Shown here in pieces: positions 1-39,138 of a DNA stretch of 39,138 bases. A program made the translations under genes and the position numbers. The first letter of the stretch is position 1, and each line of letters begins with the position of its first letter. The DNA is from Methanolobus sp. (GTDB taxonomy: Archaea > Halobacteriota > Methanosarcinia > Methanosarcinales > Methanosarcinaceae), in NCBI GenBank assembly GCA_029762595.1, contig JARVGJ010000021.1, forward strand, positions 1-39,138, read 5' to 3'. The notes beneath the pieces were generated by a model. The model was given only the letters and a program-made list of their open reading frames with translations, did no database searches and was not told the DNA's origin.

Positions 1-1071
1 TTTCACTCCTGAACTGGTAGCGTTTCTGCGAGCTTGTGTTATGCATGGGATCGAACAACTTGCTCAAGAGCAGAACAAACATCTTTCAGAGAAGCTTTCA
101 CAATTCGAAGACGTGCTGATCCAGGACAGTAGCATTGTTCGATTGCACAGTTCATTATCTGAAAAGTGGCCTGCAGCACGGACACGGACAGTAGCCGCAG
201 GTGTAAAAGTAGGATTACTTGTAAGTGCAGTAGCTAACGGACCAAAAAGTGTAGCTCTACATGCTGAAAGTACAAGTGAATTGAAGACATTGCGTATGGG
301 ACCATGGATCAAGAATAGAATTCTCCTCGTTGATCTTGGATTCTATAAGCATCAATTATTTGCAAGGGTTCAGGATAACGGTGGTTACTTTGTATCTCGA
401 TTAAAGAAAAATGCTGATCCACTGATTGTCAACGTTAACAGTATCCATAGAGGTCGAAGTATCGATGTCAAAGGAAAATGCATAAGTGAAGTGTTACCCC
501 ATCTGAAAAGACAGGTTCTTGATGCAGATGTAGAAGTTTCTTTCAAACGCCGAGGCTATAATGGCAAGCAGAAAAACGATACCGAAAAGTTCCGGATGAT
601 TGCGATAATGAATAAAGAGACTGAGGAATATCATACATATATCACTAACATTCCGCTGGATGCACTGGATGCAGAAGATGTTGCAAAACTCTATGGGGCC
701 AGATGGGATATTGAATTAGTGTTCAAGGAACTCAAAAGCAGGTATGCAATGGATGTTGTTAATACAACCAATCCTAATATTGTTGAAGCATACATATGGA
801 TAGCATTACTGACACTTCTTGTCAGTAGAAGAATATATACAATTGTCAGAAGTCACAATGAAAAAAAGATGAAGCTAAGGTATACACAACTGCGATGGAG
901 CACGATATTCTCAGAGAATGCTAATGATCAGCTTCGAGCAATATTAAAATATTGTGGAATCGAAATGTCGCTTGAAATGTTTATGGAAGTGTATTCGAGT
1001 CAAGCACTTGATCCGCATGTCAATAGACAACGATTTAGAGACGAATGGTGGGCTTAACCGATGACACATGA
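1..1071 (+). mobile_element. IS4-family insertion sequence, left part outside the window
   Basis: The element holds a single transposase gene that is already open at the first base, so its left end lies outside the window. Its right end must fall between the transposase stop (1055-1057) and about 1072, because codons for a KefB-type antiporter resume in frame at 1072. The boundary is inferred from where the host-gene homology restarts. The terminal inverted repeat and target duplication cannot be confirmed because the other end is not visible. Confidence 0.8.
2..1057 (+). CDS. IS4-family DDE transposase, 5' partial
   Basis: This transposase cuts and joins IS DNA with an RNase-H-fold DDE active site. 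The reading frame is open from base 2, where the codons read FTPELVAFLRACVMHGIEQL, so the ATG at 41 is probably internal and the N-terminus is missing. The first catalytic Asp is in QDSSIVRLHS and the second in LLVDLGFYK. The third acidic residue is in YGARWDIELVFKELK, which matches the IS4 signature Y(2)R(3)E(6)K exactly. No frameshift is visible, so the copy may be functional if the missing part is intact. The gene stops only about 15 bases before the interrupted antiporter resumes. Confidence 0.93.
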   Translation, partial: FTPELVAFLRACVMHGIEQLAQEQNKHLSEKLSQFEDVLIQDSSIVRLHSSLSEKWPAARTRTVAAGVKVGLLVSAVANGPKSVALHAESTSELKTLRMGPWIKNRILLVDLGFYKHQLFARVQDNGGYFVSRLKKNADPLIVNVNSIHRGRSIDVKGKCISEVLPHLKRQVLDADVEVSFKRRGYNGKQKNDTEKFRMIAIMNKETEEYHTYITNIPLDALDAEDVAKLYGARWDIELVFKELKSRYAMDVVNTTNPNIVEAYIWIALLTLLVSRRIYTIVRSHNEKKMKLRYTQLRWSTIFSENANDQLRAILKYCGIEMSLEMFMEVYSSQALDPHVNRQRFRDEWWA

Positions 1072-2133
1072 ACCGGACTTACACTGTCCCAGGTCGGAGA
1101 GTTCTCATTCATCCTTTCAAGTTTCGGAAGGCAGTACGGACTGCTCGATGATGGCCTGTACCAGACTTTCCTTGCAGTGTCCATAGTTACTATGGCAGCA
1201 ACGCCATTTGTGATGACATCCTCGCATGGTCTCTCGCGCAATATATTGAAAAGGACGAAAAACCCGATACTTATCAATGGCCTGTACTCAAAGAGTATGA
1301 CACCAGTAAAAGAAGATAATGAATTACAGGATCATCTGATTATCATAGGCTACGGATTCAACGGAAAAACCGTTTCAAATGCTGCAAAGACTGCAGGCAT
1401 ACCATATGCCATCATAGAGACGAATCCGGAAACAGTGCGCCATGAAAGAGAGCAGGGAGAGAGGATATACTACGGGGATGCAACACATGAGATCGTGCTT
1501 GATTATGCCAACATCAAATCTGCTAGGGTACTTGTGGTCGGAATATCAGATTTCATCGGCACCAGGACAATAATAGATGTTGCAAAAAGAATGAATCCTG
1601 AGATATATATCATCGCAAGGACACGATATATGAACGAGATCAAAAACCTCAGCAAGCTGGGTGCTGACGAGGTAATCCCTGAAGAATATGAAACCTCTGT
1701 TGAGATATTCAGTCGCCTTCTTAAAAAATACCTGGTGCCTGAACAGGATATTTATGCATTCACTAAAGAGATACGTGCAAACGGATATTCCATGTTGAGA
1801 CAGCACTCGCTTGAAAGTAAGAAGGATGCTTTCAGTCTGAAAGATGATCTGCCAGGTGTCGATGTAATGTCATTCAGGATAAAGGAAAACTCCCTTCTAC
1901 ATGGAAACACCCTGAAAGATATAGATCTTAGGAACCTACACGGGACAACAGTACTTGCCATCCGAAGGAACGAACAGATAATAGAGAACCCCACAGGTGA
2001 TACTCAATTGCTTTCCGGAGACCTGCTGATAGTGCTCGGAAAACCGGAGAAATTGTGCCAGCTTAGAAGATTCGTTGGAGACGATGAAAACACTTCCTCC
2101 AAAGCATGCCAGTTAGGAAAGGACAGGAACTAA
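1072..2133 (+). pseudogene. 3' fragment of a CPA2/KefB-type cation:proton antiporter, interrupted by the IS element
   Basis: The frame starting at 1072 reads TGLTLSQVGEFSFILS, a hallmark stretch of the membrane domain of KefB/CPA2 antiporters. A further hydrophobic segment follows, then a TrkA_N (RCK) domain with the Rossmann motif GYGFNG, and a TrkA_C-like domain near the C-terminus. An in-frame TGA at 1069-1071 lies just upstream, at the IS boundary. Most of the membrane domain is therefore separated from this half and should lie beyond the element. Translation from the GTG at 1177 could still give a 318-residue soluble RCK protein, but I see no clear ribosome binding site there. The intact protein would exchange K+ or Na+ for H+ under nucleotide control. 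Confidence 0.88.
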
Positions 2134-2289
2134 GACCAACTTTAGATACGTGAAAGAAGATTATTTAGCAAGTGATAGTATACTCCTTTTTTTATCCATG
2201 AAATTGAGGAAGAACCTGATTTTCGTATAGGATGAACATCTCGTGGCTAGCGATAAGATTACCGGTTTTAAATATTATAACGGGATAAT

Positions 2290-2297
2290 TTTATATA
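2290..2297 (+). promoter_or_regulatory. TATA box for the small gene at 2387
   Basis: TTTATATA is a near-consensus archaeal box A. It would place a start site near 2320 and leave a leader of about 65 bases before the GTG at 2387. Confidence 0.5.
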
Positions 2298-2386
2298 CAT
2301 ACAAAATAAAGTCCATTTTGACCAGTAAAAACATCAAAAATCTAAAAGGCAAATATCATCTTGTCTGCAAAAAAGGAGGTCATATA

Positions 2387-2608
2387 GTGGGATGGAAGCT
2401 ATCAAGAAGAACGCAGCAGCGTTTCAGGCGTTTCAGGGTCTGGAAAGAAGCAAACCTTTCAGAAGTAGCCTTTAAAACCGGAGTCTGTGAAATGAAGAAT
2501 GAAAAGGACAGCCTTCCTCAGAGGACCTTAAAAAACCCTTGTGCAGATGACCATAACAGTATCAGGGTGAGAGACCTGGTAACTAGGATATATTTACCTA
2601 TTCTGTGA
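2387..2608 (+). CDS. hypothetical small basic protein, 73 aa
   Basis: I do not recognise this protein. The frame is open from 2243, but the likely start is the GTG at 2387, because a strong Shine-Dalgarno sequence (AAGGAGG, 2373-2379) sits seven bases before it and a TATA box lies at 2290. The N-terminal third is rich in Arg and Lys (KLSRRTQQRFRRFRVWK). There is no membrane segment or known motif. It stands alone between the broken antiporter and an empty stretch. It may be a real small protein or the remnant of a larger gene. The promoter and ribosome site are what support it, not homology. Confidence 0.4.
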   Translation: MGWKLSRRTQQRFRRFRVWKEANLSEVAFKTGVCEMKNEKDSLPQRTLKNPCADDHNSIRVRDLVTRIYLPIL

Positions 2609-3061
2609 CCAGCTATTTTTAAATGAAAAATGAACTTTTATTTCTGTATCTTATTTCTACCACTTATTGCTGATGTTAAGTCAGAAAATCAGAATTTAAA
2701 TGGGGATAAAATATCCCCAGTTCATCATTTATTTTTTAATCGATGATATACGATTTTATTTTCAGGAATGATATTAATCAGATAAGAGTGACAAATTCAC
2801 ATGCCATGGGATATTTCTCATGAGACTTTACTATATACAAATAAAGAATTGTATGGATGGGTAACCAAAAGTTGGGAAGGATTGGCTAGTGGGTGGAAAT
2901 CATCAAAAAGGCAAATAAGCAACATGGTGTGAAAAAACAGACCTGAGAATATACCTTTGCAGGAAGAAAATATTCATTCCTGCAGAGGGTTCAACCCAAA
3001 ATCAATGTGAAAAACAAAAAGATATAAAATGGTATGAAGGGTATTTTAATGGCAGCCTTGG
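2609..3061. other. 453-base stretch without a recognisable gene
   Basis: No open frame with a ribosome binding site was found on either strand. It contains the hairpin at 2701-2719 and a second inverted repeat near 2955-2985 (TGCAGGAA, 11-base loop, TTCCTGCA). A TATA-like sequence near 2830 has no gene behind it. It separates the IS/antiporter area from the convergent DUF1638 gene. Confidence 0.6.
2701..2719 (+). terminator. perfect 8-bp hairpin with T-rich tail
   Basis: TGGGGATA and TATCCCCA form a perfect stem around an AAA loop. A T-rich run follows at about 2729-2738. It lies about 90 bases past the stop of the small gene, so it could end that transcript. Confidence 0.45.
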
Positions 3062-3847
3062 TCATATTACTTCATTCTTGAGTTGCTCATAGCAGCGCAC
3101 AGGAAGTTGAGGACCGGCTTTCATTTCAATGATATTGAACTCAAAAAGTCTGGCAAATTCTTCGACCATATGATCGAACTGCTTCTCATAGTATAAGCCA
3201 GTATCCATTTTTGCTACTGTCTTGTAACCGGCATAATCAAAAACAAACTTTGAAAGCTTAATATCATCTGCATTAGGTGTAAGGCCTGCAGAAACAACCA
3301 TCTCACGCCAGTGGGCTGCCCACATAGGTGTCATGAAGAAAGTTCCAACACCATTAAAACTTGTCAGTTTTTCAAGATATGCATCCCTGCTGCCCAGAAC
3401 AGCCCCAATGCAATCGTCTATTACCATGCCATTGTCTTCCTTAAGTATACGGACCGGACACGACAGATCAGACAGGTCTTCTTCGACCTTAGCAAGAACA
3501 TTGCCGCAGAGACCGTAGAAAAGCAGGACGCCATCCGAGAATTCAGACATCTCACGAGCCTTACCATAGACAACCTCTTTCAGATTATCGGGTATTGCAT
3601 GCAACGCCAGCTCAAGCATTTCGATTATAACAGTAATACCATCGCTCTTTCTGTGTTCTATTAAATCAGTAATATCACTTGCAGATACAATTTCATATTT
3701 GCAGCCGACGTCATCCAGTTTACCTGCAAGTCCGCCGGAATCATCATTTTCAATAACGAACAGGTTTTTTATCTGGTCATCGTTCTCGATAATATGGACG
3801 ATTTCATCCTCGAACATCCGACAGGCAATGAAAGTCATTACAGGCAT
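3062..3847 (-). CDS. DUF1638 family protein
   Basis: This 261-residue soluble protein matches the DUF1638 family of methanogens and some anaerobic bacteria, whose function is unknown. Features visible here are the N-terminal FIACRMFEDEI, the central LLFYGLCGNVLAKVE with its GLCGN motif, and a Trp/His-rich segment (MWAAHWREM) in the C-terminal half. There is no signal peptide or membrane segment. The start is supported by GGAGG a few bases upstream of the ATG, and a TATA-like TTATAATA lies near 3893-3900. From general knowledge, family members in methylotrophic methanogens often lie near methyltransferase genes, but none is adjacent here. The gene is divergent from the SMR exporter. Confidence 0.85.
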   Translation of the reverse strand: MPVMTFIACRMFEDEIVHIIENDDQIKNLFVIENDDSGGLAGKLDDVGCKYEIVSASDITDLIEHRKSDGITVIIEMLELALHAIPDNLKEVVYGKAREMSEFSDGVLLFYGLCGNVLAKVEEDLSDLSCPVRILKEDNGMVIDDCIGAVLGSRDAYLEKLTSFNGVGTFFMTPMWAAHWREMVVSAGLTPNADDIKLSKFVFDYAGYKTVAKMDTGLYYEKQFDHMVEEFARLFEFNIIEMKAGPQLPVRCYEQLKNEVI

Positions 3848-3982
3848 AGAATTAACCTCCAGTAAGATTATAAAAGATGTGGATCGAAATACTATTATAA
3901 CCTAACGCTTAGAAAAAAACAAAGTCTCATTTATAGTAAATATTTTAATTTTATAATAAAAAGAACATATGAGAGGAAGAAA

Positions 3983-4306
3983 ATGAGCTATCTTTACCTG
4001 GCATTTGCAATAATGTTTGAGATCTGCGGAACCACCTGTATGAAATTATCTGAAGGATTTACAAAACCACTACCATCGATTTTGATCTTTGTGTTCTATG
4101 GCATCAGTTTTGTATCATTTACAATTGCACTGAAAAAAATAGATGTTAGTGTTGCCTATGCAATCTGGGCAGGACTTGGGGTGGCAATGATATCAGTTAT
4201 AGGATATGCGGGTTTCCATGAACCTATGCCCCCGTTCAGGATAGCGTCTCTAATACTTATAGCTCTTGGAGTTATAGGACTGCACCTGAGCACCAGTATT
4301 AACTGA
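3983..4306 (+). CDS. SMR family multidrug/cation exporter (EmrE type)
   Basis: This is a 107-residue, four-helix small multidrug resistance protein that exports compounds by proton exchange as a dimer. The first helix has the essential membrane Glu at residue 13 (FEICGTTCMKLSEGF), equivalent to Glu14 of EmrE. AYAIWAGLG in helix 3 matches the EmrE segment around its substrate-binding Trp. The similarity is closer to EmrE than to the guanidinium-exporter (Gdx/SugE) branch, but the substrate cannot be settled from sequence. GAGG lies about eight bases before the start. It is transcribed alone and divergently from DUF1638, with TATA-like sequences at 3930-3958. Confidence 0.93.
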   Translation: MSYLYLAFAIMFEICGTTCMKLSEGFTKPLPSILIFVFYGISFVSFTIALKKIDVSVAYAIWAGLGVAMISVIGYAGFHEPMPPFRIASLILIALGVIGLHLSTSIN

Positions 4307-4363
4307 GCCCCGGTTATCCGAAAGATAAGATCAGGAATTCCCAGATGCAGAATTGTAAGTCCT

Positions 4364-5155
4364 TCATGAACCCCTTAAGATCTCCTTTTTGAACATGCCA
4401 TAGTCATCAAAGCCCTTGTGTATGAGAACAAGTATCCCAAAGAGCAGGTTCACCATTGTTGTTACATAAATGACTATCATTATGACTATCTGGTATTCTA
4501 TGGCGACCATGGGACTTGCACCCGCAAGTATCTGTCCTGTCATCATACCTGGAATGAAAACAATGCCAATTGTGGCCATGTTTGCGATAGTGGGTTTTAA
4601 GGCCACTCTCATACTTTTGCGAAGATACGGAATAACTGCTTCTGTCTTTTCAGCTCCCATTGAAAGACTGAAAAGATAGCGATTCTCGTTCCTTTTGATC
4701 TCAGTGCAGAAGTTCTCCATACCAACTACATTGGCCCGCAGGGAATTGCCTAGCACCATTCCAGCTATTGGAACGAGATAGCGTGCATCAAACAGGTCAT
4801 CCAGATCGATGATGAACCTGTTGACATACAGGAGCATGGAATAATTGATAATCGCCATTGAAATTATCAGCATCGGTAATATGGACCTTGTTTTCAGCTC
4901 TGCATTCTTCAGTACTGTATGGGATGCCACAAATACCATGACAAGTACCCAGAGAATGTTCAATATGGAGTTGTTCAGGTCAAAGAGAAATGTCAGGAAG
5001 ATACCCACAAATGCAAGCTGTAGTACCATCCTCACAACGCTTTCAACTGTCGCAGATATCAATTTCAGCTTCAGATAGTAACTTATGACTAGCGGAATGA
5101 GCAACAATAAAAAAGAAAATACCAGACCTGTAAGCCCGATATAGTATGTTTCCAT
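4364..5155 (-). CDS. fetB: FetB-like metal ABC exporter permease (UPF0014)
   Basis: This 263-residue integral membrane protein belongs to the UPF0014/FetB family, whose E. coli member takes part in iron efflux and resistance to oxidative stress. Several hydrophobic helices are visible. The family-typical segments include RYLVPIAGMVLGNS and the loop around IVFIPGMMTGQILAGASP. Its ATG overlaps the stop of the upstream ATPase gene by one base (ATGA), so the two are translationally coupled. The pairing with a dedicated ATPase and the size support the assignment. The actual substrate, iron or another metal, is inferred. Confidence 0.88.
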   Translation of the reverse strand: METYYIGLTGLVFSFLLLLIPLVISYYLKLKLISATVESVVRMVLQLAFVGIFLTFLFDLNNSILNILWVLVMVFVASHTVLKNAELKTRSILPMLIISMAIINYSMLLYVNRFIIDLDDLFDARYLVPIAGMVLGNSLRANVVGMENFCTEIKRNENRYLFSLSMGAEKTEAVIPYLRKSMRVALKPTIANMATIGIVFIPGMMTGQILAGASPMVAIEYQIVIMIVIYVTTMVNLLFGILVLIHKGFDDYGMFKKEILRGS

Positions 5156-5820
5156 CAGTTTGTAACCTCCGGGAAATCAATGATCCTGATACCCTTGCCC
5201 ATGTTGTTCCCTGAGTTAGCCGGGACAAAGTTCTCCCACTCCCTGTCATGGGATATTGCCAGTACGGTCCATTCAGGATTGCCAAAGAAAAGGTCAACAA
5301 CCTTCTGCTTAAGAACAATGTCCAGTTCTGCCGTGACCTCATCAAGCAGGAATATGTCCTTTCCAGAAAGCAAAGCTATGGCCAAGGCTATCCTTTGCTT
5401 TTCTCCACCGGAGAGTGTTATGTACTCTTTGTTGAGGATAATCCTTTGAAGGGACAAAATAGATAATATCTCATAAAGCTTTTCTTTATCAAGAACATCC
5501 CTGTTGGCCCGAAAAGAGAATATCTCATCTATCAACCCGGACACGATTCCCTCACCAATGTCAGTGTCCTGTGAGACATAGGCTATCTTCTTCCTGATAT
5601 CCCATACCGTATCGTGGTCCATAGGAACACCATCCAGGGACATTATGCCAGAATCCGGGATATTGAACCCCATTATAAGTCTGAAAAGAGTGGATTTTCC
5701 AATTCCAGATCTCCCTTTTATGACTATCTTGTCACCCTTTGCAACGTTAAGATCAAAATCAGACAGAATATCTTTTCCATCATATCTTACAGAAAGGTGT
5801 TGAATACGCAGCAGATCCAT
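5155..5820 (-). CDS. fetA: FetA-like ABC transporter ATP-binding protein
   Basis: This is the ATPase partner of the FetB-like permease. It has a Walker A (GRSGIGKST), an ABC signature (LSGGEKQR), a Walker B (DIFLLDEVTAELD) and the switch His in AISHDREW. The frame is open to 5886, but the ATG at 5820 is the better start. It begins MDLLRIQHLSVRY, the usual first strand of ABC domains, and GGGGA lies upstream at a suitable distance, giving 221 residues. The next gene on the other strand is a peroxiredoxin, which agrees loosely with a role in iron and oxidative stress, but they do not share a transcript. Confidence 0.87.
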   Translation of the reverse strand: MDLLRIQHLSVRYDGKDILSDFDLNVAKGDKIVIKGRSGIGKSTLFRLIMGFNIPDSGIMSLDGVPMDHDTVWDIRKKIAYVSQDTDIGEGIVSGLIDEIFSFRANRDVLDKEKLYEILSILSLQRIILNKEYITLSGGEKQRIALAIALLSGKDIFLLDEVTAELDIVLKQKVVDLFFGNPEWTVLAISHDREWENFVPANSGNNMGKGIRIIDFPEVTN

Positions 5821-6072
5821 GTGTTGATTCCCCGGCATAGTGATAGAAAAGAGATAATTTAAAATATTAATAGATGATGTCTGCAAACATAATAGACTAC
5901 ATAGCAGTATATAGCTGTAAATAAGGTATAACTTTCTTTAACAAAAAAACATAAATAATAGAGATGGTTTCAAAATATTAGAGACGCATCGAATTCTACT
6001 CTATGTGATATGAAACTGTCCCATTCTCGGTAAGTAAAGGTCTTTAAACAAAAAAGAACATACAATAATCCC

Positions 6073-6552
6073 ATGAGCAAGAATTCACTCACCGAAGGAC
6101 AGAAAGCCCCGGACTTTTGCCTCCCCGACCAGAACGGAAACGAAATTTGCCTCAAAGACTTTGCAGGCAAGTGGCTTATCCTCTATTTCTACCCCAAAGA
6201 CAACACTCCTGGCTGCACCCGTGAAGCCCAGGAGTTCTCAGCCGTCATGAACGATTTTTCCGCTGAGAATGCCGTAGTTATAGGAGTCAGCAAGGACAGC
6301 GTAAAATCACATATCAATTTCATCGAGAAAAAAGACCTTACAATCACTCTGCTATCGGATGAGGACACCACAGTCCACCAGAAGTACAATGTCTGGAGAA
6401 CAAAGAAGAATTACGGCAGGGAATATATGGGCACTGTACGAAGTACTTTCTTGATAGATCCAGACGGGGTTTTGGTAAAGGTATGGGATAATGTGAAATC
6501 TGGCGGGCATGCTGAGAAGGTCATTGAAGTATTGAAAGAGAGGATAGAATGA
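6073..6552 (+). CDS. bcp: peroxiredoxin, BCP/PrxQ type
   Basis: This is a 159-residue thiol peroxidase that reduces hydrogen peroxide and organic hydroperoxides in the cytoplasm. The peroxidatic site is PKDNTPGCT with Cys48, and the supporting Arg is in GTVRSTFLID. The resolving Cys that many BCP proteins carry five residues later is replaced by Gln53. Other cysteines are Cys16 and Cys26 near the N-terminus. The protein therefore acts as a 1-Cys enzyme or uses an unusual partner. No clear ribosome binding site is seen. A TTTAAA at 6043-6048 about 28 bases before the ATG suggests a short-leader or leaderless transcript. Confidence 0.94.
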   Translation: MSKNSLTEGQKAPDFCLPDQNGNEICLKDFAGKWLILYFYPKDNTPGCTREAQEFSAVMNDFSAENAVVIGVSKDSVKSHINFIEKKDLTITLLSDEDTTVHQKYNVWRTKKNYGREYMGTVRSTFLIDPDGVLVKVWDNVKSGGHAEKVIEVLKERIE

Positions 6553-6645
6553 AATGTAATCTTCCTCATCAGAAGCAGGGTTTTTTAAATAACGATACTG
6601 AGGAAATGATAAAAAACGGTATAGGAAAAATAGTTATCACAAACA

Positions 6646-6819
6646 TCAGATAGGTAAAGAATCCCGTATCTTTGTGAAGATGATAATATAACCCAGTACC
6701 AACATAAAAAGCGATATGAACCAAGCCCATTTAAGTATGCGTGCAAGATTTTCAGGGCTCGAGATTTTGATAAAAAAACTATCGACTATATTAGGTCGAT
6801 TTTTCGGTTTATTGCCCAT
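6646..6819 (-). CDS. small single-helix membrane protein after atpD (ahaG position)
   Basis: This is a 57-residue protein starting MGNKPKNRPNIVDSF, with a polar N-terminal half and one clear membrane helix (WFISLFMLVLGYIIIF). The frame continues upstream into atpD, but the ATG at 6819 lies 19 bases after the atpD stop and is the natural start. The ribosome site is weak. The Methanosarcina mazei ATP synthase operon is described with a small tenth gene, ahaG, in this position. This may be its equivalent, but I rely on position and size only. The function is unknown. Confidence 0.6.
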   Translation of the reverse strand: MGNKPKNRPNIVDSFFIKISSPENLARILKWAWFISLFMLVLGYIIIFTKIRDSLPI

Positions 6820-6838
6820 AAAAAAGAATATCAAAGGT

Positions 6839-7456
6839 TTATCCTTTGATCCTCTTAAGTCTGAAGGTGTTTTCCCTTTCCATCTCTTCAAGACGGAGCC
6901 TGATGAAGGTCATTGATTCCTGAAGTTCAGGTATTACCTTAAACTCCAGAGCATTGACACGCCTTTTTGTCTTCTCGATATCATCTAGAAGTTTTTTTAT
7001 GGTGGTCTCGATCTCTGCAGCAAGGATTATCTTTTCGACCAGAAGCTCGTAAGAATCTGCTGCTTCATCGGTGTATGAGCTGGTACCAAGGATACCATAA
7101 CCACGCTCGTTTATGGCTTTCTTGACACTGGATGACTCGATCTTTGGAACGACAACACCCATTATGTTGCGGCTTTCCAGCTCAATCTCCGGCTTGCTCT
7201 GAAGTGCAAAAGCTGTGGATTTGACGGTAATTGTACCGTCAACAGCATTTGCAATACCTATCTTGCGGGAAGCATCTTCATAGGCGGCATCCAGCTCGGT
7301 CCTCACATCCTTTGCTTTTCCGAGTATCTCAAAGAACTCAAGGATAAGACCATCTCTCTTCATTTTTAGAAGCTTGTGGCCACCCTGAGAGAGTTTGATC
7401 TTCTTTTTAAGTTCGATCAGTTCGGATCGGGTTGGTTTGACATCTTTTGCGCCCAT
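6839..7456 (-). CDS. atpD: A-type ATP synthase subunit D
   Basis: Subunit D (205 aa) is the central rotor stalk that turns inside the A3B3 head. The N-terminus (VKPTRSELIELKKKIKLSQGGHKLLKMKRD) is the family signature, and both termini form long helices that pair as a coiled coil. RVNALEFKVIPEL in the C-terminal part is also typical. The start is supported by GGTGA upstream of the ATG, 18 bases after the atpB stop. It is the ninth gene of the minus-strand operon atpHIKECFABD. The length is normal and no defect is seen. Confidence 0.96.
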   Translation of the reverse strand: MGAKDVKPTRSELIELKKKIKLSQGGHKLLKMKRDGLILEFFEILGKAKDVRTELDAAYEDASRKIGIANAVDGTITVKSTAFALQSKPEIELESRNIMGVVVPKIESSSVKKAINERGYGILGTSSYTDEAADSYELLVEKIILAAEIETTIKKLLDDIEKTKRRVNALEFKVIPELQESMTFIRLRLEEMERENTFRLKRIKG

Positions 7457-7474
7457 GTTGCATCACCTGTTAGC

Positions 7475-8854
7475 TCAGTTGCTCTTGTGAGCAGGATGGT
7501 ACTTCTCAATATACTTGTTATCGACCCTTGTGAGCAGGGCTTCCGGAAGCTCAGAGAGAATATCCCAGGCAACATTCAAGGTATCTTCAATGTTCCTGTC
7601 TTCATCCCTTCCCTGGCGAACAAACCTGTTCTCAAAGAGATCAGCAAACTCAAGGATCCTCTGGTCCCTCTCAGAAAGTGCCTCTTTACCTACAATGGCA
7701 ACAAGACCTCTGAGGTCACGACCTTCCGCATAACCTGCATACATCTGATCAGATACTGCCTTATGATCATCCCTGGTCTTCCCGTCACCAATACCTGAGT
7801 TCATCAGACGGGACAGGGATGGAAGTACATTGATAGGTGGGTAGATACCCTTCCTGTGCAACTCTCTTGAAACCACGATCTGCCCTTCAGTGATATATCC
7901 GGAAAGGTCAGGTATGGGGTGAGTAATATCATCACCGGGCATGGTAAGGATAGAGAACTGGGTAACTGATCCTTTCCTTCCCTTGATAACACCTGCACGC
8001 TCGTAGAGCGATGCAAGGTCAGTGTACATGTAACCGGGATAACCACGTCTTCCAGGTACCTCTTCACGGGCTGCACCCATCTGACGCAGTGCCTCACAGT
8101 AGTTTGTGATATCAGTAAGAATAACAAGCACGTGCATGTCGTGTTCATATGCAAGGTACTCTGCAGCCGTAAGTGCCAACCTTGGTGTAATGATACGCTC
8201 AACAGCTGGGTCATCTGCAAGGTTAAGGAAGACCACGGCTCTTTCAAGAGCACCTGTCTTTTCGAAGTCCTGCATGAAATACTGGGCTTCTTCATTAGTT
8301 ATACCCATTGCAGCAAAAACTACTGCGAAATCTTCAGTGGAACCGGGAACCTTTGCCTGACGTGCTATCTGCAATGCAATCTCATTGTGTGGAAGACCTG
8401 AACCTGAAAATATAGGGAGCTTCTGCCCACGTACAAGAGTGTTCGTACCGTCAATGGTAGATATGCCTGTCTGGATGAAGTCCTCAGGTGGTTTCCTTGA
8501 ATATGGGTTCATTGATGCACCATTGACATCTACCCTGTCTTCAGGAACTATACGTGGTCCGCCATCCAATGGTTCTCCTGAACCGGAAAGGATACGGCCA
8601 AGCATGTCCTTTGATACTGGGAGCTTTATGGTCTCCCCTGTGAAAACCACACCCGATTCCTCGTTCAGTCCACCTGTCCCTTCAAACACCTGAACAGCTA
8701 CGATATCTGCTGAGGTATCAAGGACCTGACCTCTCTTTGTTGTACCATCAGGAAGGTTGATGTGAACAAGTTCACCATAACCTACCGGCTCGGTCTTCTC
8801 AAGGAAGATCAATGGTCCTGCGATTTCTGTGATCGTTTTGTATTCCTTGGTCAT
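7475..8854 (-). CDS. atpB: A-type ATP synthase subunit B
   Basis: This is the non-catalytic regulatory subunit (459 aa) that alternates with A in the head ring. It has [23 protein letters not shown] in place of a canonical P-loop, as expected for the B subunit. The segment [47 protein letters not shown] is strongly conserved family sequence. The frame is open to 8878, but the ATG at 8854 ([14 protein letters not shown]) has GGAGG at the right spacing and directly follows the atpA stop. The length is normal. Confidence 0.97.
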
Positions 8855-8855
8855 T

Positions 8856-10586
8856 TTAATTGCCTCCAAGTGCTGCAAATTCCTTGTCCATCTTCGTCAG
8901 GACAGTGTTCAGTGCACCATCAAAGTCCTCTTCGAACTTGATCTTTGCAAGCTCGTCCTTTGACCCAAGGGACAGGATGTCTTTCATTGGTACACCGTTT
9001 TCCAGTGCTGCCTGTGCCATATCACTGTACTTGGAGATTGCTTTCAACAATTTATACTGTTTGTCAAACGGACAGTATGTGTCAACAGGATGGAATGCAT
9101 TCTGCTGCAGGAAGTATTCCCTGATCATGCGGCATATCTCAAGTATGAGCTGCTGGTCTTCAGGAAGTGCATCGGAACCGACGAGCTGAACGATCTCCTG
9201 AAGTTCAGATTCCTGCTGGAGAAGGTCCATAGCATTGTCCCTGAGAGGTACCCAGTCAGGTGCGACGTTCTCTGTAAACCAGTCAGAAAGACCCTGAGTA
9301 TACAGGCTGTAACTTGTAAGCCAGTTAATAGATGGGAAGTGTCTTCTCTGTGCAAGTTTTGCATCAAGTGCCCAGAAAACTTTCACAATACGAAGAGTAT
9401 TCTGTGTTACCGGCTCTGAGAAGTCACCACCAGGCGGGGAAACTGCACCGATAACTGTAATAGAACCTTCCTCACCACCAAGTGATCTCACAACACCTGC
9501 ACGCTCATAGAATTCTGAGAGCCTTGCGGACAGGTATGCGGGATAACCTTCCTCACCAGGCATTTCTTCAAGCCTTGAGGATATTTCCCTCATTGCTTCT
9601 GCCCATCTGGAGGATGAGTCTGCCATGAGTGATACATCATATCCCATGTCACGGTAGTATTCTGCAATTGTTATACCTGTGTATACGGATGCTTCACGGG
9701 CAGCCACGGGCATGTTGGAAGTGTTTGCGATAAGAACAGTACGCTCCATCAAAGGACGACCGGTCTTTGGATCCTGGAGCTCAGGGAACTCATTCAGTAC
9801 GTCAGCCATCTCGTTTCCACGTTCCCCGCATCCTATGTAAACTACAATATCAGTGTCACTCCACTTTGCAAGCTGCTGCTGGGTAACAGTCTTTCCTGAA
9901 CCGAATGGACCAGGGATAGCTGCTGTACCGCCTTTTGCAACAGGGAAAAGACCATCCAGGATCCTCTGACCAGTGATAAGAGGTCTATTGGGGATGAACT
10001 TCTTGTTTACAGGGCGTGGTTTTCTTACAGGCCACTTCTGCATCATTGAAATTTCCGCACCATTTGTAAGAGTACATATGGTCTCGTCCACTTTAAACTT
10101 CCCGGACTTTATTTCTTCCACTGTACCGGAAACTGTTGGTGGGACCATGATCTTGTGCTCAATGTTCTCTGTTTCCTGAACAACACCAATGATCTCTCCA
10201 CCCTTTACGGAGTCACCAGCTGATAATACAGGCTTGAATTCCCAATTTTTCTCACGATCAAGACCATTAGCAGTAACACCCCTTTCAATAAAGTCTCCCA
10301 TCTTTTCCTGGAGGACTTTCAGAGGTCTCTGTATACCATCATAAATACTTTCCAATAAACCGGGACCAAGTTCAACAGAGAGGGACATTCCAGTGTTCAC
10401 TACAGGCTCACCTGGTTTGATACCGGATGTGTCCTCATATACCTGAACAGTTGCTTTGTCACCTTTAATTCTGATTACCTCGCCCATCAGGCCTTCGTGA
10501 CCAACATGTACCACATCGTACATCTTTGGTTTAATGCCTGTAATAGTAACCACAGGCCCGGCCACTCGATAAATTTCACCTTTCAT
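8856..10586 (-). CDS. atpA: A-type ATP synthase catalytic subunit A
   Basis: This is the catalytic subunit (576 aa) that binds and makes ATP. The P-loop GPFGSGKT has its Lys at residue 232 and is preceded by [10 protein letters not shown]. The catalytic GERGNEM and [13 protein letters not shown] segments are present, as is the long non-homologous region between the N-terminal barrel and the P-loop that marks A subunits. The ATG at 10586 is chosen over the in-frame GTG at 10592 because it overlaps the atpF stop as ATGA, which implies translational coupling. No intein or other insertion is present. Confidence 0.97.
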
Positions 10587-10882
10587 TTCCACAGATCTAC
10601 ACCTACCGATTGCTTTATTTTTTCCCTTAAGTTCGAACTTTCACCACTACCTCCGAGAGTCACAATAGTTGGCTCAACAGAGTCATTAATAGTGTTTCTC
10701 AACATCTCCGGTAGTTTATTCAGATCATCACCGTGCATTACCAGAATGCCGACTTCCCGATCCCCAAGTATTTTCTCTACAGTAGGTTCAAGTTCGCTAT
10801 TGTTAACTTCATATATCTTTTTGACACCAGCCAATCTGAAACCTGTTACAAACTCACTATTTCCAACTACAGCTAATTCCAT
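10583..10882 (-). CDS. atpF: A-type ATP synthase subunit F
   Basis: Subunit F (99 aa) sits on the central stalk with D and helps couple rotation and regulation. The N-terminal [22 protein letters not shown] is characteristic, followed by the segment [15 protein letters not shown]. Its start overlaps the atpC stop by one base (TGATG) and its stop overlaps the atpA start by four, so it is tightly coupled on both sides. The length is typical. Confidence 0.95.
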
Positions 10883-11952
10883 CAGATCACCAACTGTTCC
10901 TTGATAGTATCATCATCGAGTCCAGCGGCTTTACCGCGCACGATTATCCGCAGATTATTAACCTCGTTCTGCTTACTTAGCATGTAGTCCATTATTGGCA
11001 CTATTGAGATCGGATAAACATGTGAAAAACTTGCTGCAGATTTAAGCCTGTGTTTCTTAAGCCGTGTTTCAACATCAATCAGCGATTTCATATCCGGACT
11101 CACCAGATCGGATATCTCTTTCCAGTAAGAATACTTCTCAAGCTCATTGATGAACTCTTCAAATGAGAAGGGCATCAGTTTTTGTATTGTCTTAAGATCA
11201 ATCTCAAGACCTCCCTCGATCATCAGATCCATCATCTGTGGATCATAAAGCTCTGCCTTCTTAAGGCGGAAAAGGATCATAAGGTTAGTTATATCGATGC
11301 CGACACGGATAAACTTTGCAAATAGCTTCCTGTCCTTGGATTTTGAGCTGCCTGCTACGACAAAGAGCCCATCGTAATATAACTTATCCAAGTGGTTCTC
11401 TACATCCGAAAGATTGGTACCATCATAGTCTTTGAGTATCGGGTAGTATTCGGTGCCTTCAAATTCTGATATGATCTCTTCATAACTTCCCTTTGCAGCC
11501 AATTCTGAAAGGAAAGTGTAGGTCAGACTACCACCTGCAACAATTGCCTCTAATACCTCTTCCTTTGAGGCCTTGCAGTAATCGCCTCGAAGTATGGTCT
11601 TGATGTTCCAGATATCGTACTCCTTAAGGTATTCAGCAATTAAGAAATTGACCTCACCTTCAGAGATATTTAGCAGCTTCCTGAAAGTAACAGAAAGGTT
11701 CCTGTTCAGGGAGTGCTCCACCAGGTCCACACCATCATATTTCAGCGCCAGTTCATCGACATCTTCTTTATACCCGGATTCACCAATGAACCTGGTGATC
11801 TCATCAATACTCATATTCATGAGTCGGGGATAGGCCTCCTTTGGCAAGAGCTTACTTTTCATTGCACGAACACGCGATACTGTATATGCGTATTTTGCGT
11901 GACTTTTTGAACCGGAATTGTAGCCACGCTTTAATTTCTGCAACAGCCTCAT
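10882..11952 (-). CDS. atpC: A-type ATP synthase subunit C
   Basis: Subunit C (356 aa, the V-ATPase d homologue) is the funnel-shaped adaptor that joins the central stalk to the c ring. The N-terminal [27 protein letters not shown] and the following helical domains match the family. The repeated three-fold helical arrangement is visible as recurring Leu- and Tyr-rich helices with [19 protein letters not shown] in the middle. GGTGA precedes the ATG, which lies seven bases after the atpE stop. No membrane segment is present, as expected. Confidence 0.95.
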
Positions 11953-11959
11953 TTAGAAA

Positions 11960-12511
11960 TCACCCGAATAAGATATCAGAGGTTTGCTTCAACAACTGCT
12001 CACTTACACTCTTAAGAATGACATCGTAGGTATAATCCAGCCTTACAGTCCCATCTTCATTCTCAATGACAACGCCACCGAGACAGTCGATGTTGCCAGC
12101 ATATTCGAGAGAACTCAGTTTCCTCACAATCTCTTCTGATGCTGCATTGGAGTATATCCTTTTACCGCCGGCTTCGTTTTTCATAATAATGACTCTTAGA
12201 AGCTCTTCATTCTTTTCAGGGGAAAATGCGGCTATGGATCTTTCAGCTCTGGTATATACATCTTCAAGCAATTCCTTACGTGCATTGAGCAGTGTGCGCT
12301 TTACTTCAAGATTTGCGCTGGATATTTCTTGCTGTCTCATTTTACGGGCATCATCCTCTGCCATGGCAAGGCGTTCACCCATGACCTTCTTCGCGGCCTG
12401 CCGGGCATCCTCTATAATGAGGGAAGCCTCTGCATCAGCCTCGCGGTTCAAACGGGCCACTTCTGCCTGTGCAACATCTATGATATCCTTAACAACAATT
12501 TCAAGTCCCAT
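11960..12511 (-). CDS. atpE: A-type ATP synthase subunit E
   Basis: Subunit E (183 aa) forms, with H, the peripheral stalks that hold the head still. The N-terminal two thirds are a charged, Ala-rich coiled coil (AEVARLNREADAEASLIIEDARQAAKK). The C-terminal part forms a compact domain with GGVVIENEDGTVRLDYTYD, which is typical. Two ATGs are close together. The one at 12511 is chosen because GGTGA lies six to seven bases before it, whereas it nearly touches the ATG at 12517. A perfect hairpin (12533-12557) lies between this gene and atpK. Confidence 0.95.
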   Translation of the reverse strand: MGLEIVVKDIIDVAQAEVARLNREADAEASLIIEDARQAAKKVMGERLAMAEDDARKMRQQEISSANLEVKRTLLNARKELLEDVYTRAERSIAAFSPEKNEELLRVIIMKNEAGGKRIYSNAASEEIVRKLSSLEYAGNIDCLGGVVIENEDGTVRLDYTYDVILKSVSEQLLKQTSDILFG

Positions 12512-12532
12512 GCTCATTCACCTTCAAAATGA

Positions 12533-12557
12533 TTTAAGAGCGAACAATGCTCTTAAA
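12533..12557 (-). promoter_or_regulatory. perfect intercistronic hairpin between atpK and atpE
   Basis: TTTAAGAGC, a seven-base loop and GCTCTTAAA form a perfect nine-bp stem in the transcript. It starts about five bases after the atpK stop and ends 21 bases before the atpE ATG. No T-run follows, so it is not a simple terminator. The position suggests an mRNA processing or stabilising element, because the c subunit is needed in many copies per enzyme. Confidence 0.6.
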
Positions 12558-12562
12558 CCAAC

Positions 12563-12796
12563 TTATAGCATCAATATTGCGACTACCAGACCGAAAATGA
12601 CAATCGTTTCTGGAATTACAGTAAGGATCAGACCCTTACCGAAAAGGCCTTCATTCTCAGCCATTGCACCTATTGCGGCAGCACCGATGTCTCTTTCTGC
12701 ATATGCTGATGCAAGACCCGTAAGTCCTACTGCAAGTGCTGCTCCGATTGCTTTCAATCCTGCTGGATCTGTCATTGTTACTGCTTCTGTTACCAT
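12563..12796 (-). CDS. atpK: A-type ATP synthase proteolipid (c) subunit
   Basis: This is the 77-residue rotor-ring subunit with two membrane helices. Helix 1 is the Gly/Ala-rich IGAALAVGLTGLASAYAE, followed by a polar loop (AMAENEGLFGK). Helix 2 carries the ion-binding carboxylate Glu63 (VIPETIVIFGL). It is a single hairpin rather than a duplicated or triplicated form. Whether it binds Na+ or H+ cannot be decided from these residues alone. GGAGG lies eight bases before the ATG, inside the last codons of atpI, and is the strongest ribosome site of the operon. Confidence 0.96.
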   Translation of the reverse strand: MVTEAVTMTDPAGLKAIGAALAVGLTGLASAYAERDIGAAAIGAMAENEGLFGKGLILTVIPETIVIFGLVVAILML

Positions 12797-12797
12797 T

Positions 12798-14735
12798 TTA
12801 TTTTTCCTCCGTGTATTTTCTTATATATCCGAATGGATCGTATTTGCGCCCCCCACCTTCGTAGAATTTACCAAAGAACTCTACGTACTGTAACCTGAGT
12901 GCGTGCAAACCGGGGGCAATTATACTCAGGATAGTATTTAAAGAGTGTCCAAATATGAACACAACAATCGCAAAGAGAGTCATCGCACCAATTTGCGACC
13001 CTGGCTGCCATATCATGCCAAAGGCGATGAAGTTGACAGTTGACGCAATGGAGATGGACGACAAACCGACAGCTATTATACGAGTATAGGAAAGGGAATT
13101 GCTCAGTATAGATGGTAATTCTATAGGGCCCTTTATCCCTTCTCCCTTGAGAAGCATGGCCACACCAATTATGAATATTACCGCTCCAAGAATGATTGGT
13201 AACATACCCAGGTATCCAAGAACTGTAAGAAAGATACCAAGCTGTACGACAAACCAGCTTCCCTTCTCAAAGATAGCTGCAAAGATACCGTGCTTCCTCT
13301 TCTCATTGATAAAGCCCACCAAATATCCAATGTTTATATGGATCAAACCAACAAAGACGGTAGCAACGATGAATGTCATTATAAGATGAGTCCTGTGTAA
13401 AGGATAACCAATAACTTCACCTGCAAACGGAGTCGCAATAAGATCTATGGTTTCAAAACCAGGAATCAAACCAGGGGTACCATGGTAGCCGGCTAGCGGG
13501 AATCCAAGGAATTCACCGTAAAGGATACCAAAAAGGAACGCTGATATCTGACAATATATCAGGATGTTCATTAAAGACTTTATCGCGTCCGAGGACACGA
13601 CCTTCTTAATGACAATGGAAAGTGTCGCCAGAATAAGCGCATAACCCATGTCACCAAGAATCATACCATATAAAAGAGGGAAAGTTATGAATATCAAAGC
13701 GGAAGGATCAATCTCTTTATAAGTCGGACGGCCATAAAGATTCATAATCTCCTGAAGAGGTGATACTACCTTGGGATTGTTATACTCTATAGGAACCTTT
13801 GGAACATCTGACTTAGAAATCTCCTGTGTATAAATGAATGCACGGGAACTTGTAGCCTTATTGACTATCTGCTCCAGTTCACCATAACGCTCTGTAGGCA
13901 GCCACCCGTCAATAAGGAAAGAACTTTCGGTTGTGGCTATCCTGAGCGGAGCATCGGATTTTTGCACCTCTATAGAGAGTAACTCGTTGCTTGCAAGGAT
14001 AAAATCGCCATACTGTTGCTTAAGAGCATCGATATCTTGCTCAATAGCATCAATCTTTCCAAGCAACTCAGCCTCCTTGCCCTCAATATCCGCTATTAAG
14101 CGAGAAGGAACGCCACTGAGTTGTGGGACTTTCAGTTCCTTGAAAGTAAAGGAGGGAAGCATTTCTGTAACTTCTGCAGCTTTCTCCCTGGCCACAAAGA
14201 GAACGATTACACCAGAATGACTATCATAGAATAACTCAAATGATGAAGTGATCTTGGATAATGAAGGAGTTATATCTTCTTTTACATGCCCGGTAAATAC
14301 ATCCAGGCTCTCATAACCCCGATAGAGATCAAGATCGAGATCAATGTTGATGAAAGGTGAAAGATCCCTCTTGGTAGAGAGCACATCTTTAAGCTCATTC
14401 TCAAGCATGCTTTTTTTCTCTACATGCGCATCAAGTTCCGCATCCAGGGAATCAAGACAATTGTCGAGCTGCGTGCAAACAGCCTTAGTGCTCTGCTTTT
14501 CAGCCGTGTTGTCTTTTACACCTAGCAGGCTTGCAATGGATCTTATCTTGACAAGTTGCTTTGAAAGTTCACTTCCATTATCAAATGGTTTTCCGATCTT
14601 AAGGTAAGAATCATCTTCTTCAACAAAGTCCTCTATCTGGAACAGATTGCCATTGTGCAGAGCATCGACCGTATTTTCAAGGATATCCTTATGGCCAACA
14701 ATTACGGCACGAGTCATCTGTTTAGGTCTAAGCAT
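12798..14735 (-). CDS. atpI: A-type ATP synthase subunit I (a subunit)
   Basis: This is the stator membrane subunit (645 aa) that carries ions to the c ring. The N-terminal half is soluble and coiled-coil rich (residues about 1-330). The C-terminal half has roughly seven to eight membrane helices. The conserved membrane segment SNSLSYTRIIAVGLSSISIAS contains the Arg expected to face the c-ring Glu, and FGHSLNTILSIIAPGLHALRLQYVEFFGKFYEGGG is also diagnostic. The frame opens at a TTG (14750), but the ATG at 14735, preceded by GAGAGGT, fits better. It overlaps the end of atpH by eight bases. Confidence 0.95.
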   Translation of the reverse strand: MLRPKQMTRAVIVGHKDILENTVDALHNGNLFQIEDFVEEDDSYLKIGKPFDNGSELSKQLVKIRSIASLLGVKDNTAEKQSTKAVCTQLDNCLDSLDAELDAHVEKKSMLENELKDVLSTKRDLSPFINIDLDLDLYRGYESLDVFTGHVKEDITPSLSKITSSFELFYDSHSGVIVLFVAREKAAEVTEMLPSFTFKELKVPQLSGVPSRLIADIEGKEAELLGKIDAIEQDIDALKQQYGDFILASNELLSIEVQKSDAPLRIATTESSFLIDGWLPTERYGELEQIVNKATSSRAFIYTQEISKSDVPKVPIEYNNPKVVSPLQEIMNLYGRPTYKEIDPSALIFITFPLLYGMILGDMGYALILATLSIVIKKVVSSDAIKSLMNILIYCQISAFLFGILYGEFLGFPLAGYHGTPGLIPGFETIDLIATPFAGEVIGYPLHRTHLIMTFIVATVFVGLIHINIGYLVGFINEKRKHGIFAAIFEKGSWFVVQLGIFLTVLGYLGMLPIILGAVIFIIGVAMLLKGEGIKGPIELPSILSNSLSYTRIIAVGLSSISIASTVNFIAFGMIWQPGSQIGAMTLFAIVVFIFGHSLNTILSIIAPGLHALRLQYVEFFGKFYEGGGRKYDPFGYIRKYTEEK

Positions 14736-15054
14736 GCACTGACCTCTCAAACTCTGTTAACAGATTGTCAACTGCTTTATCTATTCTCGATGAAGCATTC
14801 TTTATGATCTCTTCTGCCTGTTCGTTACCATCTGCAAGGATCTTTGCTTTATCAGAAGCTATAGACACCTCAGCGGCTTGTATTGCATTTTGAGCAGAGC
14901 TTTGTGCATCTGATTCGGCCTGTTTTATGATTTCCCTGGCCTCGGCACGTGCACTGGCGATACGGTCGTTTTTTCTTTTCCTACCGTCGTCAACCATTTT
15001 TCGTGCATTGTCTTCTGCATCCTTGATTTCCGACAAGATTTTTTCTTTGGCCAT
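14728..15054 (-). CDS. atpH: A-type ATP synthase subunit H
   Basis: Subunit H (108 aa) is an almost continuous helix that pairs with E in the peripheral stalk. The sequence is rich in Ala, Lys and Glu, with right-handed coiled-coil spacing (EIIKQAESDAQSSAQNAIQAAE) and no globular part. The ATG at 15054 (MAKEKILSEIKDAED) has GAGG at a good distance. The upstream in-frame ATG at 15066 lacks one. It is the first gene of the operon, and a consensus TATA box lies about 65-75 bases upstream. Confidence 0.93.
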   Translation of the reverse strand: MAKEKILSEIKDAEDNARKMVDDGRKRKNDRIASARAEAREIIKQAESDAQSSAQNAIQAAEVSIASDKAKILADGNEQAEEIIKNASSRIDKAVDNLLTEFERSVHA

Positions 15055-15119
15055 ACTAATCCTCATGTGATGAATTAATTATTATCCCGAATAAATCAAC
15101 ATCTCCTACTGCTAACTAA

Positions 15120-15128
15120 CATATAAAG
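15120..15128 (-). promoter_or_regulatory. TATA box of the ATP synthase operon
   Basis: On the minus strand the sequence reads CTTTATATG, with CCGAATA just upstream as a possible BRE. A start site would fall near 15097, leaving a leader of about 40 bases before atpH. No gene is seen between it and the rSAM gene that ends at 15281. Confidence 0.55.
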
Positions 15129-15280
15129 TATTCGGTTTTCCCGATACCAGTAAATCGATATACATAATGATTTATCATTGAAATGATGACTATCAGCTCC
15201 AAACCATTTTTCTAAGGTACTCATTGAACAATGGTTTTGGAACATCTTTGATAAACCAAAAATATTACTGATGAACAACC

Positions 15281-16462
15281 TCACTTATCCATTCTGAGTG
15301 GTAACTGCGTACCTTCAGCTATATTACGAATATACTTGCTCCTGAAATCAGGGTTGCGCATCATACAATGATCAGCCGAACATTTGTAAGCTTCATGCTG
15401 ACCCATCCTTTCCCATATATCCGAAAGATCCTCCTCACGAATATTCCCGAATGACAGCGGAGTATATGCACATGGGAGGATATCCCCACCGGCAGTTGCA
15501 TGCATCCACCTTCTTCCTGCAAAGCAGCCAAACTGATCAGGACCCATAAAATATGGGAAGGCAGTAACCCTTGGACCATCCTCTTTCCTGTTCATTGACT
15601 TCTGGAACCTGCCAAGACTTTCTACATCCTTTGCAGTGATGACCTCATCCTCATGGTCCATCCAGCGACCCACGGCAACTATCTCATAGATGGATAACTC
15701 CTGCATACCCATATTTGCCGCAAAGTTATAGAACTCATCAAGGTCGTCCATGTTATCCGGGGAAACAACCACGAAAAGATCTGCCAGGATATCTGCATCC
15801 AGTATATGCCTTATACCATCCACAGTATCCTTAAAAGCGCCTTCCCGGCCCCTTACACGATCATGTTCCTGCTCATAAGGACTGTCAAGGCTCATATGAG
15901 CTGCAAACAGTCCTGCAGCCTTCAGATCAGCTGCCCTCTTACCATTCAGACCGAAACCCGATGTGAAACATGTTGCAATTGCACGGCTCTTGTCTACCTT
16001 TGCAACCATTTCCTCAAGGTCTTTGCGAAGCATTGTCTCCCCACCATCGAAAGAAATGTAATAAGAGCCGATGTCAATGGCCTGTTGTATTGCACTATTG
16101 ATCTCATCAAATGATAGGACAGGTTCTGCTACAATATCAGCAGCACCGCAATGGATGCAATCATTGGGGCAACTTGTTGTAATCCCAATGGAAAACTGGT
16201 CCGGAACCCTCTTTTTAAGAATAGAGGACACCTGTGAATTGATCATCCTGTTAAATATTCCGCCAGGCATCGGAGGGGCCCATGTTGAGAATATGACTTG
16301 CTCCTCATCTGCATAAATAGGCTTCTCTTCCAGGAAGATCCTGTTGATGCGCTTAATAATAGGTTTTGCAACAGGAGACAATGGCCCTTCGGTATCAAGG
16401 ACAACTTTCCCGTTATCTGTACTTGCATTTACTTTAATTACTGACTTATCGTAAACCCTCAT
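15281..16462 (-). CDS. radical SAM/SPASM-type protein of unknown substrate
   Basis: This 393-residue enzyme has a radical SAM core with the 4Fe-4S cysteines in CPNDCIHC (Cys98, 102, 105) and a SAM-binding FDGGETMLRKDLEEM. The C-terminal region carries further cysteines (FGCFAG, ILPCAYTP, YKCSADHC) in a twitch/SPASM arrangement for an auxiliary cluster. About 90 residues without a recognised domain precede the core. It is not AhbC or AhbD, as it lacks their N-terminal sequence and layout. It follows the prenyl synthase by about 40 bases and seems to be the last gene of the ccmE operon, just before the ATP synthase promoter. A role in methanophenazine or cytochrome assembly is possible but is inferred from position only. 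Confidence 0.85.
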   Translation of the reverse strand: MRVYDKSVIKVNASTDNGKVVLDTEGPLSPVAKPIIKRINRIFLEEKPIYADEEQVIFSTWAPPMPGGIFNRMINSQVSSILKKRVPDQFSIGITTSCPNDCIHCGAADIVAEPVLSFDEINSAIQQAIDIGSYYISFDGGETMLRKDLEEMVAKVDKSRAIATCFTSGFGLNGKRAADLKAAGLFAAHMSLDSPYEQEHDRVRGREGAFKDTVDGIRHILDADILADLFVVVSPDNMDDLDEFYNFAANMGMQELSIYEIVAVGRWMDHEDEVITAKDVESLGRFQKSMNRKEDGPRVTAFPYFMGPDQFGCFAGRRWMHATAGGDILPCAYTPLSFGNIREEDLSDIWERMGQHEAYKCSADHCMMRNPDFRSKYIRNIAEGTQLPLRMDK

Positions 16463-16503
16463 GAAGTCACCTGATAATTGAATAATATAAAAGGAAAACT
16501 GAA

Positions 16504-17373
16504 TTAGAGAATATCCTCCGCAAGCATATCAACAGTAATAAGATCGGTCACAATCTCCAGCTTATCCCTTGCATCTGAAGGCGGGAACAAAGCAAGGACA
16601 TCTTTTGCATCCTGTACACAAATACGCACCTGCTCCAGAGTTTTCTCCACAGCATGAGCATGGTCCATCACCCTCCTGTAAATAAGTGGTAATGTGACCG
16701 ATTCATAAGTTGAGCTCTTGTCTTCCAGCTTGTCAAGATATTCAAGCAGATCATCGACTATCTGATAAGCATTGCCAACATTCTCACCAAAGGACCGTAA
16801 CTTCAGGGCTATTTCCTCATCAGCCCCGGCAACATATGCACCGATTGCGGCACTGGCAGCGAAAAGCGATCCTGTCTTCTTACTAATACACTCAAAATAA
16901 TTCTGTTCCCTAAACTCCTCGCTGACGCTTGAAATATCGATCGTTTCACCTTCAGCCATGTACATGCCAGCCCTGCCAAACTCATGCACCGCATTATTAC
17001 CATATCCGGATATAAGAGATATGGCTTTTGATATCAGGAAATCACCGCAAAGTATGGCCGCAGGAATACCGTACTTCTTATGAGCTGATTCCACACCCCT
17101 GCGTACAAGCCCCCCGTCAAGCACATCATCATGTATCAGAGAAGCAGAGTGTATGAATTCAATGGCCAGTGCGGCATTGATGCCATCATCAGGATTTCCG
17201 CCACACATCTCCGTACATAAAACAAGCACCACAGGCCGTATATTCTTACCGCCGGAACTGCATATATGCAGAAGCATCCTCTTCATCTGAGAGTGATCAT
17301 CCATGGAACTGACCATCTCATCTTTAGCTGCCCTGATAAGCTGGTATTCGTCCATATCTTCAATCTGCATCAT
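16504..17373 (-). CDS. trans-polyprenyl diphosphate synthase, probably long chain (C25)
   Basis: This 289-residue prenyltransferase condenses isopentenyl diphosphate onto an allylic diphosphate. The first Asp-rich motif is DDVLD in FIHSASLIHDDVLDGG and the second is DDLLE in YQIVDDLLEYL, where the last Asp of the usual DDxxD is Glu. The substrate-binding GGKNIRP is near the N-terminus. The residues four and five places before the first motif are Ser and Ala, not the bulky aromatic of archaeal GGPP synthases, which should allow products longer than C20. Methanophenazine needs a C25 tail, so a geranylfarnesyl diphosphate synthase role is likely. It lies 16 bases after ccmE. No strong ribosome site is seen for the ATG ATG start. 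Confidence 0.9.
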   Translation of the reverse strand: MMQIEDMDEYQLIRAAKDEMVSSMDDHSQMKRMLLHICSSGGKNIRPVVLVLCTEMCGGNPDDGINAALAIEFIHSASLIHDDVLDGGLVRRGVESAHKKYGIPAAILCGDFLISKAISLISGYGNNAVHEFGRAGMYMAEGETIDISSVSEEFREQNYFECISKKTGSLFAASAAIGAYVAGADEEIALKLRSFGENVGNAYQIVDDLLEYLDKLEDKSSTYESVTLPLIYRRVMDHAHAVEKTLEQVRICVQDAKDVLALFPPSDARDKLEIVTDLITVDMLAEDIL

Positions 17374-17389
17374 ACATTCAGCCCAGTAA

Positions 17390-17770
17390 TCATTCGGAAT
17401 ATTTCGAAGGACAGCCCATAACTATCCGGTTTGCCTCTATCAGGTCACTGGAAATCATCTTTCCACTTATGCTAATACTTTGTCCTTCTGCAAGATTAGC
17501 GGGAAGTGAACCGGTATACTCGACATTCATTTCAAAAGAGGAATCCTCAAGGTCCAAGAGTGTAAAAGAGGTACCACCTGTCGATATATGCAAAGTGCCA
17601 TCCTTGATCACTCCCATGGTATTCACATCATATCCGACATGCCTTCCAGAGTCTGATGAAAGATCGGAGATCATTAGGTATCCCTGGGAAAGGTCCACAT
17701 TCCAGAGACCCACAAAACCAACAATAGCAATAAAAGCAATTGCTAAAATAGTTTTTTGTTTTTTATCCAT
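17390..17770 (-). CDS. ccmE: CcmE-like haem chaperone with archaeal CxxxY motif
   Basis: CcmE receives haem outside the membrane and passes it on for attachment to apocytochrome c. This 126-residue protein has one N-terminal membrane anchor (TILAIAFIAIVGFVGLW) followed by a small beta-rich domain of OB-fold type. The C-terminal tail MGCPSKYSE holds Cys120xxxTyr124. In the usual bacterial protein the haem ligand motif is HxxxY, while archaeal and some sulfate-reducer CcmE proteins use CxxxY. The start has GAGGT upstream. It appears to be the first gene of an operon with the prenyl synthase and the rSAM protein. No ccmABC or ccmF genes are in the window. Confidence 0.85.
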   Translation of the reverse strand: MDKKQKTILAIAFIAIVGFVGLWNVDLSQGYLMISDLSSDSGRHVGYDVNTMGVIKDGTLHISTGGTSFTLLDLEDSSFEMNVEYTGSLPANLAEGQSISISGKMISSDLIEANRIVMGCPSKYSE

Positions 17771-17774
17771 GAAG

Positions 17775-17807
17775 CTACCTCATCGTGACATACTACTTCA
17801 TCATGAC
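17775..17807 (-). repeat. imperfect tandem repeat in the ccmE leader
   Basis: On the minus strand GTCATGATGAAGTAG and GTCACGATGAGGTAG, which agree at 13 of 15 positions, are separated by TAT. The downstream copy contains the ccmE Shine-Dalgarno sequence (GAGGT). The upstream copy has the weaker GAAGT and contains the tiny open frame ATG ATG AAG TAG. Confidence 0.5.
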
Positions 17808-18083
17808 AGCTTTTTTACCTGTTTGTGAAATCGCCGCGTTGGGACAAGACGGGACCGTAACAGATATAAGATGTATACAGACAACGTAATCCACGTAATT
17901 GCGAATGCAATTTCTAGTGCACTTATAAAGAATCACCCCTATATCAGTTTAACCTTTGTTCACAATTTGAATCCAGACAGATCCCCAAAGCAATCACCAG
18001 GCACGGATGAACCAATACATACTATGGAAGAACCCACCGATAATCAAGTATTAATATGGGTTTGAAGTAGTATAGTCCCATCC

Positions 18084-18091
18084 TATAAATA
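18084..18091 (+). promoter_or_regulatory. TATA box of the ahb/hem operon
   Basis: TATAAATA lies 35-42 bases before the ahbD ATG. A start site near 18113 would give a very short leader, in keeping with the lack of a clear ribosome binding site before ahbD. Confidence 0.5.
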
Positions 18092-18125
18092 GATAAAGAT
18101 AAAACAAAATACTTTATGATCAATT

Positions 18126-19172
18126 ATGACAAACCCGCCAAGACTCATCGCCTGGGAAACAACCGCCGGATGTAACCTTTCCTGCAAACATTGCAGAGGT
18201 GCCTCAACCGAAAAAAAACCCGATGGCGAACTAACAACCAAAGAAGCATTTCATTTCATTGATGAGATAAAACAAATGGGCAATCCTATACTCATACTGA
18301 GTGGCGGTGAGCCCCTTGTCAGAGACGATATATTCCAGATAGCGGAATATGCCACAGAAAAAGGATTACGCGTGGCCATGGCCACAAACGGGACACTGGT
18401 AACCCCGGCTATAACAAAAAAGATGAGAGATTCAGGAATACAGAGAGTAAGTATAAGTCTTGATGGCTCAAGCCCCATCAACCATGACGATTTTCGCTGT
18501 ATGCCCGGAGCATTTCAGGGTGCAATGAGAGGAATAGAAAACCTTAAAGAAGCAGGTATAGGTTTCCAGATAAATCCTACCATCACAAAGCGCAATGTTG
18601 ACGAGATACCAGCGATCCTTGAAATGGCAAAGAACCTTGGTGCTGATGCACTTCACATATTCCTGCTTGTCCCCACCGGCAGAGGTAAGGAACTTGAAGA
18701 AGAGGAAATTCCCCCTGTCGAATATGAGAGGATACTCAACTGGTTCTATGAACGGCAAAAAGATGCAGGAATCCAACTTAAAGCTACCTGTGCCCCCCAT
18801 TATTTCAGGATAATGCGACAACGAGCGGAAAAAGAAGGTATTGAGATCAGTGTAAAGACCCATGGTTACGAAGCCATGACAAAAGGTTGTCTTGGAGGAA
18901 CAGGATTCTGTTTTGTATCAAGCACAGGAGATGTATACCCCTGCGGATATCTGCCGGCACTTGCGGGTAACATAAAACAACAGAGTTTCAGAGATATCTG
19001 GGAAAACTCAAAAGTATTCAACGACCTGCGTGATGTATCAAAACTGAAAGGAAAATGCGGAAGATGTGAATATAACACCGTATGCGGAGGCTGTCGTGCA
19101 CGTGCCTATGCTGCCACAGGAGATTACCTCGATGAAGAACCATACTGCATATACGTACCTAAAAAACAGTGA
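18126..19172 (+). CDS. ahbD: haem synthase AhbD (radical SAM, Fe-coproporphyrin III decarboxylase)
   Basis: AhbD carries out the last step of the siroheme-dependent haem pathway, oxidative decarboxylation of two propionates of Fe-coproporphyrin III to give haem b. The 348-residue protein has the radical SAM cysteines in CNLSCKHC (Cys16, 20, 23) and the SAM-binding ILSGGEPL. A SPASM region with many cysteines (KGCLGGTGFCF, YPCGYLP, GKCGRCEYNTVCGGCRARAYA) holds the auxiliary cluster. It is the first gene of a run through pyrK. The two decarboxylase genes ahbA and ahbB follow at once, which fixes it as AhbD rather than another rSAM. AhbC is not in the window. Confidence 0.93.
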   Translation: MTNPPRLIAWETTAGCNLSCKHCRGASTEKKPDGELTTKEAFHFIDEIKQMGNPILILSGGEPLVRDDIFQIAEYATEKGLRVAMATNGTLVTPAITKKMRDSGIQRVSISLDGSSPINHDDFRCMPGAFQGAMRGIENLKEAGIGFQINPTITKRNVDEIPAILEMAKNLGADALHIFLLVPTGRGKELEEEEIPPVEYERILNWFYERQKDAGIQLKATCAPHYFRIMRQRAEKEGIEISVKTHGYEAMTKGCLGGTGFCFVSSTGDVYPCGYLPALAGNIKQQSFRDIWENSKVFNDLRDVSKLKGKCGRCEYNTVCGGCRARAYAATGDYLDEEPYCIYVPKKQ

Positions 19173-19177
19173 TTAGC

Positions 19178-19633
19178 ATGATATTTCTTGATGACACGGA
19201 TAAAAAGATACTCAATACCATCCAATTTGATTTTCCCCTTGAGAAAGAGCCTTTCATGAAACTGGGAAATGAACTGGGAATCAGTGAAGAAGAAGTGATC
19301 AAAAGACTCCAGCGCCTGCATGATGAAGGTGCAATCAGGAAAATTGGACCCATAATAAACCGCACAGGAATTGGTGGCACAAGTACCCTGGTAGCAGCAA
19401 ATGTCCCGGATGAGAGGATTGATGAAGTGGCAGATTACATCAATGAGTACCAGGAAGTATCGCATAATTACCTGCGCCCTGAAAGATATAATGTATGGTT
19501 TACCATATCTGCACCTGACAGGGTGAGAATTGATAACATACTAAATGATCTTCGGAAAAGAACAGGGCTTGAATTTATAGATCTTCCTACTAAAAGACTT
19601 TTCAAGATAGGAGTAAAGTTTGACATAAGGTGA
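19178..19633 (+). CDS. ahbA: siroheme decarboxylase subunit AhbA
   Basis: AhbA and AhbB form the enzyme that decarboxylates siroheme to 12,18-didecarboxysiroheme. The 151-residue protein has an Lrp/AsnC-like fold. An N-terminal helix-turn-helix (LDDTDKKILNTIQFDFPLEKEPF, then LGISEEEVIKRLQRLHDEGAIRKIG) is followed by a ligand domain with VSHNYLRPERYNVWFTI, which contains the His and Arg typical of the active site. A GTG at 19169 overlapping the ahbD stop is an alternative start. I prefer the ATG at 19178 because the family begins close to LDDTDKKIL. The name AhbA rests on gene order and the NirD-like sequence. Confidence 0.88.
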   Translation: MIFLDDTDKKILNTIQFDFPLEKEPFMKLGNELGISEEEVIKRLQRLHDEGAIRKIGPIINRTGIGGTSTLVAANVPDERIDEVADYINEYQEVSHNYLRPERYNVWFTISAPDRVRIDNILNDLRKRTGLEFIDLPTKRLFKIGVKFDIR

Positions 19634-19637
19634 AAGC

Positions 19638-20096
19638 ATGGATGCTATAGATGAAAGAATACTGAAAGCCACACAGAATGGCATCCCCTTAAAAAGATCA
19701 CCCTTTGCAAAAATTGCCATAGAACTGGGAATCAGTGAACAGGAGATAATTGACCGGCTGGGAAAAATGAAAGAGGATAATGTCATTCGCAGGTTCGGTG
19801 CATCTATTGGCCACAGAGACATAGGAATTGTGGCAAATGCCATGTGTGTGTGGAACGTACCGGATGAGAGGACAGAAGAAGTTGGAGCCATAATGGCTGC
19901 TTTTGAAGAAGTAACACACTGCTATGAAAGACCAAGAGCTCCCGGCTGGGACTATAATCTGTTCACAATGGTGCACTCCTACACCCAGGAAGACTGCAAA
20001 GAGGTGGCTGCAAAGATATCACAAGCAACCGGCATCGATAATTACAAGCTTCTTTTTAGTCAGACAGAATTTAAGAAGACAGGTGTCAGGTTATAA
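19638..20096 (+). CDS. ahbB: siroheme decarboxylase subunit AhbB
   Basis: This is the second siroheme decarboxylase subunit (152 aa), related to AhbA over its full length. The N-terminal helix-turn-helix is IDERILKATQNGIPL with LGISEQEIIDRLGKMKEDNVIRRFG. The ligand domain contains VTHCYERPRAPGWDYNLFTMVH, matching the AhbB/NirL type. GGTGA precedes the ATG, four bases after the ahbA stop, so both subunits are made from adjacent cistrons. Although the fold is that of Lrp regulators, the pair is enzymatic rather than regulatory in studied archaea and sulfate reducers. Confidence 0.9.
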   Translation: MDAIDERILKATQNGIPLKRSPFAKIAIELGISEQEIIDRLGKMKEDNVIRRFGASIGHRDIGIVANAMCVWNVPDERTEEVGAIMAAFEEVTHCYERPRAPGWDYNLFTMVHSYTQEDCKEVAAKISQATGIDNYKLLFSQTEFKKTGVRL

Positions 20097-20158
20097 TCAC
20101 AATCTTTAACTAACTTACCGAAAAAGAGCAGTAGGCAATCATTTCCGGAGATGGAGAT

Positions 20159-20833
20159 ATGAAAGATAAGAACCACTTCCTGCCACTGCTGATAGATATG
20201 AGCGACAAGAAAGTCGTAATATTTGGAAGTGGATCGGTCGGAGAAAGAAAAGCGAACCTGTTCTCTGAATATGCAGAAGTTACAATCGTCAGCCTTAGCT
20301 TTTGTGATATATTTTATGAACTTGAGAAAAAATATGGCACCGTGCTGATCAAAGCAGATGCAGAAAAACTCCCGGATGACATGATCAATGACATAATCAG
20401 AGATGCTTTTCTAGTAATACCTGCAACCAACAACAGAAGCATAAACAAGAGGATCGTAGATCTTGCAAGATCATCCTCAATACTGACAAATGAGGTTGAT
20501 GCCATTGGCGATGTTACCGTGCCTGCTGTCATTAAACGTGGCAAACTGACAATAAGCATATCCACAACCGGCTCCAGTCCTGCATTTTCCAGGTTCACAC
20601 GCCAGCAGGTAGAGAAGATCATCACTCCTGAATTTTCTGACATGATAAGGATACAGGATGAAATAAGAACATATCTTAAGGATGTGGTTCCAGAACAGAA
20701 AGACAGGAAAACGATATTGTGGGATATTCTTGAAAGGGAAGAGGTGTGGGCTGCGCTGAGAGAATCCTATGAAAAAGGGTTTAAGATAGCACAGGATATA
20801 GTAAAAGAAAAAATAAGCGGGAAAGTCAGATAA
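20159..20833 (+). CDS. precorrin-2 dehydrogenase / siroheme synthase (CysG N-domain, Met8 type)
   Basis: This NAD-dependent enzyme (224 aa) oxidises precorrin-2 to sirohydrochlorin, and related proteins also insert iron. The N-terminal Rossmann motif is VVIFGSGSVGERKANLF. Next comes a domain with LTISISTTGSSPAFSRFTRQQVE, where the family's dimerisation and active-site segment lies. It lacks the methyltransferase domain of full-length CysG. GGAGA lies just before the ATG. It supplies siroheme for AhbAB, directly upstream, and sirohydrochlorin for coenzyme F430 and cobamides, so it serves three tetrapyrrole branches. Confidence 0.93.
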   Translation: MKDKNHFLPLLIDMSDKKVVIFGSGSVGERKANLFSEYAEVTIVSLSFCDIFYELEKKYGTVLIKADAEKLPDDMINDIIRDAFLVIPATNNRSINKRIVDLARSSSILTNEVDAIGDVTVPAVIKRGKLTISISTTGSSPAFSRFTRQQVEKIITPEFSDMIRIQDEIRTYLKDVVPEQKDRKTILWDILEREEVWAALRESYEKGFKIAQDIVKEKISGKVR

Positions 20834-20885
20834 ACATGCACCATATCCACTGCCATCAGAAAAATAGTATGAATCTGGGGTGTCC

Positions 20886-22184
20886 ATGACAGAAATAACC
20901 AGTATGGTGATCACCCATTCCAAGGCAACTGTCGAAGAGATCGAGGAAGCATGGGACGGGGACATAGAAAAAATGTTAACTGACCTGCATTCCAATGATC
21001 TGGTCTGCGAATGTGTTGTATTAAAGACTTGCAACCGGGTTGAGATATATATTGTATCCCCAAAAGGGAGCAGTGTGCTTTTCCAGTTTGCAAAGAAGAT
21101 TGGATTATCCTCTAATATTGTTGATTTTTTTGATCATGAAGAATCCATCATGCATCTTTTAAGACTGGCATGTGGACTTGAATCCATGATCATAGGTGAA
21201 GACCAGATACTTGGCCAGATAAAGGACCTTTACCTCCTAGCCAAAAATCTTGGGACTACCGGGAGGCTTCTTGATACTGCATTCAGTAAAGCCATCCAGG
21301 TTGGCAAGCGCGTCCGGACTGAAACGGAGATAAACCGAGGAGCACTCTCTATAGCATCGGCTTCTGTTGACCTTGCTGAGGAGACAGTCGGAGACCTTAA
21401 GAACAAGATGGTGCTTGTGATAGGCACCGGTGAGATGGGAGCACTGGTAACACGTGCACTCTCACACAGAGATATAGAACTTATGTACATAGCAAACCGT
21501 ACATATGAAACAGCAAAAGAACTTGCTGATGAGATGGGCGGTCATGCAGTTCACTTTGACCAGATAGATGAGAATCTCAGAAAAGCGGATGTCGTTATCA
21601 GTGCAACGGGTGCACCGCATTATGTTCTGAAGTACGACCAGGTGCAAAAAGCAATGAACTTCAGGGATAAGGAAATCCTCTTGATAGACATTGCAAATCC
21701 CAGAGATATAGAGCCTTCTGTTTCTGACATATCACACGTTACACTTTATAATATAGATAACCTGAGAGTTATCAATGAAAAGAATCTCGAATTGAGAATC
21801 GAGGAGGCAAAAAAAGCCCAGAACATCATCGATGAGGAATTCAGCCTGCTGATAAAGCAATACAAAAGGCAGAAAGCAGATTATCTTGTATCCGAACTAT
21901 ATGCCCAGTCATACAAACTGCGTGTACAGGAAAAAGAAAGAGCACTCACTAAATTGAGTGCATACCACACAATTGGCGAAATCGAGAGCAAGATAATAGA
22001 GGACCTTACACATTCGATAGTTAACAAGATACTGGCAGAGCCAACCAAGGTCCTGAGAAATGCCGCAGAATTTGAGGATGATGAACTGCTTGACTCCGTT
22101 GCCAAACTATTCAATGTTGACAGATCCAGCATAAGTACTAAAATGAAGGATGAGATGCTAAAATGTTCCCCGAGCACAGAATGA
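20886..22184 (+). CDS. hemA: glutamyl-tRNA reductase
   Basis: HemA reduces glutamyl-tRNA to glutamate-1-semialdehyde, the first step of tetrapyrrole synthesis. The active-site nucleophile is Cys49 in [28 protein letters not shown] and the NADPH-binding [13 protein letters not shown] follow, and a C-terminal helical dimerisation domain ends the 432-residue protein. The frame opens at a GTG (20880), but the ATG at 20886 is spaced well from GGGGTG upstream. The 3' end overlaps hemB by 22 bases. The length is normal for archaeal HemA. Confidence 0.96.
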
Positions 22185-23137
22185 GAAGGCTGAGAAGTGG
22201 AAAGATCAAAGATCTGGTACGAGAGACATCATTATCTGTCAATGACCTGATATATCCCGTGTTTGTCAATGAGACAATAAATTCAACCTGCGAGGTCAGC
22301 TCAATGCCAGGAGTCTGCAACATACCGGTCTCAAAGATAGCAGATGATGCAAAGGAAGCTGCCGACCTTGGTATACCTGCAATGATACTCTTTGGTATCC
22401 CGGAAAATAAAGATGAACATGGGAGCAGTGCCTGGGGAGATGATGATGTAGTACAGCGTGCAGTGCGGGAGATAAAGAACGATCTTGGCAGGGACATGCT
22501 CGTCATAACCGACGTATGCCTCTGTGAATACACCAGTCACGGACACTGCGGAGTTGTCGACCATGAGACAGGAGAGATACTTAACGATCCAACACTTCCC
22601 TTAATTGCAAAGACTGCAGTAAGTCACGCAAGGGCCGGTGCCGACATGGTCGCGCCATCCGGGATGATGGACGGCATGATAGCTGCCATTCGCAGCGAGC
22701 TTGATGAGAATAACTTTTATAATATACCTATCATGTCTTACGCTGCAAAGTACTCTTCATCATTTTACGGCCCTTTCAGGGATGCAGCAGGATCAGGATG
22801 CTGCTTCGGGGACAGGTCCGCACACCAAATGGACCCTGCCAACTCTGATGAGGCAATAATGGAAACTGCCCTTGATATAGAAGAGGGTGCAGACATAATC
22901 ATGGTCAAACCGGCATTGCCATACCTCGATATAATATACCGACTCAAGACAGAGTTCAGGATGCCAACTGCAGCATATAATGTCAGCGGGGAATATGCCA
23001 TGATCAAAGCAGCAGCCCAAAACGGCTGGCTTGATGAGAAGAAGGTCATGTATGAATCACTCCTGTCAATAAAACGTGCTGGTGCAGATATGATACTTAC
23101 CTATTTTGCCAAGGATATGGCAAGGATGTTAAAGTGA
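22163..23137 (+). CDS. hemB: delta-aminolevulinic acid dehydratase (porphobilinogen synthase)
   Basis: HemB joins two 5-aminolevulinate molecules to porphobilinogen. The Schiff-base lysines are Lys196 ([15 protein letters not shown]) and Lys249 ([12 protein letters not shown]). The zinc-binding cysteines are in [14 protein letters not shown] (Cys119, 121, 129), so this is a Zn-type rather than Mg-only enzyme. The N-terminus [11 protein letters not shown] agrees with the family, so the ATG at 22163 is kept although a second ATG overlaps the hemA stop as ATGA at 22181. The 324-residue length is typical. Confidence 0.96.
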
Positions 23138-23153
23138 TTAAAAGGTGTTATTT

Positions 23154-24419
23154 ATGTCTTTAGACAAGTCCAGAGAATTATACAATAAAGCAAGGAATTT
23201 CCTGCCAGGCGGGGTCAGCAGTCCGGTACGTGCCATAAAACCATATCCATTCTACACGGAATCAGCATGCGGTTCAAAGATAAAGGATATCGATGGGAAC
23301 GAGTATATCGATTACTGTCTTGCATATGGCCCGAACATACTGGGGCATGCAAACCCTGTCATAAAAGAGGCAATCGCAGCCCAGCTTGAGAAGGGGTGGC
23401 TATACGGTACACCGACAGAGCTTGAAGTTGATCTGGCTGAGAGGATAGCAGGCCTATATCCAAGTATCGACATGTTAAGATTTGTGTCCACTGGTACCGA
23501 GGCAACCATGAGTGCGCTACGGGCTGCCAGGGGTTTTACAGGTAAGGACAAGTTCATCAAGATAGAAGGTGGCTTTCACGGGGCACATGATGCAGTGCTG
23601 GTAAAGGCAGGCTCTGGTGCAACAACCCTTGGAAAACCCGATTCTCTTGGCATACCTGAGGATTTTACGAAACATACATTGCAGGTGCCTTTCAACGATA
23701 TCGAGGCACTGGCATCAGCCATAGAGAAGAACAGTGACGATATTGCTGCACTTATAATTGAGCCTGTCATGGGTAACATAGGGCCGGTACTTCCCGAAGG
23801 AGACTATCTTAAGGAAGTACGCAAAATAACAGAGGAAAACGATATCATCCTTATATTCGACGAGGTCATTACCGGTTTCAGGCTTGCAATGGGAGGAGCT
23901 CAGGAATACTTTGCTGTGACACCTGATATGACAACCCTTGGCAAGATAGTCGGTGGTGGAATGCCAATTGGTGTATTCGGAGGAAAGAAAGAGATCATAG
24001 AGATGATAGCACCTTCAGGAAGTGTATACCAGGCAGGCACTTTCAGCGGCAGCCCTGCATCGGTGGCAGCAGGGATTGCAGTGCTTGATGTGCTTGAAAA
24101 AGAAGAGGTCCACAAGAACCTTAATGCAACAGGAGACCTGATGAGGGCAAGGCTATCTGAAATCGTGACAGACCTTGGACTTGATTACAATGTTGTGGGT
24201 ATTGCATCCATGTTCAAAATATTCTTTGGAGACAAGCCCCATAACTATCAGGAAGTCCTCAGGTGCGATAAGGAAGGCTACCTGAAATTCTTCTTCAAGA
24301 TGCTGGATAGTGGTATATTCCTTCCGCCGTCACAATTTGAAACGAATTTCATTTCCACTGCCCACACCGATGATAACATTGAGAAGACACTGCTTGCCTA
24401 TGAAACAAATCTCAAATAA
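23154..24419 (+). CDS. hemL: glutamate-1-semialdehyde 2,1-aminomutase
   Basis: HemL moves the amino group of glutamate-1-semialdehyde to give 5-aminolevulinate, using PLP (class III aminotransferase fold). The PLP lysine is Lys264 in [13 protein letters not shown], the PLP-stacking Asp is in [11 protein letters not shown], and the gating segment is near [14 protein letters not shown]. The N-terminus [22 protein letters not shown] is characteristic. The ATG at 23154 is chosen over the GTG at 23145 because AAAGGTG lies six bases before it. The protein has 421 residues. Confidence 0.96.
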
Positions 24420-24432
24420 GCGGTGAACTCAA

Positions 24433-25365
24433 ATGATAATAGGAACCCGCGGAAGTGCCCTGGCCATTGCACAGACAGAGACCATAGAACGCCTCCTGTC
24501 AGAACTTGGCGTCAACACTACCAGAAAGATAATAAAGACATCTGGAGACACATTTACCGACAGACCATTGCATGAGGTTGCCGGAGTTGGAGCATTTGTC
24601 AGGGAACTTGATGACCGGATGCTGGAAGGAGAGATAGATATCGCCGTTCACTCGATGAAGGACCTGCCAACCATCCGGCCTGAAGAACTTTCGACTTCTG
24701 CTGTTCTTAAGCGTGATTCACCTTTTGATGTCCTGCTGACAGTGGATGGAACAAGGATGGATGAACTGCCTGATGGAGCGGTCCTTGGTACCAGCTCAAT
24801 GCGCAGAAGAGCCCAGATCCTCAGATATCGCCCGGACCTCCATGTCCAGGACCTTAGAGGAAACATCAATACACGCATCAGGAAACTTGAAGAGGGATTA
24901 TATGACGGTATACTGCTTGCCGAAGCCGGCCTGCAGAGAATGGGCTGGAAGATGGATGTCCAGCGTCTTGATCCCCAGTTCTTCTGCCCATCCGCTAACC
25001 AGGGGACCATAGCCGTGGTAACTCCTGCTGGAACTGGGGCAGAGGAGACAACATCCAATCTGGACCATCAGCAGACCCGGATCGAAACACATGCAGAGCG
25101 AATTGCTATTGCAGATGTGGAGGGAGGATGCACTGCACCTATTGGCTCCTTTGCACATTTCATCAATGATGAGGAGATAAGCATATGTTGCGAAGTGCTT
25201 GCCCTTGACGGCTCAGAACATGTCCGCATTGAGGAAGTGATTCCCGTGGAAAACTATCAGGACCATGCAAGGATGATCGCTAGAGAACTGGTGCACATGG
25301 GAGGCAAGGAACTTGTGCAAAGAGCTGTATGCCAGCTTGCTTCGGGCTTATCTGATGAGGTATAA
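24433..25365 (+). CDS. hemC: hydroxymethylbilane synthase (porphobilinogen deaminase)
   Basis: HemC polymerises four porphobilinogens into hydroxymethylbilane. The dipyrromethane cofactor attaches to Cys233 in EGGCTAPIGS. Other conserved segments are GTRGSALAIAQT at the N-terminus, DIAVHSMKDLPT with the catalytic Asp-Leu, GTSSMRRRAQIL and DLRGNINTRIRKL. GGTGA precedes the ATG. The 310-residue length is normal. The next enzyme, uroporphyrinogen III synthase (hemD), and the methyltransferase that makes precorrin-2 are not in the window and must be encoded elsewhere. Confidence 0.96.
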   Translation: MIIGTRGSALAIAQTETIERLLSELGVNTTRKIIKTSGDTFTDRPLHEVAGVGAFVRELDDRMLEGEIDIAVHSMKDLPTIRPEELSTSAVLKRDSPFDVLLTVDGTRMDELPDGAVLGTSSMRRRAQILRYRPDLHVQDLRGNINTRIRKLEEGLYDGILLAEAGLQRMGWKMDVQRLDPQFFCPSANQGTIAVVTPAGTGAEETTSNLDHQQTRIETHAERIAIADVEGGCTAPIGSFAHFINDEEISICCEVLALDGSEHVRIEEVIPVENYQDHARMIARELVHMGGKELVQRAVCQLASGLSDEV

Positions 25366-25371
25366 GGATAA

Positions 25372-26274
25372 ATGACCAGTATCAACGGAATAGAACTTAG
25401 GAATCCTGCAATACTGGCTGCAGGAATAATGGGAACCACAGGTGCATCGCTGGTCCGCATGGCTACAGATGGGGCAGGGGCAGTTGTTACGAAGTCAATT
25501 GGCCCTGAACCAAAGGACGGACACAGCAATCCGAGCATGATAAACCTGGGATACGGATTTTTGAACGCCATGGGACTGCCAAATCCTTCCTACCCGCATT
25601 TCAGAGAGGAGCTTTCCATTGCAAAGAAGGGTGCAGGAGTTCCGGTAATTGCAAGCATTTTCGGGGGCACGGATGAAGAGTTTGTGGAAGTCGCCCTGGG
25701 GCTGATAGGTTCAAAACCAGATGCATTCGAACTGAACGTGAGCTGCCCCCATGCACGAGGATATGGGGCATCTGTTGGAAGCAATCCTGAAGCCGTTGAG
25801 ACCATCACCAGTGCAGTGTGCGATGCTGTGGACATACCCGTATGGGTGAAGCTCACTCCAAACGTCACAGATATCGTTTCAATAGGTGAAGCTGCACAGA
25901 ATGGAGGAGCAGATGCGATTGTAGCTATCAATACTGTCAAAGGAATGGCCATCGACATTCATAGTGGATATCCCATACTTGGAAACCGTTTTGGAGGACT
26001 TTCAGGCCCTGCTCTTAAACCAATAGCATTGAAATGTGTCTATGACCTTTATACAGCCCTTGATATACCTATAATCGGCGTTGGGGGTATTTCCACCTGG
26101 GAAGATGCCATTGAGATGATGATGGCAGGGTCAACAGCAATACAGATAGGCTCTGCAGTCTATGAGGGCACAGAGGTTTTCAGTTCTGTGACCCGGGGAA
26201 TGCAACAGTTCATTGCTGAAAGAGACTACAAAGACATCTCCGATATCGTAGGAATTGCACATGAGATGATATAA
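25372..26274 (+). CDS. pyrD: dihydroorotate dehydrogenase catalytic subunit, class 1B
   Basis: PyrD oxidises dihydroorotate to orotate in pyrimidine synthesis with FMN. The catalytic base is Cys125 in [10 protein letters not shown], which marks class 1. Phosphate- and FMN-binding stretches are [29 protein letters not shown] and [11 protein letters not shown]. Pairing with pyrK makes it the NAD-linked 1B form. The gene starts six bases after the hemC stop, and pyrK begins on the last base of its stop codon. The 300-residue length is normal. Confidence 0.95.
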
Positions 26275-27053
26275 TGTACCCATTGAATGTCAAAATAACA
26301 AAGGTTATCAAGGAAACACCTTCTACAAGGACCTTCATCTTTGACAAAGCATTCAACAAAGCCATTCCGGGACAATTTGTCATGGTATGGATACGTGGAG
26401 TGGATGAGATCCCTATGACACTTTCGAGCAAAAATTCCATTACTGTTCAAAAAGTTGGAGATGCTACTGAAAAGTTGTTCACGCTTGAAGAAGGCGATAA
26501 CCTTGGGATAAGGGGACCTTTTGGAAGAGGTTTTACGCTACCTGGAAAAGACGAGAAGATACTTCTTATAGCAGGCGGGGTTGGTGCTGCGCCGCTGGCT
26601 CCACTGGCAGAATATGCAGCTTCGGCAGGTATTTGCATGAGTGTGATACTCGGGGCCAGGAATGCAGAGGAACTGCTGTTTACAGACCGTTTCGCATCCT
26701 GCGGGAAACTGTACCTTACAACAGATGACGGTTCGGCACACAGATGTGGTTTTGTCACCGATGTCCTTGAAGAGACTGATATCAGGGATTATGACCGGAT
26801 ATACACCTGCGGCCCGGAAATGATGATGAAATGCATCTTTAACATGCTGGAGAAAGAAGATGCACTTGGCCGCGCAGAATTCAGTCTGCACAGATATTTC
26901 AAATGCGCGATTGGGGTTTGCGGTGCATGCTGCATGGACAAGAAAGGCCTGCGCGTCTGTAAGGAAGGACCTGTGTTCAATGGCCTGCAGCTTATTGACT
27001 CGGAATTCGGAAATTATATGAGAGGACCAAGCGGGAACAGGAAATCATTTTGA
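26274..27053 (+). CDS. pyrK: dihydroorotate dehydrogenase electron-transfer subunit
   Basis: PyrK carries FAD and a 2Fe-2S cluster and passes electrons from PyrD to NAD. The 259-residue protein has a ferredoxin-reductase-like FAD domain, an NAD-binding domain starting [15 protein letters not shown], and a C-terminal cluster site in [25 protein letters not shown] (Cys211, 216, 219 or 220, 229). The ATG shares one base with the pyrD stop (TAATG), implying translational coupling. T-rich runs at about 27060-27085 probably end the transcript. Confidence 0.93.
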
Positions 27054-27256
27054 ACCTGTACTTCTTTTCCTTTTTGACTTTTTTATCCATGAGTTCAAGA
27101 AAGATATTGAAAGGAGAAAACGTGTCTACTCTGTAAAAACAGATAAATGATAATCATTAGAATTACCACTTTTGATATTACTTGATAATGTTTAAATATG
27201 TCCTAAAATATAGGAAATGTATCTATCAAAATCGGCGTTTTTATCGGTGGTACGAT

Positions 27257-27928
27257 ATGAGATACATGAATTTGGAAAAAATATTCTCTATAATGCTTGC
27301 AGCATTATTTTTGATCGGAACAGCATCTGCTGTAACTTCAACCAATGTAATTGTAGAGATGGTCGAGGATGTGGAATGCGACCTTGATGTATGGACATAC
27401 GCAGATCCGGCTGTAACAAACACATGGACATCATATTTCAGCAGCAGTGTTGTCGGCGGCACATGGATTACTCCTGATGCTGACGGAAGACTTGCTGTGC
27501 TCGATGAGAACGGTTACATACTCATCAACACATTATATCCTACGAACTGCTTCTGTATAGTGTTTGCCAGTGACAGGAACGATGGATATGCAAGAGTATA
27601 CGTAGATGACGAGCTTGTATGGGAAGGAGACACATGGGCAGATGTGGATCTTGCACAGGACATCAGTGCACAGAAAATAAGGTCCCTGAAGATCAGCGGA
27701 CTGGAAAGCACTACCCACATCATCAAAATAGAAAATGTGGATGTAACAACCCTTAATCAGAACATTCCTAAGAGTAGTCGTACTACGACTCCCAATGACG
27801 GGCATGTAACTGTATATAAATATGGATATAACTGCCCTGAAAATGAAATTCCTGAATTCCCGACAATTGCATTACCTATGGCTGCAATACTCGGCCTTGC
27901 TTTCATATTCCGTAAAAAGGAAGAATAA
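27257..27928 (+). CDS. secreted PEF-CTERM surface protein
   Basis: This 223-residue protein has a signal peptide (KIFSIMLAALFLIGTASA) and a C-terminal sorting signal: the PEF motif (NEIPEFPTIA), then a hydrophobic stretch (LPMAAILGLAFIF), then a basic end (RKKEE). The PEF-CTERM signal is known from Methanosarcinaceae and is thought to be processed by an archaeosortase. The mature part is acidic and rich in Asp, Thr and Trp, with two Cys close together (NCFC). I recognise no enzyme motif in it. The frame opens at a TTG (27182), but the ATG at 27257, after GGTGG, fits the signal peptide. No archaeosortase is in the window. Confidence 0.85.
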   Translation: MRYMNLEKIFSIMLAALFLIGTASAVTSTNVIVEMVEDVECDLDVWTYADPAVTNTWTSYFSSSVVGGTWITPDADGRLAVLDENGYILINTLYPTNCFCIVFASDRNDGYARVYVDDELVWEGDTWADVDLAQDISAQKIRSLKISGLESTTHIIKIENVDVTTLNQNIPKSSRTTTPNDGHVTVYKYGYNCPENEIPEFPTIALPMAAILGLAFIFRKKEE

Positions 27929-27938
27929 ATTATAAAAT

Positions 27939-27955
27939 GAAGCCCATAGGGCTTC
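27939..27955 (+). terminator. hairpin after the PEF-CTERM gene
   Basis: GAAGCCC and GGGCTTC form a perfect seven-bp stem around ATA, eleven bases past the stop codon, followed by TTACTTT. Confidence 0.55.
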
Positions 27956-28047
27956 TTACTTTCTGCTCAACCTCACTAATTGGATAATTGAATCACTTTT
28001 ATTTGGTAATTGAATGGGATTGAACACAAACAGAGAAAAAGTGTTTA

Positions 28048-28284
28048 TTATGCAGAACATTCCTGTACCATTATCTTTGAAGCCATACCTATACCAAGCG
28101 CATAATCGCATCCGTTCACAGAGACTATCAAAGAGCCATTTATACCTCTCTTTACTTTTAGCAGGGTGTTCTCTATAAAACCCATGGACCTGAGACGATT
28201 TAGCAGGCAGTTGCCGGCATTGATGGAGATGATCTTGGTGTCTTTACCTTCAGGCATCATTGCAAGTGGTAGGATAGGAGTCAT
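28048..28284 (-). CDS. feoA: FeoA-domain protein
   Basis: This 78-residue SH3-like protein belongs to the FeoA family, which assists the FeoB ferrous-iron transporter. The conserved stretches are ISINAGNCLLNRLRSMGFIENTLLKV and GSLIVSVNGCDYALGIGMASKIMV. GAGGT lies before the ATG. No feoB is adjacent, so the gene is either a stand-alone copy or feoB lies elsewhere. A palindrome of DtxR type lies about 77-94 bases upstream. Confidence 0.9.
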   Translation of the reverse strand: MTPILPLAMMPEGKDTKIISINAGNCLLNRLRSMGFIENTLLKVKRGINGSLIVSVNGCDYALGIGMASKIMVQECSA

Positions 28285-28360
28285 TTTTTTACCTCTTTTG
28301 TTTTATCAGGAATGATATTGCAGATAATGACTTTTCGATATTCTGAGCTTTCCGGCCTGG

Positions 28361-28378
28361 TATTAGGAAAGCCTAATA
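28361..28378. promoter_or_regulatory. DtxR/IdeR-like palindrome between feoA and the U32 gene
   Basis: TATTAGG and CCTAATA are separated by AAAG. The core TTAGG-N4-CCTAA resembles sites of iron-dependent DtxR-family regulators, and it lies in the divergent region upstream of feoA. Assignment to feoA rather than to the U32 gene is inferred from function. Confidence 0.55.
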
Positions 28379-28409
28379 TTAATCAGTATAACTAGATAGT
28401 GTACCATGG

Positions 28410-28417
28410 TATATAAA
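28410..28417 (+). promoter_or_regulatory. TATA box of the U32 gene
   Basis: TATATAAA lies about 92-99 bases before the ATG at 28509. A start site near 28440 would leave a leader of about 70 bases. Confidence 0.5.
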
Positions 28418-28508
28418 AGTTCCTGGCTACAAATAAGACTTGTCCAGCAGAAAAGTAAACTGGTCTTCAACATAAATGCTTTAAGCATTAATATGAATTC
28501 ATACTCCA

Positions 28509-29717
28509 ATGACCTTTAACAAAAGAAATACACCTGAGCTGGTAATGGGTGTAAGGAATCTGGCAGCTTTGAATGCGTGCAAAGAAAATACAGATGCAGT
28601 GTACTTTTCAATTAACAGGTTCAGCCTCAGGTCCCGGGCACAGGGGATAAGTGCTGAGAAACTTGCAGATTTTGTAGATGAGATCCATAATAAAGGTATT
28701 AAAGGATATCTTGCAGTGAATTCTGTGATCTATCCGGATGATATTGAAGAACTGGAAAAGCTACTTGAATGTGCAGCATGCACAAATGTAGATGCAGTGA
28801 TAGCATGGGACCCGGCAACAATTGTGCAAGCTGCTGAAAAGGACCTGAAGATACACATATCCACACAGGCAAATGTATCAAACCAGAAAACAGCTGAATT
28901 CTACAGATCACTGGGAGCAAGCAGGGTCGTACTCGCAAGAGAACTAAGCCTTGAACAAATAAAAGAGATCAAAAAAGACACCCGAATCGAGATAGAGACC
29001 TTTGTACACGGAGCAATGTGCCAGGCCATCTCCGGCAGATGTTACCTTTCTGCATATATGCTTGGCAGGTCAGGCAACTGCGGAGATTGTACCCAGCCAT
29101 GCCGCTGGGAATGGACCCTGCACTCAGACAACGGTGCTATAGTAGACCTAAAAGGAAAATACCTCATCAGTGCAAAGGATCTCTGTATGATCGAGCATAT
29201 ACCCGAACTCATTGAAGCTGGTATCGATGCCTTCAAGGTGGAGGGAAGACTAAGAAATCCCGGATATACTGCCACTGTAGCAAAATGTTACCGGCAGGCA
29301 ATAGATAGTTTCAATAAAGGTACCTATGATATGAAAATGGCACTCACTTTAAAAGAGAGAATGGCACTTGAGTACAACAGAGGTTTTTCAACAGGTTTCT
29401 ATTTCGGACATCCAGGACCCGACAGCCTGGCATATGCACACGACATGAATGCCTCGCCTATAAAAAGACAGGCAGTAGGTATCATTACAAATTTCTATCC
29501 AAAAATATCTGCAGCTGCTGTCAAACTACTGGAAAAGGGATTGGAGATAGGCGATAATATCATCATAGAGGGAAATACGACCTATGTGGAACAGGAAGTC
29601 ACATCCATCGTCCATGAAGGTGAAAGCGTCAGTAGAGTGGATAGAGGTTGCGAAATAGGACTTGAAGTTAAAGACACCGTGCGCAGGAATGATCGTGTTT
29701 TCAAGATACAAAGATAA
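28509..29717 (+). CDS. U32 family protein (probable RNA-hydroxylation or collagenase-like type)
   Basis: This 402-residue protein belongs to family U32, first described as collagenase-like peptidases. Several bacterial members are now known to hydroxylate tRNA or rRNA using a 4Fe-4S cluster and prephenate. The signature ETFVHGAMCQAISGRCYLS is present, and cysteines 171, 178, 191, 194 and 198 (GNCGDCTQPCRW) would hold the cluster. The N-terminal half looks like a TIM barrel with a DAVYF start. A C-terminal beta domain follows. It is a single gene with its own TATA box. The RNA target, or whether it is a peptidase, cannot be told from sequence. Confidence 0.88.
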   Translation: MTFNKRNTPELVMGVRNLAALNACKENTDAVYFSINRFSLRSRAQGISAEKLADFVDEIHNKGIKGYLAVNSVIYPDDIEELEKLLECAACTNVDAVIAWDPATIVQAAEKDLKIHISTQANVSNQKTAEFYRSLGASRVVLARELSLEQIKEIKKDTRIEIETFVHGAMCQAISGRCYLSAYMLGRSGNCGDCTQPCRWEWTLHSDNGAIVDLKGKYLISAKDLCMIEHIPELIEAGIDAFKVEGRLRNPGYTATVAKCYRQAIDSFNKGTYDMKMALTLKERMALEYNRGFSTGFYFGHPGPDSLAYAHDMNASPIKRQAVGIITNFYPKISAAAVKLLEKGLEIGDNIIIEGNTTYVEQEVTSIVHEGESVSRVDRGCEIGLEVKDTVRRNDRVFKIQR

Positions 29718-29953
29718 AAAATCTTAAGTTAAAAACCAATTTCAAGAGATATATCTGTATATTACGTTTTTAAGGGACTGCAAATCCACCGATTCCAGAT
29801 GAATATATAAACTATATATTTCATCATCAAATATACAATTCCAGTAGATAAAGTTCTTATGAAAACAGCAAGTAGTGAACACTGGATATCAGAAGTATCC
29901 AGAAAACAAACTTCCGTATTTCAAAGAACAACGTCTGAGGATATGATTAGATC

Positions 29954-30271
29954 ATGAATGGTAGCAATTCCATAAAGAAAGAGCTTATTGCTAAAGCTAA
30001 AAAGGCCGTAATAAATTCCAATGAGGCAGAAGCAGCCAGCGTAGCAATGGAAACGATTAGTTCAGGTATAGATCCACTCGATATAATAGAGGAAGGTTTT
30101 ATAGAAGGCATGAGAACAGTAGGTGACAGGTTTGAAGAAGGTAAACTGTCACTGATGGAAATACTGGTTGCATCAAAGACAATGAACAGGGGTATCTCAA
30201 TACTTAAACCTGCAGCAATAAGCACACACAAAAATACCTGTTTCTTTGGGAACCTGATGCTGACATTATAG
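29954..30271 (+). pseudogene. truncated methyltransferase corrinoid protein (B12-binding_2 domain only)
   Basis: The 105-residue frame matches the N-terminal helical cap domain of MtaC/MtbC/MttC-type corrinoid proteins: AVINSNEAEAASVAMETISSGIDPLDIIEEGFIEGMRTVGDRFEEGKLSLMEILVASKTMNRGISILKP. The cobalamin-binding Rossmann domain with DxHxxG is missing. In another frame around 30232-30291 the codons read LFLWEPDADIIDIRGTIW, which aligns with the usual VVLGTVEGDIHDIGKNIV. The cobalt-ligand His position is Ile. The gene therefore looks frameshifted, mutated and cut off. A short expressed protein cannot be ruled out. The only upstream GAGG is far from the ATG. Confidence 0.75.
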
Positions 30272-30287
30272 ATATAAGAGGAACAAT

Positions 30288-30719
30288 ATGGACGAATTTA
30301 TGCAACTTGCAATCGAAGAGGCAAAAAAAGGCCTGGAAGAAGGTGGAATACCCATCGGATCCGTACTTGTAAAGAGTGATCAGGTTATTGGCAGAGGACA
30401 CAACAAAAGAATACAATATGATGACCCCCTGGCACATGCCGAGATAGATTGCATCCGCAGCGCAGGCAGGATCGGGAAATACAATGATACAGCGATATAC
30501 TCCACCCTTATGCCCTGTTACCTTTGTGCCGGAGCAATCGTACAGTTTGGAATAAAGAAAGTAATTGCAGGAGAATCTGAAACTTTTGATGGTGCGGCCG
30601 AGTTCATGAAAGAGCATGGTGTAGAGGTCATTGACCTGAACATAGAGGAATGCAAGGAAATGATGAAAAAGTTCATCAGTGAAAAACCGGATCTATGGTA
30701 TGAGGACATAGGTAAATGA
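30288..30719 (+). CDS. cytosine deaminase (yeast FCY1-like, zinc-dependent)
   Basis: This 143-residue enzyme of the CDA fold should convert cytosine to uracil. Zinc ligands and catalytic residues are His50 and Glu52 (PLAHAEIDC) and Cys77/Cys80 (MPCYLCAGAIVQFG). EGGIPIGSVL and the C-terminal PDLWYEDIG closely match the yeast cytosine deaminase rather than the TadA tRNA deaminase type. GAGGA precedes the ATG, which lies 16 bases after the corrinoid remnant. It ends two bases before the stop of the convergent kinase gene. Confidence 0.85.
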   Translation: MDEFMQLAIEEAKKGLEEGGIPIGSVLVKSDQVIGRGHNKRIQYDDPLAHAEIDCIRSAGRIGKYNDTAIYSTLMPCYLCAGAIVQFGIKKVIAGESETFDGAAEFMKEHGVEVIDLNIEECKEMMKKFISEKPDLWYEDIGK

Positions 30720-30721
30720 AA

Positions 30722-32554
30722 TTATGCTTTTTTAACGGTTGCCCAAAAAACACTGCCTTTTCCTGCAGGATTATCCACCACGCCAATATTCCCACCATGC
30801 AATTCAACTATTCTTTTAGCAATCGCAAGACCCAGCCCTGATCCCTTTACAGCTTTTTTCTTATCTGCAAGACGTTTGAACCGGTCAAATATAATCTGTT
30901 TATCTTTATCAGGTATGCCTTCACCTGAATCTGAGACCTTTATCTGCCATTCATGACCAAGGTCCTCTATATCAACTGTAATTGTACTGTCAGAAGGACC
31001 ATATTTTATAGCGTTTGAAATGAGGTTGGCAAATACACCATCTATCAGCGGATTCAATATTGCCGGATAAGAGCTACCCAACTTAATATCAAGATATATA
31101 TTCCTGGACTTTAGCTGGGGATCAAACTCCTCTGCAACATTACGAATAATACTTGCAAGATCCATGGATTTGAATTCCAGTCCGTCAATGTCTTCAAGTC
31201 TTGCAAATTTTGCAGCTGATTCGATCATATCTATCAGGCGGGATACATTGCTATCTATGAGCTGGAGTTTATATTTCCTTTTTTCATCTGTTTCCTCATG
31301 CAGGAGCATATCAGTGAACCCTTTTACAACACCAGCAGGGTTTAGGAGATCATGGCGAAGTATGTCAGTGAAAAGGTCTTTAAGTTCGTTTGAACGCTTG
31401 AGTTTGGATGCGTACTGGTTCAGTCTGGATTCCACAACCTTGCGCTCAGATATGTCCCTCACAACAGTTATTACCCCTGTGTCAAGAGCTGACAAAGAAA
31501 GCTCCTGAAAAAAATTACTGCCGTCTTTTTTCTTTCCAAGCATTTCACCTTTCCATTTTCTATTTAAAGCAAAATCTGGGAATATCTCATTAACAAACCT
31601 CTCTATTTCAGAATCATCATACAGGACCTTCCATTCTTTCCCTATAAGCTCATCAGGACCATTATAACCGAATATACGTGAGTGTGCATCGTTAACATAA
31701 GTATATACACCCCTGCCATCCATTATAGCTATCCCGTCTATGGAAGCTTCCATAGCCCTGGTATGTTCTTCAAGTTTTTCTTCCACTTTTTTTCGTTTAG
31801 TTATGTCCTGACCTGAAAACAGCACACCTTTTACATTGTTGTTTTCATCGATAAGAGGTTTTGAATACCAGGACACTATACGTTGTTCTTTTTCTTTTGT
31901 AACTACAGGGCATTCATAATACTCCATACTGCCATGTGTATTTGTCAATGAACTTAAAAAATGGAAATCCATATCTACTCTTGATGACTCGGGGATAAAT
32001 TGTTCAAGCAGATTATTACCCAGAACTTCCTCTTCGCTGTAACCAAGAATCTCCAGACCCCTTTTATTAATCAGGACAATATTACCACTCTTATCAAGAA
32101 CCAGCATCATTACAGCTGCAACGTCAAGATAGTTCTGTGCCTGATCGCGTTCCTTCATCAGATTATCATGAAGATGTTTTATACGAAGTAAAGATCTCAC
32201 CCTCGTCTTAAGCTCAAGCCTGTCAACAGGTTTTGTGAGAAAATCATCTGCTTTGGCCTCTATACCTCTTAAACGATCTTCCCTCTCAGATAATGCCGTT
32301 ACTAGAACTACAGGTATGAACTGGGTCTTTTCATAACTTTTTATCTGCTCACAAACCTGATAGCCATTTATACCCGGCATCATTACATCTAGGAGTACAA
32401 TATCAGGAATTTCCCGGAACACAATATCCAGTGCTTCATTTCCGTCGTGTGCGGAAATAACTTCGTAGTCCAGCTGAAGGTAAGCCTGAAGCAGTTCAAT
32501 GTTCATTGGTTCATCATCTACAACCAGAACCCGGGGCTTATCAGGTAGTTTCAT
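30722..32554 (-). CDS. hybrid histidine kinase: receiver-PAS-PAS-HisKA-HATPase
   Basis: This is a 610-residue soluble sensor kinase. An N-terminal receiver (residues about 8-125) has phosphoacceptor Asp56 (IVLLDVMMPG) and Lys108. Two PAS domains follow (about 155-275 and 280-390). The HisKA site is His401 (ILRHDLLNPAG). The ATPase domain has the N-box NLISNAIKYG, DSGEGIP and GSGLGLAIAKRIVELHGG. There is no membrane segment, so it senses an internal signal or is driven through its receiver. The frame opens at 32596, but the ATG at 32554 begins just before the receiver. No response regulator with an output domain is next to it. Confidence 0.92.
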   Translation of the reverse strand: MKLPDKPRVLVVDDEPMNIELLQAYLQLDYEVISAHDGNEALDIVFREIPDIVLLDVMMPGINGYQVCEQIKSYEKTQFIPVVLVTALSEREDRLRGIEAKADDFLTKPVDRLELKTRVRSLLRIKHLHDNLMKERDQAQNYLDVAAVMMLVLDKSGNIVLINKRGLEILGYSEEEVLGNNLLEQFIPESSRVDMDFHFLSSLTNTHGSMEYYECPVVTKEKEQRIVSWYSKPLIDENNNVKGVLFSGQDITKRKKVEEKLEEHTRAMEASIDGIAIMDGRGVYTYVNDAHSRIFGYNGPDELIGKEWKVLYDDSEIERFVNEIFPDFALNRKWKGEMLGKKKDGSNFFQELSLSALDTGVITVVRDISERKVVESRLNQYASKLKRSNELKDLFTDILRHDLLNPAGVVKGFTDMLLHEETDEKRKYKLQLIDSNVSRLIDMIESAAKFARLEDIDGLEFKSMDLASIIRNVAEEFDPQLKSRNIYLDIKLGSSYPAILNPLIDGVFANLISNAIKYGPSDSTITVDIEDLGHEWQIKVSDSGEGIPDKDKQIIFDRFKRLADKKKAVKGSGLGLAIAKRIVELHGGNIGVVDNPAGKGSVFWATVKKA

Positions 32555-33202
32555 AATCGTTTGCTCAAAATGTCCTATGTAAAGACACGGAGCCATAGAA
32601 CAACGTGATTATAGGATCATCAGTAATTAGTGTGATTAGTAGATAACATGCAAAGCCTTAAGTATTTTCGGCCGCAATGATTTTAATCGCTTACCTAATA
32701 CTTAAATATTACTAAAAATGAATAAGCTTGTGGCTCCTCTGGATATACACTTGCTTTTGCATAAGATGCAGTATTAAAACAGTCAATTTCCCTCAATTTT
32801 CAGCTTTCAATGCAACATATAACATCGACCAGTAAGTGAATCATATGATCTTGATACATCCTCATACAATACCACCAAACACCAATTATCTAAAATATTC
32901 TAATCTTGTCAGGTAAAAAGGCAAATATAACCTTCATTTGCATCATATGTAGAAACCGGCTCACACATTCACTTCGGTTTCCGAGTTATCATTGCGCACT
33001 ATGCCAGTTATATATCCGATAGTTTTCTGTCAACTTCACCTACTTTTATTGTGTATCCATAAATAACTGCGGATCAAAACATATTGCCAAATCAGAATAT
33101 ATGTGGAAAAACCAATAATGAATAAAATAAACATCAATCAAAGGAGATATATCCTTTCAGAAGCTAAATAGACATGAAAATCATATAATATCATTTTTAT
33201 CA
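32555..33202. other. 648-base non-coding stretch between the kinase and the GTPase
   Basis: This is the longest gene-free stretch in the window. It is AT-rich and holds no credible open frame. It contains an inverted repeat at 32952-32981 (GAAACCG, 16-base loop, CGGTTTC), a TATA-like TTATATAT at 33008-33015, and an inverted repeat AAAGGA-N6-TCCTTT at 33140-33157. The TATA box could start a long leader for the GTPase or a small RNA. Confidence 0.5.
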
Positions 33203-33988
33203 ATGGGAAAAAACATGGCAAGTCAGAAATTATTGGTAAAGGATGTCATAAAGAGAGCTGATGTCCTTCTTGAAGTGGTTGACGCCCGTTTTCCAGAAGA
33301 AACAAGGAACAGTGAAATCGAAACGGAGATATTACGTGCTAAAAAGCCTTTTATTATCGTGCTCAATAAATGTGATCTCGTCCCAAAAGATAAACTTGAA
33401 AAAGCAAAGAGCCGTATGGCAAAATCAGCTCCTGCAGTTTTTGTTTCCTCAAAGGAAAGGTTTGGAACAACAATGTTAAGACATAAGATACTTGAAGTTG
33501 CAAATATAAGGGACAGGAACATACTGGTGGGTTGCATAGGATACCCTAATACAGGAAAGTCCTCTGTTATCAATGGTGTTGCAGGCAGAGGTAAAGCTTC
33601 AACGTCTGCTATCTCCGGACATACAAAAGGATTACAACTGGTAAATGCAGGCTCACGTATCGTTTTCCTTGATACGCCAGGAGTTATTCCTTTTGATGAG
33701 CATGACGAGTACATACAGGGACTGCTGAGTATAAAGGATGCGACTCATCTGAAAGACCAGATAGGGGTTGCCCTGAAGATAATCGAAAAACTGCTTGAAG
33801 AACACAAAGACGTACTCGAATCATTCTACAATATAAGCACAGCAGATGAAGATTCCTACGACATACTTGAAAAGATAGGTATGCAAAGTAATTTTCTTAA
33901 AAAAAAGGGGCAGGTCGATGAAACAAGAACTGCCGTTAAAATAATCAACGACTGGCAAAACGGACTGATCATGGCAGAAAAATTATAA
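33203..33988 (+). CDS. circularly permuted GTPase (YlqF/MMR1-HSR1 family)
   Basis: This is a 261-residue GTPase in which the motif order is permuted: G4 NKCD (residues 55-58) comes before G1 GYPNTGKSS (113-121) and G3 DTPG (157-160). Such proteins act in ribosome assembly in bacteria and eukaryotes, and the archaeal members are presumed to do the same. KRADVLLEVVDARFPEETRN at the N-terminus is the family signature. The threonines after GHTKG form the G2 region. No clear ribosome binding site is seen. An ATG at 33215 (MASQKLL) is an alternative start. It lies 48 bases before htpX and may share its transcript. Confidence 0.9.
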   Translation: MGKNMASQKLLVKDVIKRADVLLEVVDARFPEETRNSEIETEILRAKKPFIIVLNKCDLVPKDKLEKAKSRMAKSAPAVFVSSKERFGTTMLRHKILEVANIRDRNILVGCIGYPNTGKSSVINGVAGRGKASTSAISGHTKGLQLVNAGSRIVFLDTPGVIPFDEHDEYIQGLLSIKDATHLKDQIGVALKIIEKLLEEHKDVLESFYNISTADEDSYDILEKIGMQSNFLKKKGQVDETRTAVKIINDWQNGLIMAEKL

Positions 33989-34036
33989 AGTGCAGGGTTT
34001 CAATATGTGCTGAAAAAACACTTTAGAGGGAATTGA

Positions 34037-34921
34037 ATGGTAGAATGGAAAAAGGACCTTGGACTTGAAGGAAGAATGATACTGACAATGATCCTGTTGG
34101 CTGCGGTTTATCTTTTTTTCCTTACCTTTCTCTCTACTGTCATGAATGCTTCTGCAAATATCATGCTGGTTTTCATAGTTCTGTTTATGGGAGCACAATA
34201 CTATTACTCAGGCAAGCTGGTACTCTGGACCACAAATGCAAAAGTGGTCTCGGAAGCTGACGCTCCGGGTCTTCATGAGACCATAACACGATTATGCGTT
34301 ATTGCCGGTCTGCCAAAACCAACTGTTGCCATTGTGGATACTTCCGTACCCAATGCCTTTGCAACCGGAAGAGGACACAAGAGCGCTGTTGTTGCTGTCA
34401 CCACAGGGTTGCTGAAAAGGCTTGACCAGCGAGAGCTCGAAGCTGTCCTTGCACACGAGTTGAGCCACGTAAAGAACAGGGATATGGCAATACTGACAAT
34501 CGCCAGTTTCATTTCAACCCTGGCATTTTATATTGTAAGATACAGCTTCTACATGGGAAGCTTTGGGGGTGGCAGAAGAAACTCAAACGGAGCTTTGATA
34601 ATAGTATGGCTGGTTTCCATATTAGTCTGGATTATCAGTTTTCTGCTAATACGTGCACTATCAAGGTACAGGGAATTTGCTGCTGACAGGGGAGCTGCAA
34701 TGATTACCGGCGAGCCTGCAAACCTCATATCGGCACTTCGCAAGATAAGTGGCACAATTGCAAAGGTGCCTGCTGAAGATCTGCGTAAAATGGAAGGAAT
34801 GAATGCCTTTTTCATCATACCGGCAGTCTCGGGTTCCTTAATGAACCTTATATCCACACATCCGACTCTTGAGAAAAGAGTTGCCGCCCTTGAAAAGATA
34901 CAGAGGGAGATAGAACTCTGA
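34037..34921 (+). CDS. htpX: HtpX-type membrane zinc protease (M48)
   Basis: HtpX removes damaged membrane proteins. The 294-residue protein has two N-terminal membrane helices, the zinc site HELSH (His140, Glu141, His144), further membrane segments near residues 155-210, and a third ligand Glu in SRYREFAADRGA. The following gene is pspAB, whose ATG shares one base with the htpX stop (TGATG). A convergent pspA-pspAA pair lies beyond it, so the protease is part of the envelope-stress set. The sequence is full length. Confidence 0.94.
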   Translation: MVEWKKDLGLEGRMILTMILLAAVYLFFLTFLSTVMNASANIMLVFIVLFMGAQYYYSGKLVLWTTNAKVVSEADAPGLHETITRLCVIAGLPKPTVAIVDTSVPNAFATGRGHKSAVVAVTTGLLKRLDQRELEAVLAHELSHVKNRDMAILTIASFISTLAFYIVRYSFYMGSFGGGRRNSNGALIIVWLVSILVWIISFLLIRALSRYREFAADRGAAMITGEPANLISALRKISGTIAKVPAEDLRKMEGMNAFFIIPAVSGSLMNLISTHPTLEKRVAALEKIQREIEL

Positions 34922-35493
34922 TGGGCATTCGTAGTATTATAGAGTCCATGCTTGGAAGAAGCAGGGTACCGACAGCAAAGAGTGACAGGCTTTTTGCCAT
35001 ATCAACAGCGTCAGTAACCTTGGAAATGAATCTTAACGTAAAACCATCGGAATTAGCCGGTATATGTTTCAAGTCCCTTGGAATGGCAAAATACCAATCT
35101 GCAAGGGAAGAAATAGAGCAACTTCTGCAGCTTAGTACCCCTGAGACGGGAACTGAATTCAGTATTGAGAAAGATGAATACAATTTCCTCTGGATAATAC
35201 TAAAAGACAGGGACTTTGAAGATCTTGTTACAATCATACACATGATCTCACAGACCCTTATTGAACATGGATTCGGGGGACAGATACTATGTGCAGTTTA
35301 CAGGTTCCAAAGCAACGGACCTGTATACTGGATATATAATTTCAAAGAGGGGAACTACTATCCCTTCATCCCTCGGGGAAAGAACAAAAGGGACAATTCT
35401 ATGGAGTTCAGGCTCAAATCATTGATGGAAAAGGAACTGACGATAGAAAAGGATGTGGGAAAGTGGCACCCTCTGTGGAACATGCCGTTTTAG
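34921..35493 (+). CDS. pspAB: PspA-associated protein PspAB
   Basis: This 190-residue cytoplasmic protein matches the PspAB family of archaea and actinobacteria, which occurs together with PspA, PspAA and HtpX. Conserved parts are the N-terminus (SIIESMLGRSR), LEMNLNVKPSELAGICFKSL, and the middle DEYNFLWIILKDRDFEDLVTIIHMISQTL. The biochemical role is not known. The overlap with htpX argues for a joint function. A T-run just after the stop (about 35507-35515) probably ends transcription before the convergent pspAA. Confidence 0.87.
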   Translation: MGIRSIIESMLGRSRVPTAKSDRLFAISTASVTLEMNLNVKPSELAGICFKSLGMAKYQSAREEIEQLLQLSTPETGTEFSIEKDEYNFLWIILKDRDFEDLVTIIHMISQTLIEHGFGGQILCAVYRFQSNGPVYWIYNFKEGNYYPFIPRGKNKRDNSMEFRLKSLMEKELTIEKDVGKWHPLWNMPF

Positions 35494-35532
35494 GCACATG
35501 GACTTCTTTTTTTAGAAATCAACTGTCACCAT

Positions 35533-35811
35533 TCAATCCTCAAATATTCCGACACCCGTAAAGATTTCCTTTGCCTCTTGCAGGGAAAGGTCCTCAGGAG
35601 GCACGATAATATCTGATTCAATTATATCAGAATCATCCAGATGCGTTCCATTTGATTTGATCTTGTCCATAAGTCTTGAAAGCTCTGCCTTGAATTCCTC
35701 TTCGTTTTCCACGGAGACAAGTTCAACTATCCTGTTATCTATAGTATTAAGTTCGTCAAAAAGACTACTTGGAACTTTATACTGACCTTCGCCGACAATC
35801 CTTATTATCAT
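35533..35811 (-). CDS. pspAA: PspA-associated protein PspAA
   Basis: This 92-residue protein starts MIIRIVGEGQYKVPSSLFDELNTIDNRIVELV, the conserved core of the PspAA family, followed by an acidic tail. It is found with PspA in archaea, cyanobacteria and actinobacteria and is thought to bind or tune PspA. Its ATG overlaps the pspA stop by four bases (ATGA). No membrane segment is present. Confidence 0.87.
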   Translation of the reverse strand: MIIRIVGEGQYKVPSSLFDELNTIDNRIVELVSVENEEEFKAELSRLMDKIKSNGTHLDDSDIIESDIIVPPEDLSLQEAKEIFTGVGIFED

Positions 35812-36506
35812 TTACCTGCCTCCTTCCTGAGTTTTTCGAGTTCTATATCCACGCTTGTAGAAGAGTTTATTTTTGCAAGCTCCTGCTCAATATCATCACC
35901 ACTGCTAGTGAAGTCATCGAGTGTACCTAAATCTATAAGTTCATCCAGTGCGGATGCGCGGGCTTTCATCTGTTCGGTCTTGTTCTCAGCTCTTTCTATA
36001 GCCAGACCTATATCTGCCATCTCTTCACTTATACCGGAAACAGATTCATTGATCTTCACCTGGGCTTCAGCTGCAGAATATTGAGCTTTGATTGTTTCTT
36101 TCTTTGTCCTGAAAACCTCTACTTTCGTGGATAAACGTTTCTCGGCTGCAACGAGTTTCTCCTGCTCCTTTTCAAGCTCTGCTATCTGCTTGTCAAGCCC
36201 TTGTGCCTGAATTACAAGGGCATTTTTCCTCTCAAGCGCCAAGCGTGCCAGATCCTCACGATCTACTTTGATAGATTCCCTTGCCTGAGCATCCAGTTTA
36301 TCCATACTCTGAGTTAATTTAGCCCTCTGCAATTGAAGTCTTTTTTTGGATGTGGCCACCTCTGCAACGCCTCTTTTGACATCCTGAAGCATATCAAGCT
36401 GTTTTTCATAAGAATAGTCCATTGTTTCACGGGGATCTTCCATACGATCAATCAGTTTACTCATTTTTGATTTGACTACAGTTCCCATCCTGTTGAATAA
36501 GCCCAT
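35808..36506 (-). CDS. pspA: PspA/IM30 (ESCRT-III related) membrane-stress protein
   Basis: PspA forms helical polymers on damaged membranes. The 232-residue protein begins MGLFNRMGTVVKSKMSKLIDRMEDP, an amphipathic helix followed by the coiled-coil hairpin. It is rich in Glu, Lys and Ala through to about residue 200. The frame opens at 36572, but the ATG at 36506 has AGGAGG at a good distance and matches the family start. It leads the pspA-pspAA operon. A short palindrome TCCTA-AA-TAGGA at 36545-36556 lies upstream and might bind a regulator. Confidence 0.93.
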   Translation of the reverse strand: MGLFNRMGTVVKSKMSKLIDRMEDPRETMDYSYEKQLDMLQDVKRGVAEVATSKKRLQLQRAKLTQSMDKLDAQARESIKVDREDLARLALERKNALVIQAQGLDKQIAELEKEQEKLVAAEKRLSTKVEVFRTKKETIKAQYSAAEAQVKINESVSGISEEMADIGLAIERAENKTEQMKARASALDELIDLGTLDDFTSSGDDIEQELAKINSSTSVDIELEKLRKEAGK

Positions 36507-36724
36507 GTTATTCCTCCTGATGAAGTTTAAATAAAGGTATAAAGTCCTAAATAGGATAAATGTTTGTCCCATTTAAAATATAATCTTATTAACACATGTA
36601 TATTAAGAAACCAGGGATATATTATTAGTTGTGCCAGTCAGGATAAAACAAAAATATCGAAATAATAAAAAAAGATATGAACAAGAACAAAGTAAAAATA
36701 TATCGCTTTTGAAGGAGAACAACA

Positions 36725-37243
36725 ATGTCAAATTCACATAACAACGAGAATAACATATTCATGAGCCAAAGAATTGCAGTCTTTGCTGATGTTCAGAATA
36801 TGTTTTATTCTGCAAGGAACAATTATTCTGACAGCCGCCTGGATTACGAGAAATTGCTTGCAACAGCATTAAAGGGCAGACAACTTATAAGGGCCATTGC
36901 CTATCTGGTAGAAGCAGAGGATGTGGACCAGTCAGGATTCAAATACCAGCTAAGGAATTTTGGGTGGGAGATAAGGACAAAACAACTAAAGATCCGGCCG
37001 GACGGTTCCACAAAAGGAGATTGGGACATGGGGATAGCAATTGATGCCATTGCAATTTCCGAGAAGGTCGATACGGTTGTGCTTGTTAGCGGAGATGGAG
37101 ATTTTACGGCACTTGTGAATCACCTTAAAGCCTGTGGAGTACGTGTGGAGGTCCATTCTTTTGAAAGGAACACTGCTGCAGAACTGATCAGTTCAGCCAC
37201 TGAATATTATCCTATAGATGAGAGCATACTGCGCAGAAAATGA
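36725..37243 (+). CDS. NYN/PIN-like domain protein (LabA/DUF88 type)
   Basis: This 172-residue protein has the NYN form of the PIN nuclease fold. The acidic residues expected at the metal site are in VFADVQNMFYSAR, GDWDMGIAIDA and LVSGDGDFTALV. Members are presumed RNases, with few studied. GGAG precedes the ATG; an in-frame second ATG (MSQRIAVFADV) at 36761 could start a shorter product. It is divergent from pspA, but I see no evidence that it belongs to the Psp system. Confidence 0.87.
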   Translation: MSNSHNNENNIFMSQRIAVFADVQNMFYSARNNYSDSRLDYEKLLATALKGRQLIRAIAYLVEAEDVDQSGFKYQLRNFGWEIRTKQLKIRPDGSTKGDWDMGIAIDAIAISEKVDTVVLVSGDGDFTALVNHLKACGVRVEVHSFERNTAAELISSATEYYPIDESILRRK

Positions 37244-37396
37244 TACCATGGACCTTCTAAATAGCTTATAATAGAACCTGTGGAACCAAAAGTATCGCTA
37301 GCTAAAATAAATATGATACATAAGCTAATACAAAAAGTAAGCTATTAAATACTATTGTTTACTACTAACAAAAAAAGTAAATGATAGGATGGTTTT

Positions 37397-38827
37397 ATGG
37401 CTAGTAGATTTGCAGGCTCGCTTTCCCGTGTTCACCCAAGTTCATTGAAGAACCTGAATTACCACTTACAGGAGCTTATCAGTGGAAGATTATGGCTGAA
37501 GATAATAATCGGTATGTTGCTGGGAATTATCACCGGCCTTATACTTGGTCCATCGACAGGCATCATTAGTCGGGAAATGTCTTTTGTCATTGGTGAGTGG
37601 CTGGCACTACCCGGATATATTTTCCTTGCACTGCTCCAGATGATAGTCATACCTCTTGTATTTGCATCAATTATCAGAGGAATAGCTGCCGGAGAGGACA
37701 TAGAACAACTTAAGAAAATAGGCCTTAGAACTGTTGCATACTTCCTTGTGACTACTGCAATTGCAATAATCATAGGCTTAACTCTTGCACTCACCATTAT
37801 TCCAGGGGCATACATAAGCAGCGATCTGGTCCAGGATACCATCGGAACAACAGATACAGTACCAAGAGAAAGCCTGGAAACTCCAGGGATTTCTGAACTT
37901 CCCGGAATGGTGACCACTATACTTCCAACAAATCCCCTGGGATCCCTTGCAACAGGACAGATGTTACAGGTAGTGATCTTTTCGATAATCATTGGCGTTG
38001 CCCTTGTATCCATGCAGCCCTCACAGTCCAGACCCCTGCTTGAGCTGCTTGGGTCTTTGCAGGAAGTTTGTATGACCGTTGTGCGCTGGAGTATGTTATT
38101 GGCACCTCTTGCTGTCTTTGGACTTATCAGTAAGTTCACTATCAACCTGGGAATTGATGCGCTTTTGGGCATGCTGGTCTACGTTGCTACAGTACTATTA
38201 GGACTTCTACTAATGTTATTGGTCTACCTGGCAATCATAATGATCATTACAGGAAAAAATCCGATTACCTTTATGGGAGAAGTATGGGATGTACTGCTCC
38301 TTGCATTCTCTACATCCAGTTCTGCAGCTGTAATGCCCCTCTCTATAAAGACCGCGGAAGAGAAACTGGGTGTCAGGCCATCAATATCCCAATTCGTGGT
38401 TCCCCTTGGTGCTACTATCAATATGAATGGAACTGCGCTTTATCAGAGTATCGCAGCTGTATTCCTTGCACAGGTTTTTGGGATCGACCTTGGTTTTGGA
38501 GAACTGCTGATGTTGATGATAATAGTTGTGGGAGCCTCCATAGGTACGCCTTCAACACCTGGTGTAGGCATTGTGATACTTGCCCTGATATTGAGTAGTG
38601 TCGGTATACCCACAGCAGGCATTGCACTTATAATCGGTGTTGACAGGATACTGGATATGAGCCGTACAGCACTCAACGTCACAGGTGACCTTGTAGCATG
38701 TATTGTAATGGATAAATGGGTAGGTGGCAAGAGAAGTGTTGTCGAAGAGTTTGTGGAAGAAGACAAGCTTGAAGCAAAGAGAAGTATCCGTGGTGATGAT
38801 GTTATAATAACACCAGTCGAGAACTAA
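37397..38827 (+). CDS. dicarboxylate/amino acid:cation symporter, probable glutamate/aspartate type
   Basis: This 476-residue protein of the GltP/Glt(Ph) family imports acidic amino acids with cations. It has about eight membrane helices and two re-entrant loops: the Ser-rich SSSAAVMPLS and GASIGTPSTPGVG. Helix 7 has NMNGTALYQ, where the usual motif is NMDGT. Helix 8 has DMSRTALNVTGD, with Arg at the place of Arg397 in Glt(Ph), which selects acidic side chains. The N-terminus has about 30 extra residues. GGATGG lies before the ATG. A strong hairpin follows the gene. Confidence 0.92.
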   Translation: MASRFAGSLSRVHPSSLKNLNYHLQELISGRLWLKIIIGMLLGIITGLILGPSTGIISREMSFVIGEWLALPGYIFLALLQMIVIPLVFASIIRGIAAGEDIEQLKKIGLRTVAYFLVTTAIAIIIGLTLALTIIPGAYISSDLVQDTIGTTDTVPRESLETPGISELPGMVTTILPTNPLGSLATGQMLQVVIFSIIIGVALVSMQPSQSRPLLELLGSLQEVCMTVVRWSMLLAPLAVFGLISKFTINLGIDALLGMLVYVATVLLGLLLMLLVYLAIIMIITGKNPITFMGEVWDVLLLAFSTSSSAAVMPLSIKTAEEKLGVRPSISQFVVPLGATINMNGTALYQSIAAVFLAQVFGIDLGFGELLMLMIIVVGASIGTPSTPGVGIVILALILSSVGIPTAGIALIIGVDRILDMSRTALNVTGDLVACIVMDKWVGGKRSVVEEFVEEDKLEAKRSIRGDDVIITPVEN

Positions 38828-38876
38828 TAATTAAATAATTAGTGTTTAATATAGACACTACGAAACATGACCATGT

Positions 38877-38906
38877 AACCGCTCTTAATAGGAGCGGTTG
38901 TCTTTT
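38877..38906 (+). terminator. hairpin terminator after the symporter
   Basis: AACCGCTC and GAGCGGTT form a perfect eight-bp stem with a seven-base loop, followed by GTCTTTTT. It lies about 50 bases past the stop codon. Confidence 0.7.
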
Positions 38907-39104
38907 TGCCAATATTGGCTTGTATGTTGCTTTTGTTCATATCTGTCTTCATCAGTATCTTTTTTATTTGCATTGATCTGTATAATCTGTATAACAGTTT
39001 TTAGTAAAATGCCATGAGAGAAAAATCATCAGCAAAAGCCTGTACTTGCCAGAACACTTTGCGATAATGCAGATTTTTAATAAATTGTATTAGTAGTAAT
39101 GTTA

Positions 39105-39138
<34 letters not shown>

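Follow-up and report, generated by a model that had tools for sequence, protein, structure and literature searches.

The ccmE–GFPPS–A locus

In the stretch of DNA analysed here (the window, 39,138 nucleotides from Methanolobus sp.), three genes lie in the order ccmE–GFPPS–A, all on the minus strand, with a first spacer of 16 bp and a second of 41 bp. A preliminary description of this DNA had reported the three genes and their spacing, and the open reading frames, the strand and both spacers were all borne out in the source genome (G000, 2.43 Mb). The genes are as follows.

17390..17770, minus strand: ccmE, 126 aa; PF03100 46.1 bits (cut-off 24.6); C-terminal CPSKY
16504..17373, minus strand: GFPPS, geranylfarnesyl diphosphate synthase-like, C25 tail; 289 aa; PF00348 178.7 bits
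15281..16462, minus strand: radical SAM (rSAM) protein A, candidate methanophenazine biosynthesis enzyme; 393 aa; PF04055 71.3 bits, SPASM domain PF13186 33.4 bits

The first gene of this putative operon, ccmE, lies outside the conserved functional set. Its product is a CcmE protein by its PF03100 score and is of the archaeal CxxxY haem-binding type, the motif appearing as CPSKY near the C-terminus; the orthologue is MA4149 (PMC9084895). A TATA-like TTTATA is found 159 nt upstream of ccmE. The ATP synthase operon begins 214 bp downstream of A (ahaH start at 15066) and has a TATA-like element of its own, CTTTATATG, which makes it look like a unit apart from ccmE–GFPPS–A. Haem genes are divergent from the three genes, namely AhbD at 18126 (over the TIGR04545 cut-off) and AhbA/B-like genes at 19169 and 19638. 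A promoter and terminator scan with bacterial-style models, applied here to an archaeon, gave matches that were rarer than in shuffled sequence.

Besides a step in methanophenazine synthesis, the preliminary description had considered that A might modify a respiratory component, and had listed haem delivery to cytochrome c by ccmE among its clues; comparison across genomes gave the cytochrome c part no support. In these comparisons named records anchor the families f1 (Methanosarcinaceae), f7 (Methanotrichaceae) and f4 (ANME-2), and the identities of f5/g25 (Methanoperedens), f2 (GoM-Arc1) and f3 (other ANME-2) are deduced from gene content. The ccmE gene stands next to A in most Methanosarcinaceae and some ANME-2, but A is kept where ccmE is absent (the eight Methanotrichaceae tested, the gut Methanosarcinaceae G085 and G101, and ten Methanosarcina), and the ccmE-rich g25 lacks A. 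Because so many A-bearing genomes are without ccmE, the ccmE link is incidental, and on the ccmE profile we reject a cytochrome c link of A. A wider proposal, that A takes part in the maturation of haem or cytochrome c given ccmE and the divergent ahb genes, could also draw on the best HMM scores of A, which are to the AhbD/NirJ2 families. However, these scores fall far under the equivalog cut-offs (117 of 500), g25 has several ccmE copies and haem genes without A, and CcmABCEF alone is enough for holo-cytochrome in M. barkeri, an expected A carrier (PMC9084895). We therefore give this proposal the least credence of all those considered here.

The constant partner of A is not ccmE but the methanophenazine-tail enzyme GFPPS, since the GFPPS–A pair recurs while ccmE is often absent. 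A is directly preceded by GFPPS, in the same orientation, at each locus checked in Methanosarcinaceae and Methanotrichaceae and also in G074, a recurrence which means that the arrangement is not due to chance; the adjacency was not seen in ANME-2 groups or f6. The top NCBIfam match of the window GFPPS is NF040627, at 336.8 bits and below the curated cut-off of 600, and the protein is of the same family and in the orthologous position as M. mazei MM_0789, which has been characterized biochemically (PMC3017947). A GFPPS from Ca. Methylarchaeales, in another phylum, has also been described as related to that of M. mazei.

The radical SAM proteins A, B and C

Protein A is a member of the radical SAM superfamily by its PF04055 match (1.4e-19), by the cysteines C98, C102 and C105, and by the rSAM folds recovered with AF2 and Foldseek. 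The window protein has 86% protein identity to one from M. psychrotolerans. A literature search on MA4151 or MM_0788 returned unrelated matches only. Three parts of A are distinguished.

16208..16462, minus strand: N-terminal family-specific domain, residues 1-85; STWxPPxPSxxFxR conserved in A, B and C
16148..16171, minus strand: CxxxCxxC radical SAM cluster motif (C98, C102, C105); invariant in 35/35 A orthologues
15365..15526, minus strand: auxiliary-cluster cysteines C313, C331 and C366; invariant in 35/35 A orthologues

Among the 35 A orthologues, a fourth auxiliary cysteine (C361) is confined to the window protein and five close relatives of the Methanolobus type. The canonical seven-cysteine SPASM pattern, with two auxiliary clusters, was not found in A, which is twitch-like with three invariant cysteines. 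As only these three are invariant, the auxiliary cluster of A may leave one iron site open, perhaps for substrate, by analogy with MoaA. One A orthologue, at G112:C10:59616-60788, has a single in-frame TAG, representing either pyrrolysine readthrough or an error.

A exceeds no NCBIfam equivalog cut-off, the best score being 117 bits against 500. It falls short of the lines for AhbD (TIGR04545, 117.3/500), AhbC (69/650), PqqE (94.2/381) and SkfB (57.3/300), and likewise of those for NirJ and the mycofactocin maturases. AhbC, AhbD and NirJ are the best-scoring NCBIfam relatives of all three proteins A, B and C, and share with them a radical SAM cluster plus an auxiliary cluster, but the scores are 117-143 bits against cut-offs of 500-650, the gene partners differ and A, B and C have the extra N-terminal domain. 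In A the predicted fold of this domain is beta-beta-alpha-beta-alpha; modelled as residues 1-96, it matched nothing in the PDB at E <= 0.001, RRE included. The AlphaFold2 model of A (pLDDT 79, pTM 0.80) has an rSAM/twitch fold.

The solved folds nearest to this model are the RiPP maturases SkfB (Z 23.9) and PqqE (Z 22.8), with SuiB also near, and peptides are frequent substrates of SPASM/twitch enzymes. It might be supposed from this that A matures a ribosomal peptide or a protein, such as the ATP synthase or a respiratory complex. However, unlike SkfB and PqqE, A has three invariant auxiliary cysteines, an N-terminal domain without a structural match (the failure to match an RRE in the PDB being weak evidence) and no precursor peptide that could be seen: no short conserved open reading frame lies beside A across families. 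Furthermore, the ATP synthase adjoins A in Methanosarcinaceae only, and the partners of A are prenyl-lipid enzymes. A role for A as a maturase is thus highly improbable.

The source genome encodes two further members of the family, B (contig C33, 43%) and C (contig C11, 34%), and most A-bearing genomes have exactly these three. In the source genome and in M. acetivorans (G148, which we take to be this species), B adjoins a GGR-type flavoprotein and a UbiA prenyltransferase, and in the source genome C is located apart from the A and B loci. The CxxxCxxC motif and C313, C331 and C366 are nearly invariant across A, B and C, and H200, R204, E255, G312 and W350 are among the residues that are invariant. 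In the tree, C of Methanosarcinia groups with C of the deep lineages, the Methanosarcinia A and B pair as sisters, as do the two other deep-lineage rSAMs. Trees uniting A with either deep-lineage gene were strongly rejected, so it seems that the A/B split occurred twice or that gene conversion acted. Genome G362 (1.5 Mb, complete, without mcrA or MqnA/D) encodes one distant family member (contig C9, L144:8711-9916), whose tree position is unsure, on a long branch.

In Methanosarcina, C has lost every cluster cysteine (M. acetivorans, L113:6750-7961; G155, L116:7133). The gene is nevertheless intact and under purifying selection, with a dN/dS of 0.18 over 404 codons, compared with 0.08 for A and 0.11 for B, and its maintenance despite the loss of the cysteines suggests that C of Methanosarcina is a conserved radical SAM pseudoenzyme. 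Its probable role is that of a partner to A or B.

Distribution of the trio and of menaquinone genes

The preliminary description had proposed that the radical SAM gene be profiled against methanophenazine and cytochromes across methanogens. Our profile covered 60 genomes of one phylum: 34 with the trio A, B and C, 25 others, and G308, which was set aside. The rSAM family was absent from the sampled mcrA-bearing Halobacteriota outside the methanophenazine lineages and from menaquinone users, in line with a role of A in methanophenazine synthesis. MqnA/D (PF02621) was found in none of the 34 trio genomes and in 14 of the 25 others; the carriers without the trio are in f2, f5/g25, f5/g26, f10 and f11. 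Eight of the remaining 11 (f8, f9, f15, f17, f20 and f28) have mcrA and neither the trio nor MqnA/D, and we read these as methanogens without methanophenazine. Two more (f14, f19) also lack mcrA, and the eleventh is G362, with its single distant member.

Fisher's test gave p = 3e-7 per genome and p = 0.10 per family, both of which disregard ancestry. Behind the co-distribution stand only a few independent gains or losses in one phylum; its real strength is the repeated gene linkage together with several independent switches. Methanophenazine has been measured in few trio lineages, and its presence is mostly inferred from the lack of menaquinone genes.

One such switch lies within f5: the genera g25 and g26 carry MqnA/D but not the trio, and the reverse holds for g27 (G074), in which the trio occurs together with GFPPS, UbiA and GGR and MqnA/D is missing. 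The pattern fits two earlier reports, one of a Methanoperedens enrichment free of methanophenazine (PMC5244752) and one that predicted methanophenazine use for a basal Methanoperedenaceae genome lacking menaquinone genes (PMC7327174).

The genome set aside, G308, has MqnA plus a B-type rSAM (contig C36, L150). As this contig matches one of G032 (C129, L097) with the same score pattern, the exception is likely to be contamination or misbinning. In both MAGs, which are of different families, the B-type match covers the same query range and has an in-frame TGA.

A proposed route to methanophenazine

Acetate- and methyl-using methanogens and ANME-2 methanotrophs respire with methanophenazine as their electron carrier. 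The biosynthetic pathway of methanophenazine or its genes have been stated to be unknown (PMC6315138, PMC8546582, PMC7327174; 2018, 2020, 2021), and our search of open-access papers found no later one naming methanophenazine genes. The preliminary description had suggested that A might take part in a step of methanophenazine synthesis, a suggestion strengthened by the profile and by the ties of A to GFPPS, UbiA and a GGR-type reductase.

The last two of these are encoded beside B. UbiA (PF01040, 142.8 bits) has DGGGP synthase as its closest solved relative (2.2e-13), and GGR scores 117.6 bits with TIGR02032, under the cut-off of 158.8. B adjoins both genes in Methanosarcinaceae and in G074, and in f3 UbiA and GGR are adjacent. 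The UbiA orthologue is found at E <= 1e-97 in all trio Methanosarcinia and at >= 1e-17 elsewhere; that of GGR at E <= 1e-56 in all trio genomes but G025 and at >= 1e-38 elsewhere. DGGGP synthase makes prenyl ethers, the class of compound to which methanophenazine, with its 2,3-dihydro natural tail, belongs.

We consider it likely that A, B and C, with GFPPS, UbiA and the GGR-type flavoprotein, make methanophenazine, and that the trio builds the phenazine head, because GFPPS, UbiA and GGR cover synthesis, attachment and saturation of the tail. GFPPS would supply the C25 tail, an activity shown in earlier work for the M. mazei orthologue. UbiA would join this tail through a prenyl ether bond to a hydroxylated aromatic head, in the manner of DGGGP synthase with its own substrates, and the GGR-type enzyme would saturate the double bond nearest the head, in the first isoprene. 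By elimination, A, B and C would then form the phenazine or hydroxyphenazine head anaerobically, each active rSAM cleaving SAM at its CxxxCxxC cluster; C, which in some lineages may have lost part or all of its catalytic ability, would probably serve there as a partner subunit.

All of the gene neighbours are tail or attachment enzymes, and the trio could for this reason be thought to serve methanophenazine through the prenyl tail or a prenylated intermediate, with the head made by other, unseen enzymes. However, the known structure shows a single change to the tail, the saturated first unit, and a GGR-type enzyme would be enough to bring this about; three rSAMs would be more than the task needs, and the set offers no other candidate for the head. 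We regard this possibility as unlikely, and favour synthesis of the head by the trio.

Two known pathways invite comparison with head synthesis of this kind. In the futalosine menaquinone pathway (MqnA-MqnE, MqnC), as proposed for the trio set, rSAMs build a respiratory aromatic head anaerobically and a UbiA protein prenylates it, and that pathway occupies a complementary set of genomes; but MqnA/D is not in trio genomes, A, B and C are SPASM/twitch rSAMs, and the product is another. The bacterial phenazine pathway (PhzA-G, PhzO) also yields a phenazine head but, unlike our proposal, works without radical SAM chemistry, and its PhzO hydroxylates with O2. The trio would add an anaerobic route to a phenazine. 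PhzF, furthermore, is absent from some methanophenazine methanogens (PMC5244752).

A, B and C are the best candidates yet for methanophenazine biosynthesis, and the six-gene set of GFPPS, A, UbiA, GGR, B and C poses a direct knock-out question in Methanosarcina acetivorans. The trio would also serve as a genomic marker distinguishing methanophenazine from menaquinone users, and as such it already predicts the carrier in a basal genus of Methanoperedenaceae and in mcrA-less lineages.

Compact forms of the set occur in deep Halobacteriota. In f12, f18 and f22, three rSAMs lie within 5 to 10 kb, together with GGR, a UbiA-like membrane protein (F3), a PBP-fold protein (F2) and a fourth, shorter rSAM. 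In f16 the set is divided between two loci, and in G276 and G304 the F2–F3 portion is on a separate contig. One F3 member is over the Pfam UbiA line (PF01040, 36.8 vs 34.2), but hhalign gave no significant link between F3 and the Methanosarcinia UbiA, and F3 had no PDB match. F2 and F3 were not found in Methanosarcinia, which carry the other UbiA.

The genomes with these clusters in f12, f18 and f22 (L131-L138, L143) are small (0.9-1.6 Mb) and without mcrA. Since the compact cluster is held by such genomes, non-methanogens may make methanophenazine or a related carrier. A wholly new anaerobic route, in which three rSAM paralogues, one of them cluster-less in Methanosarcina, assemble the head and which also operates in organisms that do not make methane, is a more tentative reading, to which we give slightly less than even chances.

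The cluster in f12, f18 and f22 might instead make a different prenylated compound, and its presence in lineages without mcrA could be taken to mean that the trio everywhere makes another lineage-specific prenylated membrane compound, for example a novel quinone or an archaeal lipid in modified form. Against this, biochemical work ties the GFPPS of M. mazei to methanophenazine, an enzyme is already assigned to hydroxyarchaeol (Mori 2015, cited in PMC10821996), and the mutual exclusion of trio and menaquinone genes suggests that the product is a respiratory carrier, so that we find this general explanation very unlikely and retain methanophenazine as the product of the trio.

F2 (L133:13376-14254 and relatives, alignment A1) is fixed beside the UbiA-like gene in the deep clusters. 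It is THI5/SsuA-like and cytoplasmic-looking, apparently without a signal peptide. An MqnA-like role for F2 was rejected: its matches are to THI5 and sulfonate-binding proteins rather than to PF02621, and it has no Methanosarcinia orthologue. The gene for the fourth rSAM (L133:9003-10079 and relatives) overlaps the rSAM gene upstream of it, and its nearest family, at a score below the cut-off, is TIGR03961 (PTO1314).
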